Shown: positions 1 through 64,000 of the stretch, piece after piece
Layout of the letters: each line of letters opens with the position of its first letter
Numbering within the stretch: the first letter of the stretch is position 1
Origin: Streptomyces sp. CG1
GTDB lineage: Bacteria; Actinomycetota; Actinomycetes; Streptomycetales; Streptomycetaceae
Length of the DNA: 64,000 nt
Direction: 5' to 3'
NCBI RefSeq assembly: GCF_041080625.1
Contig: NZ_CP163518.1
Coordinates: forward strand, 10,471,501-10,535,500
The notes under the pieces: generated by a model
Database searches by the model: none
Told to the model about the DNA's origin: nothing
Seen by the model: only the letters and a program-made list of their open reading frames with translations
Position numbers and translations under genes: made by a program

Positions 1-276
1 CTGGCAGGGCAGCATCGAAAGATGTCGCCTTCTGATGCGCCGTCAGCCGTCAGCCGTAAGACGAGCGTGTCCAGCGTGTCGAAGCACTGTCCCGCACCAA
101 CGACGCCAGTCCGCCCCAGGACGGCGCACTCGGACGCGCCGCACCTGCCGTTGTCCGGCTGTCGCATACTGCCAACCAAGTCATGACTCGGCCCACTACG
201 CTGCTCGATACACGCTATGCGTGATCAGCGCGGTCGGTTCCCGGCGCTTTGGCGGTCGGGCGATGAGGGGCGATGC

Positions 277-1968
277 ATGGACTATTACGATCTCGGCACG
301 TACAGCCGCCCGGTGACTACTTCCTCGCCCGACGCACAACTCTGGTTCGACCGCGGACTGGTCTGGACGTATTCCTTCAACCACGAGGAAGCCGTCTCCT
401 GCTTCGAAGCCGCCGCGGCGGCCGACCCCGGCTGTGCCATGGCGTACTGGGGCATCGCGTACGCACTCGGCCCCAACTACAACAAGCCGTGGGAGTTCTT
501 CGACGAGCAGGACCTCGCACGCACCGTCGAACGCACGCACGCCGCCGTGGAACTCGCCCACGAGAAGGCGGAAGCCGGCGCCACGCCCGTCGAACGAGCC
601 CTGATCGGCGCGTTGCGTGCCCGCTATCCGCAGACGGAAGCCGTCGACGACTGTTCTGTGTGGAACGCGCCGTACGCCGACAGCATGCGAGCCGTCTACG
701 AACTCGCTCGGGACGACCTCGACATCACCGCCCTGTACGCCGACGCGCTGATGAACCTCACCCCGTGGCGGCTGTGGAACCTGCGGACGGGTGAGCCGGC
801 CGAAGGCGCCCGCACGCTCGAGGCCAAGGCCGTCCTGGACCGGGCGGTCGCGACAGATGCCGGGGGAGGACACCTTGGCATCCTGCACATGTACATCCAC
901 CTGATGGAGATGTCCCCGACGCCCGAGGCTGCCCTGCCCGTCGCCCACCGGCTGCGCGGCCTGGTGCCCGACGCCGGCCACCTGCAGCACATGCCCTCAC
1001 ACATCGAGGTGCTCTGCGGCGACTACCGTCGCGTGGTGTCGGACAACGACGACGCGATCGTCGCCGACGAGAAGTTCCACGCGCGGGCCGGGGCTATGAA
1101 CTTCTACACGCTGTACCGGTCGCACAACTACCACTTCAAGATCTACGGCGCGATGTTCCTCGGCCAGTTCCGGACCGCTCTGGAGGCCGCTGCCCAGTTG
1201 GCGGCCTCCATCCCCGAGGAACTGCTGCGCGTGCAGAGCCCACCCATGGCTGACTGGCTGGAGGGCTTCCTCGCCATGCGGGTCCATGTGCTGATCCGCT
1301 TCGGCCGCTGGAGCGACATCCTGCGGATGCCCATGCCCGCCGACCCGCAGCTCTACAGCGTGAGCACGGCAATGCTTCACTACGCCCGAGGCGTCGCGTT
1401 CGCGGCCACCGGCCATATCGCCGACGCCGAGGCCGAACGCCGGCTGTTCGACGAGGCGGCCGCGCGGGTGCCGGAGACACGCATGCTGTTCAACAACACC
1501 TGTGCCGATATCCTGGCGATCGCGTCAGCGATGCTCGACGGTGAACTCGAATACCGCAAGGGCGACCATGACGCCGCCTTCGCCGCGCTCAAGCGGTCGA
1601 TCGAATTGGATGACAACCTTCCCTACGACGAGCCGTGGGGATGGATGCAGCCCACCCGGCACGCATATGGCGCCCTGCTCCTGGAACGGGGGCGCGTCGC
1701 GGAGGCCGAGGCGGTATACCGGGCCGACCTGGGACTCGACGACACCCTTCCACGCGCTTTGCAGCACCCCGACAATGTCTGGGCCCTGCACGGCCTGCAC
1801 GAATGTCTGGTCCGGCTGGGCAAGGCGGGAGAGGCGCAGATCGTGGCTCAGAAGTTGAAGATCGCCGTCGCGATGGCGGACGTGTCCGTCGAGGCGTCCT
1901 GCTTCTGCCGCCTCGACGCGGTCTCGGACACCGCCGACGGAGGCGGTTGCTGCACGATGGAACATTGA
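277..1968 (+). CDS. Tetratricopeptide-repeat (TPR) protein, 563 aa
   Basis: Predicted cytosolic TPR protein. The N-terminal part (about residues 10-60) reads as a TPR helix pair rich in Ala (FNHEEAVSCFEAAAAADP, AMAYWGIAYALGPNYN), and TPR-like helices recur to the C-terminus (ALKRSIELDDNLPYDEP, AEAEAVYRADLGLD). There is no signal peptide or membrane segment. The start at 277 is chosen because GAGGGG lies 6 bases upstream; a start at 217 would add 20 residues of low-complexity sequence. The last 20 residues are cysteine-rich (SCFCR, then GGCC), which is unusual for a TPR protein and could bind metal. The partner is unknown. The gene stands alone, with relics downstream. Confidence 0.85.
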   Translation: MDYYDLGTYSRPVTTSSPDAQLWFDRGLVWTYSFNHEEAVSCFEAAAAADPGCAMAYWGIAYALGPNYNKPWEFFDEQDLARTVERTHAAVELAHEKAEAGATPVERALIGALRARYPQTEAVDDCSVWNAPYADSMRAVYELARDDLDITALYADALMNLTPWRLWNLRTGEPAEGARTLEAKAVLDRAVATDAGGGHLGILHMYIHLMEMSPTPEAALPVAHRLRGLVPDAGHLQHMPSHIEVLCGDYRRVVSDNDDAIVADEKFHARAGAMNFYTLYRSHNYHFKIYGAMFLGQFRTALEAAAQLAASIPEELLRVQSPPMADWLEGFLAMRVHVLIRFGRWSDILRMPMPADPQLYSVSTAMLHYARGVAFAATGHIADAEAERRLFDEAAARVPETRMLFNNTCADILAIASAMLDGELEYRKGDHDAAFAALKRSIELDDNLPYDEPWGWMQPTRHAYGALLLERGRVAEAEAVYRADLGLDDTLPRALQHPDNVWALHGLHECLVRLGKAGEAQIVAQKLKIAVAMADVSVEASCFCRLDAVSDTADGGGCCTMEH

Positions 1969-1972
1969 ACGC

Positions 1973-2203
1973 GCCGGGCTCGCCGGGCCGTCCGGCGCGC
2001 AGCACGGCGGCGCCGGCCCCGTCGCCGAAGATCACAGGCATCCCCGGCTCGGTGTTCCACACCGCGATCTGAGCGGCATCCCTGGCCGGGTCGAAGGTGA
2101 CAAGCACGGGGCCGGGGCGTACCTCAGCGATCTCCTCGCTTCCCTCGAACGCGGCGGAAACCGTGCTACTTGCCCACCCCGGAGCACCCCCGAACAGCAC
2201 CAC
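1973..2203 (-). pseudogene. Fragment of a KAS III (FabH-type) 3-oxoacyl-ACP synthase
   Basis: A minus-strand stretch of about 75 residues contains VIFGDGAGAAVLR, the nucleotide-proximal glycine motif of KAS III-like condensing enzymes, preceded by PGPVLVTFDPARDAA and WNTEPGMP. The catalytic Cys region upstream and the His/Asn region downstream are both absent. The open frame then runs antisense through the end of the TPR gene. I read it as an internal fragment left by deletion. The family assignment rests on one motif block, so it is moderate. Confidence 0.45.
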
Positions 2204-2353
2204 AGTCCCCTCACCTCATCAGCGAACAGACGTCCGGTTCCGCGGTCACCGGCCGGTCCGCCAGTCGACGGATGCCCTCAGTCCGCGCGCGCCGGCGGAC
2301 GCGCATGAAATCTCACCTGCTTGCACACTGCCCCGTGCAGTCGCTGCCGATCC

Positions 2354-2820
2354 CTGACGACGGCGCTCATCGTGGTCGGGACGGTGGTCACTGGAGCCGG
2401 GCCACACGCCGGCGATGCCCGCCAGGTGATTCGCATTCCCGTCGACTGGCGGGAAGTCACCCAGCTCCACGAGGACTTCGTCTACGTCGTCACCGGGCTG
2501 ACGGTGGCGCTGTGGTTCGTGCCGCGCGCCGTAGACGGGACGACTGTCGCACGCGGCGGGTGGTCGAGCTCTCCGCGGTGCTGATGGCACAGGGCGCGGT
2601 CGGTTATGTGCAGTGCTTCACGCTTCTGCCGATCATCGTCGTTGGGTTGCACATGTTCGGCGCCTGTCTGGTGTGGATCGCAGCAATGCGTGCCCCGCTG
2701 ACACTGCGCGAACGGCCTTATGCGGCGGGGGACCTGGAAGCCGAAGACACCGTCGCCATCCCGACCCAGGAGGAGTTCGGTGTGTTGGCGAGTGCTTCAT
2801 CGAGACCGGCCTCGTCATAG
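2354..2820 (+). pseudogene. Frameshifted remnant of a CtaA/COX15-type heme A synthase
   Basis: Two plus-strand frames join into one protein. The first (2354 to about 2550) reads VVTGAGPHAGD, VTQLHEDFVYVVTGLTVALW. After a frameshift near 2550-2570 the second reads AVLMAQGAVGYVQCFT and VGLHMFGACLVWIAA, then a hydrophilic tail. These are the characteristic C-terminal half motifs of actinobacterial CtaA (GAGPHAGD, the membrane His in QLH, AQGAIGYVQ, GLHMLGA). The N-terminal half with the first heme-binding helices is missing, so the gene is dead. A functional copy would be expected elsewhere in the genome. Confidence 0.75.
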
Positions 2821-2977
2821 GCCAGTTGACCGGCATCACGAGTTCAAAATCAGTGGCTCTGACGCGCTACGTATGGCCGGATTGGCTGCGCGTTGCCGGA
2901 AGGCAGCAGAGTTCAGCCGAGTCTTGATGCCGGAACATGCGGTTCACATCGGGCAACCAAGAGGCGATTGCGGGGGA

Positions 2978-3211
2978 ATGATCGGTTACGTGGTTGCGGC
3001 GCTGGCGGCCGTGGCAGCAATTCTGGCCGTCCCCATCACCGTTCTTGTACGCCGAGAACGGCGTCGGATACCGCTCAATCCTCAAGCACATCGGATCGAA
3101 GTGGCGGCTACCTGGGGGCTTCGCGATGCGCGCGGCCAGGCTCATGTCTATCAACATTTCGCTGATGCCAACGGCGTCAGCGCCCTGCGGGACCGTGGCT
3201 CCCGGTCATAG
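2978..3211 (+). CDS. Small hypothetical protein with one N-terminal membrane helix
   Basis: A 77-residue open frame begins MIGYVVAALAAVAAILAVP, a clear single transmembrane helix, followed by a basic cluster RRERRR and a hydrophilic tail. GGGGG precedes the ATG but is too close to be a good ribosome site. No family is recognised. It lies between two relics, so it may itself be a remnant of a longer membrane protein. Confidence 0.3.
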   Translation: MIGYVVAALAAVAAILAVPITVLVRRERRRIPLNPQAHRIEVAATWGLRDARGQAHVYQHFADANGVSALRDRGSRS

Positions 3212-3463
3212 CGAGGTCAACCACTGCGAGCCATCGGCCGGCAGCTACGTTCGCAGCGGCAAGGCGGGCGGCGGATCCGCAGCCCGTCGGGCAGCGCAGC
3301 TTGGAGATCGTCACGGCGTTCTGCCCGAGCTTTGGATCCGCCGCGAACCGATGGGCAAGCGAGTGGTCGCGGCGATCGTGCTGGGGGACGATCCCGTCGG
3401 CGATCTGGCCGGTCCGCAGCGATCACGCGGCCAAGTCCACAGCGATGGCGGGGCCCTGAGCCG

Positions 3464-3577
3464 CCGCTCGGCCCGGGGCAGACGGCGGGTCATCAGGGTG
3501 ATGGCCGCCCAGGTGATCACGGTCTCCGAGCAGTGCCGGACGTGCCGCTCGTCGTCCCTCACGTGCCGACGGGCCTT
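3464..3577 (-). pseudogene. C-terminal remnant of an IS5-family transposase
   Basis: The minus-strand frame reads RRHVRDDERHVRHCSETVITWAAITLMTRRLPR in segments. This closely follows the usual end of Streptomyces IS5-family transposases (R.RR.VRDYERLPEHHEAM..WA...LMTRRL). The upstream DDE core is gone and no terminal repeats are visible. It is a short relic of an old insertion. Confidence 0.55.
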
Positions 3578-3780
3578 CATCGTCCACGCAGCCGAGCCCC
3601 TACCCCGGACCTCGCAGATGGCTACTTTGTCCCGGGGACAGAGCTGAGAGTCCGAGGCCATGTCGGTGGGGGTGCCTGCGGGGGCCGTCCTCCGTCCGGC
3701 GGGGTTGTCTACGCCGTCACCGCGCGGTGCGCGCCGCCACCGTCGGCGGCGCGCACCGCGCACCAGGTTGCTCGGGCGGT

Positions 3781-6354
3781 TCACCTGCTCAGCCGGAGCC
3801 TCCACAGACCGCGGCCGTGTGTGCCGGCGACCACCGTGTCACCTGAGGGGAGGAGGGTGATGTCGGTCGTGACGGAGCTGGGCAGGCCGCGGCCGAGCCG
3901 GGCCCAGCGGGTCGGGTTCCTGACGTCGGCGACGTAGACGAGGTGGTCGGTGGCGAGGATCAGTTGGCCCTTCGCGATGACCATCGCGTCCGCCGGGACG
4001 TCGGGCAGGTTGCCGCTGATGTCCCTCCAGGTCGCCCCGCCGTTCAGTGACTCGAAGACGTGCCCGACGCCGCCACCCGGGATCCACTTGCGTGAGTACG
4101 CACCGTAAACGGCATACACATGGGCGGGGTTGGCCGGGTCGCTGACGATCCGGGTGATGTAGCGGTTCGGCAGGTTCGGCGCGGCGATGGCGTGCCAGGT
4201 GCCTCCGTAGTTGGTGGTGATGCCGCTCTTGAAGCCGCCTCCGTCCTCGTCCGACGGCACGCACGTGCCGCACCAGCCGACGTAGTCGACGTCGTTGTCG
4301 GCTTCGACCGCAGTGGCCGAGGCGGTGTCGCCGAGGTCGTAGACCGGTTTCCAGTCGCATGTCCCGGCGGTCTTCGCACAGACTGTGTCGAAGCCCTGCT
4401 GGGACTCCCATACGTACCGGCCCGCGATCACCCAGTGGCTGCCGCTCGCCCTGTCGGCGGTGAACGGGGCGATGAACTGCATCTTCGGGTCACAGCTTGG
4501 GATCGGCGCACTGATCTGGCAGCCGGGGCTGATCTCCCGGAACGCGGCGGCCGTGCCGTCGGAGCGGCCACCGACGGTGGTCACCGCGATGTCGCCGTAG
4601 GTGTATTCGACGGCCGCGCGGTCGGCGTTGTCCGGGGCGACGATGACGTCGCCGCCGTCACCGGCGAACGGCTGGATCACGTTGTGGGAGTTGCCGCGCA
4701 CCAGGGTTGCGCCGTTGTCCTGCAGACCTCCCCACAGTGCCGTTCCGCCCGCGGGGTCGTGACCTGCGCCGACGTAGAAATACTGGAGCGTGTGCAACTT
4801 GGAGTTGAGGTCCTGCCAGCCTGCCGTGGCCTGATCTGACGTCAGCCGGGACCACACACCGCCGTCGCTTCCCACGTACAGCCGGCCGTCGTCGTTGATC
4901 GTGATGGCGTGCTGGTCTGTGTGCACGGTGGGCGGGCAGCCCGTGGTGGTGCCGTGGCAGGGCAGCGTGTAGTTCCAGAAGGGTGCGATCGTCGTCCAAC
5001 TCGCGCCGCCGTCGCGGGTTTCGTAGATCTCCTCCAGGCCGAGGTAGACGTGTTGGGGATCGCGTGGGTCGACCTTGACGTACTGGTTGTACCAGGAGCC
5101 CACGCCCGGCTCGTAGGTGGACGGGAACGACTGGGCGGATCCGGACCTGCCCAGCGTCCCGGCGTCCGCGACCAGTGTCCACGGCCCGTTCGGGTCACCG
5201 GTCCCCGACTTGTACACGCCTTTGAGCGAGGTCGACTGCATCGGCGAGGGGCGCGTGCCCGCGGAGTAGGCCGGTGACTGGATCACTGCGTACAGGGCGC
5301 TGCCGTCGGGGGCGTAGGCGAGGCTGGTGCGGCCGATGTCGGAGTTGTCGAGCCCGGTCGGCTGTATCCGCTTGAAGGTACCCGGTGCGCCGCCCGTCGT
5401 GGACAGGTAGAGCCCGTCGTAAGGGGTGCCGTTGCGGAAGCCCAGTGCGGCCAGCACCGTGGTGCCGTGACCCCCCGGGCGGACGGTGACGCTGGAGATG
5501 ATCGAGGTCCGCGTCGGGTCCTTGTCCGGGTTGGGGTCGGGTCTGAGTACGAGTTGCCACGGCTCGTCCAGCCGGTCGGCGAGCGGGCGCCGCCACAGGC
5601 CGCGGCTCGTCGCCGCGAACACGTACGAGCCGCTCGTCGTCAATGTGGCGACTTGGGCGTTGAGGAGTTCGGAGCCGCCGACCCGCTGGAACGTCCTGCC
5701 GTGGTCGGCGGAGCGGTACACGCCTTGCCCGGTGTAGTCGTCGGCGCTGGTGTCGGCCTCACCGGTGCCGACCCACAGCGAGTGGTCGGCGGGATTCACC
5801 CACAGCGAGCCGATCGACCCGGTGGCAGCGTGCTGGAACTCGGGTGTCCAGGTCTTGCCCGTGTCCTTGGACCGCCACACACCGCCGTCGGCGAACCCGG
5901 CGTACACCCACGGGCCGTCCGTGGCGAGCGCGGTCGCCCTGCCGGTCACCAGGCCCCAGCCGGAGCCGTAGTCGGAGAAGCCCGGGTCGGCATAACCGGG
6001 GGTCTCGCTGCTGGCCGAACCACTGGTCACCTCGGACCAGGTGCCGCCACGCACCGGGAGCCGGTCGCCGGCGGCCGCTCCCGCGGCGAGTGCGGCGCCG
6101 GAAACCGTGGCGGACGGGGCCGTACGTGCCGCGGCGAACTGCAGGGTTCCGGCGACCGGATCGTCGGGATCGCCGCCGTCATCGGCCGGCTTCATGCCGC
6201 CGACGTTGCTCAGGTGCACGGACCTGGCGAGCGCCGCGAGTTGACGGTCGGCGGACGGATGGTGGGATCCGGGGACGGCAACGCCGGGTGTGCCGCCGGT
6301 GAGAACCGCCGTGGCCACCATAGCGGTCACGAGCAGGCTGGCGCGTGGGAGCAT
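3781..6354 (-). CDS. Secreted BNR/sialidase-like beta-propeller protein, 857 aa
   Basis: A large exported protein built of BNR/VPS10-like repeats. It shows repeated blades of the form VYRSADHGRTF, VWRSKDTGKTW, YETRDGGASWTTI and ESLNGGATWRDI, spread from about residue 150 to the end, with GTHGRGLWRL at the C-terminus. The start at 6354 is set by a perfect AGGAGG 6 bases upstream. It gives a Sec signal peptide (hydrophobic core SLLVTAMVATAVLTG, then an Ala/Pro-rich cleavage region). Starts further upstream lack a ribosome site. Such proteins are annotated as glycosyl hydrolases or exo-sialidase-like, but no catalytic residues can be assigned here. It is likely cell-surface or extracellular and monocistronic. 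Confidence 0.85.
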   Translation of the reverse strand: MLPRASLLVTAMVATAVLTGGTPGVAVPGSHHPSADRQLAALARSVHLSNVGGMKPADDGGDPDDPVAGTLQFAAARTAPSATVSGAALAAGAAAGDRLPVRGGTWSEVTSGSASSETPGYADPGFSDYGSGWGLVTGRATALATDGPWVYAGFADGGVWRSKDTGKTWTPEFQHAATGSIGSLWVNPADHSLWVGTGEADTSADDYTGQGVYRSADHGRTFQRVGGSELLNAQVATLTTSGSYVFAATSRGLWRRPLADRLDEPWQLVLRPDPNPDKDPTRTSIISSVTVRPGGHGTTVLAALGFRNGTPYDGLYLSTTGGAPGTFKRIQPTGLDNSDIGRTSLAYAPDGSALYAVIQSPAYSAGTRPSPMQSTSLKGVYKSGTGDPNGPWTLVADAGTLGRSGSAQSFPSTYEPGVGSWYNQYVKVDPRDPQHVYLGLEEIYETRDGGASWTTIAPFWNYTLPCHGTTTGCPPTVHTDQHAITINDDGRLYVGSDGGVWSRLTSDQATAGWQDLNSKLHTLQYFYVGAGHDPAGGTALWGGLQDNGATLVRGNSHNVIQPFAGDGGDVIVAPDNADRAAVEYTYGDIAVTTVGGRSDGTAAAFREISPGCQISAPIPSCDPKMQFIAPFTADRASGSHWVIAGRYVWESQQGFDTVCAKTAGTCDWKPVYDLGDTASATAVEADNDVDYVGWCGTCVPSDEDGGGFKSGITTNYGGTWHAIAAPNLPNRYITRIVSDPANPAHVYAVYGAYSRKWIPGGGVGHVFESLNGGATWRDISGNLPDVPADAMVIAKGQLILATDHLVYVADVRNPTRWARLGRGLPSSVTTDITLLPSGDTVVAGTHGRGLWRLRLSR

Positions 6355-7246
6355 CGCATGCCTCCTGGGCATCAGAGCGCGTTTCGTGTCGCGCGGTGCT
6401 CCCGCCACCACAGGACGCGGGTGAGCGTAGAGGGTGAGCCCGCGCCTCGCATAGCCTCAATTCGGTTTCGTGTGGCTGGGATTACCAGGAGGGGGCGTCC
6501 CATCAGGCTGACCTTGCGCCAGCAAGCCCCGAACCGACCCCTGGTAGCGCCATGATGAGGGTTCGCAATCCGTACCCCCGCTGAGCGGCTACCGTGATGA
6601 CGTGCGGGAAGACGGCGTCCGTGTGGCCGCGTGCGCGCAGTCGAACAAGCCGGGAGAGGCCGGAAGGGGCCGGAAGAGGCCGGTCACATATCGGCGGCGG
6701 CGATCCGCCGGAGTTGTCGACGCATTACCCATAGCGCTGAGTTATGGGCTGCTGATGTCTCCCGCGGCGGCACACAAGCGGCCCATACTTCTCCTTGCGT
6801 AAACCGCGTATCGGAAGCCCACGGCCCGCCAGGCCAGGTTTCCCGTCCGGACGACCAGCTCCCGCCATGCCGCCCGGACGGGAACCACGGCCCATGACCG
6901 CGGTGCCGAGACCGTTCGAGCGGTGAAGCTCCTGAAGCCGCGTGAGTGGTTCCATAACCGGTCGCTGCGAAGCACGTGGCCGTGATCCACGTGCACGCCC
7001 CGACGCCGTCGGCACCACCCTGCCCCTGACCGCGTACGTCAGCCAACAGGCCCGGCGACCGGCCAGTGGTTCCAGGACGGCACTGCTCGCAGCGGTCTGT
7101 GCGCCATGCGTCGGCCAGGCCGCCCCCTGGACCCGTGATCCGGCTCGGCGTTCGGCTTCACAGCGTCAAGACCAGCGTCCATAACGCGATGTTCTGGGCA
7201 ACTGGGAGCTGGCTGCAAAGCCGAGCCCGCCTACAACCTTGACCCC
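6355..7246. other. Gene-poor interval between the BNR protein and the peptide-transport operon
   Basis: About 890 bases with no convincing gene. All open frames are short and arginine-rich, as expected of antisense or non-coding GC-rich DNA. A tandem GGCCGGAAG-like repeat is visible near 6650-6683. The last part carries the promoter region of the operon that follows. Confidence 0.5.
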
Positions 7247-7267
7247 TGGCACAGTGAAATGTCACAT
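7247..7267 (+). promoter_or_regulatory. Putative LysR-type operator upstream of the oligopeptide transporter
   Basis: The sequence GGCACAGTGAAATGTCACAT lies 17 bases before the GTG start of the binding-protein gene. Its 12-base core TGAAATGTCACA (7255-7266) recurs upstream of the lysR gene at 17737-17748, again preceded by a CACA-containing half. Two occurrences at the two expected targets of a local LysR regulator suggest an operator. Binding is inferred, not shown. Confidence 0.55.
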
Positions 7268-7283
7268 CGCATAGGGAGCCATC

Positions 7284-8966
7284 GTGAGACCACGACGTTC
7301 CGGGATGGTCATGGCTGCCGCCCTCGGACTCGTCACCGTCGCCGGTTGCGGGGGAGCCGACGGCGGCGACGGGCAAGGCGGGGCCGCGAGCAAAGGGGGG
7401 ACACTCCACGTACTCTCCAGCCTCGACCTGGAGCACCTCGACCCGGCCCGCAACTACGTCACCTCCTCCGAGGACGCGGGCCGCCTCATCTACCGGACGC
7501 TGACGACATACGCGGCGGCACCCGGGCCGGCCGGAGGAAGGATCGTGCCGGATCTGGCGACGGACACCGGCCGCCCGAGCGACGGCGCCAGGACCTGGAC
7601 CTTCACGCTCAAAGCCGGGGTGAAGTTCGAGGACGGGCGGCCCATCACCAGCCGGGACATCAAGTACGGGGTCGAGCGGACCTTCGCCGCGGAACTCCCG
7701 GAAGGGCCGCCGTACGCACGGATGTGGCTTGCGGGAGGCCAGAGTTACAGGGGCCCCTACAAGGACAAGCAGGGGCTGGCCTCGATCGAGACGCCCGGCG
7801 ACAGGACGATCGTCTTCAAACTCAACCACCCGGTGGCCGACTTCGGTTCCGCGGTGTCGCTGCCGATCTTCGCCCCGGTTCCGCAGGACAAAGACACCGG
7901 TGTCCGCTACGACAGCAGGCCCTTCTCCTCCGGTCCGTACAAGATCGGGACCTTCGAACCCAAGAAGCAGCTCACCCTCGTCCGCAACACCCACTGGACC
8001 CGGGCCACCGACACGGTACGCAAGGGCCTGCCGGACAAGATCGTGATCGATCTCAATCTCGACCCGGCCGTCGTCGACCAGCGGCTCATCTCCGCGCAGG
8101 GACAGGACGCGGACGCGGTCGCCTTCGAGCCGATCGGGCCGGCCTCGGTCGGACCGGTGATGGCCAACCCCGCGGTGCGGGGGCGACTGGTCACCGGCAC
8201 GTCGATCAACACGCGGTACCTGAGCATCAATACCCGGCACAAGCCGCTCGACGACGTCCGGGTGCGGCAGGCGATCGCCTACGCCCTGGACAAGGACGCC
8301 CTGCGCACCGCTCGAGGCGGCCCCATCGCCGGCCAACTGGCCACCACTCTGCTGCCGCCGTCGCTGCCCGGCGCCGTCCCCGACGATCCCTACCCGAGCC
8401 CGGGCGGCAAGGGCGATCCGGCCAAAGCCAAGGCGCTGCTCGCCCAGGCGGGCCATGCCTCGGGCCTGACCCTCACGCTCGACACCCCGGCCAGCGCGGG
8501 CGGCCAGGCGCAGGGCGAATCCGTGCAGGCATCCCTGGCCAAGGCCGGCATCAAGGTGAACATCAACGCGATCAGCTCGTCGGCGTTCTACAGCACGGTG
8601 GGCAACATCGCCCAGGAGCACGACCTCGTCATCGACGGCTGGACACCCGACTGGCCCGGCGCCTCCACCTACCTGCCCCTCGTGTTCGACGGCCGGCTGA
8701 TCACCCCCGAGGGCAACAACAACCATGCCCGGTACAACTCTGCCAAGGTCAACGCACGCATCGACGCGATCACCGGGATGAAGGACCCGGCCGCCGCCGC
8801 GACCGCCTACGGCGACCTGGCCAAGCAGATCATGCGGGACGCCCCGGTCGTGCCGTTCCTGTGGGACAAGGCGGCCGTCCTGACCGGATCTCACATCACC
8901 GGCGCCTACGGGCACATCGCCTACGTCGGCCGCCTGGACCTGGTCTCCCTGGGGCTGCGCAATTGA
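7284..8966 (+). CDS. Peptide ABC transporter substrate-binding lipoprotein (DppA/OppA family)
   Basis: A 560-residue solute-binding protein of family 5. It starts at GTG with AGGGAG upstream. The N-terminus is a lipoprotein signal (MRPRRSGMVMAAALGLVTVAGC) with lipobox VAGC. Family features include HVLSSLDLEHLDPARNY near the mature N-terminus, SRDIKYGVERTF, YLSINTRHKPLDDVRVRQAI around residue 320, and the C-terminal PVVPFLWDKAA. It captures peptides outside the membrane and delivers them to the two permeases encoded downstream. A TnpB element sits at its stop codon and separates it from the rest of the operon, possibly weakening downstream transcription. Confidence 0.93.
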   Translation: MRPRRSGMVMAAALGLVTVAGCGGADGGDGQGGAASKGGTLHVLSSLDLEHLDPARNYVTSSEDAGRLIYRTLTTYAAAPGPAGGRIVPDLATDTGRPSDGARTWTFTLKAGVKFEDGRPITSRDIKYGVERTFAAELPEGPPYARMWLAGGQSYRGPYKDKQGLASIETPGDRTIVFKLNHPVADFGSAVSLPIFAPVPQDKDTGVRYDSRPFSSGPYKIGTFEPKKQLTLVRNTHWTRATDTVRKGLPDKIVIDLNLDPAVVDQRLISAQGQDADAVAFEPIGPASVGPVMANPAVRGRLVTGTSINTRYLSINTRHKPLDDVRVRQAIAYALDKDALRTARGGPIAGQLATTLLPPSLPGAVPDDPYPSPGGKGDPAKAKALLAQAGHASGLTLTLDTPASAGGQAQGESVQASLAKAGIKVNINAISSSAFYSTVGNIAQEHDLVIDGWTPDWPGASTYLPLVFDGRLITPEGNNNHARYNSAKVNARIDAITGMKDPAAAATAYGDLAKQIMRDAPVVPFLWDKAAVLTGSHITGAYGHIAYVGRLDLVSLGLRN

Positions 8967-10408
8967 CTGCTCCCCTCCCTGAAGCGAAGGGATTCTCTTC
9001 TTCAGGGCTGAGTGGGGATTTACGGCTCAGACTGCCGCCTGGGCCAGCGGCCCAGGCGGTCTCACGCCCTCAGCACCGTCCGGGGCCAGACCCGCCCGGA
9101 CCACCATCACGCGGGCGGAGTTCTTGTCCCGGGGGGATACGGCTCCGCACGCAGTGCAGGCATAGGTTCTCTCGGAAAGAGGTAGTGCGTGCTTGGTTCT
9201 CGCGCCGCACTGCGCACAGTCCATGGTGGTGTGCGCGGGGTGTACCAGGTGCACGATCCGCCCGTGCTTGCGGGCCATCTCGCTCAGCGCGCGTTTGGTG
9301 GCGCCGATGGCGGCGTCGGCAGCCTTGCGAGCCATGGTGGTCTTCGCGAGGAACTTCGGGCGGAAGTCCTCCACGGCGATGGCGTCGTGGCCGGTCACGG
9401 CGCGCTTGGCCCACTTGCGGGCGGTGTCCTCGCGCTGCCGGGCGATCTTCCTGTACAGCTTCGCGGCATGGGCCTGTGCCCGCCGGTAGCCCCTCGATGC
9501 AGGCTGTCCCTTCGCCCGGCGGCGCCGAGCCATCATCCGCTGGTACTTCGCGAGCCGCTGCGCGGCCCGCTTGCCGTGTTCGGCGTGCGGGAGGTCGTAG
9601 GCGTCGTCGGTGGTGGTGGCGGTCTCCTTCACGCCCCAGTCCACGCCCAGAACACGGCCGGTCTCCGGCAGCGGCTCAACCTGGGCCGGGGCGACGAAGG
9701 ATACGTACCAGTGCCCGAGACTGTCTTCGTACACGCGCACACTCGACGGGTCGGCCGGAAGTCCACGCGACCACACCACCGTCACCACGATGCTCCCGGC
9801 CAGATGCAGACGGCCGTCCTTCAGACGGAAGCCGCGCCGAGTGTAGTTCAGACTCGGCAGCGCGTCCCGCTTGCGCTTGAAGCGCGGCATACCCGCCCGG
9901 CGGGGCATCGCAAGCCGGTCCTTGATGTCCTTCAAGGCTTAGGCACGGGACGTGGCGAAGTCGCGTATCACCTGCTGCTGCGGAACGCTCGCACCCGCGG
10001 CCAGCCACGGTGTCACCGTGCGGGCCTCGGTCAGCATCTTGTCGAGCTGGGCCGGACCACACGTCAGCTTCTCGCCGCTCGCCTCGCACTGCTGGTGCAC
10101 GGTCCTGGACTTCGCGACGCACTCGTTCCAGACCCAGCGGCACCGCGCCCACTCGGCATCGAGCCGGCGCCGGGCCGTCTTCGACAGCCGTACACGGAAG
10201 GTGTACCGGGCGTGCCCGGCCTCCTCCGTGATCGCTGCTGTCGCCATGCCCCTGAACCTACCCGGGAGAACTGACAGTTGAGAACTCACGATCATCATGG
10301 GCTGCCTCACCCCGCCTCCGGGTGGACACCGGAGCGCCCCGACGACGATCCGGCTATTCGTGCCCTGCTCCGCAGGAGTCCGGTTCCTCCCCCGGTTGAA
10401 GCCGGGGG
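8963..10408 (-). mobile_element. IS200/IS605-group element with tnpB only, inserted in the peptide-transport operon
   Basis: The element lies between the binding-protein gene and the first permease, on the opposite strand. On its tnpB 3-prime side there is a hairpin (CCCTGAAG at 8977-8984 with CTTCAGGG at 9000-9007) and the end sequence TCAA (TTGA on the plus strand, 8963-8966), which overlaps the dppA stop codon. On the 5-prime side there is a strong hairpin at 10389-10408 (CCCCCGG / GCCGGGGG). No tnpA is present. The TnpB guide RNA of such elements normally overlaps the 3-prime end of tnpB and this hairpin. The left boundary is approximate. Confidence 0.7.
9027..10247 (-). pseudogene. tnpB: TnpB RNA-guided nuclease gene with an in-frame stop codon
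   Basis: N- and C-terminal parts lie in one frame, interrupted by TAA at 9939-9941 (RDFATSRA, stop, ALKDIKDRL). The N-part (from the ATG at 10247) has the usual RVRLSKTARRRLDAEWARCRWVWNECV. The C-part has all RuvC residues (GVDWG, VEDFR, DKNSA) and the zinc-ribbon cysteines (CAQC ... CTAC). In related proteins the interrupted position is normally Lys, so one base change (AAA to TAA) explains the stop. Restart at the TTG at 9935 would make a protein without the N-terminal guide/TAM-reading domain. It is likely inactive unless the stop is read through. Confidence 0.85.
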
Positions 10409-10426
10409 CACCCTCGGAGGTATCCG

Positions 10427-11371
10427 GTGACCGCCACGCTCCCCGCCGCCGTACCGTCGGACGCGCCGCAGGGCGTCGTACCGCACGAAGCGTCCCTGCT
10501 GCGCCGGCTGCTGGCACAGCGCTCCGCGACGGTCGCGCTGACGGTGGTCGTCCTCCTGGTGCTGATCGCGCTCGCGGCTCCGCTGATCGCCTGGGCCGCG
10601 CACACGTCACCGACCGAGTTCCACTCCGAAGCGGTGGACCCGGTGCTCGGCGGGCTGCCGCGCGGCACGGGAGGCGGCATCAGCGCCGCGCACTGGCTGG
10701 GCGTCGAGCCGGGCAGCGGCCGGGACATCCTTGCGCGGGTCGTCTACGGTGCCCGGGTCTCGCTGCTGATCGCCCTGCTCGCCACCGGTCTGTCGGTGGC
10801 GCTCGGCACGGCGCTCGGGCTGGCCGCCGGGTTCTTCGGTGGCTGGACCGACACCGTCGTCGGCAGGCTGATGGACCTGCTGATGTCCTTTCCCGCGCTG
10901 ATCTTCATGATCGCGCTGATCTCCGCGGCGCCGGGGGTGAACCGGCAGCTGCTGCTGGTCGTCGTGCTCGGCTTCTTCGGCTGGCCGTACGTCGGGCGGA
11001 TCGTGCGCGGGCAGGCGATGGTGCTGGCCCGTGGGGAGTTCGTGGCGGCGGCCCGGGTGCTGGGTGCCTCCCGGCGCGCGCTGCTGGTGCGGGAGGTGCT
11101 GCCCAACCTGAGCGGGCCGGTCCTCGTGGTGGCGACGATGTCGATCCCCGGGTATGTCGCCACCGAGGCGGGCCTGTCCTTCCTCGGCATCGGGGTGCGC
11201 CCGCCGACCCCCTCATGGGGGCAGATGATCGCCTCCGCGGTGCCCTGGTACGCCGCCGACCCCGTCTACTTTCTCGTCCCCGGCGCCTTCCTGTTCGTCA
11301 CCGTGCTCGCCTTCAACGTGCTGGGCGACGCGGTACGGGACGCGCTCGATCCCCGGAGCCGCCGACGATGA
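10427..11371 (+). CDS. Peptide ABC transporter permease (DppC family)
   Basis: A 314-residue inner-membrane permease. The first helix is VALTVVVLLVLIALAAPLIAW, followed by a periplasmic segment and the core five-helix binding-protein-dependent transport domain. It contains DIFARVVYGARVSL-like sequence (DILARVVYGARVSLLIALLA), DLLMSFPALIF, and the EAA loop (EFVAAARVLGASRRALLVREVLPN), which contacts the ATPases. The GTG start has GGAGGT upstream, partly within or next to the end of the TnpB element. It overlaps the next gene by 4 bases. The order C before B is the reverse of the classical dppBC order. Confidence 0.92.
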   Translation: MTATLPAAVPSDAPQGVVPHEASLLRRLLAQRSATVALTVVVLLVLIALAAPLIAWAAHTSPTEFHSEAVDPVLGGLPRGTGGGISAAHWLGVEPGSGRDILARVVYGARVSLLIALLATGLSVALGTALGLAAGFFGGWTDTVVGRLMDLLMSFPALIFMIALISAAPGVNRQLLLVVVLGFFGWPYVGRIVRGQAMVLARGEFVAAARVLGASRRALLVREVLPNLSGPVLVVATMSIPGYVATEAGLSFLGIGVRPPTPSWGQMIASAVPWYAADPVYFLVPGAFLFVTVLAFNVLGDAVRDALDPRSRRR

Positions 11372-12356
11372 TGCTCTACGTCCTGCGCAGACTGGCCGCG
11401 ACGGCGGCGATCCTGCTCGTGATCTGCGGGGCCACCTTCGCGATCTTCTATCTGATGCCCGCCGACCCGGCCCAGGGCGCGTGCGGCAAGGCGTGCAGCC
11501 CGGAGCGGATCGCCGAGATCCGCACCACGCTCGGCCTGAACCACTCGGTGGTCGTGCAGTTCCGTGACTATCTCGTCGGCATCGTGGCCGGGCGCAGCTA
11601 CGGCACGGGTGCGCATGCCGTGCACTGTCCTGCTCCGTGCCTGGGATTCAGCTTCCAGACCGATCAGCCGGTGTGGCGGATGCTCACGGACCGGCTGCCG
11701 GTCAGCATCTCCATCGCCCTGGGCGCGGCGGTGCTGTGGCTGCTGGTCGGTGTGACGGCCGGGGTGATCTCCGCGCTGCGCCGGGGCAGTCTGTGGGACC
11801 GGGCGGCGATGACGGCCGCGCTCGGCGGCGTCTCGCTGCCGGTCTACTTCACCGCCCTGGTGCTGCAGTACCTCCTCGTCGTCAAGCTCGGTCTGCTGCC
11901 CTATCCGCAGGCGATCCCGCTCACCACGGACCCGGCCGGCTGGGCGGAGTCCATGGTCATGCCGTGGATCACCCTGGCGATGCTCTACGCCGGCATCTAC
12001 GCCCGGATCACCCGCGGCGAGATGCTCGACAGCCTCAGCCAGAACTACGTCCGCACCGCCCGCGCCAAGGGCCTGCCGGAGCCGACGGTGCTGCGCCGCC
12101 ATGCACTGCGGCCGGCGCTGATGCCCATCGTGACGATCTTCGGCATGGACCTCGGCGCGCTGCTCGGCGGCGCGCTCATCACCGAGTCGGTCTTCGGTCT
12201 GCCCGGCGTGGGCAAGCTCGCGGCCGACGCGATCAACAGTGCCGACCAGCCGGTGATCCTCGGGGTGACGCTCTTCGCCGCGGCATTCGTCGTACTCGCC
12301 AATGTCGCGGTGGATCTGGTCTACGCGCTCCTGGACCCGAGAGTGAGGGCCATGGG

Positions 12357-12360
<4 letters not shown>
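11368..12360 (+). CDS. Peptide ABC transporter permease (DppB family)
   Basis: A 330-residue permease starting at the ATG that overlaps the previous stop (ATGA). It shows the canonical DppB N-terminus (MMLYVLRRLAATAAILLVI, then FAIFYLMPADPA), a periplasmic loop with the usual GLN/HSVVVQF segment, and the EAA loop YVRTARAKGLPEPTVLRRHALRPAL near residue 235. The C-terminal helices include ALLGGALITESVFGLPGVGKLA. It pairs with the upstream DppC-type permease to form the channel. Translation is coupled on both sides by 4-base overlaps. Confidence 0.93.
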
Positions 12361-13174
<814 letters not shown>

Positions 13175-13178
<4 letters not shown>

Positions 13179-14173
13179 ACGCGCCCCTGCTCCAAGCACG
13201 CGACCTGGTCAAGCGGTTCCCCGTACGGCACGGCCTGACCCGGCGGCTCGCCGGACACGTCAGGGCGGTCGACGGTGTGTCACTGCGGGTGGACGCGGGG
13301 GAGACGCTGGGCCTGGTCGGCGAGTCCGGCTGCGGCAAGTCCACGGTCGCCCGGCTGCTGACCCGGCTCATCGAACCCACCTCGGGCACCGTCTCCGTGG
13401 CCAGACGAGAACTGACCACGGTGGATGAGCAGTTGATGCGGCCGATACGACGCGACCTGCAGATGATCTTCCAGGATCCGTTCTCCTCGCTCAACCCCCG
13501 CCACACCGTCCGGCAGATCCTGACGGCCCCGTACCGCTACCAAGGGCTCACCCCCGAAGAGCCGGTGGAGCAACTGCTGGGGCGGGTCGGCCTGCGTCCC
13601 GAGCATGCCTCCCGCTATCCCCACGAGTTCTCCGGCGGCCAGGCGCAGCGCGTCGGGATCGCCCGGGCGCTGGCGCTGCGGCCGAGACTGGTCGTGTGCG
13701 ACGAGCCCGTCTCGGCGCTCGACGTGTCGGTCCAGGCACAGATCCTCAACCTGCTCAAGGACCTGCAGCAGGAGCACGGGCTCGCCTACGTGTTCATCGC
13801 GCACGACCTCGGCGCGGTCCGCCAGATCAGCACCCGCGTCGCCGTGATGTACCTGGGCACGCTCGTGGAAACGGCCGACCGGGACACGCTCTACGGCAGC
13901 GCCGCGCACCCGTACACCCACGCCCTGCTGTCCGCCGTACCGCTGCCCGACCCGGACGCCGAACGGGCTCGCGAGCGGATCGTGCTGCGCGGTGACCTGC
14001 CCAGTCCGCTCGATCCGCCCAGCGGCTGTCCGTTCCGCACCCGCTGCCCCAAGGCGGCCGACCGTTGCGCCACCGAGCGGCCCGCGCTGCGCGCGATCGC
14101 CTCGGGCCATGAGGTCGCCTGCCACTACCCGGAGCCGCTGCCCCAGCCGCTTGCCGAGGAAAGGACCTCATGA
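13175..14173 (+). CDS. Peptide ABC transporter ATP-binding protein (DppF family)
   Basis: A 332-residue second ATPase. It has Walker A GESGCGKS, FQDPFSSLNP (Q-loop), signature FSGGQAQRVGIARAL, Walker B LVVCDEPVSALDVS and H-loop FIAHDLG. The C-terminal oligopeptide-binding extension ends in GCPFRTRCPKAADRCATERPAL, the cysteine-bearing motif typical of DppF/OppF. The GTG start overlaps the dppD stop by 4 bases, and its own stop overlaps the hydrolase gene by 4 bases, so the last six genes of the operon are tightly coupled. Confidence 0.94.
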
Positions 14174-15450
14174 GCCGCACCTACCGCCTGCCCGGAGTCG
14201 CCGTCACCGACCATGAGTTCACCGTGCCGCTCGACCACGCCGACCCCGCGGGCCCCTCGATCCAGGTGTTCGCCCGGGAACTGGCCGACCCGGCCCGCGC
14301 CGGCCGGCGGCTGCCCTGGCTGCTGTTCCTGCAAGGCGGCCCCGGAGGCAAGTCGCCCCGCCCGCTGAACGCCACCAGCGGCTGGCTTGCGCGTGCCCTG
14401 AGGACCCACCGCGTGCTGCTGCTGGACCAGCGCGGCACCGGCCGCAGCACTCCGGTCACGGCCCGGTCGGCCGGCCGGTTCCCCGATGCCCGCGAACTGG
14501 CCGCCCGTCTCGCCCTCTTCCGCGCGGACTCGATCGTCGCCGACGCAGAGCTGATCCGGCATCAGCTGTGTGGCGACGAGCCATGGGAGACGCTCGGCCA
14601 GAGCTACGGCGGGTTCATCACCCTCACCTACCTCTCCCAGGCTCCCGAGGGACTGCGGGCCTGCTACATCACCGGCGGCCTGCCCGGCCTGGACGCCACC
14701 GCCGACGACGTCTACGCGGCCACGTATCCCCGGGTCAGGGAGAAGATGACCGCGTTCTACACCCGTTACCCCGGCAACTGCGACCTGGTGCGGCGGATCG
14801 CCGACATGCTCGACCGCCGAACGGTGCGACTGCCCGACGGCGACCGGCTCACCGTACGGCGGCTGCGGACGCTCGGCCTGATGCTGGGCATGGGCGACGG
14901 GGCCGAGCGCCTGCACTGGCTGCTGGACGAAGCCCTCGGCGCGGACGGCGAACTGTCGGCGACCTTCCTGCAGCAGGTGATGAACCTGACCGGACTCGTC
15001 GACAACCCGCTCTTCGCCGTGCTCCAGGAAGCCTGCTTCGCCCAGGGAGGCAAGCCCACCGACTGGGCCGCCGCCCGCGCGATCGCCGACCGCCCGGAGT
15101 TCGCGCAGGACGCCGACCCGCTGGTGTTCACCGGTGAGATGTTCTATCCCTGGATGTACGAGGAGATCGCCGGGCTGCGGCCGTTCCGGGACGCCGTCCA
15201 AGTCCTGGCCGAGCGAACCGACTGGCCGGCGCTGTACTCCCCGCCGCGGCTGGCGGCCAACCGGGTGCCGGTGGCCGCCGCGATCTACCACGACGACATG
15301 TACGTTCCCGCACAGCTGTCGCTGCCGACCGCTCGCTCGGTCGGTGCGCTGCGCGCCTGGGTCACCAACGAGTGGGAGCACGACGGGGTGACCGCGTCCG
15401 GTGCGGGCGTGCTGTCCCGCCTGATGGACATGGCCGCCGGACGGGCCTGA
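14170..15450 (+). CDS. Prolyl aminopeptidase-like alpha/beta hydrolase (peptidase S33 family)
   Basis: A 426-residue cytosolic alpha/beta hydrolase resembling proline iminopeptidases. It has the oxyanion-loop motif FLQGGPGG (normally HGGPG), the LLLDQRGTGRS strand-turn, and the nucleophile elbow GQSYGG at about residue 141. The acid and base lie in the C-terminal half; EWEHDG near the end holds the likely catalytic His. It is translationally coupled to the peptide ABC transporter, which fits a role in cutting N-terminal Pro from imported peptides. Specificity is inferred from family and context. Confidence 0.88.
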   Translation: MSRTYRLPGVAVTDHEFTVPLDHADPAGPSIQVFARELADPARAGRRLPWLLFLQGGPGGKSPRPLNATSGWLARALRTHRVLLLDQRGTGRSTPVTARSAGRFPDARELAARLALFRADSIVADAELIRHQLCGDEPWETLGQSYGGFITLTYLSQAPEGLRACYITGGLPGLDATADDVYAATYPRVREKMTAFYTRYPGNCDLVRRIADMLDRRTVRLPDGDRLTVRRLRTLGLMLGMGDGAERLHWLLDEALGADGELSATFLQQVMNLTGLVDNPLFAVLQEACFAQGGKPTDWAAARAIADRPEFAQDADPLVFTGEMFYPWMYEEIAGLRPFRDAVQVLAERTDWPALYSPPRLAANRVPVAAAIYHDDMYVPAQLSLPTARSVGALRAWVTNEWEHDGVTASGAGVLSRLMDMAAGRA

Positions 15451-15486
15451 CGACCCCGCACCAACCCGAAGAAGAGACGAGGAGAC

Positions 15487-16683
15487 ATGTTCAGGTCCCC
15501 CCAGAGACTCAGGGCCTTTCTCGCGGGTGCCGCCGCGACAGTGTTCCTATCGCTCGGCGCCGCCGCTCCGGCCGCGACCGCGGCGCCGTCGCAGGGCACC
15601 GCTACGGCCGCCGCCTGCGCCCTTCCCGGCCGGACCGGCTGGACCGACGAGGGCCACACCACCGACTACACCCGGTTTCAGCGGCCCCTGGGCACCAAGC
15701 ACGTGCTCATGCTGTTCGTCGACTTCCCCGACGCCCAGGCCTCCGGTTCCACGTCCGACTACTACCGGCAACTCGCTCCGGCCGCCGAGTGGATGAAACG
15801 CGACTCCTACGGACGGACCACGCTCGACATCGCCCCGCTGGACCGTTGGATGCGGATGCCGCACGAGTCCACGAGCTACGGCTTCCAGCGCGGGATCACG
15901 TTCGAGCAGCACGAGGCGTACGTCCGGCAGGCGGTGGCAGCCGCAGACCCGTACGCCGACTTCTCCCGGTACGACATGCTCTACATCGTCCCCGCGAAGT
16001 CCGCCGCAGCGATCAGCTTCTCGCCGACGTACCTGTACGACCCCACCACCGCGGGCATCACCGCCGACGGCAAGCGCGTCAAGTGGGCCGTCACGTTCGG
16101 GCAGGACATGTGGCACTGGGGCTTCAAGGTCGCCGACCACGAGACCAGTCACACCTTCGGCCTGCCCGATCTCTACGCGTTCACCGGCACCGACTACCAC
16201 CGCTTCGTCGGCGGCTGGGATCTCATGGGCGACATCGCCGGGGCCGCTCCGCAGCACCTCGGCTGGGAGCGATGGAAGTTCGGCTGGATCGACGACCGCC
16301 AGGTCGCCTGCCTTACCTCGGCCGGACGCCGCACCGTCCGCCTGCAGGCGGTCGAGAGTCCCGGCGGAACGAAGATCGCGGTGATCCGTACCGGCGAGAC
16401 CACCGCCTACGTCGCCGAGTCCCGCAGGGCCGCCGGCGCGGACAGCCACGCCTGTTCCACCGGCGTGCTCATCTACCGGGTGGACACCTCCACCACGACC
16501 GGCTACGGCCCGGTCCAGATCGTGAACGGCAGCCCCGGCGCCACCCCGCCCTCGGGCTGCCGGGCCCTGGACATGGCGGCCTTCCACCCCGGCCAGACCT
16601 TCACGGATCCGGCCACCGCAGTCCGGATCGACATCGACACCAGCACCCGGCTCCATGACGAGATCTCGATCACCAAGCAGTGA
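15487..16683 (+). CDS. Secreted M6-type zinc metalloprotease, 398 aa
   Basis: An exported protease. It has a Sec signal (RLRAFLAGAAATVFLSLGAAAPAATA in segments, cleavage after an Ala-rich stretch) and a domain starting LGTKHVLMLFVDFPDA. The zinc motif HETSHTFGLPDLY lies near residue 218, matching the HExxHxxGxxD pattern of M6/immune-inhibitor-A-like peptidases, followed by GGWDLMG. A C-terminal beta-rich domain contains two cysteines. GAGACGAGGAG precedes the ATG, 36 bases after the hydrolase gene, so it is probably the last gene of the peptide operon. It would supply peptides for the transporter. Confidence 0.88.
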   Translation: MFRSPQRLRAFLAGAAATVFLSLGAAAPAATAAPSQGTATAAACALPGRTGWTDEGHTTDYTRFQRPLGTKHVLMLFVDFPDAQASGSTSDYYRQLAPAAEWMKRDSYGRTTLDIAPLDRWMRMPHESTSYGFQRGITFEQHEAYVRQAVAAADPYADFSRYDMLYIVPAKSAAAISFSPTYLYDPTTAGITADGKRVKWAVTFGQDMWHWGFKVADHETSHTFGLPDLYAFTGTDYHRFVGGWDLMGDIAGAAPQHLGWERWKFGWIDDRQVACLTSAGRRTVRLQAVESPGGTKIAVIRTGETTAYVAESRRAAGADSHACSTGVLIYRVDTSTTTGYGPVQIVNGSPGATPPSGCRALDMAAFHPGQTFTDPATAVRIDIDTSTRLHDEISITKQ

Positions 16684-16713
16684 GCGCTGATCGCCGCCGC
16701 GCGGTGGCTCACT
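16679..16713. terminator. Possible bidirectional terminator between the protease and lysR
   Basis: AGTGAGC at 16679-16685 pairs with GCTCACT at 16707-16713, spanning the protease stop codon and the end of the convergent lysR gene. The stem is short and there is no T-run, so this is a modest call. Confidence 0.35.
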
Positions 16714-17674
16714 CCGCCAGGCGCAGCGACTCGGGATGACGCCTGCGCCACCGTGCATAGGCCGGTGCGGTGGCACAGGTGGCGAGATACCCAGCGGCCA
16801 CCCTGCGGACGATCTTGTCGCCGTGTACGGCCGGCGGTCCGTCGCTGCGCCAGCCGAGTACATGGCGATACCAGAGCGGATTGCCGGCCAGAGGGCGCAC
16901 CGCCACTCCGGCCACCTCTATGAAGGTCGCCTGGCAGAGGCTGACGGCCAGGCCCGCCCGTACGATGTCGATCAGCTGTCGGCCTTCCGCTTCGTAGGGG
17001 GCGTGCGGCTGATGGCCCGTCCGGGAGAAGACGGACGACCAGTACTCCCGGGTACGGTCACTGTCCGGGTGGGGCATGGCCCAGTCATCCCCGAGGAGTT
17101 CTTCCAGGTTCACCTCTTCGCAGCCGGCCATCGGGTGGGTGGACGGAAGCAGGGCGAAGACGGGCTCGGTGACGACCGGCCGAAGAACGACTCCCTCACG
17201 CGGCGGGAGTTCGTGGCCGGGGTTGTCGCCGAGGACCGCCGCCTCCAGGCGGCCCGCCGCGAGGTCGTCCAGCAGCGGCGACGGGGAGTACTGGCATCGT
17301 GTCGTCACCTCCGCACCGGGGAGCAACTCCCTTGTGGCCACGATGAGATCGGCGAGCAGCGGCGCGCCCACCGAACCGAGGCGGACGCGGCCGCGAGCCG
17401 TTCCGCAGCGGGCGGCGCGGGCGGTGTCGGAGAGCAGGCCGTCGATGCCCGGCAGGATCGCCCGTGCCCGGGGCAGCACCAGTTCGCCCAGGGCGGTGGG
17501 GACGGCACCCTTCTGCCCGCGGTCGAAGATCGGTCCGCCCAGCATGGCTTCGATGCGCCGCAGCTGGGCGCTGAGCCCCGGTTGGGTCATCCGGAGCGAC
17601 GCGGCGGCACGGGTCAGGCTTCCGGCCTCCGCGACCGCGCAGATCACTCGCAAGTGCCGTACCTCTAGATCCAT
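16709..17674 (-). CDS. LysR-family transcriptional regulator
   Basis: A 321-residue LTTR. The N-terminal winged HTH is standard (LRVICAVAEAGSLTRAAASLRMTQPGLSAQLRRIEAMLG), followed by the linker helix and a substrate-binding domain (RVRLGSVGAPLLADLIVA onward). It is convergent with the peptide operon and has a motif upstream that is shared with that operon's promoter, so it is the likely regulator of peptide uptake and may autoregulate. The effector is unknown. The ATG at 17674 gives the canonical family N-terminus; no strong ribosome site is visible. Confidence 0.92.
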   Translation of the reverse strand: MDLEVRHLRVICAVAEAGSLTRAAASLRMTQPGLSAQLRRIEAMLGGPIFDRGQKGAVPTALGELVLPRARAILPGIDGLLSDTARAARCGTARGRVRLGSVGAPLLADLIVATRELLPGAEVTTRCQYSPSPLLDDLAAGRLEAAVLGDNPGHELPPREGVVLRPVVTEPVFALLPSTHPMAGCEEVNLEELLGDDWAMPHPDSDRTREYWSSVFSRTGHQPHAPYEAEGRQLIDIVRAGLAVSLCQATFIEVAGVAVRPLAGNPLWYRHVLGWRSDGPPAVHGDKIVRRVAAGYLATCATAPAYARWRRRHPESLRLAE

Positions 17675-17727
17675 GGCGCGGATGGTAAGGAGCGGCGAGG
17701 GCGTTCCGGCAGGGGTCGGGGCCCCAT

Positions 17728-17749
17728 TGTCACATATGAAATGTCACAC
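17728..17749 (-). promoter_or_regulatory. Putative LysR autoregulatory site
   Basis: Upstream of lysR the sequence TGTCACATATGAAATGTCAC continues with AC. It holds two direct TGTCACA copies and the 12-base core TGAAATGTCACA also found before the peptide operon (7255-7266). LysR regulators commonly bind such sites upstream of their own gene. Confidence 0.5.
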
Positions 17750-18824
17750 GTGACCCCGGTGTTATGGGTCCAGGGTTCCTGTCTCGCCGCGTCTTCGTCC
17801 CCGTCCCCGTTCCCGAGAGCGGGACCGACGCCGTCTGTCTCCCCCGGGGGCCTGCACCTCATGCTGGGCGGGCCGTTCGTCCTGTTCGGCCGCGCTACGG
17901 GCTCCTTCGCCGCGCACGAGATGACAGCGCAGCTCGTCGAACAGGGGCCTGGAGCGGCCCGTCTGGCTCGGTATCTCCGTCTGCCAGGCGCCTGTCGCCG
18001 GACAGCTCGCCTTCGGTGGCACGCGCCTGTAGACCTTGCCCCCGGAGGGCTTGCACTCTGCCCTCCCCACGGCCGCCATGGGCGGCCTGTCAGCGGCGAT
18101 CCTTGAGGACGACGTCATCTGGGCGGTGTACGAGCCGCGCCTGCGGGCGGACTTGGGCCTGGTGGAGAGGTGGCCGTGCCCCGCAGACCGCGTCCGCGCT
18201 GGGCAGCGACGAACCGCTCGGCGGGCACCTCTTCCCGGGCACGTACTTCTACGGGGACGAGCAGATCCCGGTGCTCGCCGCCCGGATCGTGGAGGAGGTG
18301 GACATAGCGGCCCCGGGCCTCGCGGATCGGTAGCCGCCAGCCCCGGGCCGAGGCATCAAGCCACGACCCGACCCTGCCACAGCTCGGGCGAACCCTCACT
18401 CAGAGTATTCATCAACGCTTTACGCCAGGCTCGCCGTGACCCTTGTCCGGGCACTGGCGCGTCCGGAGGACGGGGCGGGACGAGCAAGGAAGTCCGGCTC
18501 CCGTCCGGCCTCTCTGAAATGGCAGCTGTGTTACGGCGCGCCCCGTGATTCGACTGGGGTGTAATGGTGCGGCGGGATTCCGCGGCCCGGGCTGACGGCT
18601 TTGTGTGAATTCCGGGGGAGGCCGGACACGCAGGCCAATTGTTGCTCAAAGTAATCGCGTGGTCTCGTGCTGGCTGACATCATCAGCTCTACTCGCGGCA
18701 GTTCTCGACACTTGGTCTGCGGCGAGAGGTGCGCTGGTGTGACGTGCTGGGAGGGAGCTCTGCTTGGCTTGCGCACGCTGATGACGGTCCGGCCTATCCG
18801 CGCAATGTTTTGGGGGCACCGTCG
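17750..18824. other. Interval with no recognisable gene
   Basis: Overlapping plus-strand open frames to about 18350 have no family signature. One segment (TYFYGDEQIPVLAARIVEEV, near 18240-18300) looks protein-like and may be the eroded end of a gene. Towards 18600-18730 the composition is less GC-rich, consistent with promoter DNA for the next gene. Confidence 0.4.
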
Positions 18825-19610
18825 ATGAGTTGGCATCATGCCTGGCTGGCTGATTATGTGCTACCGGCTGCGGTGAGCGCGGTAATCGCCTGGGTCGGGT
18901 TGGCGCGCGAGTTCTGCGGCAAAGGGCGGCTGCTGGGCAGCTGGGCGTCGTCCGGTCTGGTGCTGCTCGTGTTGGCGTTGATGGGTGTGGTGGCGGCTGG
19001 CGCGGTGGTGCTGCTGCCACACGCGGCGTCGATTCCTCCGGTGATCGCGGGTGCTGCGACGGGGGCCACCGCGCTGCCCCGGCGGAAACAGGACGAGACA
19101 GCGCAGCCGTACGTCAAGTTCATGACCCTGGGCATCGCCCTGGCCAGGGAGCGGCTGGTGCAGCGCGTGCACCTTGACGCGTGTACCTGGTCGGACCGCT
19201 TTCTTCGCGGCATTGAAACGTCGGCCCAGCTCAGGGTGTTCGTCCACGATCTCAAGCTGTACCTGCTGGAGCGGCATCCCCTCGCCACTGAGTCCAAGAC
19301 GATCATCGCTTTCTACACGGATGTCGAGAGGGCGATCGACGTGGCGCTGGACGTGCAGACAGGGATCGACGAGGCGTGCCGTCAGGGTGAGCGTGAACCG
19401 ACGGGTGATGAACTCATCGCCCGACGCCAGGCTTTCGGCACTGCCCTGGCGCAGTGCGGCCACCTGCTGCGCTTCGCGTACGTTCGCGGTCGCCGGAGCG
19501 AGAACGAAGAGCTTAAGACCCTGCGTGCGAAAGCGATGTCCAACGACGCGTTCCACAGCCCGAATCTGCCACCGCAGCGTCGCTGGTTCGACCGCTGGCT
19601 GACCCGCTGA
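18825..19610 (+). CDS. Hypothetical membrane protein with two N-terminal helices, 261 aa
   Basis: The ATG at 18825 follows a GGGGG ribosome site. Two transmembrane helices are seen: VLPAAVSAVIAWVGLA near residue 15 and SGLVLLVLALMGVVAAGAVVLL near residue 45. A roughly 180-residue soluble helical domain follows (RERLVQRVHLDACTWSDRFLRGIETSAQLRVFV, and AIDVALDVQTGIDEACRQGE). No family is recognised. It could be an anchored cytosolic domain. It is convergent with an XRE regulator and ends in a strong hairpin. Confidence 0.7.
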   Translation: MSWHHAWLADYVLPAAVSAVIAWVGLAREFCGKGRLLGSWASSGLVLLVLALMGVVAAGAVVLLPHAASIPPVIAGAATGATALPRRKQDETAQPYVKFMTLGIALARERLVQRVHLDACTWSDRFLRGIETSAQLRVFVHDLKLYLLERHPLATESKTIIAFYTDVERAIDVALDVQTGIDEACRQGEREPTGDELIARRQAFGTALAQCGHLLRFAYVRGRRSENEELKTLRAKAMSNDAFHSPNLPPQRRWFDRWLTR

Positions 19611-19627
19611 AATAAGGCGGGTCAGCC
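19597..19627 (+). terminator. Hairpin terminator containing the stop codon of the membrane-protein gene
   Basis: GGCTGACCCGC (19597-19607) and GCGGGTCAGCC (19617-19627) form a perfect 11-bp stem with a 9-base loop that contains the TGA stop. It lies between convergent genes. There is no T-run, as is common for Streptomyces terminators. Confidence 0.6.
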
Positions 19628-19668
19628 GCGATCGAGATGACTTTGGAACACAAGTGCCATTCCGAGGC

Positions 19669-20001
19669 TCAGTGATGAGCCGAGAGCCCGCTGCTCCTGA
19701 TAGGCGACGAGTCCGTGCTGCCGCAGGCTTTGGCGTCCGTCGACTGACCTCGGGCACAGAATGTGATCTGGATGTCGGCATCCAGCGCCTCCGCCACGGC
19801 GGCGAGCGTCCGGACTGTCAGATTCGCATCGCCGGACATGATCTGGCTGACGCGGCCCGGGCTGACGCCCATTGCCGCCGCCAGATCGGAGCGGGTCTTG
19901 CCCTGCCCTGCCAGCAGGCCAGCCAGGGAAGCCGTGGCCTGCCTCGCTATCCGGGAAGCCGCTAGGGTGGTCCGGCTCTCGTCACGGGCAAAAATGCCCA
20001 T
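19669..20001 (-). CDS. XRE-family helix-turn-helix regulator
   Basis: A 110-residue protein with a central HTH_3 domain: SDLAAAMGVSPGRVSQIMSGDANLTVRTLAAVAEALD (residues about 38-75), followed by ADIQITF. It resembles HigA/XRE antitoxin-type repressors. GGGGGTGA precedes the ATG. No toxin partner is visible beside it; the convergent gene is a membrane protein. It may be a solitary repressor or an orphan antitoxin. Confidence 0.8.
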   Translation of the reverse strand: MGIFARDESRTTLAASRIARQATASLAGLLAGQGKTRSDLAAAMGVSPGRVSQIMSGDANLTVRTLAAVAEALDADIQITFCARGQSTDAKACGSTDSSPIRSSGLSAHH

Positions 20002-20208
20002 GATTCACCCCCAACTCATGGAGAGACAACGCTCGTTGCCACTCCATCAGCATGCCACCTTTAGCTATGGCTAAAAACTCGGTTGGTGAAAAATCTACAC
20101 CCAACACTCCCCACCCAGGGTGTGGACTGCAGTAGTCCCCGTGAAACTGACGCAAAGTCACCCTGTTGGTCCAGTGATCGACGCCGCTTTGGGCACACAG
20201 AGGTCAGA

Positions 20209-21540
20209 TTGACGTCCTCCCCGGCTAAGGCAGGGGGATTCCTCTTCTCAGAGGTTTCGGCCGGTCGCCCGGCTTACGGGTTGCTGCTTCATAGACCGGG
20301 TGGCCCCGAGGTCTCCACAGACTGACACGGGCTGTCCGCCCGCGTTGCGGATGTTGATGGCGGCGTTCGCGTCGGCGTGTGCGGTGTGTCCGCAGCCTGC
20401 GGCTTTGCATCGGAAGACCGCTTGGCTCTCGCGGTTGCCTTCCGATACGAAGCCGCAGGCGGAGCACCGCTGCGACGTGTACGCCGGGTTGACCTTCACC
20501 AGCGTCGTGCCCGTGTACCGGGCCGCGTTGGAGAGGGCGATCTCGAGGCGGTGCCAGCCCTTGTCGAGGATGGCCCGGTTCAGGCCCCGTTTCTGGGCCA
20601 CGTTGACGCCGGGCGCCTCGATCGTGCCGGAGGCGGAGGCGGACATGTTGCGGGTCTTGAGGTCTTCCAGCACCACCACGGCGTTTTTCGCCTTGATCCG
20701 GTGGGCGACCTGGGCACAGAAGTCGGTACGCCGGTCGGTGACCCGCCCCATGGTCCGGTTCATCGCTGCGAGGGTCTTGCGTCGATTGGCGCTGCCCCTC
20801 TTCGACCGGGCGAGACGCTGCTGAAGACGCCGGTACCGGACGGTTTCCCCATCGGTGACGAACGGCCGGCCGTGGAAGTCGCCATCCGAGGTGACCGCCG
20901 CGACCTTCACGCCCCGGTCGATACCGACGGCCGTGTTCGGCATGGCGTGCTGCTCGGGGGTCGTCTCCTCGGTGGAGACCAGGAAGGACACGAACCAGTG
21001 GCCGCCCTTGCGGGAGAGCGTTGCCGACTTCACCTCGCCACCGAGCGGACGCGACCACCGGAAGGTGACCCATCCCAGCTTCGGAAGCTTCGCCCGGCCC
21101 CACTTCCGGCCAAGACGCTCCACCGTGATCAGGTTCCCGGCAGGAAAGCGGAACGAGGGAGACCAGCGAGACTTGGACCGCCAGCGGACCTTGAACGTAC
21201 CGTGATCCCGGCACGCCTTGCCGAGGTCCTTGAGCGTCTGCTGCAAGACGTGCGACGGCGCGGACTCGAGCCAGGGGTGTTCCTTCTTCGCGTCGGCCAG
21301 CTCGGCGGCTTGCGGAACGTAGTTCATCCACGCGCCCCGCCGCCGGTACTGACGGCGCTGGTCCAGCCCGGTGTTCCATACGGACCGGCAGATGTTCGCG
21401 AACTCCTCGCACATCTGCGCCTGCTCCGGCGAAAGCGCAAGACGGTACTTACGACCGGACAGCATGACAACACCCCCCCCAAAAAAGACGGAGTTTTCTA
21501 ACATCATCAATGCAGGTCAGAGCAGCCCCAAGATGGGCGA
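20209..21540 (-). mobile_element. Second IS200/IS605-group element (tnpB only)
   Basis: The tnpB 3-prime side ends in the same TCAA terminal tetranucleotide (TTGA at 20209-20212 on the plus strand) as the element at 8963. Next to it is GTCCTCCCCGGC..GCAGGGGGA, a GC hairpin typical of these right ends. The left end past 21465 contains runs of C and A (21472-21485) but no clear boundary, so the 21540 limit is a guess. No tnpA is present. Confidence 0.5.
20248..21465 (-). CDS. tnpB: TnpB RNA-guided endonuclease (IS200/IS605 group), full length
   Basis: A 405-residue TnpB, unlike the broken copy at 9027-10247. It contains MLSGRKYRLALSPEQAQ at the N-terminus, and RuvC residues in GIDRGVKVAAVTSDG (Asp), VVVLEDLKTRNM (Glu) and HADANAAINIRNAGG (Asp). 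The zinc ribbon is CSACGFVSEGN ... CKAAGC. The start at 21465 is the usual family start; 15 extra residues upstream come from a low-complexity C/A run. All key residues are intact, so it could be an active guide-dependent nuclease if its omega RNA is expressed from the right end. Confidence 0.9.
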   Translation of the reverse strand: MLSGRKYRLALSPEQAQMCEEFANICRSVWNTGLDQRRQYRRRGAWMNYVPQAAELADAKKEHPWLESAPSHVLQQTLKDLGKACRDHGTFKVRWRSKSRWSPSFRFPAGNLITVERLGRKWGRAKLPKLGWVTFRWSRPLGGEVKSATLSRKGGHWFVSFLVSTEETTPEQHAMPNTAVGIDRGVKVAAVTSDGDFHGRPFVTDGETVRYRRLQQRLARSKRGSANRRKTLAAMNRTMGRVTDRRTDFCAQVAHRIKAKNAVVVLEDLKTRNMSASASGTIEAPGVNVAQKRGLNRAILDKGWHRLEIALSNAARYTGTTLVKVNPAYTSQRCSACGFVSEGNRESQAVFRCKAAGCGHTAHADANAAINIRNAGGQPVSVCGDLGATRSMKQQPVSRATGRNL

Positions 21541-21633
21541 ACCCCCAGCTAAAACAGGAGGTCTGTGCCCAAGACCAGACGATCAAGCGCTGTGAGCGAG
21601 GTCTTCTCGGTGCGTCGCCGGGACCAGAGCGTC

Positions 21634-22425
21634 CTACGGGCGGCGGCCCCATGCCGAGATGGTCATTTGAGGGATGTCGATGAACGCCGGGTCCTTCAGC
21701 AGTTCGTCGAATTCGGCGAGGTCTGTGTCGGTGATGAGGCCGCTGGCCAGGAGCGCCGGGGCCACCCCGTGGATGAGCGGGCGCCAGCGGTCCTTTTCGA
21801 GTCCGCCCATACGGCCGAGGTTCCCGGCGTAGGCCACCTCGGTCAGCGCGTTGCGGGCGAGGAGGGCGGGCATGCTGCGGGCCCAGGTCATGTCGGCACC
21901 GTTTTCACGGTAGATGTGCTGGTAGGCGGTAAGGATGCGCTGGATCAGGGGGTAGGGGGAAGTGGCGGCCGGCAGGTCGTAGGGCTCTTCGATGACGAGC
22001 CAGCCGCCGGGGGAGAGCCAGCCGGCGGCCCGTGCGATCATCTCGTCCCGGCCGGGGAGGTGGCAGAACAGGTAGCGGGCGTGGATGAGGTCGAAGGTGC
22101 CGGGCGCGTAGTCCTTGTGCGTGATGTCGGCTTCCTGAATCTCCAGATGGGTCGCCGGGCCGGCGTTGAGGTGGCGGGTGTCGAGGTCGACGGCGACCAC
22201 GCGACCGTCCGGGCAGCGTGCGGCGAGCCAGCGTGCGATGGAGCCGGCGCCTGCGCCGAGCTCCAGGCAGTTCCAGGACGTTTGTATGGGAAGGCCGTCG
22301 AGGATGTTGGTGGTGAACGTGTCGACGCTGCGCTGAATGGACTCCAAGCGGTCACGCTCGTGGGCAGCGTCATTGCTTGGCCTGCGGGTGTTGTAGGAGT
22401 GGGTGGGGGCGGGTTGCTGTGTCAT
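21634..22425 (-). CDS. Class I SAM-dependent methyltransferase
   Basis: A 263-residue Rossmann methyltransferase. Motif I is CLELGAGAGSIARWLA near residue 54, followed by VVAVDLDTRHL (motif II acidic residue), EADITHKDYAPGTFDLIHARYLFCHLP (motifs III/IV) and LSPGGWLVIEEP. The substrate is not evident; the family includes small-molecule methyltransferases. It stands alone between a TnpB element and an IS256 relic. The ATG at 22425 is used; the ribosome site is weak. Confidence 0.88.
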   Translation of the reverse strand: MTQQPAPTHSYNTRRPSNDAAHERDRLESIQRSVDTFTTNILDGLPIQTSWNCLELGAGAGSIARWLAARCPDGRVVAVDLDTRHLNAGPATHLEIQEADITHKDYAPGTFDLIHARYLFCHLPGRDEMIARAAGWLSPGGWLVIEEPYDLPAATSPYPLIQRILTAYQHIYRENGADMTWARSMPALLARNALTEVAYAGNLGRMGGLEKDRWRPLIHGVAPALLASGLITDTDLAEFDELLKDPAFIDIPQMTISAWGRRP

Positions 22426-22539
22426 GGGTGGTGCCTGTTCGTGGGGGGCGGGTGGATTGGCCGCGAAATGGTGGTGACTGCGGTCTGGTGTAAGGGGATC
22501 GCGCGGGGCGGGTGGCGGGGTGAAGGGGCGCGTATGACG

Positions 22540-22782
22540 GGGAGTGTGCGGGCTCTAAGCCGAGGCGAGCGGTGATCTTGCCGTCCAGGGCGGACTCCAG
22601 TAGCTGTTTGGTCGGCTGCTGGAGGGGTCCGCCCTTACCGGTCAGGTGCAGGCCCTCGGGCCGGCCCGGCTCACGGACTCGTCGTTCAGCTCGCTGTCCA
22701 CGCCTCTCCCCGATACATTCGCTGCCGACTCGACAGTCTCGTGCTCGGCGGCGTTCTCGCTGGTCATCGATGCATCTTCCAT
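22540..22782 (-). pseudogene. N-terminal remnant of an IS256-family transposase
   Basis: Reading the minus strand from 22782 gives MEDASMTSENAAEHETVESA, then GVDSELNDESVSRAG. After a one-base shift near 22655 it reads EGLHLTGKGGPLQQPTKQ and LLESALDGKITARLG. This is the characteristic N-terminus of Streptomyces IS256 (Mutator-type) transposases. The frame breaks soon after and the catalytic core is missing. Confidence 0.65.
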
Positions 22783-23074
22783 GATCGGGAGTTACACGAA
22801 CGGTTTACGGTGCTGGTGACCATCCACCTTCGGTTATGCATGTACGGGCTGTCCACGGATGTTTTGCGCGTCATGTCGATCAGGCCGCGGGTGCAGGTCT
22901 GGTCATGGACGGCGACTGTGCTCATACGGTGGTTCTGCGGAGCGCGAGCTGAAACAACCTGTTCGGTGTCTGCCTGTCAGCTTCCTGGCGCTACTCCTTG
23001 GCGGTGGCCACCGTCACCGCCCGCACCCGGAGTGCCGAGATGGCCCGTCGTCGGCATCGGGCCGATACGGGCTC

Positions 23075-23425
23075 TTACGTGTGCTTGAACCCATGGCTCC
23101 GCTCCACCTTCGCGACATGCAGCGTGTAGCTCTGGTACCACTCGACGCGCCCGCGCTTCTGTGCCGCGTGGTGCTCGGCGTTGCTCCGCCACTCCGTGAG
23201 GCGTCGGCGTCGCGGAAGTACCCGACCTTGATGGACAACCCACCAGGAGGTTGCGCGAGGTCCATCCCCAGGAACCCGGGGACGTCCTTCACCAGCTCCT
23301 CCATGCGCGCAGCGGTCTCGCCGTAGCCGCTCTGGTCCTCGACATGCGCCGAAGTGAAGACAACGACGTAGTAGGGGGGCGAAGGCTTCAACGGGCGCGA
23401 CAGGCGCTTTGGAGTGATCGCTCAT
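23075..23425 (-). pseudogene. Antibiotic biosynthesis monooxygenase (ABM) family gene with two frameshifts
   Basis: The protein reads MSDHSKAPVAPVEAFAP in one frame, shifts at a run of six C near 23382, and continues PYYVVVFTSAHVEDQSGYGE and EELVKDVPGFLGMD in a second frame. It then returns to the first frame near 23210 with EWRSNAEHHAAQKRGRVEWY and LHVAKVERSHGFKHT. Together this is a complete, normal-length small ABM/DUF1330-like ferredoxin-fold protein of about 116 residues. The two shifts compensate, but about 55 residues between them are scrambled. Sequencing error at the C-run should be excluded. Confidence 0.7.
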
Positions 23426-23626
23426 GTCGCCACTTTGAGGCAGGACGCGGCCCGGGATCCAGTGACTTGCCCAGACGGGATACATAAGGGGTCGGTGATC
23501 ACTATCGCCCGATCCAGGCCAGTCTTGCGACTGTCTCGACCAGCAGTACCCCACCCGCCTGACCGACGGCCTCACGGCCGTTGCCCGGGACGCGGACATA
23601 CGGATACAGGCCAATAGGCTCCACCT

Positions 23627-23699
23627 GAGAAGTGCTCCTTCGACAGCAACGGCTGGGATCCTGGACAAGTCCTGGTGTTGCAGGGCAGGAGCACTTCTC
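23627..23699. repeat. Long inverted repeat resembling an insertion-sequence end or structured RNA
   Basis: GAGAAGTGCTCCT (23627-23639) and AGGAGCACTTCTC (23687-23699) are perfect 13-base inverted arms around a 47-base loop that has its own partial dyad (TCCTGGACAAGTCCTGG). No gene overlaps it convincingly. It may be a solo terminus of an old element. Confidence 0.5.
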
Positions 23700-24087
23700 G
23701 CGTTTCTGATCCAGTGGTGGACGGCACCGCTCGTGAAAGACCGAGTTGGAGAACCCCTAACGGAATGAGCCGACTTGAAGGACTCCCCGCCAGGTGGCAG
23801 CGCTCCTCTGCGTGCGCGTCGGGATGCGTCACGGGGGGTGTGGCGGCGTGGCGGCGCCTGGGACTGAGCCGTTGCCTGCGGAGCGCCCAGTGTGGTCCCC
23901 TGCGCCGGCGGCACCGCCCTTGACGACGGGAACGGCGGTCGGATCGGTGGGATCGGCATCGGCGCTTTTGTCGGGATGCCTCCCCAGGACGGACAGGTCG
24001 CGCGAGCCGCGGCCGGGAAGAGCGAGAAGTGAAGTAGATCCCCGCGCCGGCCGTCGGTTTTTGGCGATCACTCAGATCTGGCTCCAG

Positions 24088-24773
24088 GTCACCGAACCGC
24101 GCCAGCGAGTGGCTGCCTCGGCTCTCGGCGAGCGCATGACGGTCGGCAGGCTCGACGTTCTCGATAAGCGCGATGTGAATGCGGCTGTCGGCCGGGACCT
24201 CGACGCTTTCGTCAGCAACGCGGCCATCGGGGAGAGTAGCCCCCTGGCCGAGATCCCCTTCGGCCTGGTCAGGCGTACCTTCGAGACGAATGTCCTCGCC
24301 CCTCTGGAGCTGACCCGGCGTGTCATCCGAGCGTGGGTGGATGAGGGCACCAGGGACCGAATCGCCTTCGTCACCTCGATGGGCAGGCTGCTGACTGCCA
24401 ACGGCTTTGGCGCGTACTGTGCGAGCCAGCACGCGCCGGAAACTGTCGCGGCGTCGCTGGTTGACGAGTTCGCGCCTGCCGAGATCACCCTGCAGACGAT
24501 CAGTCCGGGGGGCGTACGGCACAGGGTTCGACGACCGGATCGCCGAGACCACCTGTCACTGGCGGGACAACGCACTCAACAATCAGCCACGAGGCCGGTA
24601 TCCGGGTGCACGCGGCAGAGATCGTGAAGGGCCGGCTCGACCCGCGGGACATGATCGGCAAAATGGCCGGGACTATCGTGGCGGACACTGGTACGCACCG
24701 TGACGTCTGGCCGTCTGCCACCGAGGAACTGGTCAAGCAGGTCACGCACGACGCGTGGACCAGGATGCTCTGA
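24088..24773 (+). pseudogene. Broken short-chain dehydrogenase/reductase (SDR) gene
   Basis: Three plus-strand frames join into the C-terminal two thirds of a classical SDR. They read GRLDVLDKRDVNAAV, DLDAFVSNAAIGESSPLAEI, LVRRTFETNVLAPLELTRRV and RIAFVTSMGRLLTANGFGAY, then after a shift near 24510 GTGFDDRIAETTCHW, and finally VKGRLDPRDMIGKM to the stop at 24771. The glycine-rich NAD-binding N-terminus is missing. The active-site YxxxK reads YCASQ, so the catalytic Lys is Gln. The gene is a clear relic. Confidence 0.75.
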
Positions 24774-25309
24774 CCACAAGGGCGGTCCGTGGGTGTCACC
24801 TGTTCACGGCCTGCTGACATGCGGCTGCGGCATCTGCGCGCTGTTGATCGCTGCTCTCCTCGAGTCGGCCATGGGTGCCGGTGGCCGTGGTCGTCGGCCG
24901 GGCGGGTCCCGGTTGTCGGCCGTTGGGTGCCGGGAGTGTCTGTGCTGCCACGTCCGCCCTGCTCAGCAGAGTCCGTGGGAGTACGACCGGCTCCGGGGGC
25001 CTTCCGTGACATCCGGTGCCTGTTGCTCGCCGCACTCCTGTTCCTGCTTGACTGGGAACGTCTCCCGTGGGCGGGGCGCATGCGGATCCGAGCACCGGCG
25101 ATTGGCTCTGCGCCCGTTTCCGCGCCGAGCAGGAACGTTGGGAACGCTCCTGTGCCATGTCCCGGTGCGCCGAGGAACTACGCCGACGCTCCGGGCTGCA
25201 CGGTCGAAACCCTCATATGCGTCAGCCGGGCAGCCACCGGGCAGTCCGGCGAGCAGGCCATCGGCGCCCGCGTCGCCTTCCAGACCGGCGGCTCCTCGCC
25301 CGCACCGGC
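24774..25309. other. Interval without a recognised gene
   Basis: Open frames here are arginine/proline-rich on both strands and share no family signature. The plus-strand segment near 25120-25200 (RAEQERWERSCAMSRCAEEL) is helix-like and may be a worn fragment of a gene. Confidence 0.35.
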
Positions 25310-25410
25310 GACCCCGCCGCCGTCGTCGCACACCGCCTCGGCTTGTCCTGGTCCACTGGCTTCGGCCAGTTCTTCACCCGCCAGCGCGGCACCAGGCCTT
25401 GGGGACTTGT
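25310..25410 (+). pseudogene. Possible AraC-type HTH remnant
   Basis: The frame reads AAVVAHRLGLSWSTGFGQFF and TRQRGTRP. This matches the second helix-turn-helix of AraC-family regulators (VA..LGFSS...F.R.F....G..P). Nothing else of an AraC protein is readable around it. The match is short and the call is tentative. Confidence 0.3.
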
Positions 25411-25601
25411 GCCGCAGCCGGCAGACGAGGACGAGCTCCGTGTCCTTGGCCGGGGAATCGGTGCAGCCCGGTGAACCCGGCTGACAGCAGACACGTCCGG
25501 CGCCGGTGGCGCGGACTGCGACAGCCCGGCCGCGACACGCGCCCTCCCGCTCTCTGGTCTCTGGCTACGTCACCGAGAAAGCGCCCGAAGCCTGGAACAG
25601 C

Positions 25602-25630
25602 CCCGCCCCTGGTTTCAGGGCAGGGGCGGG
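25602..25630 (-). terminator. Hairpin downstream of the PPOX gene
   Basis: CCCGCCCCTG (25602-25611) pairs perfectly with CAGGGGCGGG (25621-25630) over a 9-base loop. It lies 87 bases past the stop of the minus-strand PPOX gene, so it is a likely terminator for it. Confidence 0.55.
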
Positions 25631-25716
25631 TGTCACCTTGGATTTGTCCGGGCGCTCGTGTTCAGTCGCCGACTGTTTTCGGTCTGCGGGAGTGGGGCGG
25701 CGCCTTCGGCTTCGTG

Positions 25717-26127
25717 TCACCGGATGTCGCGGGCGGCGGTTCCGTGTGTTTCCAGGTTCCAGGTGATGATGCGTCGGGGGTGGATGCGGATGATGTCGTT
25801 GCTGAAGCGGTCGGGTGCCACGGGAGGAACGTCGACGGCGAGTACTTCGGCCCGCCCTCTGATTTCGACGCCGCGCCCCCATCCGGGTGCGACCGGGTCA
25901 TCAACAGGGGCGAGGTCGTCCACGAGTACGGAGACGTCGGGGCGGGCTTGTGCGTTGCGGTATTTGCGGCTGTGGGCCATGGCTGGGCCGCCGATGTCGA
26001 TGGTGCCGTCGTCGTTGAGCCGGAAGCCCACCGGGCGGATGTGTGGACATGCCTCGGGGCCGGTGGTGGCCAGGCGGGCCAGAGGCTGGGTGGTGAGGTA
26101 TTCGTGCTCTCTCGCGGTGAAGATCAT
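25717..26127 (-). CDS. PPOX-class, probably F420-dependent oxidoreductase, 136 aa
   Basis: A small split-beta-barrel flavin/F420-binding protein. It shows FTAREHEYLTTQPLARLATT near the N-terminus, the PHIRPVGFRLNDDGTIDIGG strand pair, SRKYRNAQARPDVSVLVDD, and the C-terminal RIHPRRIITWNLE. These are standard for the PPOX/Rv2061-type family that reduces substrates with F420H2. The promoter region has a MerR-type architecture placed so that the transcript would begin at the ATG. It is single-copy here and transcribed towards a hairpin terminator. Confidence 0.87.
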   Translation of the reverse strand: MIFTAREHEYLTTQPLARLATTGPEACPHIRPVGFRLNDDGTIDIGGPAMAHSRKYRNAQARPDVSVLVDDLAPVDDPVAPGWGRGVEIRGRAEVLAVDVPPVAPDRFSNDIIRIHPRRIITWNLETHGTAARDIR

Positions 26128-26134
26128 GCGTCAG

Positions 26135-26165
26135 ACCCTAGAAACTCAAGTGTGATTGAGGTCAA
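26135..26165 (-). promoter_or_regulatory. MerR-type promoter with 19-bp spacer, predicted leaderless start
   Basis: On the minus strand TTGACC (26165-26160) and TAGGGT (26140-26135) are separated by 19 bases that hold the inverted repeat CTCAA/TTGAG. The long spacer with a centred dyad is the hallmark of promoters untwisted by MerR-family activators. The ATG begins 7 bases after the -10 box, so the mRNA should be leaderless. A MerR-domain protein is encoded 0.9 kb away (27029-28108), but whether it is the regulator is unknown. Confidence 0.65.
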
Positions 26166-26412
26166 GGCTGCTGATGACCGACCGGACTGGGGGGCCAAGG
26201 TCCTTCTCTTGGATCACCGGACCGACCGCGGCCGCCAGGTGCAATGTCCTTATGCCGCTGGGGAGGTCGTCGGTCGACGCAGGAGCTGGCCTGGTTCCGG
26301 GACAGCGGCCGCTGCTACTGGCAGTGAGCAGTACTGCTTCTTGCCGAGTATGCATGCCGGGCAATGACGCTGGGTGACTGAACGTCCACAGGGCGACGGA
26401 TACGCTCTCGGC

Positions 26413-26850
26413 ATGGACGTCCGTGTGGAGATCATCCAGGAAGCGAGTCAGGAACTCGTCGATGCCTTCGGTCGGCTGCTGCCGCAGCTGTCTACGACGG
26501 CCAAGCCCCTCGACTACGAAGCGGTCGACCGGATGGTGACGTGTGATGCGAACACGCTACTGGTCGCCCGGACCTCCGAGGCGATCGTCGGCACCTTGAC
26601 TCTGGTGTTGTTGCCCTTGCCGTCCGGGCTGCGGGCTCGTGTCGAAGACGTGGTCGTCGACAACGCGGCACGAGGTCAGGGAGTAGCCGGCCTCCTCACC
26701 CAGGAAGCCCTGCGAATCGCCCGAGAGGCGGGTGCCCGGAGGGTGGATCTCACGTCGCGGCCGGATCGTGCAGCAGCAAATCGGCTGTATGAGCGCCTCG
26801 GCTTCCAGGCCCGGCAATCGACGGTCTACCGCTTCGTGATCGACGGGTAG
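26413..26850 (+). CDS. GNAT-family N-acetyltransferase, 145 aa
   Basis: A complete GNAT domain. It has VGTLTLVLLPLPSGLRARVEDVVVD, the acetyl-CoA P-loop RGQGVAGLLTQEALRIAREAG near residue 88, and the C-terminal RPDRAAANRLYERLGFQ strand typical of the family. The acceptor is unknown. The start at 26413 (MDVRVEII) matches family length; GTG at 26374 would add 13 residues. It is divergent from the PPOX gene and 180 bases upstream of the MerR-PP2C gene. Confidence 0.88.
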   Translation: MDVRVEIIQEASQELVDAFGRLLPQLSTTAKPLDYEAVDRMVTCDANTLLVARTSEAIVGTLTLVLLPLPSGLRARVEDVVVDNAARGQGVAGLLTQEALRIAREAGARRVDLTSRPDRAAANRLYERLGFQARQSTVYRFVIDG

Positions 26851-27028
26851 AAGGTTTCGTCGTTCGACTCCGTCTCCCGCCGAGCGGGTGTCGGGTGATC
26901 GAGCAGTTGTCACACGAGTGGGAGACCATCGGACGGGGCCAAGCAGAAGCTTTGGTTGACCTTCACCTTGGGGGAGCCCACAGCATCAGTGGGGCCGGGC
27001 GACGTGCTCGGCATGGGGAGGAACGAGC

Positions 27029-28108
27029 ATGGGGTTGCTGACCATCGGGGCGTTCGCGAAGGCGTCCCGGCTGTCGCCGAAGGCACTGCGTCTTTACGAC
27101 GAACTCGGCCTGCTGACCCCCGCCCGCGTCGACGCGGTGACCGGCTACCGCCTCTACGCACCGGAGCAGCTGGACCAGGCTCGGCTGGTTGCCTGGCTGC
27201 GCCGCCTGGGGATGCCCCTGGCCCGCATCCAGCAGGTCCGCACGCTGAGTGCAGTCGCCGCAGCCCAGGAGGTCCGCGCGTTCTGGGCCCAGGTCGAGGC
27301 CGACACTGCTGCACGGCGGGACCTGGCCACCTTCCTCATCGACCACCTGTCATGGAAGGACTCCGTCATGTCGCCGACTGCCAAGTCTCTGGGTATCCGT
27401 TACGCTGCTCTTTCCGACACGGGCCTCGTCCGCGAGAGCAACCAGGACACCGCCTACGCCGGACCCCGGCTGCTCGCCGTCGCCGATGGCTGCGGCAGCC
27501 AAGGAGCCCCTGCCAGCGCAGCCGCCATCGACGCGTTCAAGCGCCTCGAAACCGACAGCGTCCCAGCCGGCAATCTCCTCAGCGTCCTGGAAGACGTCAT
27601 CGAACAGGCCAAGCAGGCCGTGCACGACATCGGCGGGAGCGCCTCTTCACCCGGAGGCACCGGCACGACACTCACCGCGATGCTTTGGACGGGATCACAG
27701 CTGGCTCTCGTCCACATCGGGGACTCCCGCGTCTACCTCCTGCGCGACGGAGAACTGTTTCAGATCACCCACGACCACACCATGGTCCAGTCGATGGTCG
27801 ACGAAGGACGCCTCAGTCCGGAGGAAGCCGTCTCCCACCCCCAACGGTCGCTGCTGGTCAGGGCCCTGGGCCCAGGAGCCGACACCACCGCCGACATGCG
27901 CCTCCACGACGCCCAGCGGGACGACCGATACCTGCTCTGCTCCGACGGCCTGTCGACCGTCGTGCCGACCCAAGACATCCACCGAGTGCTCTCCGAGATC
28001 AGCGAACCCGAGCAGGCTGTCCGCGAACTCATCGCCCTCGCCAATGCCTCCGGCGGTCCCGACAACGTCTCCTGCGTAGTCGCCGATGTCCTGGAGCTCC
28101 CGCAGTAG
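27029..28108 (+). CDS. MerR-type DNA-binding domain fused to a PP2C-family protein phosphatase
   Basis: A 359-residue two-domain protein. Residues 1-75 are a MerR HTH (LTIGAFAKASRLSPKALRLYDELGLL, GYRLYAPEQLDQARLVAWLRRLGMPL) followed by a short helix. From about residue 125 there is a PP2C phosphatase: LSDTGLVRESNQD, LLAVADGCG, GTGTTLTAML, VHIGDSRVYLLRDG, YLLCSDGLS and GGPDNVSCVV. All metal-binding aspartates appear present, so the phosphatase may be active. GGGGAGG precedes the ATG. The fusion implies that a DNA-binding module is directed to, or controlled by, a Ser/Thr phosphatase. Related fusions may exist in other Streptomyces; the target is unknown. Confidence 0.92.
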   Translation: MGLLTIGAFAKASRLSPKALRLYDELGLLTPARVDAVTGYRLYAPEQLDQARLVAWLRRLGMPLARIQQVRTLSAVAAAQEVRAFWAQVEADTAARRDLATFLIDHLSWKDSVMSPTAKSLGIRYAALSDTGLVRESNQDTAYAGPRLLAVADGCGSQGAPASAAAIDAFKRLETDSVPAGNLLSVLEDVIEQAKQAVHDIGGSASSPGGTGTTLTAMLWTGSQLALVHIGDSRVYLLRDGELFQITHDHTMVQSMVDEGRLSPEEAVSHPQRSLLVRALGPGADTTADMRLHDAQRDDRYLLCSDGLSTVVPTQDIHRVLSEISEPEQAVRELIALANASGGPDNVSCVVADVLELPQ

Positions 28109-29141
28109 GAGCGAGCGGCATGCGCCTCGAGATGCACCAGATCCGCTCTCAAGAATTCATCCGTGAAGCGGACGAATATTGACTCGACCGACAAGCCCGG
28201 AGAGCCACATCGGCTCTCCGAGCCACGGCAGCCCGGTCAGAGCCTCATCCTGCCCACAGTTGTCTGGGACGGGACAGCAGGCGACGCCGAAGGCTCTCTT
28301 GACGCGGACGTTCCGGCTCTCATCATGACTGAGCGGGCGGCCCGCAGTACCAGAGTGACATCAAAGTCACTGACATTGATCTTGATGCTCGCCGTAGAGC
28401 CGGTGCGGTTGGGCGATGTCTGATCGGGTGACGTCGATGCCTGTGTCCGGATGCGCGGTGTACGGCCGATCGGGTCGTGATGGCCGGACGGGGGTGAGCT
28501 GGCCGGACTGGGGTGGGCTGGCCCCTGGCGTGTGAAGGGATGACGGAGCAGGTTTGCCGGGAGCTGAGCGGTCGGCAGGCGACGTTGCGTTGTTCGAGGT
28601 GATCGTGCCCGGTCCAGCCGGCTCTGACGTCGTGGCAGGGCGGTGGCGGTCTGGTCTCACGGCACCGGTGAATGGACCGGTGTGCGGGATCGGCTGGGGG
28701 TCTGCCTGAGCTCCGGGGGAGGGGCTGAGATGGGCCTGCCGTCCTTGCGCTTCTGGTGCGAGCCCGGGATCAGGACGGCCGGGGACTCGCGGATGCCTTC
28801 CCGACGACGAGTGATGCGGGGGCGATCGGCACCTGCCGCCCTGTCGGCTTCCGTCACTTCTCGGAGGTTGAGGTGACCTGCGCAGGACGGGTCCTCGAGA
28901 CCGGCCACTGGGCCATGGACCCGAGGAGGGATGTGACGGGATGGCAACGGCCCCGGGGGCTCCGTTCGGTGTCCGGCCAAGTCGGTCTGGCCGCGGCTTG
29001 ATAGCCAGGCGATGGCAGCCTGGATAGTCGGGTGGGGCCGGCCGGCGTCGGCTGTGGTGAGGCGGCGGGTGTGGGTGTGAGGTTGAGCCGGTTGCCATGT
29101 GGGAGTGCGGGCGGTGTGGGTGTGGTCGCAGGATCGTGATC
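28109..29141. other. Kilobase interval without a convincing gene
   Basis: Long overlapping frames on both strands are rich in Arg, Pro and Gly and lack motifs. Around 28480-28520 there are short GGCCGGACTGGGGTG-like repeats. The interval ends in the upstream region of the lipoprotein gene. I see no RNA gene or repeat array. Confidence 0.4.
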
Positions 29142-29930
29142 ATGTGGACTTTCACGGTGGTTTTGTCCTGTCGTCGGCGGGTGCGGCGCGGAGGTGTGGG
29201 CCGTGCCATGTGTGCCGCTGTTGCCTGCGGTGCGCTGCTGGGGGCTGTGTCAGGGTGTGATCACGGGGCCAGGGCCGGGACGGTGCGGAGGATTCCGGGT
29301 GGTGCGCCGGGTGCGGCGACGGCTGCTCCGGGCCGGCCTGTGGGGCAGGAGCGTGTTCCGGGTGTGGGAGAGCGGATGTGGGGGCGGGTTCCGGCCGGTA
29401 GCGGGCAGGTGCTGGTGGTCTATGGGGAGGGCCCTGAGTCGCCTGAGAGTGTGGTGGTGCTGTATCAGAAGCGGGGTTCGCTGTGGGAGCGGACGGCGAG
29501 CTGGCCGGGGCACAACGGCCGGTTGGGCTGGACGACGGACCATCACATGGACGACGAGCGCAGTCCGGTAGGTGTGTTCACCCTTACGGATGCGGGAGGG
29601 TCGCTGGAGGATCCGGGGAGCCGGCTGAGGTACTGGCAGGACGACAACGCGTTCGCGTCGATGCTGATCCCGGAGGAAATTCATGATCATGACTTCGACT
29701 ATGTGATCGCCATCGACTACAACCGGGTGACGGGTGTTCCGCCGTTCGACTGGAGCCGTCCCGACGGGGCGGAGCGCGGTGGCGGGATCTGGCTGCACAT
29801 GGATCACGGTGACGGGACGTCGGCCTGTGTCACCGTCCCGGAGTCGGGCATGAAGACGCTCCTGCGCGTGCTGGATCCCGCGCGGCGACCGGTCGTGGTG
29901 ATGGGGGACCGGCAGCACCTTGAGTGGTGA
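29142..29930 (+). CDS. L,D-transpeptidase-like (YkuD/ErfK type) lipoprotein, 262 aa
   Basis: The N-terminus has a lipoprotein signal (CAAVACGALLGAVSGC, lipobox VSGC). The catalytic-type region lies near the C-terminus: ERGGGIWLHMDHGDGTSACV, where His is followed by a G-T-S-A-C motif resembling the SHGC active site of L,D-transpeptidases. Upstream are SWPGHNGRLGWTTDHHMDDE and SPVGVFTL, as in secreted YkuD relatives of actinobacteria. The role would be cross-linking or trimming of peptidoglycan outside the membrane. AGGA lies about 9 bases before the chosen ATG; an ATG at 29097 would add 15 residues. Confidence 0.78.
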   Translation: MWTFTVVLSCRRRVRRGGVGRAMCAAVACGALLGAVSGCDHGARAGTVRRIPGGAPGAATAAPGRPVGQERVPGVGERMWGRVPAGSGQVLVVYGEGPESPESVVVLYQKRGSLWERTASWPGHNGRLGWTTDHHMDDERSPVGVFTLTDAGGSLEDPGSRLRYWQDDNAFASMLIPEEIHDHDFDYVIAIDYNRVTGVPPFDWSRPDGAERGGGIWLHMDHGDGTSACVTVPESGMKTLLRVLDPARRPVVVMGDRQHLEW

Positions 29931-30803
29931 CAGCCCGGCGGGCTGCGCGAGTACCTGCTGAGGGGCTTGCGTATCGGCGGTTCTCGCCGCCTGCCGGCGC
30001 CGCCGCTTGGGGTGGCCGGGGCAGACGAGATGTGAGTGCGCTCCGGCCCAAAGGAGACGGGTATACGGTCTTCTGCCTGGGGGGACGGTCTTGTGCCGGG
30101 ACGAGGACGCTCCCTCTGGAGCCACCGCCGTCGAGCTGACCCGTGCTCCGGTCCTGCTCGGTGTGCGTGATCGCGGAGGGGACCGTGACGTCAAGACGCA
30201 CGGACGAGCAGGCCTCCAAGGGCCACAGGGTGGTCGACGCGGGCCTGTTCGACCTTGTGGGGAGGGCACGAGGCGAGGCTGCGGGCCCGCTCAGGGGGAT
30301 GGGCATGAGCCGAGGCCAGGTGCAGGCCGCGCAGGACCGCTCATGGGCGGGCAGCGGCGAAGCAGGGCGGCGCATCCCGCGGCTTCGGCACGAACGGCTC
30401 CACCGCCGAACTCCCGCGCACCGTACGCCCCGACGATGCCCAGGCGCAGACGGCCTCCGGAGCCCGCTCCGGGGAGCGAGCGCTCGGCACCACCACATCA
30501 GCCCGAGGCCCGCGACCCCACCCACCCCGCGCCTCCGCCTCCTGCCCACCCCGCACCAGTGCACCCCGCATCTCCGCCCCCACCTGGCACTGGCGGCCCT
30601 GGCCGAGGCCGGCCTCGGCCCCGCCCCCGGCCTCGTCGTCCACTGCTCCCGCCCCGCCCCGCCCCGCCACGGCCGGCCCGTCCGCCCCGCCACCCGCCGC
30701 CCGGCAGGCCCGCCCGCCCGGCCTGCCGGGCCTGGTGGGTGGACGGTTCGGCTGCGCGTATCCGGGACGGATCCTTGGTCGGTGATGGCAACGAGGCCGT
30801 TCG
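29931..30803. other. Low-complexity interval, proline-rich in several frames
   Basis: No defined gene. From about 30480 to 30740 the plus strand encodes proline/arginine-rich sequence in every frame (for example PPPAHPAPVHPASPPPPGTG). This is the composition of the proline-rich N-terminal tails that precede one-helix Streptomyces membrane proteins, and may be the eroded front of the small gene at 30804. Confidence 0.35.
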
Positions 30804-30983
30804 TTGCTGCTGACCGGCCTCGGCGTGGTCGCTCTCGTCACCGCGGCCGTCGTCTGGGTCATGGTGGGAGCGGTCGTCCCCGGGCATGTTGCTGGAGCCA
30901 GCCAGCCACCATGCTTCCGCTCCCCGGGACGCGAGTCGTCCTCACTGGCGGAGCGGGAAGAGGAAGACCTGACTAATCATTAA
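30804..30983 (+). CDS. Possible remnant of a proline-rich single-helix membrane protein
   Basis: A 59-residue open frame from a TTG reads LLLTGLGVVALVTAAVVWVM, a strong transmembrane helix, followed by a charged end (EREEEDLTNH). The preceding DNA encodes proline-rich sequence in shifted frames. I infer a frameshifted membrane protein or a very small gene. The start codon is uncertain. Confidence 0.3.
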   Translation: MLLTGLGVVALVTAAVVWVMVGAVVPGHVAGASQPPCFRSPGRESSSLAEREEEDLTNH

Positions 30984-31040
30984 CAATCCACTGTGGCAGG
31001 GTGGTTCCGCACGGAGAGACGATCAGCAGGGGAGCGAGCG

Positions 31041-31478
31041 ATGGCGGCGGAGCTGGACGAGCAGGTGCGCAAGCGGCTTCAGGAGCCGAACTTCTGGTAT
31101 GTGGCCACGGTGACACCCGACGGGGCGCCGCACGTCACGCCGATGTGGGTGGGACTGGAGGACGGCCTGATCGTCTTCAACACCTCGGTCGGCCGGATCA
31201 AGGAGGAGAACCTGCGCAACGACGCCCGGGTCCACCTCTCGCACGCCGACGCCGACGATCCCTACGACAGGGTGCAGATCTCCGGCCGTGCTGTGCGCCT
31301 GGTGCTGGGGGAGGAGGCCGAGCGCGGCATGGACCGGCTGGCTCGCAAGTACCTGGGCCTGAACGGATATCCGTGGCTGATCGAGGGCGAGCAGCGGGTT
31401 CACGTCCTGGTCGAGCCGGAGCGGGTGCGCCGCATCGTCGGCGTCGAACCGTTCCGGCCGGGAGTCATCCCCTCCTGA
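31041..31478 (+). CDS. PPOX-class F420-dependent oxidoreductase, 145 aa
   Basis: A second PPOX protein of a different subgroup from the one at 25717. It has NFWYVATVTPDGAPHVTPMW, GLIVFNTSVGRIKEENLRND, ARVHLSHADADDPYDRVQIS, and GYPWLIEGEQRVHVLVEPER at the C-terminus. These match actinobacterial TIGR03618-like F420-dependent enzymes. The ATG at 31041 has GGGGAG upstream and fits family length; the longer frame from 30993 adds 16 arginine-rich residues. Confidence 0.88.
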   Translation: MAAELDEQVRKRLQEPNFWYVATVTPDGAPHVTPMWVGLEDGLIVFNTSVGRIKEENLRNDARVHLSHADADDPYDRVQISGRAVRLVLGEEAERGMDRLARKYLGLNGYPWLIEGEQRVHVLVEPERVRRIVGVEPFRPGVIPS

Positions 31479-31729
31479 GCCCGGCGCGGTGTCTGCTCCC
31501 CAGGTCTTGTCGACTCCATCGCCGGCGGGATCATCGTGCGGCCGGTCTCGGTTGCAGAGCGGGAGTGGCGCAGGACGGTCCCGTCCTGGCAAGCCGGTCG
31601 GGCCGGTCTCCTCGTACCGCTCTCGTGTGGCGGTCTGGACAGGAGGCGGTGGTCACACACTCGTCCTACAGTGCCTGGAACGGGTGAGTGCACGGCCGAG
31701 CCTCGACCTGGTCACGGATTGTGCGCAGC

Positions 31730-31960
31730 GAACGGGACTTCCGCACCTTCCAGCACCTCGTCATCGACAACTCCCCCCACCCGCGCGGTGATCGTTGGCG
31801 AGCACGGGGTCGGCAAGTCGAACCTGCTGCAGGCGATCCGCCCGGTCTTGGGACCCCTCGCTGCCCGACTCACGTCGCCTGCTGCGTGAGCGTGAGGAAG
31901 ACATCTTCGAAGGCCGTCCGGCGGGCTTGGCCGGCGGGGCGAAGTGAGCGTCGTCGTGAA
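31730..31960 (+). pseudogene. Fragment of an OLD-family ATP-dependent nuclease (AAA ATPase N-terminus)
   Basis: Frames combine to RTFQHLVIDNSPHP, then AVIVGEHGVGKSNLLQAIRP (a Walker A motif), then after a shift LPDSRRLL, EDIFEGRPAGLAGGAKVSVV. This is the start of OLD/ParA-type AAA endonucleases found in defence and plasmid loci. The rest of the ATPase and the Toprim domain are gone, replaced by IS110 debris. Confidence 0.55.
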
Positions 31961-31974
31961 CCTGCCCGGCATCC

Positions 31975-32350
31975 TTCGTCCCCGCGCTGCTGGTCGCCCT
32001 GGGCTGCACACTCACCGATATCTGCGGTATCGGCACGGTCACCGCCATGGAGCTGTTGGGTCGAGATCGGAGACTCGTGCCGGTTCCGCACCGAAGCATA
32101 GTTCGCCCGCCGGTGCGGTGCAGCCCCGCTGGCTGTCTCCTCCGGCGAAGGCCATGGCGCACCCTGCCGCCACCGGCTCGACGTCGGCGGCAACCGAAAG
32201 GTCAACTCCGTACTGCACATCGTGCACGTCACCCGGGTCCGCTGCCGCGAGCCGGCTCGCTCGTTCATGGCCAGAAAGATCAGCGAGAACATGCCCAGAC
32301 GCTCAGCCCGCCGAGCGCAGAAGCGTCAACTCGCCAACGTGATCATCCGA
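31975..32350 (+). pseudogene. C-terminal remnant of an IS110-family transposase
   Basis: Several shifted plus-strand frames give LVALGCTLTDICGIGTVTAMELL, FARR.GAAPLAVSSGE, RLDVGGNRKVNSVLHIVHVT and ARKISENMPRRSARRAQKRQ. These match the conserved Transposase_20 region and C-terminus of an IS110 subgroup (GIGPVTA, GNRKLNSVLHI). It is more divergent than, and not derived from, the two intact IS110 copies in this window. Confidence 0.6.
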
Positions 32351-32399
32351 TCACATGTGGAAGGACGCTGGACGTCGTCGCGATCAGCTCCCCATGTAC

Positions 32400-32635
32400 G
32401 CCGCGGCTTGACAAGAGAGCTTCGAATCCACTTTCTCCACAGTCAAGCTCCGCACCAAGGTCACCCGCGGTGCCGGCGGCCCGGCCGCAGCCCTCGCGAT
32501 GGTGTTCAAACTCGTCGAGTCCGCCCAGGCCCGCTGGCGAGCGACCGCCGGAGGCCGCCTGGTCCCGCTGGTCCGCGCGGGCACGGGATCGAGAACGGCC
32601 AGCTCGTGGAACGAGCGGAGCTCGCGGCCCGATGA
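32400..32635 (+). pseudogene. C-terminal remnant of an IS256-family transposase
   Basis: Reads SFESTFSTVKLRTKVTRGAG, GPAAALAMVFKLVESAQARW, LVPLVRAGTG, then after one shift GIENGQLVERAELAAR and stop. This is the typical end of Mutator/IS256 transposases (ESTFSTVR.RTK.TKG). The catalytic part is missing. Confidence 0.65.
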
Positions 32636-32728
32636 CCACCCCGGAACCGCCCCCTGATGAGGGAACTCGACCAACTCGACGAACTCGCGCAAGCAGCCAT
32701 CCACGGCCGTTGGTACGTCCGCAGTGGT

Positions 32729-33661
32729 TCACCCCGCATCCGATGATCCAGTGGCGCACGCTCCGAGCGGGACGGCCCGACTCCGTTCTCCGGCGCTGGG
32801 CGCTGCGAGGCCCAACGTGCGGTGTGTACGCCGGAACATGGTGCGGGCCATGAAGGGGTGTACGTGCTTGACCACACCCCAGTAAAGGCGCGCGCGCAGG
32901 CCGTCGGCCTTCACGGCCGTGCTGAGGGTGACGTAACGCTCATCGATGAGGATCGAGGCGCGGGCCGTCAGACCCGCAGTGTTCACATCCAGGAGCAGCT
33001 CGCCGCCCTCTTGGGCGAGGACCGGGAAGGCGTCGCGCAGGATGCCCGTCCAGGCCGCTGGGTCACGCGGCAGGCCCGGCAGGAGTTCCATCCGGTACGC
33101 GTCCTCGTAGTCGGTACGGTCGAGGGAGGTGCGGATCAGCTGGGCCGTCGGCGGACTGGCGATGGCTTGGGGTCGAGCCCAGCCGAGCCGGTGGAGCAGC
33201 CGCACCCACGGTGACCAGCGCCTGGGGCGGGCGACGCCGTCGGCCGCCGCGCGCTCGATGTTGTCGAAGATTTCCTCGATCATCGTGTCGTGTATGTGCC
33301 GTATGACGCAGGCCCACTGGAGCCGGAGGAGGCCGCGCGCTTCGCACTCGAGGACATGGCGTACGCGGCAGCGTTCGGCGCCGAGCGGTGCGACCGTCAG
33401 TTCGTGGTATCCGTCGAGGCCGCCGCCCGGCGAGGTGTCGAAGCGGACGCGACGCCCGGGTTCGTACGCCGTGACGTGGTAGCGGATCCGGCCGTGCCCG
33501 CCGTCCGCACCCACGGCGAGCGGGCCGTCGAGGCACATACGCGGCCAGGCCGGGGTCGGGAAGATCGGGTCGTCCACGGCGGAGAGGCGGTCGAGCAGGG
33601 CGCCGACGGCCGCCGCGGGGGCGTCGATCACACGCTCGTGGACATTGCGTACCGCAGTCAT
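32729..33661 (-). CDS. SRPBCC-like protein with a C-terminal DUF2867-like domain, 310 aa
   Basis: A predicted cytosolic protein. The N-terminal half (residues 1-140: VRNVHERVIDAPAAAVGALL, YHVTAYEPGRRVRFDTSPGG, DGYHELTVAPLG) has the helix-grip fold pattern of START/SRPBCC lipid-binding proteins. The second half (TSLDRTDYEDAYRMELLPGL, LYWGVVKHVHPFMARTMFRR) resembles DUF2867. GGAGGT precedes the ATG. It is divergent from a tetR gene with a shared 40-bp palindrome between them, so it is probably the TetR target. The ligand is unknown. Confidence 0.82.
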   Translation of the reverse strand: MTAVRNVHERVIDAPAAAVGALLDRLSAVDDPIFPTPAWPRMCLDGPLAVGADGGHGRIRYHVTAYEPGRRVRFDTSPGGGLDGYHELTVAPLGAERCRVRHVLECEARGLLRLQWACVIRHIHDTMIEEIFDNIERAAADGVARPRRWSPWVRLLHRLGWARPQAIASPPTAQLIRTSLDRTDYEDAYRMELLPGLPRDPAAWTGILRDAFPVLAQEGGELLLDVNTAGLTARASILIDERYVTLSTAVKADGLRARLYWGVVKHVHPFMARTMFRRTHRTLGLAAPSAGERSRAVPLGACATGSSDAG

Positions 33662-33670
33662 CGCCTACCT

Positions 33671-33710
33671 CCATACGCTGGCGTATGGTTGACCATACGG
33701 TAGCGTATGG
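33671..33710. promoter_or_regulatory. TetR operator: 40-bp near-perfect palindrome of four half-sites
   Basis: The sequence begins CCATACGCTGGCGTATGGTT and ends GACCATACGGTAGCGTATGG. It is nearly identical to its own reverse complement and holds four copies of the (C)CATACG / CGTATGG half-site. This spacing suits two TetR dimers. It covers the whole space between the divergent genes and reaches the tetR start codon. Confidence 0.85.
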
Positions 33711-33712
33711 TC

Positions 33713-34312
33713 ATGGCGCAACGGCAGCAACGACAGGACAGGAAACCCCGGTTGACCGCCCAGGACTGGGCGGACGCCGCGCTCATCGCGATCGGTGAGG
33801 GCGGTATCGCGGCCGTCGCCGTGGAACCCCTGGCGGCCCGGCTCGGCACCACCAAGGGCAGCTTCTACTGGCACTTCGCCAACCGTGACGCGCTCATCGA
33901 GGCCGCTCTCGACCGCTGGGCACAGATCAACACCGAGGGCACCATCAGCGAGGTCGAGGCGGAACCAGACCCCAAGAAGCGGATCCATCTGCTCTTCGCC
34001 GTAGCCATCACGTCGGCCACGGCCGATCCGCTCGAGGTCGCGCTGCTCGCCACCGCGACGCAACCCCAGGTGGCGGCGGCCCTGCGCCAGGTGACCGAGC
34101 GTAGGGTGGCATACCTCGCCCAGCTCTTCGCCGACCTCGGCTTCCCCGGACCGGAGGCGCGCCGCCGCGGACTGCTCGCGTATACCGTCTATCTTGGCCA
34201 CGCCCAACTCGGCCACGCGGTGCCCTCGATGCTGCCCCCGGAGGAGGGCGGGGAGTTCCGCGCATATCTCAACGAGGTACTCGAGGTGCTGATGACCCGC
34301 TGCGGGGCATGA
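33713..34312 (+). CDS. TetR-family transcriptional regulator
   Basis: A 199-residue repressor. The N-terminal HTH is LTAQDWADAALIAIGEGGIA, VAVEPLAARLGTTKGSFYWHFANRDALIEAAL, followed by an all-helical ligand domain. The ATG at 33713 or 33707 lies at the edge of the palindromic operator and has no ribosome site, suggesting a leaderless transcript and autorepression at the start codon. The divergent SRPBCC gene is the obvious target. Confidence 0.92.
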   Translation: MAQRQQRQDRKPRLTAQDWADAALIAIGEGGIAAVAVEPLAARLGTTKGSFYWHFANRDALIEAALDRWAQINTEGTISEVEAEPDPKKRIHLLFAVAITSATADPLEVALLATATQPQVAAALRQVTERRVAYLAQLFADLGFPGPEARRRGLLAYTVYLGHAQLGHAVPSMLPPEEGGEFRAYLNEVLEVLMTRCGA

Positions 34313-34330
34313 CGGACACGGCCCCTCTGG

Positions 34331-34528
34331 CAGCTCGGCCATCGCGAGATCGTGGCCGCGACTCTGGTGCAGCGCCCCCGCTGCGTCGACACCGCTGACG
34401 AGTGCTGGGACGAGGACGTGCGGTTCATCGCCGCCGCCCGGGAAGCTGTCCCTCGGCTCATCACAGAGATCGGGCGCCTACGCAGGCAGCCGGAAGCCGG
34501 CGTCCCGAGTGAAGATCAAGAAGGGTGA
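34331..34528 (+). pseudogene. C-terminal fragment of a short hypothetical protein
   Basis: The frame QLGHREIVAATLVQRPRCVD and EDVRFIAAAREAVPRLITEI, GRLRRQPEAG ends in a proper stop. The segment FIAAAR.AVP.LI.EI.RLR is common at the end of small Streptomyces proteins of unknown function. No start or N-terminal part can be found. Confidence 0.4.
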
Positions 34529-34819
34529 ACTGATCCACAACCATTCACAATTGCTCCTGCTGTGTGCGCTGCTGCTGCCTGAGAACGTCGTGCAGTGACG
34601 AGCCGGGGATGTACTCGGTCTCGCGGTTGAACCGCTCCCGGAACGTCGGGTCTGCGGATCAGGCGACTTGAGGTGACTCCGGAAGGCGGGGCCATTTGGG
34701 ACCACGGGATTGACGCCATCGGTGGCTGTCTGTCTGAGGCGAGTGCACTCGGTCTGGCGGGAATAGCAAAGCCGATTAGGCTGCGCTGACAGGCTGAGGC
34801 GGACCGACAGGGGGACCAT

Positions 34820-35677
34820 GTGGATGTCATCGAGCGCGAGCTGACCGACCCCTGGGAAGGCATTTTGGCCGCTCCTGCCCGCTGCAGTCACATCGGCGTT
34901 CTGGTCCTGGCGGGTTCCAGCGGGCGCGTTGAACGGGAAAGAGTACGCATCCTCGCCCAGCAGGGCATGACGGCTTTGTCGATTCGCTGGTTCGGCGGGC
35001 CAGGGCAGTCTCCAGGAATCTGCGAGATCCCCTTGGAGACCTTCACTACTGCCGTCGACTTTCTCCAAGGGAATGAGGCAGAGCGCATCGGCATCCTGGG
35101 CACTTCCAAGGGGGCTGAGGCCGCTCTGCTCACGGCAGTGCACGATCCGCGCGTGGACGTAGTCATCGCGTTGTCGCCCACGTCTCGGGTTTGGTGCAAC
35201 GTCGGACCAGGCCGTGACGGAGCGCATCACCCCTATCGGTCGTCCTGGACCTGGCGAGAGCAGGCGCTGCCCTTCGTCCCGATGGACGATTCCTGGACTC
35301 CCGCAGAGCCGGGCAGCGGCCCCGTCGCCATCCGGGGATGGTACGAAGTCAGCGAGCGGACCTTCGCGCCCCTGCTTGCTCCTGCGGAAATTCCCGTGGA
35401 CAAGGCTCAGGCCGATCTCCTGCTGGTCGCAGGCGGCGATGACGCGATGTGGCCGTCCCTTCCCTTCGCCGAACAACTGGCCTGGCGCCGACGCTCAGCT
35501 GGATCCACCGTGCGTCTGATCGCCCGCGACGATGCCGGCCACCGCCCGCGTCTGCCTGGCGAGAGCCCTGCGTTGGCATCAGCGCAATTCCGGTACGGAG
35601 GCACGCCCGAAGGGGACGTGCTCTTGGGGGCTGCTGCGTGGCCTCACATCCTCGACATGCTCCGCGGCGGGAGCTGA
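34820..35677 (+). CDS. Acyl-CoA thioester hydrolase/BAAT C-terminal-like alpha/beta hydrolase
   Basis: A 285-residue hydrolase. The nucleophile elbow is GILGTSKGAEAALL near residue 95 (G-x-S-x-G), preceded by GVLVLAGSSGRVERERVRIL and LSIRWFGGPGQ, as in BAAT/acyl-CoA thioesterase C-terminal domains. The acid and base regions are ADLLLVAGGDDAMWPS and DDAGHRPRLPGES. The GTG start has GGGGGA 6 bases upstream. Family members act on acyl-CoA or acyl-conjugates; the true substrate is not known. It is monocistronic. Confidence 0.85.
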   Translation: MDVIERELTDPWEGILAAPARCSHIGVLVLAGSSGRVERERVRILAQQGMTALSIRWFGGPGQSPGICEIPLETFTTAVDFLQGNEAERIGILGTSKGAEAALLTAVHDPRVDVVIALSPTSRVWCNVGPGRDGAHHPYRSSWTWREQALPFVPMDDSWTPAEPGSGPVAIRGWYEVSERTFAPLLAPAEIPVDKAQADLLLVAGGDDAMWPSLPFAEQLAWRRRSAGSTVRLIARDDAGHRPRLPGESPALASAQFRYGGTPEGDVLLGAAAWPHILDMLRGGS

Positions 35678-35684
35678 CTCAGTA

Positions 35685-35955
35685 GGGAGCCTCCACGTCC
35701 ACCGTCACGCGCGGGTACTGGGCAGCCAGAGCGCAGGCATGGGCCCAGCGGGTCGTCGCCCGCCAGCCGTCGAGCAAGCCGGCTGCCGCCAGGACGAGGT
35801 CCGGTGTCGGACGCGACAATGCGTGCACCGGTCTGGTGCGCGTTGGCCAGAGCGGTCGAAGGGGGCTCTGCCCTGCCTCCGGCTGGCTCGGAACGATAAC
35901 AGTGTGTGCCTGGGCCAGTTGCTCCCGTCCCCAGCGCCGCTCGACGCGCACGCAT
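35685..35955 (-). pseudogene. Fragment of a GlxA/DJ-1-PfpI AraC-type regulator
   Basis: Two minus-strand frames combine: LANAHQTGARIVASDTG (eroded) and LVLAAAGLLDGWRATTRWAH, ACALAAQYPRVTVDVEAPY. This is the amidotransferase-like domain of FtrA/GlxA regulators (GARI.SVC.GAF.LA.AGLLDGRRATTHW). The signature Cys region is disrupted, and the C-terminal AraC HTH is missing. Confidence 0.6.
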
Positions 35956-36119
35956 CACAGGTCGGACCATCGTCCACGGGCAGGCGACGGGCTCATACCA
36001 CGGATCCGCCAGGTAGCTTCGATCGACGCCGAAGATCTCACGTGCAGCAGAGGTGCCAACTTGAGATGCCTGAGGAGAAGATTAAGGCCACGGATAGCGG
36101 CATGACCGATACCTCGGTC

Positions 36120-36405
36120 GATCCGCCGGCGCCGCTCCAGCAGCGACGGGAAAGGATCCGGTCCGCAGCTTGGGGATCTTCAGGTCCAGGTCGCCGGCCT
36201 TGATGGTCAGCAGGCGCTCGCGGTGGCCGTTGCGCCACGTCGTGCGTTACTCGGAGTGCTCGCCCGGGGCGGCACCGATGGCTTCGGCGGCCTCCGTTTC
36301 GATGAGTTCCTGCAGGATGTGCTCGCAGAGCATCCTGATCGCCTCAACCCCGTCGGCCGTGCGTGACTCCAGCAGCCGCATCAGGTCAGACTGGGACAGG
36401 GCCAT
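36120..36405 (-). pseudogene. N-terminal remnant of a second IS256-family transposase type
   Basis: From the ATG at 36405: MALSQSDLMRLLESRTADGV, EAIRMLCEHILQELIETEAA, then GAAPGEHSE, an in-frame TAA near 36245, RTTWRNGHRERLLTIKAGDL, KIPKLRTGSFPSLLERRRR. This is the well-known start of the IS256 group whose transposase begins MALSQ. Similarity stops after IDR near 36120. It is a truncated and nonsense-mutated relic. Confidence 0.75.
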
Positions 36406-36657
36406 CGTGCGCTCCTCCGGTTGAACTTCCCGTTCACCAGGGAGGCTTGCGCGATAGCCAGCCTTTGCTCAGGGAGCAGTCACCGTCGGCTGATGCACGC
36501 CCCGGGCAAACACCCGCGCCTTCGTCGAATGGTGTAGCAGCGATCCCCTCCCATGGCCCGCGGGCACCAAACCGCTGAACACCGGGGGCATCAGGCGCTG
36601 CCGCGCCATGACACCGCTCTGCGGGACATGGCTGAAGGAGGGGACGTCCGCGGCCCA

Positions 36658-37083
36658 TCAGTCGAGGCAGAACTCGTTGTCCTCGATGTCCAGCATCGGG
36701 ATGCACGCATCATTGCCGTCATACAGCGTTCGCACGTGTACCGCGCCGAGCGGGACCAGTCGTGCGCACTCGGCCTCAAGTGCGGCGAGGCGCTCTTCAC
36801 CCACGAGTCCCGTGCCAACCCGCACGTCAAGATGCAGCCGGTTCTTGGCGGCCTTCCCTTCGGGGACGCGCTGGAAGTACAGTCGCGGACCCACGCCTGA
36901 GGGGTCAACACAGGCAAACCATGCGTCCTGCTGCGCAGGTGGCTGCGAGCGCTTGAAATCGTCCCAAGTGGCAAACCCCTCGGGTGGCGGCGGTACAACG
37001 TACCCCAACACCTCGCACCAGAAACGGGCTAGGCGCTCAGGTTCTGCGCAGTCGAAGGTGACTTGGAACTTCTTGATCGACAT
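36658..37083 (-). CDS. VOC-family (glyoxalase/bleomycin-resistance fold) protein, 141 aa
   Basis: Begins MSIKKFQVTFDCAEPERLAR and FWCEVLGYVVPPPPEGFATW, and ends GNDACIPMLDIEDNEFCLD. This is the pattern of the glyoxalase-like domain family of actinobacteria in which a His/Asp/Glu set lines the barrel (RLHLDVRVG in the middle). No substrate is implied. The ATG at 37083 is used; a GTG lies just before it. The frame is intact despite the surrounding relics. Confidence 0.85.
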   Translation of the reverse strand: MSIKKFQVTFDCAEPERLARFWCEVLGYVVPPPPEGFATWDDFKRSQPPAQQDAWFACVDPSGVGPRLYFQRVPEGKAAKNRLHLDVRVGTGLVGEERLAALEAECARLVPLGAVHVRTLYDGNDACIPMLDIEDNEFCLD

Positions 37084-37109
37084 CACCCCGCCACGGTATT
37101 GGCAGGTGC

Positions 37110-38140
37110 GCTCCAGCGAAACCCCCAGGGAGTCATCCTGGCTGAGGAAGACGGCCGCCCTCTAGCCGTACTGACCTTCAGCGGCGAGATCTACAACTAC
37201 CGTGACCCGCGCACGGACCTCGTCTCCCGCAGCCACCAGTTCCGACCCAAAGCGACACGGAAGTCGTTCTGCGCGCCTACTTCGAGTGGGGGCAGGACAT
37301 GGTGGACCGGCTGAACGGACGGCATATCCGCGTTCGGTGTCCGGGACGTCCGCCGTGAAGAGCCGACCCAGTTCCGCGACCGCTTGGGCGTCAAGCGGCT
37401 CTACTGCTTCCCCACCCCAACGGCGTTCTCTTCGGCTCGGAACCCAAGGCGATTCCGGCCAACCCTGAGGTTCCCCGAAAAGTGAACGCCGACGGGCTCA
37501 GCGACATACTCGACATGGTCAAGACCCCCGAACACGCCATGATCACCGCCATGTTCGGGGTTCACCCAGGACATCTCCTCTGCGTGCGCCGCGAGGGACT
37601 GAGCAAGCACCGGTACTGGGCGCTGGAGGCCAAGGAACACTCCGACTCCCTGGACCAGACCATCAGCACTGTACGGGACTCCTCGAAGACATCGTCTCCC
37701 GCCAGCTCATCTCCGATGTCCCGCTGTGCAGCCTCCTGTCCGGCGGACTGGACTCCTCGGCCGTCACCGCGCTCGCTGTCCGGGCGCTGAAGGACGAAGG
37801 CGCTGGACCGGTCCGCTCCTTCACTGCCGATTTCGTCGGAGCCGCCGAGGACTTCGTACCCACCCGCTGCGCAGCACGCCCGACGCCCCCTCCGTGCGAG
37901 ATCTGGCCGAACTCGTCAAGGCCGACCACAAGGAAATCTTCCTGGACAGTGACCACCTGAGCGACCCTGCCGTACGCGCCGCCGTCTTCGCAGCCACCGA
38001 CTTCCCGCCCGTCTGGTACGGAGACCTCTGGCCCTCCCTCTACTGCCGCTTCCGCGCCGTCCGTGAACGCTCGACCGCCGCTCTTTCCGGTGAATCCGCG
38101 CTGACGAACTCATCGGCGGCTACGGCTGGTTCGACGCCCC
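37110..38140 (+). pseudogene. asnB: Shattered asparagine synthase (AsnB-type, glutamine-hydrolysing)
   Basis: Shifted plus-strand frames give AEEDGRPLAVLTFSGEIYNY, GQDMVDRLNG, VLFGSEPKAI, KVNADGLSDILDMVKTPEHA, RQLISDVPLCSLLSGGLDSSA, VTALAVRALKDEGAGPVRSF, RDLAELVKADHKEIFLDSDH, and FGGYRWF-like GGYGWFDAPH. These are the glutaminase end and the SGGLDSS PP-loop synthetase motif in the correct order. At least four frameshifts are needed. The N-terminal Cys2 nucleophile and the last part of the synthetase domain are missing. Confidence 0.8.
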
Positions 38141-38241
38141 GCACCGCGCGTCAGCTCGGCAACCGCTGGTCGCTGCGACTGAACACAGAGCAGATCGAGT
38201 CGGTGGTCTACGCCTTCTACCTGCGCTTCATGGGCGGTTGA

Positions 38242-38634
38242 ACTGGCCACTCCAGCCTCAGCCAGTGCGGCCGGGGCGCTTGCCGCACTCGACGGCGTGG
38301 CGCACGCGGTAGTCGACCGGCTCGACCTTCGGCGAACGGCCGCCGCGCGAGCGCCAGTCTTCCGGTCGCGCGCTTGATCGCCAGTGTCCGGGATTGCGCA
38401 GCGGACCCTGCGCCGCCCCAAGTAGGCAGGACTGGTGCGGGAGGTGGACGCCTTGTCGGAATGGACCCGTCGAGATAGGGCGCGCGGTCGACCGATTGAT
38501 TTCTGCGCGCCTCCTCCGCGCCGAAATCGCCCCCGTGCGGGACCTGTGTGCGCTTGCCAACCTCCAGAAGGGTCACTGATTCGGAGGGTGCATCACTTGA
38601 CGCAACGCTGATGGGCGAAAGAGGAGCGATCGCT
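38242..38634. other. Interval between the asnB relic and the RCC1 gene, no gene seen
   Basis: About 390 bases. No frame on either strand carries a recognisable family signature. The last 60 bases hold the ribosome site of the RCC1 gene. Confidence 0.4.
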
Positions 38635-39687
38635 ATGCCTATGACAACCCCCCAGGTAGCGCGTGTCGAGGCCTGGGGCAGCGACTTCGAACGGCAGACA
38701 CCGGTCGACGTACCAGAGCTGACGGAAGCCCGCGTCACGAGCCTCGCCTCCGGCAGGGACCACATCCTGGCGCTGCTCTGGAACGGCACGATCAAAGCCT
38801 GGGGGAACAACGAGCTAGGGCAACTCGGCGACGGCAGCAACGTCGGCCACCTCACCCCAGGTACGGTACGCACCTTGACAGGCGTAACGGCGCTCGCAGC
38901 CGGCTGCGACCACAGCCTCGCGCTGATGTCCGACGGCACTGTCAAAGCCTGGGGTAGCAACCTCTTCGGCGAGCTTGGGGACGGCACCAACAACAACAGC
39001 ACCACCCCCGTCACCGTCACCGGCCTCAGCGGCGTCCGCGCCATCGCAGGAGGCTGCAATCACAGCCTCGCGCTGATGTCCGACGGCACTGTCAAAGCCT
39101 GGGGCAACAACGTCTACGGCCAACTTGGGGACGGCACCAACAACAACAGCGCCATCCCCGTAACCGTCACCGGCCTCGCCGATGTCCGAACCATCGCAGG
39201 CGGCGGCCTTCACAGCCTCGCCGTGCTCTCCGACGGCAGCGTCAGGGCTTGGGGGTTGAACAACCTTGGTCAGCTCGGCGACGGCACGAACAATGACAGC
39301 AGCACCCCGGTCGTGGTTGCCGCCCTCCGCGGTGCCCGTGCCATCGCAGCAGGTGGCTATCACAGCCTTGCGCTGCTGTCCGACGGCACCGTCAAAGGCT
39401 GGGGCAGCAACGGGGACGGTCAGCTCGGGAACGGCACGAACAATGACAGCAGCACCCCGATCACCGTCACCGGGCTCACCGATGTCCGAACCATCGCAGC
39501 ACGTTTCAGCCACAGCCTCGCCGTGAGCGGGGGCTTCGTCAACGCCTGGGGAGGCAACGCTTTCGGTCAGCTGGGCGACGGCAGCACAACCGCCAGCAAC
39601 GTTCCCATCACTGTGGTCACTGGCCTTGGCAACATCACCGTCGTCGTGGCCCACAGCGGTGGAAACTTCACCCTTGCGGCGGCTTGA
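38635..39687 (+). CDS. RCC1-repeat beta-propeller protein, 350 aa
   Basis: About seven RCC1-type repeats of close to 50 residues fill the protein. Each has the form HSLALMSDGTVKAWG.N..GQLGDGTN, followed by P..V.GL..VR.IA.G. A seven-bladed propeller is expected. GAGGAG sits 8 bases before the ATG at 38635, and the first residues (MPMTTPQVARVEAWG) run straight into repeat 1. No signal peptide is seen, so it may be cytosolic. Repeats are very similar at DNA level. The partner is unknown. A hairpin directly follows the stop. Confidence 0.9.
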   Translation: MPMTTPQVARVEAWGSDFERQTPVDVPELTEARVTSLASGRDHILALLWNGTIKAWGNNELGQLGDGSNVGHLTPGTVRTLTGVTALAAGCDHSLALMSDGTVKAWGSNLFGELGDGTNNNSTTPVTVTGLSGVRAIAGGCNHSLALMSDGTVKAWGNNVYGQLGDGTNNNSAIPVTVTGLADVRTIAGGGLHSLAVLSDGSVRAWGLNNLGQLGDGTNNDSSTPVVVAALRGARAIAAGGYHSLALLSDGTVKGWGSNGDGQLGNGTNNDSSTPITVTGLTDVRTIAARFSHSLAVSGGFVNAWGGNAFGQLGDGSTTASNVPITVVTGLGNITVVVAHSGGNFTLAAA

Positions 39688-39702
39688 GCCCGCACTGCGG
39701 GC
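39688..39702 (+). terminator. Hairpin immediately after the RCC1 gene
   Basis: GCCCGC, ACT, GCGGGC starts at the last base of the stop codon region and forms a compact 6-bp stem. It is a plausible intrinsic terminator without a T-run. Confidence 0.45.
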
Positions 39703-39984
39703 ACGGCCCGCGTCCACGCCGGTTGCGGCCGGGACACTCGCACCGATCTGTCCAGGACCGGCGGGCGTGCGTTTGGGACAACGATGGCGACACCGCACCC
39801 CCGCGCAACCATCCTGGTTGCTTCATCGACGCAGTCTCCTGGTGCCGCGACCACGACCATCGCGGTGATCATCGTGGCGGACACCGTCACTGACCCGACG
39901 GCAGGTGGCGCCCTGCCAGCCCGGCGACGGCGGGCAGGTCGCCTTCTCCGGGTGTGGGGGAGGCGACCTGCGGTGTCTGGCGGG

Positions 39985-40254
39985 TTACTTGAACCAGTAG
40001 CGAACGCCGTGATGGTGGGAGCAAGTGCCCTGCGAGTGCCGCGAGTAGGACGACGAGGCGTCCCTGCACATCGCGGTCTCGTACTTGTCCTTGGGCTTTT
40101 GGTGGTGCGTCCAGCCGCACACTCCGGTGGTGTGGTGGATGCAGTGGTGGGCGGTGTTGGTCGACGGCAGTGTCGCCGCGGACGCGGCCGGTGCGCTGAA
40201 GAAGACACCGGCCACGGCTACAGCCACCGCTGACACGGCAAGACGAGCGCGCAA
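39985..40254 (-). CDS. Small secreted cysteine-containing protein (DUF3761-like), 89 aa
   Basis: A TTG start with a GGGGGG ribosome site gives a Sec signal peptide, RARLAVSAVAVAVAGVFFSA with Ala-rich cleavage. The mature part reads HHCIHHTTGVCGWTHHQKPK and AMCRDASSSYSRHSQGTCSHHHGV. The C-terminal CRDG.YS.S....GTCS.H.GV pattern is that of DUF3761-type exported proteins. Four cysteines could form two disulfides, and the many histidines suggest metal affinity. The function is unknown. Confidence 0.75.
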   Translation of the reverse strand: MRARLAVSAVAVAVAGVFFSAPAASAATLPSTNTAHHCIHHTTGVCGWTHHQKPKDKYETAMCRDASSSYSRHSQGTCSHHHGVRYWFK

Positions 40255-40299
40255 AGGAACCCCCCTTGAGTTCGAGCAAGTGCAGAGGGACCCTATACG

Positions 40300-40760
40300 G
40301 GGTTGAGCCGCTTAGGTGCCGTTTTGGTTTGATGAACACGGCGGTGGGCCCGCGGAGCCCGTGCGACGCCGACCGGAGCTGTCGCGACTCGTTTCTGCGG
40401 AGAGCAGGTCGGGCCGCTCGCCAGGCGTCACGTGAGTGGACACGGGCCGCCGGTTCGGCGGCGAAGTGCCGGGCTTGCGCTTGCCAGTGGTGCTCGGCCG
40501 TACCGAAGTGCTCTAGGACGTCGAGCGGTTCGAGCGCCTCGGAGAGGGTGAACAGTGGGCGTCGCGGCTGGTGCAGCTCCGGCATGTCAGCTGCGGGGCC
40601 GAGGAGTTCGTTCATCGAGGTCCATCACCGTGCGCGAGAACGGCTGTACCACAGCCGTGGCGCGTACGGTGGCGCGGCCGGCCCGGCGCTGGGCTTCCCA
40701 TTTCTCACACCGGTCGCACATCCCCCACACGTGGATCGCGAACACCTCTCCGCAGTCCGG
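40300..40760 (-). pseudogene. Remnant of an unidentified protein with a possible zinc-ribbon N-terminus
   Basis: Two minus-strand frames look protein-like. One reads VWGMCDRCEKWEAQRRAG (a CxxC segment, near 40690-40735), the other, from 40615, MNELLGPAADMPELHQPRRP, LFTLSEALEPLDVLEHFGTA and WQAQARHFAAEPAARVHSRD. The frame then runs on through the small secreted-protein gene in a different phase, so the original end is lost. No family is recognised. Confidence 0.35.
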
Positions 40761-41049
40761 CGTGGGTCCGCTGCTGCTGTAGGGACAGCCCCGTACAACC
40801 GGCCGCCGCCAGCTTGCCTGTCAGCGCTGCTCAACCAGTTCATGCGGGTCCCTGGCAGGGGTATCCGGTCAGCAGTGACGCGCGCCAGTGCCCGTCGGTG
40901 AGTGCGACCCGCTACGGCATACTGATGCCTCACCAGTGCAACAAAATGTTTAAGGAGGGGCAAATGGCGGCCTGTTTCAGGACAGTCACCGAGGTGGGAG
41001 AGGCTCATCTTGCCCAAGCGGAGGCCCTGGGGCGTGCCTTCCAGGAGGC

Positions 41050-41222
41050 GATCGCGCCCGCCACAGGCGGTTCATGAAGCCGCGGTTGCTGAGCTGCTCT
41101 TCGAGGGCGGCCTCGTCGAAGTGGCCCGTGCGCATCTGCCGGAAGCCCTTCCAGATACCGGCCAGGATGACGAGGTTGATGGCGGCGATGACATAGAGGA
41201 AGGTCCCGGAGACGCCCTGACT
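41050..41222 (-). pseudogene. Internal fragment of a NiCoT (HoxN-type) nickel/cobalt transporter
   Basis: The minus strand reads GVSGTFLYVIAAINLVILAG, IWKGFRQMRTGHFDEAALEE and QLSNRGFMNRLWRA. The block (hydrophobic helix, F..MR.G..DEAALE..L.NRGFMNR) is the segment that precedes the second half of NiCoT permeases. Both ends are missing: it breaks at 41222, exactly where a plus-strand fragment of another gene begins. Confidence 0.6.
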
Positions 41223-41296
41223 ACGTCACCAAGCTGTGGGACCTGGTGAGCTGGGAGGACGTCGCCGCCCGGTATGCCGCCGCGGTCGGTGCCTGA
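41222..41296 (+). pseudogene. 25-codon C-terminal fragment of an unidentified gene
   Basis: The plus strand reads YVTKLWDLVSWEDVAARYAA then AVGA and a stop, with normal codon use. It abuts the nickel-transporter fragment at the same base, which marks a deletion or recombination join. The parent gene cannot be named from this length. Its position beside the NCS1 permease suggests it once belonged to the same nitrogen-compound locus. Confidence 0.35.
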
Positions 41297-41357
41297 CCAT
41301 GCACACGCCCCGGCCCGCGTCGAGGGACGCGGGCCGGGGGCGGTGGGGACGCGGTGG

Positions 41358-43052
41358 TCAGTCCGCGGACCGTACGGTGGGGATGGCGAGGTCGACGGGA
41401 CCGCTGCCGCTGCCGCTCTTGCAGGAGTCGTGGCAGTTCTTCTCCAGGCTGCAGCAGAGCGAGCAGATCGCGCCCTGGTGAAAGGGGCAGCCCGCCATGT
41501 CGGGCCGCTCGAACTCGGTCGCACACACCGAGCAGGTCAGGACGGCGGCCGAGGGCAGGTCGTCCGCGCCCAGCAGCGGCTCGTCCAGGTCGTCGAGGCG
41601 GGCGATGTAGTACTTGCCCTTGGTCAGGACCGCGAACAGCAGCGAGAGCACCATGGCCAGGAACAGCGCGATGAAGGGGGAGTACGCCTCGCCGTAGTCG
41701 CCGAAGGCGTTGAAGTACGCGGCGATCGAGACGGCCGAGGCGATGAGCATCGAGCCGAAGCCGACCGGGTTGAAGTTGTACAGGTGAGCCCGCTTGAACT
41801 CGATGTAGGAGGGGCTGAGCTTCAGCGGCTTGTTGATGACGAGGTCGGCGACGACCGCGCCGATCCAGGCGATGGCCACGTTGGAGTAGAAGCCGAGGAC
41901 CGTGTTGAGGAAGCCGAAGACGCCGCCCTCCATGAGGGCCAGGGCGATGCCGACGTTGAGGAAGATGTAGACGACCCGGCCCGGGTGACGGTGGGTGAGG
42001 CGGGAGAAGAAGTTGGACCAGGACAGCGAGCCGGAGTACGCGTTCGTCGAGTTGATCTTTACCTGGGAAAGGATCACGAAGAACGTGGCCAGGCCCAGGG
42101 CGACGGGCGCGGCGAACGTCTTGAAGCCGTGCACGTACTGCTGGATGGGCTCGTTGGCCTTGGCCAGGCCCACGCTGCCGGCGATGTAGAAGGCCAGGAA
42201 GGCGCCGCCGATCTGCTTGAGCGCGCCCAGCACCACCCAGCCCGGACCGGCGCTCAGCACTGCGCCCCACCACTTCTTCGCGTTCTCCGGCGTCTTGTCG
42301 GGCATGAAGCGCAGGTAGTCGACCTGCTCACCGATCTGCGCGATCAGAGACAGCGCCACGCCCGCGCCCGCGCCGACACCGAGCATGCTGATGGTGGAAC
42401 CGGTCGGCGAGGTGCCCGCGAAGTGGGTGAACTGCGAGAACCTGCCCGGCTCCTGGATCGCGATGGACACGAACGGCGCGACCATCAGCACCAGCCAGAC
42501 GGGCTGCGTCCACACTTGCATCTTCGAAAGGGCGGTCATGCCGTAGACGACCAGCGGCAGGATGATCAGCGAGCAGATCAAGTACCCGATCGCGAGCGGG
42601 ATGTGCAGGCCCAGTTCCAGGGCCTGCGCCATGATCGAGCCTTCAAGGGCGAAGAAGATGAAGGTGAAGCTGGCGTAGATGACCGAGGTGAGCGTCGAGC
42701 CGAGGTAGCCGAAGCCCGCGCCCCGGGTCAGCAGGTCCATATCGATCGAGTACTTCGCCGAGTAGTACGAGATCGGGATGCCGGTCAGGAAGATGACAAC
42801 AGCCGCTGTCAGGATCGCCACCATGGCGCTGGAAAAGCCGTTGGAGATGGCGATCGAGCCGCCGATGGCGAAGTCGGCCAGGTAGGCGATGCCGCCCAGG
42901 GCGGTGGTCGCCACCACGTAGGGGGTCCAGCGCCGGAAGGACTTCGGCGCGTAGCGCAGCGAATAGTCCTCCAGCGTGTCGTTCTTCGCCCAGTCGTTGT
43001 AGGTCCGTCCGGCTGACGTTGCCGGCGCCTCTCTGTCGACGATCTCCGTCAC
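41358..43052 (-). CDS. NCS1-family purine/cytosine/hydantoin-type permease with a cysteine-rich tail
   Basis: A 564-residue inner-membrane symporter with about 12 helices. It has APATSAGRTYNDWAKNDTLE at the N-terminus, RYAPKSFRRWTPYVVATTAL, the helix-breaking GAGFGYLGSTLTSVIYASFT, and VKINSTNAYSGSLSWSNFFS typical of NCS1. The GTG start at 43052 follows a GAGGGAAGAG ribosome site. After the last helix there is an unusual tail: LTCSVCATEFERPDMAGCPF then ICSLCCSLEKNCHDSC, nine cysteines in about 40 residues, probably metal-binding. Substrate is not predictable. It is co-oriented with the disrupted amide-binding gene upstream. Confidence 0.9.
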   Translation of the reverse strand: MTEIVDREAPATSAGRTYNDWAKNDTLEDYSLRYAPKSFRRWTPYVVATTALGGIAYLADFAIGGSIAISNGFSSAMVAILTAAVVIFLTGIPISYYSAKYSIDMDLLTRGAGFGYLGSTLTSVIYASFTFIFFALEGSIMAQALELGLHIPLAIGYLICSLIILPLVVYGMTALSKMQVWTQPVWLVLMVAPFVSIAIQEPGRFSQFTHFAGTSPTGSTISMLGVGAGAGVALSLIAQIGEQVDYLRFMPDKTPENAKKWWGAVLSAGPGWVVLGALKQIGGAFLAFYIAGSVGLAKANEPIQQYVHGFKTFAAPVALGLATFFVILSQVKINSTNAYSGSLSWSNFFSRLTHRHPGRVVYIFLNVGIALALMEGGVFGFLNTVLGFYSNVAIAWIGAVVADLVINKPLKLSPSYIEFKRAHLYNFNPVGFGSMLIASAVSIAAYFNAFGDYGEAYSPFIALFLAMVLSLLFAVLTKGKYYIARLDDLDEPLLGADDLPSAAVLTCSVCATEFERPDMAGCPFHQGAICSLCCSLEKNCHDSCKSGSGSGPVDLAIPTVRSAD

Positions 43053-43602
43053 GACTCTTCCCTCTTCCGCATGCAGGGTCACCGCCCGGACGGCCCGGGG
43101 GAGTTCCACGGAAGAGTCACGCCGCATTGTTTCCCAAGCGTTTCGCATCCTTTAAATGAAGACTCTTTAATGAGCCTCTTTGTGACGCGCGTAGATAAAT
43201 GACTAGAGGGAATTTATATTCCATCGAAATGTGCACCTCGATGCTCCCTGAGCTGGCCTTCCTCGTATATCACGAGCTCCCGGAGGGATTGGCTGCGACG
43301 GGTTCCGATGGGAATTAAACGCCTGGTGATGGAGTGTGCACGTCGTCCACTGTGTGGACGGCATTCCGCTGTTTGTACGCGACCTGGTGGGTCTTTGCGC
43401 GGGCTGGCACCCGCCGGGTCTCGGGGTGTCGCCGCGTGGGAGCGGAGTGATGCGCGTGCAGCCTGGTCGTCGCCGCGCCGAGCGGGATTGCCCTGCTTGA
43501 TTCTTCCCATAGAAAATATTTCTGCGGCGGGGTATTGTCAACGGACCGGTGCGACAAGGGGCATGACGTGCGCGCTGGCCGGCGCAGATGCGGGGCTGGG
43601 GG
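43053..43602. other. Upstream region of the NCS1 permease, no gene
   Basis: The 43140-43210 part is unusually AT-rich for this window (CTTTAAATGAAGACTCTTTA) and probably holds the permease promoter. The rest, to the end of the binding-protein gene, has no coding signature. Frames here are short and biased to Arg. Confidence 0.4.
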
Positions 43603-43876
43603 TCAGAGTTGGGCGACGATGTCGAAGTCGAAGGCGTCCGCCCGTGCCAGGTACAGCCGTTGGTGGAGATGGTTGCCCTGCAGCCGCAGCAAGCCCCGAG
43701 GTCCCTCGTAGGTGACCGTGCCCTCCATCGCGCACATGGCGTCCACGTCCAGCGACCGCGCCCGCTCGACCAGTGCCGCCAGCAGCCGTACTCCTTCGAA
43801 ACACGACTCGCCGAGGCTCCCCACGACCGGGGCATCGAAGCCGAATCGGGCCGCGTAACGATTCCTAATCTCTTTG

Positions 43877-45067
43877 TCAAGCAGCGTTCGTGACGGGGGG
43901 TATGGGTTCGTAGCACCGCCCGTCGCGCAACAGGGCCCACAGGACGTTGACCCGGCGGCGGGCAAGGGCGAGGACGGCCTGGGTGTGCCGCTTGCCTTCG
44001 GCGCGTTTGCGGTCGTAGAAGCGGCGGGACTCGTCACAGCAGCGGATGCTGATCAGCGCGGAGGTGTAGAAGACGCGCTGGAGTCGACGACTGTAACGTC
44101 TGGGCCGGTGCAGATTTCCGCTGATCTTGCCCGAGTCGCGCGGAGCTGGGGCGACGCCGGCGAACCCGGCGAGGCGGTCCGGGCTCTCGAAAGCCGTCAT
44201 GTCGCCGCCGGTGGCGGCGAGGAACTCGGCGCCGAGCAGGGGCCCGATGCCGGGCATGCTCGCGATCACCTCGGCGTGCTTGTGCTCGCGAAACCGCGCC
44301 TCGATGAGCTTGTCGGTTTCGGCGATCTGCTCGTTGAGGCGCATCACCTCCTTGGCGAGCGTGTGCACGAGCTGGGCCGTCGGCTTCTCCCCGGTCGCGC
44401 TGGTGTGCTGGCTCTCGGCGGCCGCCAGGGCTTTCTCGGCAAGCTCGGCAGCACCGCGGACTTTCCGGTTACGCAGCCAGGTCTCCAGCCTCCGGGCCCC
44501 GGTCCTGCGGATGGCGGCTGGGGTCTGGTAGCCGGTCAGCAGGATCAGCGGGCCGGTATTCGTGAGGTCCAGAGCCCGGTCCAGAGCGGGAAAGATGCTG
44601 GTGAGGTGATTGTGGAGCCGGTTGATCACGCGGGTGCGGTCGTCGGCGAGGTCGCGGCGATGGCCGGTGTGGACCTTGATCTCGGCGACCAGTTCGTCAC
44701 CGGGAAGCAAGGGTTGCAGGTCCCGGCGGAGCCGGGTCTGGTCGGCGATGATCGCGGCGTCCTTGGCGTCGGTCTTGCCTTCACCCCGGTAGCCCTCGGA
44801 GGCGCGGCTGACGGCTCGGCCGGGGATGTAGAGCGTGTGCTGTCCGTGGTTGAGCAGCAGATCGATCAGCAGGGCGGCGCCGCCATCGGCCAGGTCGATG
44901 CCCCAGGTGACCTCATCGCCCAGGGCGAGGACGTCGGCCAGGAGCTTCAGCAACTCCGTCTCGTCGTTGGCCACTCGCCGCGACAGCAGCCGCTTGCCGG
45001 TGTCGTCGATCACCACGCAGTGGTGATGGGTCCTGCCGGCATCGATGCCGGCCCAGATCGCTGTCAC
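43877..45067 (-). CDS. IS110-family transposase/recombinase, copy 1, 396 aa
   Basis: Complete protein. The RuvC-like DEDD domain starts IWAGIDAGRTHHHCVVIDD, with WGIDLADGGAALLIDLLLNH and KTDAKDAAIIADQ supplying further acidic residues. A coiled linker follows, then the Transposase_20 domain (EVIASMPGIGPLLGAEFLAA, RLAGFAGVAPAPRDSGKISG) with a Ser in YTSALISIRCC as the likely nucleophile. The GTG start has GGAGAG upstream. It is about 70 percent identical by eye to copy 2 and appears intact, so it may be functional. Confidence 0.93.
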   Translation of the reverse strand: MTAIWAGIDAGRTHHHCVVIDDTGKRLLSRRVANDETELLKLLADVLALGDEVTWGIDLADGGAALLIDLLLNHGQHTLYIPGRAVSRASEGYRGEGKTDAKDAAIIADQTRLRRDLQPLLPGDELVAEIKVHTGHRRDLADDRTRVINRLHNHLTSIFPALDRALDLTNTGPLILLTGYQTPAAIRRTGARRLETWLRNRKVRGAAELAEKALAAAESQHTSATGEKPTAQLVHTLAKEVMRLNEQIAETDKLIEARFREHKHAEVIASMPGIGPLLGAEFLAATGGDMTAFESPDRLAGFAGVAPAPRDSGKISGNLHRPRRYSRRLQRVFYTSALISIRCCDESRRFYDRKRAEGKRHTQAVLALARRRVNVLWALLRDGRCYEPIPPVTNAA

Positions 45068-45292
45068 GCGCTCTCCACGGGTCGCTTGCTTACCTGCACC
45101 ACAGACGACCTCGCTGGCGAGTCCCTACTCAGCGATCGGATCGCAATTCCTAATCAGCAGCCGAGTCGTCGGGGGGTGTCGGGCGGCGAATCGTAGGAAG
45201 CCACGGACGGCAGACCACTGAAAGCCACACCCGACACCCCTGGGTGAGCCAACCCTACGAATGGCTCGCTCATCCCGATCAACAAGGTAGGG
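45068..45292 (-). ncRNA. Predicted bridge RNA of IS110 copy 1 (left-end non-coding region)
   Basis: Read on the minus strand, a perfect 11-bp stem (arms 45230-45240 and 45173-45183) encloses a loop that contains TTCAGTGGTC (45222-45213). The same 10 bases form the host flank at the left junction (45301-45292). A second loop region contains GATTAGGAAT (45155-45146), identical to the element right end (43870-43861), and TAGGGAC, the complement of the left end GTCCCTA. These are the target and donor guides expected of an IS110 bridge RNA. The exact RNA ends are unknown. Confidence 0.75.
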
Positions 45293-46193
45293 ACCACTGA
45301 AGTCCAGGCTCTCGGCGGTCCCCAGTGTCTCGAAGTACCCGGCCGTCGCCCACAGTCCCTCGGTGGCCTCCGCGCCGGTGGCCAGCAGGATGTTCTCGTC
45401 CATGTGCGTGCTCAGCCGCAGACACCGCTGGTGCAGCCCGTAGGCGGCGAACGCCCGGTTGAAGCGCGCCGCGTCATCCCCGACCAGCAGCATCAGCACC
45501 GCGTCCGCCTCGCACCGCTCGATCCGGCGCAGCACCGAGGCGAACTCGTACGTCCCCAGCGGTACGAAGACCTCGTCCCGTACCCGGCCGCCACAGGCTC
45601 GTGCGTACCCGCGCGCGGCCCGGGCGGTCACGTGCGGCCACACGTAGTCGTTGCCCACCGTGCACCAGCGCCGAGCGCCGGCCGTCTCGGCCAGCAGCCG
45701 CATCGCCGGCAGCAACTGCGCTGCGTCCGTCTCGCCGGTCAGGAACACCCCGGGCGTGCGCTCACCGCCCTCGTACTGGGCGGTATAGACGTACGGCACC
45801 CTGCCCGCGATGCGCGGCAGCAGTGCTCTGCGCACCGCCGAGGTGTGCCAGCCCACCACCGCGTCCACCGCGCGAAGGGACACCAGGGCCTCGACCTCGG
45901 CCGCAGTCCGCTCCGGCGGAGCTCCGCCGTCCACAACGATCAGCCGGACCTCCTGGTCCAGCACGCCGCCCGCGGCGTTCAGCTCCTCCACGGCCAGTTG
46001 GGCGGCCAGCTCGCACGACGGGCCGAAGACTCCGGCCGGACCCTGCAACGGCACGACCAGCGCCACGTTCAGGGTCCGGCTCGAGTTGCCGTTCCTCGAT
46101 GGGGGCAGCGGATACACCAGGCCACCTCCGTGAGGGCATCAGGGGCATGCGGATCGCGGTCCCGGCCCCAGCGCCCTCGCGGAGGCTCGTAAT

Positions 46194-46205
46194 CTGTCCG
46201 AACAG
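46194..46205. promoter_or_regulatory. Possible MarR operator
   Basis: CTGTCCGAACAG is an imperfect palindrome located between the divergent binding-protein and marR genes, 26 bases before the marR start. The position is right for autoregulation, but the dyad is short. Confidence 0.35.
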
Positions 46206-46230
46206 TAGACCTATCGGAAGGACACCGGCA

Positions 46231-46686
46231 ATGCCGTCCGAATCGTCGCCGGACCTCGCCCACCTCCTCAGCCACGCCGAGCGGCGCCTCGTGCGGCGCC
46301 TGGCCGAAGTACTGGCCGAGGAGGACTGCTCGGTTGAAGAGTGGCGGGTCCTGTCGATCGTCGCCGACGGCCAGGGGCACCCGATGAGCGAGATCGCCGA
46401 CTACGCCCTCATGCCGGCACCCAGCCTGACCAAGCTCGTCGATCTCATGGTCGCCGACAACCTGGTTCACCGCCGCCCCGACCCCGCTGACCGCCGCCGC
46501 GTTCTGCTGTATCTCACGCCCCGCGGCAGTGCGTTCCACCGACGTGCCGCCCGCCGCGTGCGCACGGACCAGGCCCGGCTTCTCGACGCCCTCGCCGACC
46601 ACGGCGAACTCATCAAGCTGCTCCCGATGCTCACGGCAACCCTCGACGGACAGTCTGCGGTCGCTCCGGCGGAACAACTGCGTTGA
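46231..46686 (+). CDS. MarR-family transcriptional regulator
   Basis: A 151-residue winged-helix protein: VEEWRVLSIVADGQGHPMSE, IADYALMPAPSLTKLVDLMV and NLVHRRPDPADRRRVLLYLT, the complete MarR core with the DR..R wing. GGAAGGAC precedes the ATG. It is divergent from the amide-type binding protein gene and probably controls it and perhaps the NCS1 permease. With the binding protein broken, the regulated pathway may be partly lost. Confidence 0.92.
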   Translation: MPSESSPDLAHLLSHAERRLVRRLAEVLAEEDCSVEEWRVLSIVADGQGHPMSEIADYALMPAPSLTKLVDLMVADNLVHRRPDPADRRRVLLYLTPRGSAFHRRAARRVRTDQARLLDALADHGELIKLLPMLTATLDGQSAVAPAEQLR

Positions 46687-46867
46687 TCAACGGAGGCGAG
46701 ATCATCACGATCGGACCTGACCGCCTGCGATGCTGCTCCCTGGGAGTGGGGTGACCGTCAAAGGCTGCCGGGAGACTTGTCCAGGTTGAACCGGGCCATC
46801 AAGTCCGGGTGAACGGCACTCTCGTGTGGGATGAAGCTGGACAGCTGCCGGGGCTGAGCAAGTCCAG

Positions 46868-47350
46868 ATGGAGCGGCTCACTGCGCCGGAACCCGCAGCC
46901 GGTGGTGTCATCGAACGCGGGGAGGTGCCGCTCGGCGGGAACTGGTCCGTGCCCGAGGACGGTGACGGTACGGCTCTGGTGCGAGGACTAGCAGAACGGT
47001 CCACCAACTGGTCGGGCGTCCCGCACTTCTGCGGCGACCTCCCGGAAGCGGAGCAGAAGCTCGTCCTGGCGACGGGCGCTGTGCCAGTGGCGGACCTGTT
47101 CAACCAGCAGGTTCCCGGAACCACCTGGCGGACGAAGCCAAGCTGGTACATCGTCGCCAACAACGACCGCACCGTGCACCCCGACCTGGAGCGGTCCGCC
47201 GCCGAGCGCATGGGCGCCAAAATCCGTCCCGTGGACAGCAGCCACGTTCCCATGCTCTCGCATCCCGACTTCGTCCTCGATGTGATCCGTGAGGCCGCGG
47301 AGTCCCTCGACGTCCAGGCCAAGCCGACAACGACCGGCCGCAGCTCAACA
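46868..47350 (+). pseudogene. C-terminal remnant of an alpha/beta hydrolase
   Basis: The frame shows CGDLPEAEQKLVLATGAVPV, ADLFNQQVPGTTWRTKPSWY, IVANNDRTVHPDLERSAAER and DSSHVPMLSHPDFVLDVIRE. This is the end of EstC-like hydrolases, with the catalytic Asp (NND) and His (SSHVP) visible. The nucleophile-elbow half is missing, and the reading frame runs through a terminator hairpin at 47355, so the original stop has been lost by a frameshift. Confidence 0.7.
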
Positions 47351-47354
47351 CGCA

Positions 47355-47388
47355 AGGAGGCGGCCCCGGACCGACCGGGCCGCCTCCT
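47355..47388 (+). terminator. Strong hairpin terminator after the hydrolase remnant
   Basis: AGGAGGCGGCCC (47355-47366) and GGGCCGCCTCCT (47377-47388) form a perfect 12-bp stem with a 10-base loop. It follows the hydrolase remnant directly. Confidence 0.7.
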
Positions 47389-47435
47389 AGCAACGACATC
47401 ACGCTTTCAAACTCAGTAGGGCGTCTGCCAGTTGG

Positions 47436-47690
47436 TCACCGGATGCGGGGGCTTCGGGGGCGGTTGGGCCAGCGACAGAGGGGCCACGCCCGGCGGATGA
47501 GGCTACGGATGGTGATGATCGTGGCGGCGAGGGCGATGAAGAACACGACGCAGATGCGGCGACGTTCGGTGCATCGGCGGAGCTTGCCGCAGTTGTTCAT
47601 CCACGAGTTCGTGCGTTCCACAACCGGGCCCACCGCACCGCGCTCACGCCACTGCACGCGAGCTGAACGCCCCACTACCTGAAGGACATT
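47436..47690 (-). pseudogene. C-terminal remnant of an IS5-family transposase
   Basis: The minus strand reads VVERTNSWMNNCGKLRRCTE, RRRICVVFFIALAATIITIR, SLIRRAWPLCRWPNRPRSPR. This is the usual end of one IS5 subgroup (VVERTNSW..N..KL..CTERR). A possible upstream part (QPTVSVITDNAPGWHIAFHR, near 47720-47780) is out of frame. Confidence 0.6.
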
Positions 47691-47815
47691 CCGCCACCGC
47701 AGACCACGCACCGATGGAAGGCGATGTGCCAGCCAGGGGCGTTGTCGGTGATGACCGATACGGTCGGTTGGCCGACCCTGGGTACGCGGACCGGGAAACA
47801 CTCGCAATCTCACCG

Positions 47816-48715
47816 TCATTGCGTGAAGTACAAGGTTTGATGCCGCTGGTCGGCGGAGCAGACGTAGATCCCGGCATCCGCCGCGTCGTCCACGAGGAAA
47901 CCGGTCGCCTCCCGGGTGAGCGTGAACTCTTCCGTCCCCCATACGAGATGCCGGCCAGTTACGGTGCACAGGTATGTGTGAGGGTTCTCCGATATGAGTG
48001 GCAGGCCCTCGTAGGAGTCCACTTGAAGCAGCAGGACGAGAGGTGCTGCGCACTCGGGGCAGCCCAGGCTCTCGGGCATGTCACTGGACGCCCAGGACTT
48101 GCTGCCGCCCACTTTCCAGCCGTCCGTGAGGCTTTCCTGCCAGTAGAGGCCGAACAGCTCATCCGAGCTCTTCAGTTGCTTGCGGAGCCCGGCTGGCAGC
48201 TCCTGCCACCAGGGGTACTCGACGACCCGTTCGGGGTGCACTGTGCACGGCTGTGGGACTTCGCCCCATTCGGTATCCCAATGCTTCCAGGGGTCGGGTT
48301 GCACGTCTGGCTCGTACCTGATCTCACTGGCGCGCCGCCAGAACACCCGGCAGTCCTTGCCCTGGAACGCCGGCTTCGGCAAGACGTGTGGCTCGGGGCA
48401 CCACACGATCTGCACCAGGTCAGTGCCCTCTGGGAAGGCGATCTCGGGCACGTCGGCGGCATACAGCTGCACCACGGACACCATCGGCACCGGATCGCCC
48501 GCGCTCCCGTGATCCGCGTTCGCGCAGTACGGCCAGGGCTCGTCCGCCGGCCAGAGCATCGGTCCGCCGACGTGGCTGTTTCGGATACCGGGTTCGCCGC
48601 GACGCGGGCGGAGCCGGACAACGGTGCGAGCGAACGAGTCCAGCCCGGGCATGGTGGCAAGGAGACGGGCCAGGTCATCGTCGCCCTCTGCGGGGACCTG
48701 AGTGGTGTCGGTCAT
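47816..48715 (-). CDS. DUF1963 (YwqG-like) domain protein, 299 aa
   Basis: Soluble protein with the YwqG-type fold: IRNSHVGGPMLWPADEPWPY near residue 55, PMVSVVQLYAADVPEIAFPE, LVQIVWCPEPH, KVGGSKSWASSDMPE in the middle, and CPECAAPLVLLLQVDSYEGL with a CxxC pair. The C-terminus is TLYFTQ, as in the family. The function is unknown. The start at 48715 (MTDTTQVPAEG) is preferred; an ATG at 48745 adds ten residues. It is monocistronic, with IS debris on both sides. Confidence 0.85.
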   Translation of the reverse strand: MTDTTQVPAEGDDDLARLLATMPGLDSFARTVVRLRPRRGEPGIRNSHVGGPMLWPADEPWPYCANADHGSAGDPVPMVSVVQLYAADVPEIAFPEGTDLVQIVWCPEPHVLPKPAFQGKDCRVFWRRASEIRYEPDVQPDPWKHWDTEWGEVPQPCTVHPERVVEYPWWQELPAGLRKQLKSSDELFGLYWQESLTDGWKVGGSKSWASSDMPESLGCPECAAPLVLLLQVDSYEGLPLISENPHTYLCTVTGRHLVWGTEEFTLTREATGFLVDDAADAGIYVCSADQRHQTLYFTQ

Positions 48716-48930
48716 GCGTGCATTCTTGCGGTCACCGCTGAACATCGGTGCATGGGTTCCACAGAGTCGCCGGGTGACGTAGCCAGGCTGTCTGACCTCT
48801 TAGCATGCACCTGGTCCTCATCCGAGCCGTACGCGGCTGGCCCTGCTCCGGGCACTTGGCCCGTTTCCGCATGCAGTACGGAGACTGACGACACCTTGAT
48901 CCGCTCGGACCACACGAGAGCAGGACCGCT

Positions 48931-50706
48931 TCACCCTCTCGTGCCACATCTGGTTCCAGTGATGGCCGACTTGCGGCTCACCGCAGCGGCCGCGCGGTGT
49001 CGGCGACGCGTGAATCGTGGCTCTTCCAAGATTTCCGTGAAGCCGATCACGGGGCTGCCGGGGCCGTGACTCTGTGTTGTCGGCGGTCGGCGGTCGGCGG
49101 TCGGCGGTCGGCGGTCGGCGGCGGCGAGGAGAACTCGCTTGCGGAGCAAGCGATGTCCGGCACGGCCCGCCATCTGCCGCTTCAGGAACTTGATGTCCGT
49201 GACTCTGCCCTCGACACAGCCGGAGCTCCACTGAGTGCTCAGGCCGAGGGCGACCGCGTCGAGAGCCTTCACGAGGCCGTCGGCGAAGTTGCGCAGTCCG
49301 TGGCTCTCGTCCGTGCGAGCGTTGGCGATCCGCTGGGGCAGTCGCTCCGCGCTGCGGGCGGCCATCATGGCGGCGAAGGACCGCACATGTCCGGACGCGG
49401 CCTCCAACTCCGGGCAGTGGGCCAGGATTTCCTTGAGTATTTGCCGGTCGTCCTCGCTCACGCGGTCGGGGCGGCGGGTGATCCAGCCGGTCACCTTGCG
49501 CACACCCGGCGGCTTCGGCAGGGGTGGGTCGCCCGGGGTGCGGTGGAACCGTTGCAGGTAGTCGCGCACAGCGGAGCAGGAGCCGGTGAAGCCGCGTTCG
49601 CGGAGCTCGGCGTGGAGCTTGACCGCGACGGTGTGCCCTTCACACCATCGTTGGTGGAGGTAGGGCTTGTGGGGGTTCAGGATGCTGGGGAGGTTCTGCC
49701 AGCGGCCGGTGGCGAGTTCCTCCCAGGTGGCAGCCCGGGCATAGCGTCGCACGGTGTTCACGGCCAGACTCAGTTGGCGGGAGACCGCGCGGATACCCAT
49801 CCCCTGGCTGAGGAGGTCGTGCACGGCGGTGTGATGCCGTTCGACCCGGGCGGCCAGACGGCCCGCGTGTGAGACGGGCGGGCGCACGACGTCGGGTGCC
49901 GTCCCCGGGGCAGGAGCGGGGTCACGCAGGCAGGCTTGGTCCCCGCTGACCAGGCGTTTCACCGCCTCGGCGAGGTTGTGCCAGATGTGCCACAAGTCCG
50001 CCACCTGGACAGCATCCGGCGCTGCGGTGCGGCCGCCGTCGGCATAACAGCCGCCACGGTCACGGCAAATGATCTCCACGCCGGGGTGCTCGGTGAGCCA
50101 GGCGGCGAACGAGGCGGCCTCCCGCTCGGGCAGCAGGTCGACCGGGGCACGGGTCTCGCAGTCGACCAGGACCGTGCCGTAGCTGTGGTGCCCCTTGCGC
50201 AGGGCGAACTCGTCGACCCCGAGCACCCGGGGTGTCTCCGCGGACGGGGCGGACAGACCCATGGCCAGGGACAGCAGGGTCGTCCCGCTGACCGACACCG
50301 GAAGCTTCGCGGCGAGCCGCTCGCCGGCCCGACCGGCCAGCGCCACAGCCACCACGCTCAACAAGCCCTTCAGCTGCGGCGTCCGCCGCCCGTAGCGCAC
50401 AGTCAGCCCGTCCACCTGCTCGGCGAACGTCACCCGCGTACATTCGGGCGCACCGCAGAACAGGCGTCGGACCGTCAGCTCGATGCGCACCTGCCGCCCG
50501 CCGACCGCACCGTCCGCGAGGCGGCGCTGATACCCGCTGTGGCGCCGCACCGACGGCGTTCCGCAGTCGGGACACGGCATCGCCAGCGACTCCGAGGTTC
50601 TGGCCACGATGCACAATACCCCGCCCTCTGGGCTCACTTGCTTCACCAGCACCCCGTCCAGGTGCGGCAACACGGCCTTCAGGAGCTCCTCACACTCGGC
50701 CAGCAT
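48931..50706 (-). CDS. ISL3-family transposase with an aberrant C-terminal extension
   Basis: The conserved protein comprises an N-terminal zinc ribbon (CPDCGTPSVRRHSGYQRRLA, then CGAPECTRVTF), the DDE core (VLGVDEFALRKGHHSYGTVL, EIICRDRGGCYADG, VADLWHIWHNLAEAV), a helix-turn-helix, and the C-terminal catalytic Glu region ending RMAGRAGHRLLRKRVLLA-like. The normal stop should follow at once. Instead a heptanucleotide tandem repeat (49081-49121) adds repeated DRRPPTA units, and the frame runs through the inverted repeat 88 bases into host DNA. The domain core is intact. The ATG follows GGAAGAG. Confidence 0.92.
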   Translation of the reverse strand: MLAECEELLKAVLPHLDGVLVKQVSPEGGVLCIVARTSESLAMPCPDCGTPSVRRHSGYQRRLADGAVGGRQVRIELTVRRLFCGAPECTRVTFAEQVDGLTVRYGRRTPQLKGLLSVVAVALAGRAGERLAAKLPVSVSGTTLLSLAMGLSAPSAETPRVLGVDEFALRKGHHSYGTVLVDCETRAPVDLLPEREAASFAAWLTEHPGVEIICRDRGGCYADGGRTAAPDAVQVADLWHIWHNLAEAVKRLVSGDQACLRDPAPAPGTAPDVVRPPVSHAGRLAARVERHHTAVHDLLSQGMGIRAVSRQLSLAVNTVRRYARAATWEELATGRWQNLPSILNPHKPYLHQRWCEGHTVAVKLHAELRERGFTGSCSAVRDYLQRFHRTPGDPPLPKPPGVRKVTGWITRRPDRVSEDDRQILKEILAHCPELEAASGHVRSFAAMMAARSAERLPQRIANARTDESHGLRNFADGLVKALDAVALGLSTQWSSGCVEGRVTDIKFLKRQMAGRAGHRLLRKRVLLAAADRRPPTADRRPPTTQSHGPGSPVIGFTEILEEPRFTRRRHRAAAAVSRKSAITGTRCGTRG

Positions 50707-50777
50707 GGCTCTTCCGGTGACAGACCGTCACCGGTGCACAGAAGCCTGATCGGCTTCACGGAAATCTTGGAAGAGCC
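49019..50777 (-). mobile_element. ISL3-family insertion with perfect 31-bp inverted repeats and 8-bp target duplication
   Basis: The left repeat at 49019-49049 begins GGCTCTTCCAAGATTTCCGT, and the right repeat at 50747-50777 is its exact reverse complement. TGAATCGT flanks both sides (49011-49018 and 50778-50785), the 8-bp duplication typical of ISL3. The perfection of the repeats and duplication shows a recent insertion. The target is non-coding or unrecognised DNA. Confidence 0.97.
49081..49121. repeat. Tandem heptanucleotide repeat (CGGCGGT) in the transposase tail
   Basis: Five perfect copies of CGGCGGT plus six bases of a sixth. Seven is not a multiple of three, so each gained or lost copy changes the reading frame of the transposase C-terminus. 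Three units encode the seven residues DRRPPTA. Confidence 0.95.
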
Positions 50778-51024
50778 TGAATCGTGACCCAGTTCCGACG
50801 CTTGGGTTCGCTACAGGTCCACCTCTCAGCCGTCGCCGACAGCGCGGCCCCTGGTGGCTGGACCTCCTGCGCGAACAGCTCCGCTGCTTGCATCCGCACG
50901 GTCTCCAGACGCCGCGCGCTGAGGGAGTCAGCCCACCGTCATCTGCCTGCCTCACTCACCACGGACTACCGCCAGCACCCCGCCACCATCGGCAAGTTCC
51001 GCAAACTCATCCCTGACGAGCAAA

Positions 51025-51062
51025 AGCCGCCTCTGACCCTCGAGAACAGATCAGAGGCGGCT
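51025..51062 (-). terminator. Intrinsic terminator of the lipoprotein gene
   Basis: AGCCGCCTCTGA (51025-51036) and TCAGAGGCGGCT (51051-51062) form a perfect 12-bp stem. On the minus strand it is followed by TTTT. It lies 39 bases past the lipoprotein stop. A second perfect palindrome (51065-51086) lies between them. Confidence 0.8.
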
Positions 51063-51100
51063 ATCCGTCGGCTGGCCAGCCGACGGGGGCTACTCCCGGA

Positions 51101-51775
51101 TTACTTCCAGGTGATGCCCTGGCCCAGCGTGAAGGGCTCGCCCCAGTACTCGGCCGACGCGACCTTCGTCGAGGCCGACGGCGCGAGCGCCACCCCGCAG
51201 CCCTGGGCGACCTTGCCCTTGGTAAAGCCCTGGGGGAGTGCGTCGCTCTTGCACTTGTCGAAGTCTCCGATGACCATGAGGTCCTGGGCCTCGGTGCCGT
51301 CCCCCAGGTGGCCCTTCATGTGGCCCACTGTGGCGTAGGCCAGGTCGGAATCGCCCTCGTTGGTGACCGAGTAGCGGATGTAGTAGGGAACCTTGCCCTT
51401 CGCCTGGTCGCCGAGCTTCAGCGAGGCCAGGTCGGACGGATTGCCCTGCTCGATCGAGGTGACGGTCAGGGCGATCTTGCCCTTCGTCGACGTGCCGTAG
51501 GTGAACGGGACGTGAGCCGCCTGCCCCATCTTGAGGGTCTGGCCCGCCTTCGTGTCCGCCCCGCTGGCGCCGCTCGCGGCGTCCGAGCCGGCGCTGCTCG
51601 GCGCGCTCGGCGTGGCCGCGCCCGTGGGTGCGCTCGCGCTGGTGGCTGAGGAGGACGGGGTGGACTGGGCCGAGTTGTCGTCGGGGCCGCAAGCGGTCGC
51701 GGTCAGGGCGAGTGCCCCGACGACCGCGAGCCCGCTCAGTCTCCGGACGATCTTACCAGTGGTTATGGCGTTCAC
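51101..51775 (-). CDS. Hypothetical lipoprotein with a Ser/Ala-rich linker, 224 aa
   Basis: The GTG start with GGGGGA upstream gives a lipoprotein signal (LSGLAVVGALALTATAC). After the Cys comes a roughly 50-residue Ser/Ala/Pro linker, then a globular domain (GKIALTVTSIEQGNPSDLAS, YYIRYSVTNEGDSDLAYATV, DALPQGFTKGKVAQGCGVAL) that resembles the immunoglobulin-like DUF4352 group of extracellular proteins. The function is unknown. It has a well-formed terminator and no operon partners. Confidence 0.8.
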   Translation of the reverse strand: MNAITTGKIVRRLSGLAVVGALALTATACGPDDNSAQSTPSSSATSASAPTGAATPSAPSSAGSDAASGASGADTKAGQTLKMGQAAHVPFTYGTSTKGKIALTVTSIEQGNPSDLASLKLGDQAKGKVPYYIRYSVTNEGDSDLAYATVGHMKGHLGDGTEAQDLMVIGDFDKCKSDALPQGFTKGKVAQGCGVALAPSASTKVASAEYWGEPFTLGQGITWK

Positions 51776-51979
51776 GGTGATTCCCCCGTTGTTGCGGTTC
51801 GTTGAATTGCCGGGCAACCGTACAGGCAGTTGACGGAGCGACGAACCGCGCCAAAAGCGGATCCTCGACGCTCTTCGCTTCTCTTTGTGGTGTAGGTCAC
51901 CAGGCTGTAAACTCGGGTGTGACCGGGGCGTGTGCGTTCGGGGACACGCTTATGACACATCAACCTGGTGGGGCACAGG

Positions 51980-52210
51980 TCAGCCGCGGTCGGTCAGCTT
52001 CGCCGGTTTCCCGCACAGCGGTTCCAGTTTGCCCCGCACTCCGGTGTCCAGGCCCAGCGCCTCGCCGATCTGCCGGGTTGCCACCGAGCCCGCAGCCTGC
52101 CGCACGGCGGCGAGGAAGCGCTGGTACTCCGGCGGCAACGCCGCCTCCCCCAGACTCGGCGCGCGGTCTGGAGCCAACCGCACTGCCCGACCCGCCACTT
52201 GAACGACCAC
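51980..52210 (-). pseudogene. Fragment of an HTH-type hypothetical or transposase-associated protein
   Basis: The frame reads RAVRLAPDRAPSLGEAALPP, EYQRFLAAVRQAAGSVATRQ and IGEALGLDTGVRGKLEPLCG, KPAKLTDRG. The segment (R..A..V..R.IGEALGLD...R.KLEPLR.KLAKL..RGW) is a helix-turn-helix end common near Streptomyces insertion sequences. It stops just before the usual final residues. The parent is unclear. Confidence 0.4.
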
Positions 52211-52339
52211 ACTGGGGCTGTGCTCGAAGCAGCAGGATTCTCAGAGTCGGCACGGTACCGTCCGGTTGAAGTGAAAGTTGAAGTGAAACGGGACTGGCCC
52301 GCCCGTGAGTTTTCTGGGCGCTTTTCCAAGGGGAGGCGC

Positions 52340-52710
52340 CTACAAGGTGGCCATGCCTGTGGTGAGTCCTCCTGCCGAGCAGATGAGCCAACCGGTGAGC
52401 GGTTGCCGCCATAGGGCGGCTACTGCGGGGATGAGCACTCCGAGGAACAGCACTGTGGTCAGGGCGTCCCAGCCGGTGTCTGCTCCGGTGGCAGCCCACC
52501 CGATGGTGGCCGCGGCCGGGGCTGCGGCGAGGTGGCTGTAGCGGGCGTCGGTCAGTTGGGGCCAGTTGCTGGGGCGCTCCTGGCGACGGTGGACGAGCCG
52601 GTAGCGGACGATGACGCCCAGTTCTGCCAGCAAGACCGCCGTTGCGGCCGGCAGCGGATCCGGCAAGACGATCCAGGCGGTGGCGGCGGATTTTAGCTTT
52701 TGAGTGGTCA
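52340..52710 (-). pseudogene. Small multi-helix membrane protein, truncated at its N-terminus
   Basis: The frame from about 52710 reads SAATAWIVLPDPLPAATAVL, LAELGVIVRYRLVHRRQERP, YSHLAAAPAAATIGWAATGA, DALTTVLFLGVLIPAVAALW and LTGWLICSAGGLTTGMATL, three to four hydrophobic helices. The frame is open only to a stop at the edge of the MITE-like element at 52716, so that insertion probably removed the start. A TTG at 52666 could serve as a start for 108 residues. No family is recognised. Confidence 0.45.
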
Positions 52711-52715
52711 GCAGT

Positions 52716-53069
52716 TACCGGTAGTTCGTTAAATCCGGAGGTAGAGGTCAATGCCGTGTCCCTTGGTGACTGCGTCGACCAGGGCCTGGAGTACGGAGGG
52801 TGGGTCGGTGTCCGCCGTCTTGTTACGCTCCCGCGGCGCCAGCAGCCCGGTCAGGTACTCGCGGAAACCCTCGCCGCTGGACCAGGCTGAAGAAGGGGTC
52901 GTCGAACCGAGCAGCGTAGTCCTCCAACGGCCCCGGCGCGGGCGGGCACGGACGGCGAGCGGTCATCTTCAGCCCCATCAAGGCAGTTGACTCCTACCAC
53001 CGGCCTACGACCAACAACCTGACCTGCCGTCAACCCACGCCACAACCGGATCTGACGAACTACCGGTAA
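52716..53069. mobile_element. MITE-like element (354 bp) derived from an IS701-type transposon
   Basis: Inverted ends match at 22 of 24 positions (52716-52739 and 53046-53069), with a perfect outer core TTACCGGTAGTTCGT. The interior encodes only the N-terminus of an IS701-like transposase joined to its last residues. It is therefore an internally deleted, non-autonomous copy. No target duplication is clear. Confidence 0.75.
52730..52966 (-). pseudogene. Internally deleted IS701-type transposase inside the MITE-like element
   Basis: From the ATG at 52966: MTARRPCPPAPGPLEDYAAR, FDDPFFSLVQRRGF. After a one-base shift near 52869 it continues REYLTGLLAPRERNKTADTD and ALVDAVTKGHGIDLYLRI, with a stop inside the terminal repeat. 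REYL.GLLAPRERNKT is the N-terminal signature of IS701 transposases. The DDE core has been deleted. Confidence 0.65.
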
Positions 53070-53515
53070 CCTGCCCGGACCCTAATGGGCGGGAGGCCGC
53101 ATGGGAGCGCCTTCTCTTCGCGGCCGGTTGGCTGGTGAGGGCCTGAGCGGTGAGCTGGAGGCGAAACTGCTCATACAGCGGTGCCGGTCTGGTGGTGTCG
53201 ACGGGGCGGATGACGCGGGGCTCGTCTCCGGCGTGCTGAGCTGCCGCGCGAGGAGCGGATCAATTGTGTCGGCCCGACTGCGGACCGAGTCCGTGGCGTA
53301 CCAGCCCTTCTTCCGGCCTCTCAGCCGATCGCCCACTGCTGCAGAGGGGAATTGGACGCGATTCTCGACTTCGTCGGCGGCGGAGCGGTCGATGTGTCGC
53401 AACACGCGACGCTCCGCCATGGCCCCAGCCTCGCCCCGACCGGCTGTCCTCGCATCCCGAGAGGATCACCCGCCAGCGTGGTGTCCTGGCAAGCGGCCCG
53501 GCGCAGACTCCCGGC
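53070..53515. other. Interval without a recognised gene
   Basis: Frames on both strands cover this stretch but none has a family signature or a good ribosome site. The minus-strand frame near 53300-53400 (VENRVQFPSAAVGDRLRGRK) is protein-like and may be a relic. Confidence 0.35.
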
Positions 53516-53722
53516 ATGAACGACGCCGACCGCAAAGCCTTCCTCACCCGCCACGACATCGACACGATCACCGTGACCGACGAGAACGGAGCCACCCAGC
53601 ACCTGCTCGACGAGGACGGCATGCGACGCCTCGCCGACATCGTCCCCATCGGGCCGGCCGCAGCCCACGCCCTCGTTGACCGGTGGCTCGCCACAGCCCG
53701 AGGGCAGGACACGGAGCAGTAG
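53516..53722 (+). CDS. Short hypothetical protein, 68 aa
   Basis: MNDADRKAFLTRHDIDTITV, TDENGATQHLLDEDGMRRLA, DIVPIGPAAAHALVDRWLAT. Balanced acidic/basic composition, GC-rich third positions and a compact predicted alpha/beta pattern suggest a real gene. No family is recognised. The ribosome site is weak (ACTCCCGGC). It lies just upstream of the deacetylase on the same strand. Confidence 0.5.
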   Translation: MNDADRKAFLTRHDIDTITVTDENGATQHLLDEDGMRRLADIVPIGPAAAHALVDRWLATARGQDTEQ

Positions 53723-53771
53723 ACAGTGGCATGGCTTCAAGGGCGGTCATCGGCCAGCCGATGACGATGGC

Positions 53772-54602
53772 ATGGAAACTCGTTCTCTCGTCGCCACGCA
53801 CCGTCCTGTGTCCCGCCGTCTGCTCGGAGTAGCCGCCGGGCTGTTCGCTGTCCGATGGCTGGTGCCCGGGCACCCGGCCGTAGCGGCCAAAGCTGTCTCG
53901 CCGCACTCAGCAGCCACCGTGGACGAGGAGGGACTGCGAGCGCTGTTCGGATCGGAGAACCGCGTGATCGACACGCGTGAACGGGTGGTAGCGGTGACGT
54001 TCAACGCGGCCTGGAACGACGCCGGCCTGGAGCGCGTCCTCGGCGAACTGGGCCCCCGGCACGCGCCTGCAACATTCTTCCTTACCGGCGACTTCGCCGA
54101 CCGTTACCCCGAGGCGGTGAAGAGGATCGTGGCTGCGGGGCACGGCCTGGGCAACCACTCCTACAGCCACCCCTACTTCAAGGACCTGACCGCGGCCGGC
54201 AGACGCCGCGAGGTCCAGGCAGCCGACCGCACCCTGCGCGCCGCCGGAGCAGGAGATGCCCTGACCCCCTTCTTCCGGTTCCCCTACAGCGAGACCAGTC
54301 CTGCCCAGATCAGGGAGGTCAACAAGCTGGGATTCGCAGACATCGAATTCACCACCGACACCAACGGGTGGATGGGCACCGAGGGCGGGATGACCGTGGA
54401 CATCGCGGTGCGCAGGGCCCTGGACGCCCTGCGCCCAGGGGCCATCGTGCAGATGCACGTCGGCGCCTCCGAGGGACGCACCGACGTGATCGACGCCCAG
54501 GCTCTGCCGCGGATCCTCGATGCGATCACCGCCCGTGGGTACCGCGTCATCGACCTCCGTACCCTCGTCACAGCCACCCACCGCAGAACAAGGCGGCAGT
54601 GA
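53772..54602 (+). CDS. Secreted polysaccharide deacetylase (NodB-like), 276 aa
   Basis: Exported carbohydrate-esterase-4-type enzyme. The signal region RRLLGVAAGLFAVRWLVPGH has a twin Arg and a hydrophobic core. The NodB motifs are VVAVTFNAAWNDAG (replacing TFDDG, a variant known in actinobacteria), ATFFLTGDFADRYPEAVKRI, the zinc motif GNHSYSHPY (HSxxH), and FFRFPYSE. The C-terminal motif is GAIVQMHVGAS. It should remove acetyl groups from peptidoglycan or a surface glycan. The first motif lacks one Asp, so activity may differ. Just after its stop another frame encodes a lysine-rich tail. Confidence 0.87.
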   Translation: METRSLVATHRPVSRRLLGVAAGLFAVRWLVPGHPAVAAKAVSPHSAATVDEEGLRALFGSENRVIDTRERVVAVTFNAAWNDAGLERVLGELGPRHAPATFFLTGDFADRYPEAVKRIVAAGHGLGNHSYSHPYFKDLTAAGRRREVQAADRTLRAAGAGDALTPFFRFPYSETSPAQIREVNKLGFADIEFTTDTNGWMGTEGGMTVDIAVRRALDALRPGAIVQMHVGASEGRTDVIDAQALPRILDAITARGYRVIDLRTLVTATHRRTRRQ

Positions 54603-54691
54603 AGAAGAGGCAGCAGCCAGCCAAGACGGCCGCGGCGAAGAAGACAACCACCAAGAAGACGACACGCCGACGCCGGCCGCGCAGCGCCTGA
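54583..54691 (+). pseudogene. Lysine-rich tail in a shifted frame after the deacetylase
   Basis: Overlapping the last codons of the deacetylase but in another frame: NKAAVKKRQQPAKTAAAKKT and TTKKTTRRRRPRSA, then stop. Such K/A/T-rich stretches are found in extracellular or DNA-binding C-terminal tails (for example HupS). A frameshift near 54580 would fuse it to the deacetylase. It is either a lost C-terminal extension or a fragment of another gene. Confidence 0.45.
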
Positions 54692-55953
54692 TCGTCATGT
54701 GCCCATCGTTGCTGGGGCACTGACAATGTCCCGAGTGGGCGTCGCAGAGCCTTCGCGTTGTGGTCAGGTCGCGCTGCGAAGGCTTCGAGGGCAAAACAAG
54801 ACAGTCCCCGGTAGTGCTGCGCGTGTCTTGAAGTTTCAGTCGTCACTGCCGCTTCGGTGTCGCGCCGGCTTGCCGGGGGCTTAAATCACATCCTGTCCAG
54901 GTCGCTCCGTCGGCTAGACGTCCTCGTCGGCTTTGCGGCTCTTTCGGTGTTGTGATCTGTCGACCAGCTTACACACGTCACTCGGAGTCAATAGAATGTG
55001 AGTAAATTTTTTACCATATCTCATGGGTGAGGTGCGTGGCTGGCCCTCTTGGTTCCGGTGCATGCCCTGCCCGGTCCCTCGCCGTAGGCTGAACGCCATC
55101 CGGAGTTGTTGCGGAGGTCCGTGATGCCATCGGTGCGTCTGGAATCATCTCGTTCGGGCTGGTCGCCCTGTGGCCATGGTCTCCGCGACCCAGGATCTTT
55201 CCGTCCACTTCCGTGTCATCCACATCGAGGACGGCGACCTGGTCCGTAACCGGTACTGGTGCCACCGGCGGGTGCGGGCGAGATCCTGCTCCTGGACGCG
55301 TTCGAGGAACCGCACGTGGTTGAGGCGGGATGGAGCGGTGTCGTACATTGGTTCGATTCTGTGCTGGTGTGGGCGCGTCTGTCATCGTGACGGCGTGAAG
55401 GGTGTCCGGTGACACCGAACCTTGAGCGTGTGCCATCGAGCCTTGATGGACGCGAGTTCGTGTCGCCGAAGATTAAGCGCGCAGGTCGGAGGCCATGGGC
55501 GTAAACGGCCCGCCGGACCCCGCGTTCGCCGGGAGCTGGGAGGGCGCGGCGCAGCGCCCCTGTACCCACCGAACCGCCGAGGCCATGAAAGGGTCGGATG
55601 TCTCCCCAGGTCGGCGGCGCGGTTCAGCGGTGACCGATGACGGAGTAGATCAGGAGTTGCACCACGACGCTGCCGAGTGCCGTGCACGCCCCTCCGATCA
55701 TCTTCATGGTGAGGACCCGCCGATATCGGTGGGTCCGGGAACGGTACTGGTCGGGGACAGACGGCTTAGAGTCGGGGTGCATGGAAGGCTCCGCGCTGAG
55801 ACGGGTCAGGACGTGCGGGAGCACTCCGCAGGGCCGGGCCGCCAAGCTTCTGGCCTGCGGGGTTGATCCCGTTTTCGACGCTAGACCGCGTCCACCCCTT
55901 GTGTCCGCCGCCAACGGCTCCACGCTGCTGCGGAGTTGGTGTAATTTCTGAGC
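54692..55953. other. Gene-poor interval with an AT-rich patch
   Basis: About 1.25 kb without a convincing gene. The patch at 54985-55020 (GAGTAAATTTTTTACCATAT) is strikingly AT-rich. Around 55200 the minus strand reads DQVAVLDVDDTEVDGKILG, a possible fragment of a transposase-like protein, but it is too short to name. Confidence 0.4.
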
Positions 55954-56844
55954 GTGGACCGACCTTGGGAGCAGGTGCACGGGCCGGGCACCCTGGATGA
56001 CCTGCTGGAAGATGCGCGCGAGGCTGGTTACGAGATCAGCAGGCGGACGATCCACGACTGGATCTCGCGTGGGCTGCTCGACAATCCCCAGCGGCGCGGG
56101 GCCGGCCGCGGATCCCGGCCGGGGCTGCACTCGGCGAACCAACGCAAGTTGTTCCTCCTCCTGCTGGGCAAGCGCGTGGAGATGCCGAAGATCCCGTCGC
56201 TGGCCCTCGTGCCGTTCGGCATCTGGTTGTGGTGGGGCGAGGAGTGGGTGCCGACCCGGCAGGCGCTCAAGGCTTTCCGAACCTGGTTCGGCGATGGGCT
56301 GCGCCACAAAGAGGTGTGCTTAGAGGCGGCGCGGGCCACGCTGGATCAGATCGACCACCCCGCCGCCACCGACACCGCCCGCAACCGGTTCGTCCGTCTC
56401 TTCGCGGAAGTGAGCTACCAGGGCTGCACCACCCGTGAGCTCCGGAACGAGCTGGAGGACGCAGCCCGCGCGGTGTTCGAGCCGCCGAGCGTCTTCGCGA
56501 CCAGCGGCCTGGCTCGTGCCGTGGGCCCCGCAAGCATGCCGTGGACCCTGGAGATGCTGCTCTACCGGATCGACTCCATCACCACCGCCATGCAAGCCGT
56601 CCGCGACAACAAGGTGGACGAAGAAATGCTGGTCCGCTCTCGAGCCCTCTACTTACAGACCAAGCACTGGTATGAGGATCTGCGCCCAAGTCTTGCCGCG
56701 CAAGCAGTCGGCCCCTTCGTGGGCTTGTACCGCGAGCAGAACCTTGACGATCACTTCAACAACATCGGCTCCGAAATGTTCGTCGCCATCGCGATGTTGT
56801 TGGTCAGCCCGATCGCGCAGGCGCAGTTCCCGCCGCGCGGGTAG
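55954..56844 (+). CDS. Hypothetical protein with an N-terminal MerR-like HTH, 296 aa
   Basis: Residues 12-62 (TLDDLLEDAREAGYEISRRT, IHDWISRGLLDNPQRRGAGR) form a winged-helix, MerR-like DNA-binding segment. Next comes a hydrophobic block (IPSLALVPFGIWLWWGEEWV), then a long helical domain (EMLLYRIDSITTAMQAVRDN, RSRALYLQTKHWYEDLRPSL). The GTG start has only a weak ribosome site. It may be a transcription factor with an unknown sensory domain. It lies next to IS110 copy 2. Confidence 0.65.
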   Translation: MDRPWEQVHGPGTLDDLLEDAREAGYEISRRTIHDWISRGLLDNPQRRGAGRGSRPGLHSANQRKLFLLLLGKRVEMPKIPSLALVPFGIWLWWGEEWVPTRQALKAFRTWFGDGLRHKEVCLEAARATLDQIDHPAATDTARNRFVRLFAEVSYQGCTTRELRNELEDAARAVFEPPSVFATSGLARAVGPASMPWTLEMLLYRIDSITTAMQAVRDNKVDEEMLVRSRALYLQTKHWYEDLRPSLAAQAVGPFVGLYREQNLDDHFNNIGSEMFVAIAMLLVSPIAQAQFPPRG

Positions 56845-56934
56845 GGAGCCTCGGGTCATGGTCGGGTGCCAGCGTCCGACTGTCCCGTCAGCCGGTTCAC
56901 GGCTCAGTTACCGGTTCCAGGCCACTCAAACTTC

Positions 56935-57163
56935 CCTACGTTCTTCTCTGGGACCGGGCGAGCCCTTCGCGTGGTTCTCCCACCCAGGGACGCCGGCGTG
57001 GCTTTCAAACTTCTACCGCTTGTGGCTTCCATCGATTGGCCGCCCGACGCCCCACGACGACTCGGCTGCAATTAGGAATTGCGAATGATCGCTCCGTAGG
57101 GAATCGACATCGAGGTCGTCCGTCGGGAGGCATCCAGCAGACCCCATCACACGGAGGCATTAC
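56935..57163 (+). ncRNA. Predicted bridge RNA of IS110 copy 2
   Basis: Homologous to the copy 1 left end but with changed loops. The target loop contains TCAAACTTC (57005-57013), identical to the host flank at the left junction (56926-56934). The donor loop contains ATTAGGAATT (57071-57080) and, as reverse complement, TTCCCTACG (57095-57103), identical to the element left junction (56932-56940). The stem (about 56987-56998 with 57041-57053) is imperfect. The differences from copy 1 track the different insertion site. Confidence 0.72.
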
Positions 57164-58360
57164 ATGGCCGCGATCTGGGCCGGCATCGACGCAGGCAAGA
57201 ACCACCACCACTGCGTCGCGATTGACGACAGCGGCCGCCGGCTGCTGTCCCGACGCGTCGCCAACGACGAGCCCGAACTCCTCGAACTCCTCAACGGCGT
57301 CCTGGCCCTGGGTGACGAGGTGACCTGGGGAATCGACCTGGCTGATGGCGGAGCCGCCCGCGCCATTGCGCTCCTCCTCAACCACGACCAGCTGGTCCAC
57401 TACATCTCCGGCCGGGTCATCCACCGCGCCTCCGAGAGCTACCGCGGCGAAGGCAAGACCGACGCCAAGGACGCCGCCGTCATCGCCGACCAGGTCCGCA
57501 TCCGCCGCGACCTGCACCCGTTACGCGCCGACGACGAGACCGTCATCGACCTCAAGATCCTCACCGGCCGCCGAATGGACCTGGTCGCCGACCGCACCCG
57601 CACCGTCAACCGGCTCCGGGCCCAGCTGACCGGCATCTTCCCCGGCCTGGAACGGGCCCTGGACCTCACCAACACGGGCCCGCCCACCCTGCTGACCGGC
57701 TACCAGACTCCAGCTGCACTGCGTCGCCTCGGCACCAAGCGCCTGACGACCTGGCTCCGCAACCGCAAGGTCGTCCGCGCCGACCAGCTCGCCGAGACCG
57801 CGGTCCAGGCCGCCGAGCGCCAGCACACCAGCCTGCCCGGAGAGAAGCTGACTGCGCAGATGGTGCACACCCTGGCGAAGGAGGTGATAGCCCTCAACCG
57901 GCAGGTCGCCGAGCTCGAAAAGCTCATCGAAGCCCGGGTTCGCGACCACCGCCACTTCGACGTGATCACCAGCATGCCCGGCCTCGGCATCATTCTCGGC
58001 GCCGAGTTCCTCGCCGCCACCGGCGGCGACATGGCCACGTTCGGAACTCCGGACCGCCTCGCTGGCTTCGGCGGCGTCGCACCGGTCCTGCGCGACTCCG
58101 GCAAGATCAGCGGCAACCTGCGGCGCCCGCAACGCTACAATCGCCGCCTCCAGCGCGTCCTCTACACCTCCGCGCTCTGCAGCATCCGCCGATGCGAGGA
58201 ATCCCGCCGGTTCTACGATCGCAAACGAGCCGAGGGTAAGCGCCATGCCCAGGTTGCCCTCGCCCTCGCTCGCCGCCGCGTCAACGTCCTCTGGGCCCTC
58301 CTACGCGACGGACGGTGCTACGAACTCACGCCGCCCGTCGCTCTCACCGCTAGACAATGA
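57164..58360 (+). CDS. IS110-family transposase/recombinase, copy 2, 398 aa
   Basis: Full-length homologue of copy 1 with the same landmarks: IWAGIDAGKNHHHCVAIDDS, WGIDLADGGAARAIALLLNH, KTDAKDAAVIADQ, then VITSMPGLGIILGAEFLAAT and YTSALCSIRRC with the probable nucleophile Ser. ACGGAGG precedes the ATG. The end differs from copy 1: the ancestral TGA at CTTGA has become CTAGA, so the protein is extended by a few residues (ARQ). The protein looks functional even if its right end is not. Confidence 0.93.
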   Translation: MAAIWAGIDAGKNHHHCVAIDDSGRRLLSRRVANDEPELLELLNGVLALGDEVTWGIDLADGGAARAIALLLNHDQLVHYISGRVIHRASESYRGEGKTDAKDAAVIADQVRIRRDLHPLRADDETVIDLKILTGRRMDLVADRTRTVNRLRAQLTGIFPGLERALDLTNTGPPTLLTGYQTPAALRRLGTKRLTTWLRNRKVVRADQLAETAVQAAERQHTSLPGEKLTAQMVHTLAKEVIALNRQVAELEKLIEARVRDHRHFDVITSMPGLGIILGAEFLAATGGDMATFGTPDRLAGFGGVAPVLRDSGKISGNLRRPQRYNRRLQRVLYTSALCSIRRCEESRRFYDRKRAEGKRHAQVALALARRRVNVLWALLRDGRCYELTPPVALTARQ

Positions 58361-58420
58361 GACGAGCTCACCCCAACCTGACCGGCCTGCCGGGTTCCCC
58401 CGTCAGGCCCGTGCGGCGAC

Positions 58421-59278
58421 CTACAACGCGTCGCGCACGACGTCCGGCTTGTTGCTGATGATGCCGTCCACTCCCGCCCGAGTGGCCTTGACCGCTGTGG
58501 GGCCGTCATCGACGGTCCAGGTGTAGACCGTCATCCGGCGGCCATGCGGGCCCTTGAGCGCGTGTACGGCGGAGACGTAGTCCGCGGTGGTCGACTCGTA
58601 CTGGGGGTTGATCTGGTCGGCGAACGCGGCGTACTTGGGGAGTTCGGCGACCGTGGGGTTGCCGAGGAAGCCGGTCTTGATGGCCGGGTTCAGGCGGTGG
58701 ACCTTCTTGATCGCGTCAGCGTTGAAGCTCTGGATGATCAGGCGGCGCTTGAGGTGCCCCCGGTCGAGCCAGCCGTCATGACGCAGTTCCCGGAGGGCTT
58801 GCCGCTCGATACCGGGGTAGAGCTCCGGGTTGTTGAGATCCAGCAGGAGCTTCTGGCCGTTGTCCTCGACCTCTTCCAGGTACTCCTCCAGGGTCGGCAC
58901 CCGCTCGCCCTTGAATTTCGCGCCGAACCAGCTGCCCGCGTCCAGCTTCTCGATCTCCCGGAGCGTGAAGTCGCCGACGTTCCACGAGGAGCGGTCCGGG
59001 AAGACCTTCTTGACGTTGGTGGTCCTGGCCAGCGAGGTGTCATGCAGGACGACCAGCTCGCCGTCCTTAGTGCGCTGGACGTTGTTCTCGACCCACGCGA
59101 TCCCGAGCCGGTCGGCCGCGGCGAGGGTGTTCTCCGGGGCGTAGGCGGAGGCGCCTCGGTTGGCGACGACGACCGGGCTGTGCTGCCCTGCCGTGGCCTG
59201 GGCCGTGACTGCGGGGGCCGCCAGTGCGATCAGCCCCGTCACGGTGATGGTGGCAAGGGCAGCGGGACGCAACGGCAT
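58421..59278 (-). CDS. Secreted GDPD-like protein with altered catalytic residues, 285 aa
   Basis: A TIM-barrel glycerophosphodiester phosphodiesterase family member with a signal peptide (ALATITVTGLIALAAPAVTA). Conserved parts are RGASAYAPENTLAAADRLGI, TKDGELVVLHDTSLARTTNV and TVYTWTVDDGPTAVKATRAG. The catalytic His of HRGAS is Asn (VVVANRGAS), and the metal-binding ExD reads ENN (WVENNVQRT). Both changes are single-base substitutions from the consensus. Hydrolysis of glycerophosphodiesters is therefore doubtful. GAGGAG lies 6 bases before the ATG at 59278, which selects this start over 59284. Confidence 0.88.
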   Translation of the reverse strand: MPLRPAALATITVTGLIALAAPAVTAQATAGQHSPVVVANRGASAYAPENTLAAADRLGIAWVENNVQRTKDGELVVLHDTSLARTTNVKKVFPDRSSWNVGDFTLREIEKLDAGSWFGAKFKGERVPTLEEYLEEVEDNGQKLLLDLNNPELYPGIERQALRELRHDGWLDRGHLKRRLIIQSFNADAIKKVHRLNPAIKTGFLGNPTVAELPKYAAFADQINPQYESTTADYVSAVHALKGPHGRRMTVYTWTVDDGPTAVKATRAGVDGIISNKPDVVRDAL

Positions 59279-59499
59279 CGTCATCTCCTCACACTCACTG
59301 GGGTGTGATCATCACCCCCCCTGCTGGGACAACGACATACGCACGGGGCGGCAACGGCTCCGTCCCGCGTACAACGCCCCAATATCGACGCGTGACTTGA
59401 CCACGACAAACGGATCGTGGCCAGCCCGGCAACCCAGAAGTCCCGCAGGGCACACCCGTCGGACTGGATCCAACCGGACAACGGGATGGATGCAGCCTC
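59279..59499. other. Short intergenic stretch upstream of the GDPD-like gene
   Basis: No gene is seen. It probably carries the promoter of the GDPD-like gene, and it ends at the IS110 right-end relic. Confidence 0.4.
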
Positions 59500-59571
59500 G
59501 GTGCCCGATATCTCTGCGGTGTGGCGACCAGCTCTACCTGAGGCAACGGCTTGACAACCAGATTAGGAATC
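59500..59571 (+). mobile_element. Solo right-end relic of an IS110 element related to copies 1 and 2
   Basis: TTGACAACCAGATTAGGAAT then C (59551-59571) matches the copy 1 right end (TTGACAAAGAGATTAGGAAT then C) except for two bases. The preceding bases read RPALPEATA and the TGA stop, resembling the end of the transposase. The rest of the element is absent. It is either a third insertion or the displaced right end of copy 2. Confidence 0.65.
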
Positions 59572-59612
59572 GGTGGCACAGGACAAAGGGCTTCGACGTC
59601 GAGGCTGCGAGG

Positions 59613-59890
59613 ATGCGGAACAGGAACGACCCCCGCAACGTCCTGCGGGCGCGCTGGGAAGCAGAGTCCATCCCGGTCGCTGACCCCGGCCGCTACCACC
59701 TGATCCTGACGGCTGGCGGCGAGCCGCTCATGCACGGCTGGTGGGACGACCTCGCCATGGCGAATCGCAAGTTCCGGTCGTGGGTCGGCGAGTACGGCAG
59801 CCTGCCCGACGCGCACATCGTCCTCGTCGACAAGGAGGAGGGGGAGGCGCTCGCGAGTTGGCCCGAGCCGGACGGACCAGCGTGGTCGGC
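59613..59890 (+). pseudogene. Hypothetical protein, end lost by frameshift
   Basis: MRNRNDPRNVLRARWEAESI, PVADPGRYHLILTAGGEPLM, HGWWDDLAMANRKFRSWVGE, PDAHIVLVDKEEGEALASWP. The sequence is clearly protein-like with good codon bias, but from about 59890 the frame continues as low-complexity sequence over an opposite-strand gene. No family is recognised. It begins 42 bases after the IS110 right-end relic. Confidence 0.5.
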
Positions 59891-59912
59891 GGCGCCTCGT
59901 GCGGGGGCGTCA

Positions 59913-60290
59913 TCACTCCGGCAAGCAAGGCGGGTTTGCTATTTCCGCCCCGTCGATGATGGAACCCTGATGGGGCACGCTGCCGCAGCCCTCGGCGGGC
60001 TCCGGGTTCCGCACCGCCTTCTTCACAGCCTGTTCCACCTCGTACCGGCTTGTCCCGGCACAGCCTCGGACGCCTCGCGCCAGCGCAGCCGTCGGCTCCG
60101 TTGCCGTAGCAGCCGGTCGGGTCACCGTAGGGCGAGGGGCTGGTCCGGATCCATCCGTTGGAGATCTGGATCCAGCGGTTCGCCCCGTTGTCCACGTCAC
60201 CGCACTGCTGGCCCGCACAGGAGACAGCGGAGACAGGGGTCGTCGGTCTGTGGTCGCGGCGCTGACGGCCGATCCTGATCACGGGTGCGG
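59913..60290 (-). pseudogene. Remnant of a secreted-type hypothetical protein
   Basis: Two minus-strand frames read VSAVSCAGQQCGDVDNGANR, WIQISNGWIRTSPSPYGDPT, GCYGNGADGC, and then GCAGTSRYEVEQAVKKAVRN, PEPAEGCGSVPHQGSIIDGA with a stop. The cysteine spacing and Asn/Gly richness suggest an extracellular protein. A frameshift near 60080 separates the parts, and no start is found. Confidence 0.4.
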
Positions 60291-61034
60291 GTCCTGCACG
60301 GTTCGCCGCTGAGCGGCACGGGCGGACTTGCCGGAACCAGCGGCAAGGTTGCCTCGGCGTGCCGGTGTCGGCTGAATGCGGGTCGTGGGTTAGAGCACCC
60401 TCACGAAGCCGGCAAGTGTGCGATCGCGTGCGTGGTGACCTCACGCGCGCACGGACCTAGCCTCGATGAAACCCCCATTCGCACGTGAGGTTGCCACGCG
60501 TGGGCGGGGTCCAGGGGTGCGCTGTAGCACCCCTGGTACCACCGGCCGCAAGCTGGTTTGTTGTGATCATGTGTGGTGTGTTGACCCGTAACTCCGACGG
60601 TCACACGGCGTTATCGAGGGCGGCAGCAACTTCATCCAATTTCCGTTCTCACATGCGGGTTTCACATGCTTCTTCCCGTTGTCGGCAGCATGCTTGGTGT
60701 GGGCACTGCTTCGACCGTTGCCTTCGTTGGCGTGCTCCTCGGTGCCATCGTTGCTGTCGTCTGACATCTGCCTCGTCTGCGGGCGGAGCTGGTGCCTGTG
60801 GTGAGAGAGTGTCGGCCTCGCTTTCGTGACGCTCACTTCCCAAGGGCCCGAGAGCAGGCGATGAAGCCCCCGTGACGACTTCAGTTCTAGTGGTCGGGGC
60901 GGGTTGGGGTGTCGGGCGGCTGTCGTCCGGCCGGGACCGGCCGAAGGCCGCATGCCTGGCCGGGGCGGCAGGGCCGCCCGGCGCGCCCTTGAAGCAAGTA
61001 AAGAGAAGTTACGCCGATTCGATCGTCGGCGCGC
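60291..61034. other. Interval without a recognised gene
   Basis: Frames are short on the plus strand and arginine/serine-rich on the minus strand. Between 60600 and 60850 the minus strand reads MSDDSNDGTEEHANEGNGRS, a hydrophilic low-complexity stretch that could be a fragment. No structured RNA is evident. Confidence 0.35.
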
Positions 61035-61131
61035 ACCACCGAACACCCTGCAATACCGCTTTGACGGGCCAGAAGACGCCCCGGTCCTGATCCTGGGTCC
61101 CTCACTGGGTACCACATGGCACAGGTTGTAG
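61035..61131 (+). pseudogene. N-terminal fragment of a 3-oxoadipate enol-lactonase (PcaD-like)
   Basis: The frame reads PPNTLQYRFDGPEDAPVLIL and GPSLGTTWHRL, then stop. LQYRFDGPEDAPVL.LGPSLGTTW is the conserved start of Streptomyces PcaD in the beta-ketoadipate pathway. The catalytic Ser region and everything after it is missing. Confidence 0.6.
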
Positions 61132-61466
61132 AGACCGTCTTCGGGCGTCCACGTCAGTCCAGGGCGGCTGCGTAATAGCAGGTCAGGGCGTCGCTGTCCG
61201 GGGGAGTCGGCGTAGTTGGTGACAGACGTGTGACAGCGCCTGTGAGAGAAGCGTTCGACGGCAAGCTCCTACAGGCGCGGCCGGCAGGGGCTTCCGGGTG
61301 GGTGGGCTGCAGCTCCGGCGTCGGAACCGTTGCCCTCGGGTTCTCCTCCACCGAGCACTCGACGCGAGGGCGCAGTGATGACACACGTCTTACGGTAAAT
61401 CCGGCCGGGGCCGTTGGCGATCCACAGTCATAGCCTTCGCCCCTGCAAAGTCGAACGCCCCTGGAG
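61132..61466. other. Interval without a recognised gene
   Basis: No frame carries a family signature. It separates the PcaD fragment from the AIPR remnant. Confidence 0.35.
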
Positions 61467-62357
61467 GTGTCTGAGGCGATGCCTGCCCCCGCCGAGGAGC
61501 TCACGGGCTTCTCGTCCGCGGGCTGTTCATGGTCGCGCAAGGCTGCCAACATCTCTTTGTTCCGGTGCGGAGATTGGGGGTCTCGCGTGGTGTCGGTGCA
61601 GATCATGGACGGCATCGTCGACGGTGCGCACGACTGCGGAATTGACGGTATCTGGACGTTCGTGGACGAGCGCTACATCACCGCTGAGGCGCATCAGTTC
61701 CTTCCGTCACGTGCTGGCAAGATCGAGCTGGTCGTTCTGCGGGCGAAGAACTCGTCGGTTGCTAGGAATCTGTGATCGAGAAGCTTCACTTCCATCTGCC
61801 GGCTCTGCTGGATATGGGCCGGGAGGAGGACCTGGTTCCGCACACCAACGCCAAACTGCTTGAGCGTACGCGCCGCTTCTTGCACGTCCTCGAGGAACTG
61901 GCGTCTTCCTTCCCGCAGGTTCACATCAAGGTGATCTACGCGAACAAGTCGGCAGAGACGCCGCACCCCAACGTAAAGGCCAAGGGTGACCGGCTCAGGC
62001 GGGAGCTTTCGAAGATCACGTCCGATACGCGGGCCGACTTGGAGTACCTCAACGCTGCTGACTTGCGCGAGCGGACTGCCCGTGGAGCCAAAGCCGTCGC
62101 ACAACTGGTGTTCATCGAAAGACCGATGAGCACGTCGCTCGGCGAGGGATACGTGTGTCTGGCGCGGCTGGATGAGTACTACCGCTTCATCACGTCCGAC
62201 AACGAGGCGTTGCGCCTGGAGTTGTTCGAGTAGTCGAACGTGCGCGACTACGCGGGATCCACCGCCGTCAACAACGCCATCCGGTGAGACCCTGAGATCC
62301 GGTACCGGTGAGGACTTCTGGTTGTTCAACAACGGTGTGGTCACAGCCACTCGTTGA
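61467..62357 (+). pseudogene. AIPR-family (abortive infection phage resistance) protein remnant
   Basis: Plus-strand frames join into the N-terminal half of an AIPR protein. They read VQIMDGIVDGAHDCGIDGIW, TFVDERYITAEAHQF and IELVVLRAKNSS, then a frame change near 61770. Next come NAKLLERTRRFLHVLEELAS, VIYANKSAETPHPNVKAKGD and RLDEYYRFITSDNEALRLEL, FE, then an in-frame TAG at 62231-62233, SNVRDYAGSTAVNNAIR, and finally GEDFWLFNNGVV. These are the family landmarks (FE.NVRDY.G...VN..I, DFW..NNGV). The C-terminal half is missing. An antiphage gene that has decayed. Confidence 0.75.
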
Positions 62358-62377
62358 TGGCTGCGACGAGGACGGTC

Positions 62378-62472
62378 GCTTACTCGTCGCCCACGACGTG
62401 CGGAGGGTAGTCATTCCCGGCACCGGCCACTGGGTGGCCGACGAGGCCCCTAGGAAGTACTCGCGGCACTGA
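62378..62472 (+). pseudogene. C-terminal fragment of an alpha/beta hydrolase
   Basis: The frame reads LLVAHDVRRVVIPGTGHWVA, DEAPRKYSRH with stop; a shifted frame gives EVLAALMTLL. VR.VVIPG.GHW...E.P is the catalytic-His end of epoxide-hydrolase-like alpha/beta hydrolases. Nothing upstream matches. Confidence 0.5.
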
Positions 62473-62540
62473 TGACGTTGTTGGTCCCGTCCCGCGATCA
62501 AGTCCGGAGCACACAAATCCGGGCCACCGCGATGCGCGGC

Positions 62541-63299
62541 TCAGCCGACGAGCTGCTGGCCTCCGTCGATGTCGTAGGTCGCACCGGTGAGTGCGGTGTT
62601 GGTCATGATGTGCACGGCGAGCGCCGCCACGTCCTCTGGTACGACTACGCGGCCGATCGGCAGCGTGGCGCGCAGTTCCTCGCGGCGGGCGTCGAGTGCG
62701 TCGCCGAGCAGCCGGGCCGACAACGGCGTGTCCACGAAGCCGGCGGCGATCAGGTTGACCCGGACCGGCGCGAGCTCGAGTGCGAGACTGGCCGTGAACG
62801 CGGGCGTCGCGGCGGTGACCGTAGGGGCGACACCGAGAGCGGCCCGGATCCGGCGGGCTCCCGTGCCGCCCATGAGCAGCAGCGTGCCGCCCGGCCGTAC
62901 GGTGCCGGCGCAGTGGCGTGCGACCTCGAGGGCGAGCACCATGTGGTCGCTGATGGCCCGGCGAGCCTGGGCGGCGTCCATGTCCAGAAGGCGGCCGTAG
63001 GACGGGCCGCCCGCGGTGACCATCACGTGGTCGATCGGCCCTGGCAGCTGCTGGAAGAACCGTTCGAGTTGCTCCGGGTCATGGGCGTCGAAGGCGGCGG
63101 TGCTGAGGGCGTCGGCCTCCTTGGCGGCGGTGTGCAGGCGTTCGGGGTCCCGTCCAGTGAGGACCACGCCGGCGCCCTGGGTACGGGCGAGCCGCGCGGT
63201 CGCCAGCCCGATGCCCGCGCTCCCGCCGATGACGACGAGGGTCTGCCCGTGCAGGGCATGGTCGCGGGATCCGTAACCCGCAGTCGGCTCAACCGTCAT
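62541..63299 (-). CDS. SDR-family oxidoreductase lacking the YxxxK motif, 252 aa
   Basis: Rossmann dinucleotide site LVVIGGSAGIGLATARLART near residue 21, then VVLTGRDPERL, VMVTAGGPSYGRLLDMDAAQ, and the C-terminal NLIAAGFVDTPLSARLLGDA, VPEDVAALAVHIMTNTALTG, YDIDGGQQLV. The catalytic Tyr/Lys segment is replaced by MGGTGARRIRAALGVAPTVT, as in a known subgroup of SDRs without YxxxK, so the chemistry is uncertain. GGGAGGAA upstream sets the ATG at 63299; 18 residues upstream are dropped. Confidence 0.88.
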   Translation of the reverse strand: MTVEPTAGYGSRDHALHGQTLVVIGGSAGIGLATARLARTQGAGVVLTGRDPERLHTAAKEADALSTAAFDAHDPEQLERFFQQLPGPIDHVMVTAGGPSYGRLLDMDAAQARRAISDHMVLALEVARHCAGTVRPGGTLLLMGGTGARRIRAALGVAPTVTAATPAFTASLALELAPVRVNLIAAGFVDTPLSARLLGDALDARREELRATLPIGRVVVPEDVAALAVHIMTNTALTGATYDIDGGQQLVG

Positions 63300-63425
63300 G
63301 ATTCCTCCCGCGCTGTGATCTTGCCTAGGTTGTCCTGAGGACTGATCCAGCACCTCGTCGAGCAGCCGCAGGAACCAGGCGGTGATCCTCTGCGGGCAGC
63401 CCCGCCGGACCGGGCCGGCACCTCC

Positions 63426-63806
63426 TCACCCTTCGACGGGTTGCGACAGAGCGTGCTCGACCTGCCGGGTGTGCTCGCCGGCGAGGACTTCGACCCGGTC
63501 GTTCGCCAGTGCCTCCATGGTCTGCTTCGCGACGTCTTCCGTACTTGTCTCCGGCGCGCCCGTGAAGGAGCTGAGATCCGTCTCCACGAAACTGGCGTGG
63601 ACACCGATCACGAGTGCTCCCGCAGTGCTTCCCACAGCGCGCCCGCCTAGACCGCCGGCCTGCTGGAGGCCGCCTCCCCGGGAAGTCCGGCCAGAGGCCA
63701 AGGAGGCGGCCGACAGCATGTTGATCAGTGCGTTGCCGCCGTTGCCCGACAGGACCGGAGCGAAGGCCCCGGAGACGGTCCAGGTGCCGATGTAGTTGGT
63801 CTCCAT
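63426..63806 (-). pseudogene. C-terminal half of an SDR gene with a scrambled active site
   Basis: From the ATG at 63806: METNYIGTWTVSGAFAPVLS, GNGGNALINMLSAASLASGR, then a garbled stretch TSRGGGLQQAGGLGGRAVGS, then GALVIGVHASFVETDLSSFT and EDVAKQTMEALANDRVEVLA. The flanks are standard SDR sequence (N-YFGTW, S-ase strand, G.VVGVH.G.VDTD). The middle, where YxxxK belongs, is out of frame. AGGGAAGGAG precedes the ATG, so a short protein could be made, but it cannot be catalytic. Confidence 0.65.
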
Positions 63807-64000
63807 CGCGCTCCTTCCCTCTGTCACCTGCCGATCAGTGAGGGTCGACCCGGCGACGGGAGGCTTTGGACCGGACCGCGTCCTGGCGCCCCCAGGTGCA
63901 CGCGCGACTCTCGCCAAAGGCGATTCATGACCAGAAGACCGGCCCTCGATCCCCACCTTCTTTCGGGCCGCGCCGGGACGGCAGGGTCGTCGCGTACCCA
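63807..64000. other. Window end, no gene seen
   Basis: About 190 bases with no family signature on either strand. The missing N-terminal half of the SDR remnant would be expected here on the minus strand but is not readable. Confidence 0.35.

Follow-up and report, generated by a model that had tools for sequence, protein, structure and literature searches.

The window, by which we mean the whole stretch of 64,000 nucleotides of Streptomyces sp. CG1 that was analysed, contains two elements of the IS110 group, copy 1 and copy 2 (Table 1). Both transposases hold PF01548 (the DEDD N-terminal domain) and PF02371 (the Transposase_20 C-terminal domain) above cut-off. A G--P----SG motif has been described in the C-terminal part of IS110-group proteins (PMC11187229), and it is present as GVAPVLRDSG in copy 2 and GVAPAPRDSG in copy 1. 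The relatives of solved structure that a sequence search brings up (E up to 0.01) are ISCro4 (9t56) and IS621 (8wt6), with E values of about 1e-9 to 7e-9. Upstream of the transposase is a long non-coding region for which the consensus fold of 20 relatives predicts an RNA with two stems and internal loops. RNA-guided recombination would be the predicted activity of both copies. The preliminary description of the window had said that their left ends align base by base. This was loosely put: the transposases are 74% identical, and the two copies are different elements. The window also has a large ORF at 48931-50706 (minus strand), the product of which presumably resembles an ISL3-type transposase.

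Table 1. Features of the two IS110-group elements, in positions of the window
Feature	Position	Strand	Basis or remark
Copy 1, IS110-group element lacking a passenger; seven copies of it in the chromosome	43860..45291	-	joined flanks restore host reading frame
Copy 1 left target TTCAGTGGTC, core TC at 45293-45292	45292..45301	-	read in the sequence
Copy 1 left target guide TCAGTGGTC	45213..45221	-	read in the sequence; identical to flank TCAGTGGTC
Copy 1 right target guide CCTACGA	45191..45197	-	predicts TCGTAGG; flank of the window copy is TCGTTAC
Copy 1 left donor guide ATTAGGAAT	45146..45154	-	read in the sequence
Copy 1 right donor guide GTAGGGA	45122..45128	-	read in the sequence
Copy 1 DEDD transposase/recombinase, 396 aa	43877..45067	-	PF01548 and PF02371
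Copy 2, entire IS110-group element with its passenger, about 2.64 kb (predicted)	56935..59571	+	left-end motif; right-end motif and core; orthologous site empty in a second genome of the genus
Copy 2 left target TCAAACTTC, last two bases being core TC (56933-56934)	56926..56934	+	equals guide at 57005-57013
Copy 2 region of the predicted bridge RNA, with internal loops in both stems and some degeneration of the first	56980..57124	+	consensus fold of 20 relatives
Copy 2 left target guide TCAAACTTC	57005..57013	+	9/9 with left flank; family-wide test
Copy 2 right target guide CCATCGA	57029..57035	+	pairs with TCGGTGG (59570-59576), one G-U
Copy 2 left donor guide ATTAGGAATT	57071..57080	+	against right end ATTAGGAATC, G-U at last position
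Copy 2 right donor guide GTAGGGA	57096..57102	+	complement of TCCCTAC at left junction
Copy 2 DEDD transposase/recombinase, 398 aa	57164..58360	+	PF01548 and PF02371
Glycerophosphodiester phosphodiesterase (GDPD) gene, putative passenger, 287 aa	58421..59284	-	PF03009, E 4.9e-41; between transposase and right end
Copy 2 right end: TTGACA (59551-59556), left donor ATTAGGAA (59562-59569), core TC (59570-59571)	59551..59571	+	right-end motif

The seven copies of the copy 1 element score equally against the query. In the window, a substrate-binding-protein gene is broken by copy 1 and its frame is restored when the flanks are joined, so this is not a harmless insertion. Insertion without duplication beyond the core is borne out by this restored frame and, at copy 2, by an empty site. 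If a plain insertion sequence is one that carries no genes besides those for transposition, copy 1 is such a sequence and copy 2 is not, since the GDPD gene lies within its ends.

The extent of copy 2 deserves some attention. There is no right-end motif directly behind its transposase, which rules out a right end at that place. From 59548, however, GGCTTGACAACCAGATTAGGAATC and then GGTGGCACAGGACA are found; we take this to be the right end of copy 2, overlooked in the preliminary description. Three features concur here: the motif of the donor, TC as core, and the fit to the right guide by pairing. It could be argued that copy 2 is an ordinary insertion sequence truncated on the right, that the motif at 59562 comes from a lost element and that the GDPD gene is a mere neighbour. 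Most relatives of copy 2 do have the right end directly behind the transposase, and the RNA stem of copy 2 looks degenerate. Yet the right guide pairs with the sequence from 59570, related elements hold a different gene at this position and do so at several sites, and a second genome of the genus (G191, locus L261) has the site unoccupied: the orthologous left flank continues there straight into TCGGTGGCACAGGACA, which is the sequence from 59570 on. The left target at this empty site is without three bases, and the similarity of its right flank is short, covering only 14 bases beyond the core. Taking both sides together, we regard truncation as unlikely. Because the left flank joins TCGGTGGCACAGGACA directly in G191, we read the whole 2.64 kb with the GDPD gene as the insert. 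Copy 2 would then be a passenger-bearing member of its group, and the GDPD gene would move along with it.

A query of 1155 bases made of the GDPD gene and the right end finds some match in 327 of 384 genomes. All of the matches listed outside the window's own genome stop at or before base 817 of the 1155, inside the gene, and the best has 83% identity. Behind the transposase of copy 2 (58340-58365), and likewise in two glyoxalase-carrying relatives (L160 and L035), are stretches that resemble a broken right end (CTAGACAATGA, GCATAGGAA). They suggest that passengers may be captured through the use of a second right end. As a separate matter, similar target pieces (GGCCACTCAAACTTC on the left; TCGGTGGCACA or TCGATGGCACG on the right) occur at 56920-56934 and 59570-59585 of the window and recur in other genomes (L146, L057, L144). 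These pieces may be the end of another mobile element. Guides of the copy 2 type may conceivably be aimed at the terminal repeats of an IS21-like element: repeats were suggestive in some flanks, but in an ORF listing for the flanks of six loci no transposase of that type could be named.

For comparison, 392 genomes of the genus were searched with the transposase; 91, the window's own included, had a match at E <= 1e-100. Extra loci were taken from named genomes (the 80 best of 233). Adequate coverage left 219 transposase matches, which gave 175 left junctions, 149 after deduplication, and 140 with a right end. The right end was sought within 5 kb or the available flank and had to have the same core as the left end, so that identity of the core at the two ends is true by construction. 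From transposase to right end the distance is below 60 nt in 123 of the 140 elements, 60-500 nt in none and above 500 nt in 17, and every one of these 17 holds an ORF of at least 85 codons. Ten such passenger ORFs, from nine elements, were scanned. Six have Pfam matches (glyoxalase-like, GNAT acetyltransferase, DUF4279, azurin-like, and SEC-C and SSB, both of these in L214), and four have none. Elements carrying the glyoxalase-like gene (L160, L154, L035, L165, L028, L026) have six right flanks that differ from one another, and this supports its transport as a unit. L035 has a left end that is partly duplicated in tandem. Outside these counts, a close relative (87%) in genome G732, L267, has a right-end motif 558 nt behind the aligned end of the transposase and is likely to be a further passenger element.

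The consensus RNA has two stems, and in both of them a short inner stem closes a large internal loop. The fold comprises 34 pairs, with changes on both sides at 6 of them. The two sides of the first loop are the left and right target guides, and those of the second loop are the donor guides. Taken singly, the RNA of copy 1 is more stable than its shuffles (z -2.72) and that of copy 2 is no better than its shuffles (z 0.67). Since, in addition, the first stem of copy 2 has one base missing and an A-C, this copy may be decaying. A scan of the window against Rfam gave no family at gathering score.

By our tallies the donor guides vary little and agree with sequences at the two ends of the element that carries them, namely ATTAGGAA (or ATTGGGAA) and CCTAC or TCTAC. 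In rows where it is readable, the right donor guide tracks CCTAC/TCTAC and the core changes between clades (tallies, with no permutation test). The presence of guides for ATTAGGAA and CCTAC is what one would expect if the second loop pairs with the joined ends of the element itself. The preliminary description had gone further and let the donor loop of each copy track its own left junction. This we reject, as the base that differs (T or G before TCCCTAC) is host DNA and lies outside the donor. Agreement at this base over 42 TC-core rows is 0.62 against 0.32 in shuffled data, and none of 2000 shuffles is as high; this agreement is a difference between clades, because 26 relatives of copy 2 all have a loop that predicts T, whereas 14 of their flanks have T and 12 have C. 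In the circle formed by copy 2, TTGACA would be 17 bases from TACGTT (56937-56942), a promoter-like pair. Of the 53 elements scored among the first 60, 51 have a spacing of 17 or 18.

We now turn to the target loop, for which the preliminary description had claimed that its bases follow the flank of each copy. It had placed TTCAGTGGTC at 45301-45292 (minus strand) and TCAAACTTC at 56926-56934, which is exact, and each string does appear again within the RNA predicted for the left end of its copy, in internal loop one (45221-45213; 57005-57013). The guide of copy 2 matches only 5 of 9 bases of the copy 1 flank by hand count. The term re-programmed is loosely used for copy 2, which belongs to a lineage of its own and is not copy 1 with new guides. 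On the right, the flank of copy 1 in the window fits its guide at the core and the next two bases only (TCGT). One identical guide is found in all seven copies of the copy 1 element, and the left flank fits at least 6 of its 7 non-core bases in 6 of the 7; in L003 the flank has one mismatch to the guide. L009, in the same genome and with core GC, has a different guide of its own that is matched 7/7. The seventh copy of the copy 1 element, the sister L008, has a left junction that is longer by two bases (TCAGTGGAATC), which looks as though some of the donor junction had stayed behind.

The preliminary description had taken two copies as strong evidence for programmable targeting. Two copies alone are insufficient for that. 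It had also named beforehand the comparison on which the idea should be judged, namely loop-flank identity against permuted flanks over many copies, and here the identity is clearly above chance, both over 87 distinct pairs and over 45 distinct guides. Loops were excised by a pattern blind to the flank. From 144 elements 112 were parsed, 101 of them with an 11-base loop, and these gave the 87 distinct pairs; 32 elements with loops unreadable by the pattern (19 of them with core GT) and 11 with other loop lengths stand outside the test. Of 9 non-core bases 6.49 match on average between left guide and flank, against 4.19 in permuted data (2000 permutations within core class, maximum 4.76). Per position the match is 0.84-0.90 over seven bases (null 0.36-0.79), so that it is limited to 7 bases and the 2-base core. 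All 7 bases match in 53 pairs, 6 in 22, 5 in one, 4 in two, and 3 or fewer in nine. On the right, the reverse complement of the guide agrees with the flank after the core at 0.94, 0.78, 0.80, 0.76, 0.52 and then 0.19 over 102 distinct pairs (null 0.36, 0.35, 0.34, 0.38, 0.27, 0.18). Left and right guide covariation together point to pairing of the first loop with both target strands.

Could such a match arise without direct pairing, simply because related elements share both loop and target? The elements are related, guides are shared (45 distinct in 87 pairs), and the permutations keep core class and not finer relatedness. Against this, with one row per distinct guide 6.16 of 7 bases still match, compared with 3.63 when permuted (sd 0.22, maximum 4.42). 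The match also ends at the edge of the guide, the two bases beyond it giving 0.15 and 0.24, near the null of 0.15 and 0.19, and each side of the target is fitted by an RNA stretch of its own. That clade structure produced the match as a by-product is thus very improbable. Another possibility is templated rewriting, in which the inserted element takes its loop sequence from the flank and the match is a consequence of landing, not its cause. Complete matches to the element's own flank in 53 of 87 pairs, and guides that differ between close relatives, would agree with this. However, seven copies of the copy 1 element at different sites have one unchanged guide, the mismatch of L003 was not copied into the guide, and over the whole set the match ends at guide length; we give rewriting hardly any credence. 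Covariation of guide and flank, as read from many copies, is strongly supported.

In four elements (L044, L059, L060, L062) the left target loop has one base more than the target, e. g. TCAGGC-T-GGC against TCAGGCGGC, possibly a bulged guide. A search over the class matched 18 of 394 genomes, 7 of those in the window's genus. Three copies in one genome outside the genus fit their shared left guide 7/7; the patterns were unable to read most of the other distant loci.

The core dinucleotide is TC, GC or GT according to clade: among 149 unique elements TC was found in 61, GC in 56, GT in 29, and other or misread cores in 3. On a quick transposase tree of 140 rows it changed at least 6 times. The complement of the core was present within the right guide in 107 of 107 rows, the first five positions being searched.

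At 78 of 140 sites a stop triplet (77 TGA and one TAA), read on the opposite strand, stands exactly 4 bases from the core. A simple open-frame test for stop targeting (in frame at 49 of 78, other frames 68 of 156) is too weak in high-GC DNA. We therefore dropped it for one in which a gene-like stop has an open frame of 50 codons and a codon-position GC signal. A Fisher p of 2.7e-10 rests on the weak open-frame rule and ignores relatedness. With the second test 31 of 74 testable stop triplets are gene-like, compared with 5.5% of 3645 flank TGAs. A gene-like start lies within 2-8 bases at 29 of 140 sites, compared with 5.1% of 5109 random windows. Of the 140 sites, 85 are neither stop nor start, eight are both, and 3 are untestable. 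A good part of the guides in the wider clade is reading gene boundaries. The site of copy 2 has TGA at the right offset, without an open frame of 60 codons, and for copies 1 and 2 targeting of start regions, i. e. insertion just upstream of a start codon, was not found.

In those left targets that have TCA (TGA in reverse) 4 bases from the core, a left donor end ATTAGGAA brings TTA at an equal offset. With TTA there, the interrupted gene would keep an in-frame stop at its old place and have only its last residue or two altered. At 18 chosen sites the frame was read into the element. At 17 of them it ends, with the offset unchanged, at a TAA that the element supplies through its donor end ATTAGGAA read in reverse, so that LTAYDH* becomes LTAYDS* and KKRAA* becomes KKRAS*. 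At the eighteenth, L066, where the donor end is ATTGGGAA, the frame is two codons longer. Five of the target ORFs at these 18 sites were scanned; DDE transposase, alpha/beta hydrolase, Ku and DUF5655 came out above cut-off and MFS_1 below. Donor ends with a stop go with 21 stop sites and 1 start site, those without a stop with 2 and 20, respectively (44 of 140 rows, with sites of both kinds, neither kind or untestable left out). Strong as this association is in counts, it is suggestive only, because it has few independent origins: the quick tree offers 2 supported independent pairs of donor end and target class, which cannot reach 0.05. A gene-like start is found in 14 of the 20 GT-core elements whose donor end lacks a stop. 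In fourteen GT-core elements (L076-L078, L080, L082-L085, L087-L089, L094, L097-L098) the targets resemble a reversed Shine-Dalgarno sequence, a spacer and ATG, and the right guide of L077, where readable, has a Shine-Dalgarno-like AAGGA.

Enrichment at stop codons could partly be survivorship. Insertions at stop codons would then reflect purifying selection against other insertions and not an evolved stop swap. Intragenic insertions would often be lost, and the small number of independent origins behind the donor-end association leaves room for this. On the other hand, the reversed stop that the guide spells has a fixed offset, which TTA in the donor end shares, and selection on landing sites alone does not account for this. 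We find the selection reading doubtful, while taking it seriously. According to a fuller scenario for this actinobacterial IS110 clade, guide and donor end co-evolved as a stop swap in which the guide seeks the last codons of a gene, sisters without TTA aim at starts, and repeated uptake of passengers has made these elements RNA-aimed carriers of cargo that do little harm. Our opinion on this scenario is evenly divided.

Several steps can be proposed for how such an element would work. In the circle, the joined right and left ends would form a promoter (TTGACA, 17-18 bases, TACNTT) that drives the left-end RNA; for copy 2 with its passenger the junction would read TTAGGAATC-CCTACG, with the GDPD gene inside the circle. 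The first RNA loop would pair with the target, over 7 bases and the core on the left and over the core and about 5 bases on the right, and the second loop with the ends of the element itself. The recombinase would then exchange strands at the 2-base core. The consensus RNA fold, the covariation of guide and target, the ends and the precise junctions of both window copies are the parts that sequence comparison supports; transcription, complex formation and strand exchange we infer. As a joint explanation, that both copies are IS110-group elements guided by a bridge RNA, that copy 2 bears a passenger, that guides in the clade often read gene boundaries and that the donor end swaps a stop for a stop appears very probable to us.

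IS117 belongs to the IS110 family. Like the IS117 mini-circle of Streptomyces coelicolor, which has orf1-3 (PMC2194683), copy 2 would be a transposable circle of Streptomyces with more than one ORF, a likeness at the level of description. In what has been described of the IS621/IS110 bridge RNA system (PMC11208160; see also PMC11208158) we recognize the DEDD recombinase, the left-end RNA with target and donor loops and the dinucleotide core; the circle-junction promoter of that system has a putative counterpart here. The seekRNA systems ISEc11 and ISEc21 likewise have a target-matching RNA in the non-coding region (PMC11187229). Covariation in IS110 elements has been reported by Durrant et al. 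(PMC11208160) from 5,511 target and 2,201 donor pairs, and natural reprogramming by Siddiquee et al. for seekRNA systems (PMC11187229). Hence the bridge-RNA mechanism, programmable targeting and natural reprogramming are known already from these two papers. Since covariation and natural reprogramming have been published, the elements discussed here are new members of a known system.

What sets them apart is the passengers, the core switches and the proposed stop swap. The recombinases of 396-398 aa are only distantly similar in sequence to IS621. The core of IS621 is CT, and with the non-CT cores that were tried it was generally less efficient (PMC11208160), whereas the clades described here have TC, GC or GT. 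The seekRNA study deals with other lineages, in four IS1111-type members and one IS110-type member (PMC11187229). A minority of the elements here have passenger genes; in the main text of PMC11208160 the word "passenger" occurs once, about Tn3, and in that of PMC11187229 it is absent, the cargo there being engineered. In open-access PMC literature, at the level of titles and the beginnings of abstracts and with subscription journals mostly absent, none of the papers listed dealt with stop-codon swapping by IS110 elements or with natural passengers of bridge-RNA elements. IS900 of Mycobacterium avium subsp. paratuberculosis is described as targeting translation initiation signals (Doran et al. 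1997). A similar habit seems to hold for much of the GT-core clade; copies 1 and 2 differ from it.

Taken together, these elements form a large natural series for tracing the guides, the core dinucleotide, the donor end and the class of target side by side. They offer natural TC, GC and GT cores and natural cargo-bearing elements of about 2.0-3.5 kb. The stop-codon swap, if true, would provide a rule, open to testing, by which a programmable transposon may spare its host harm.
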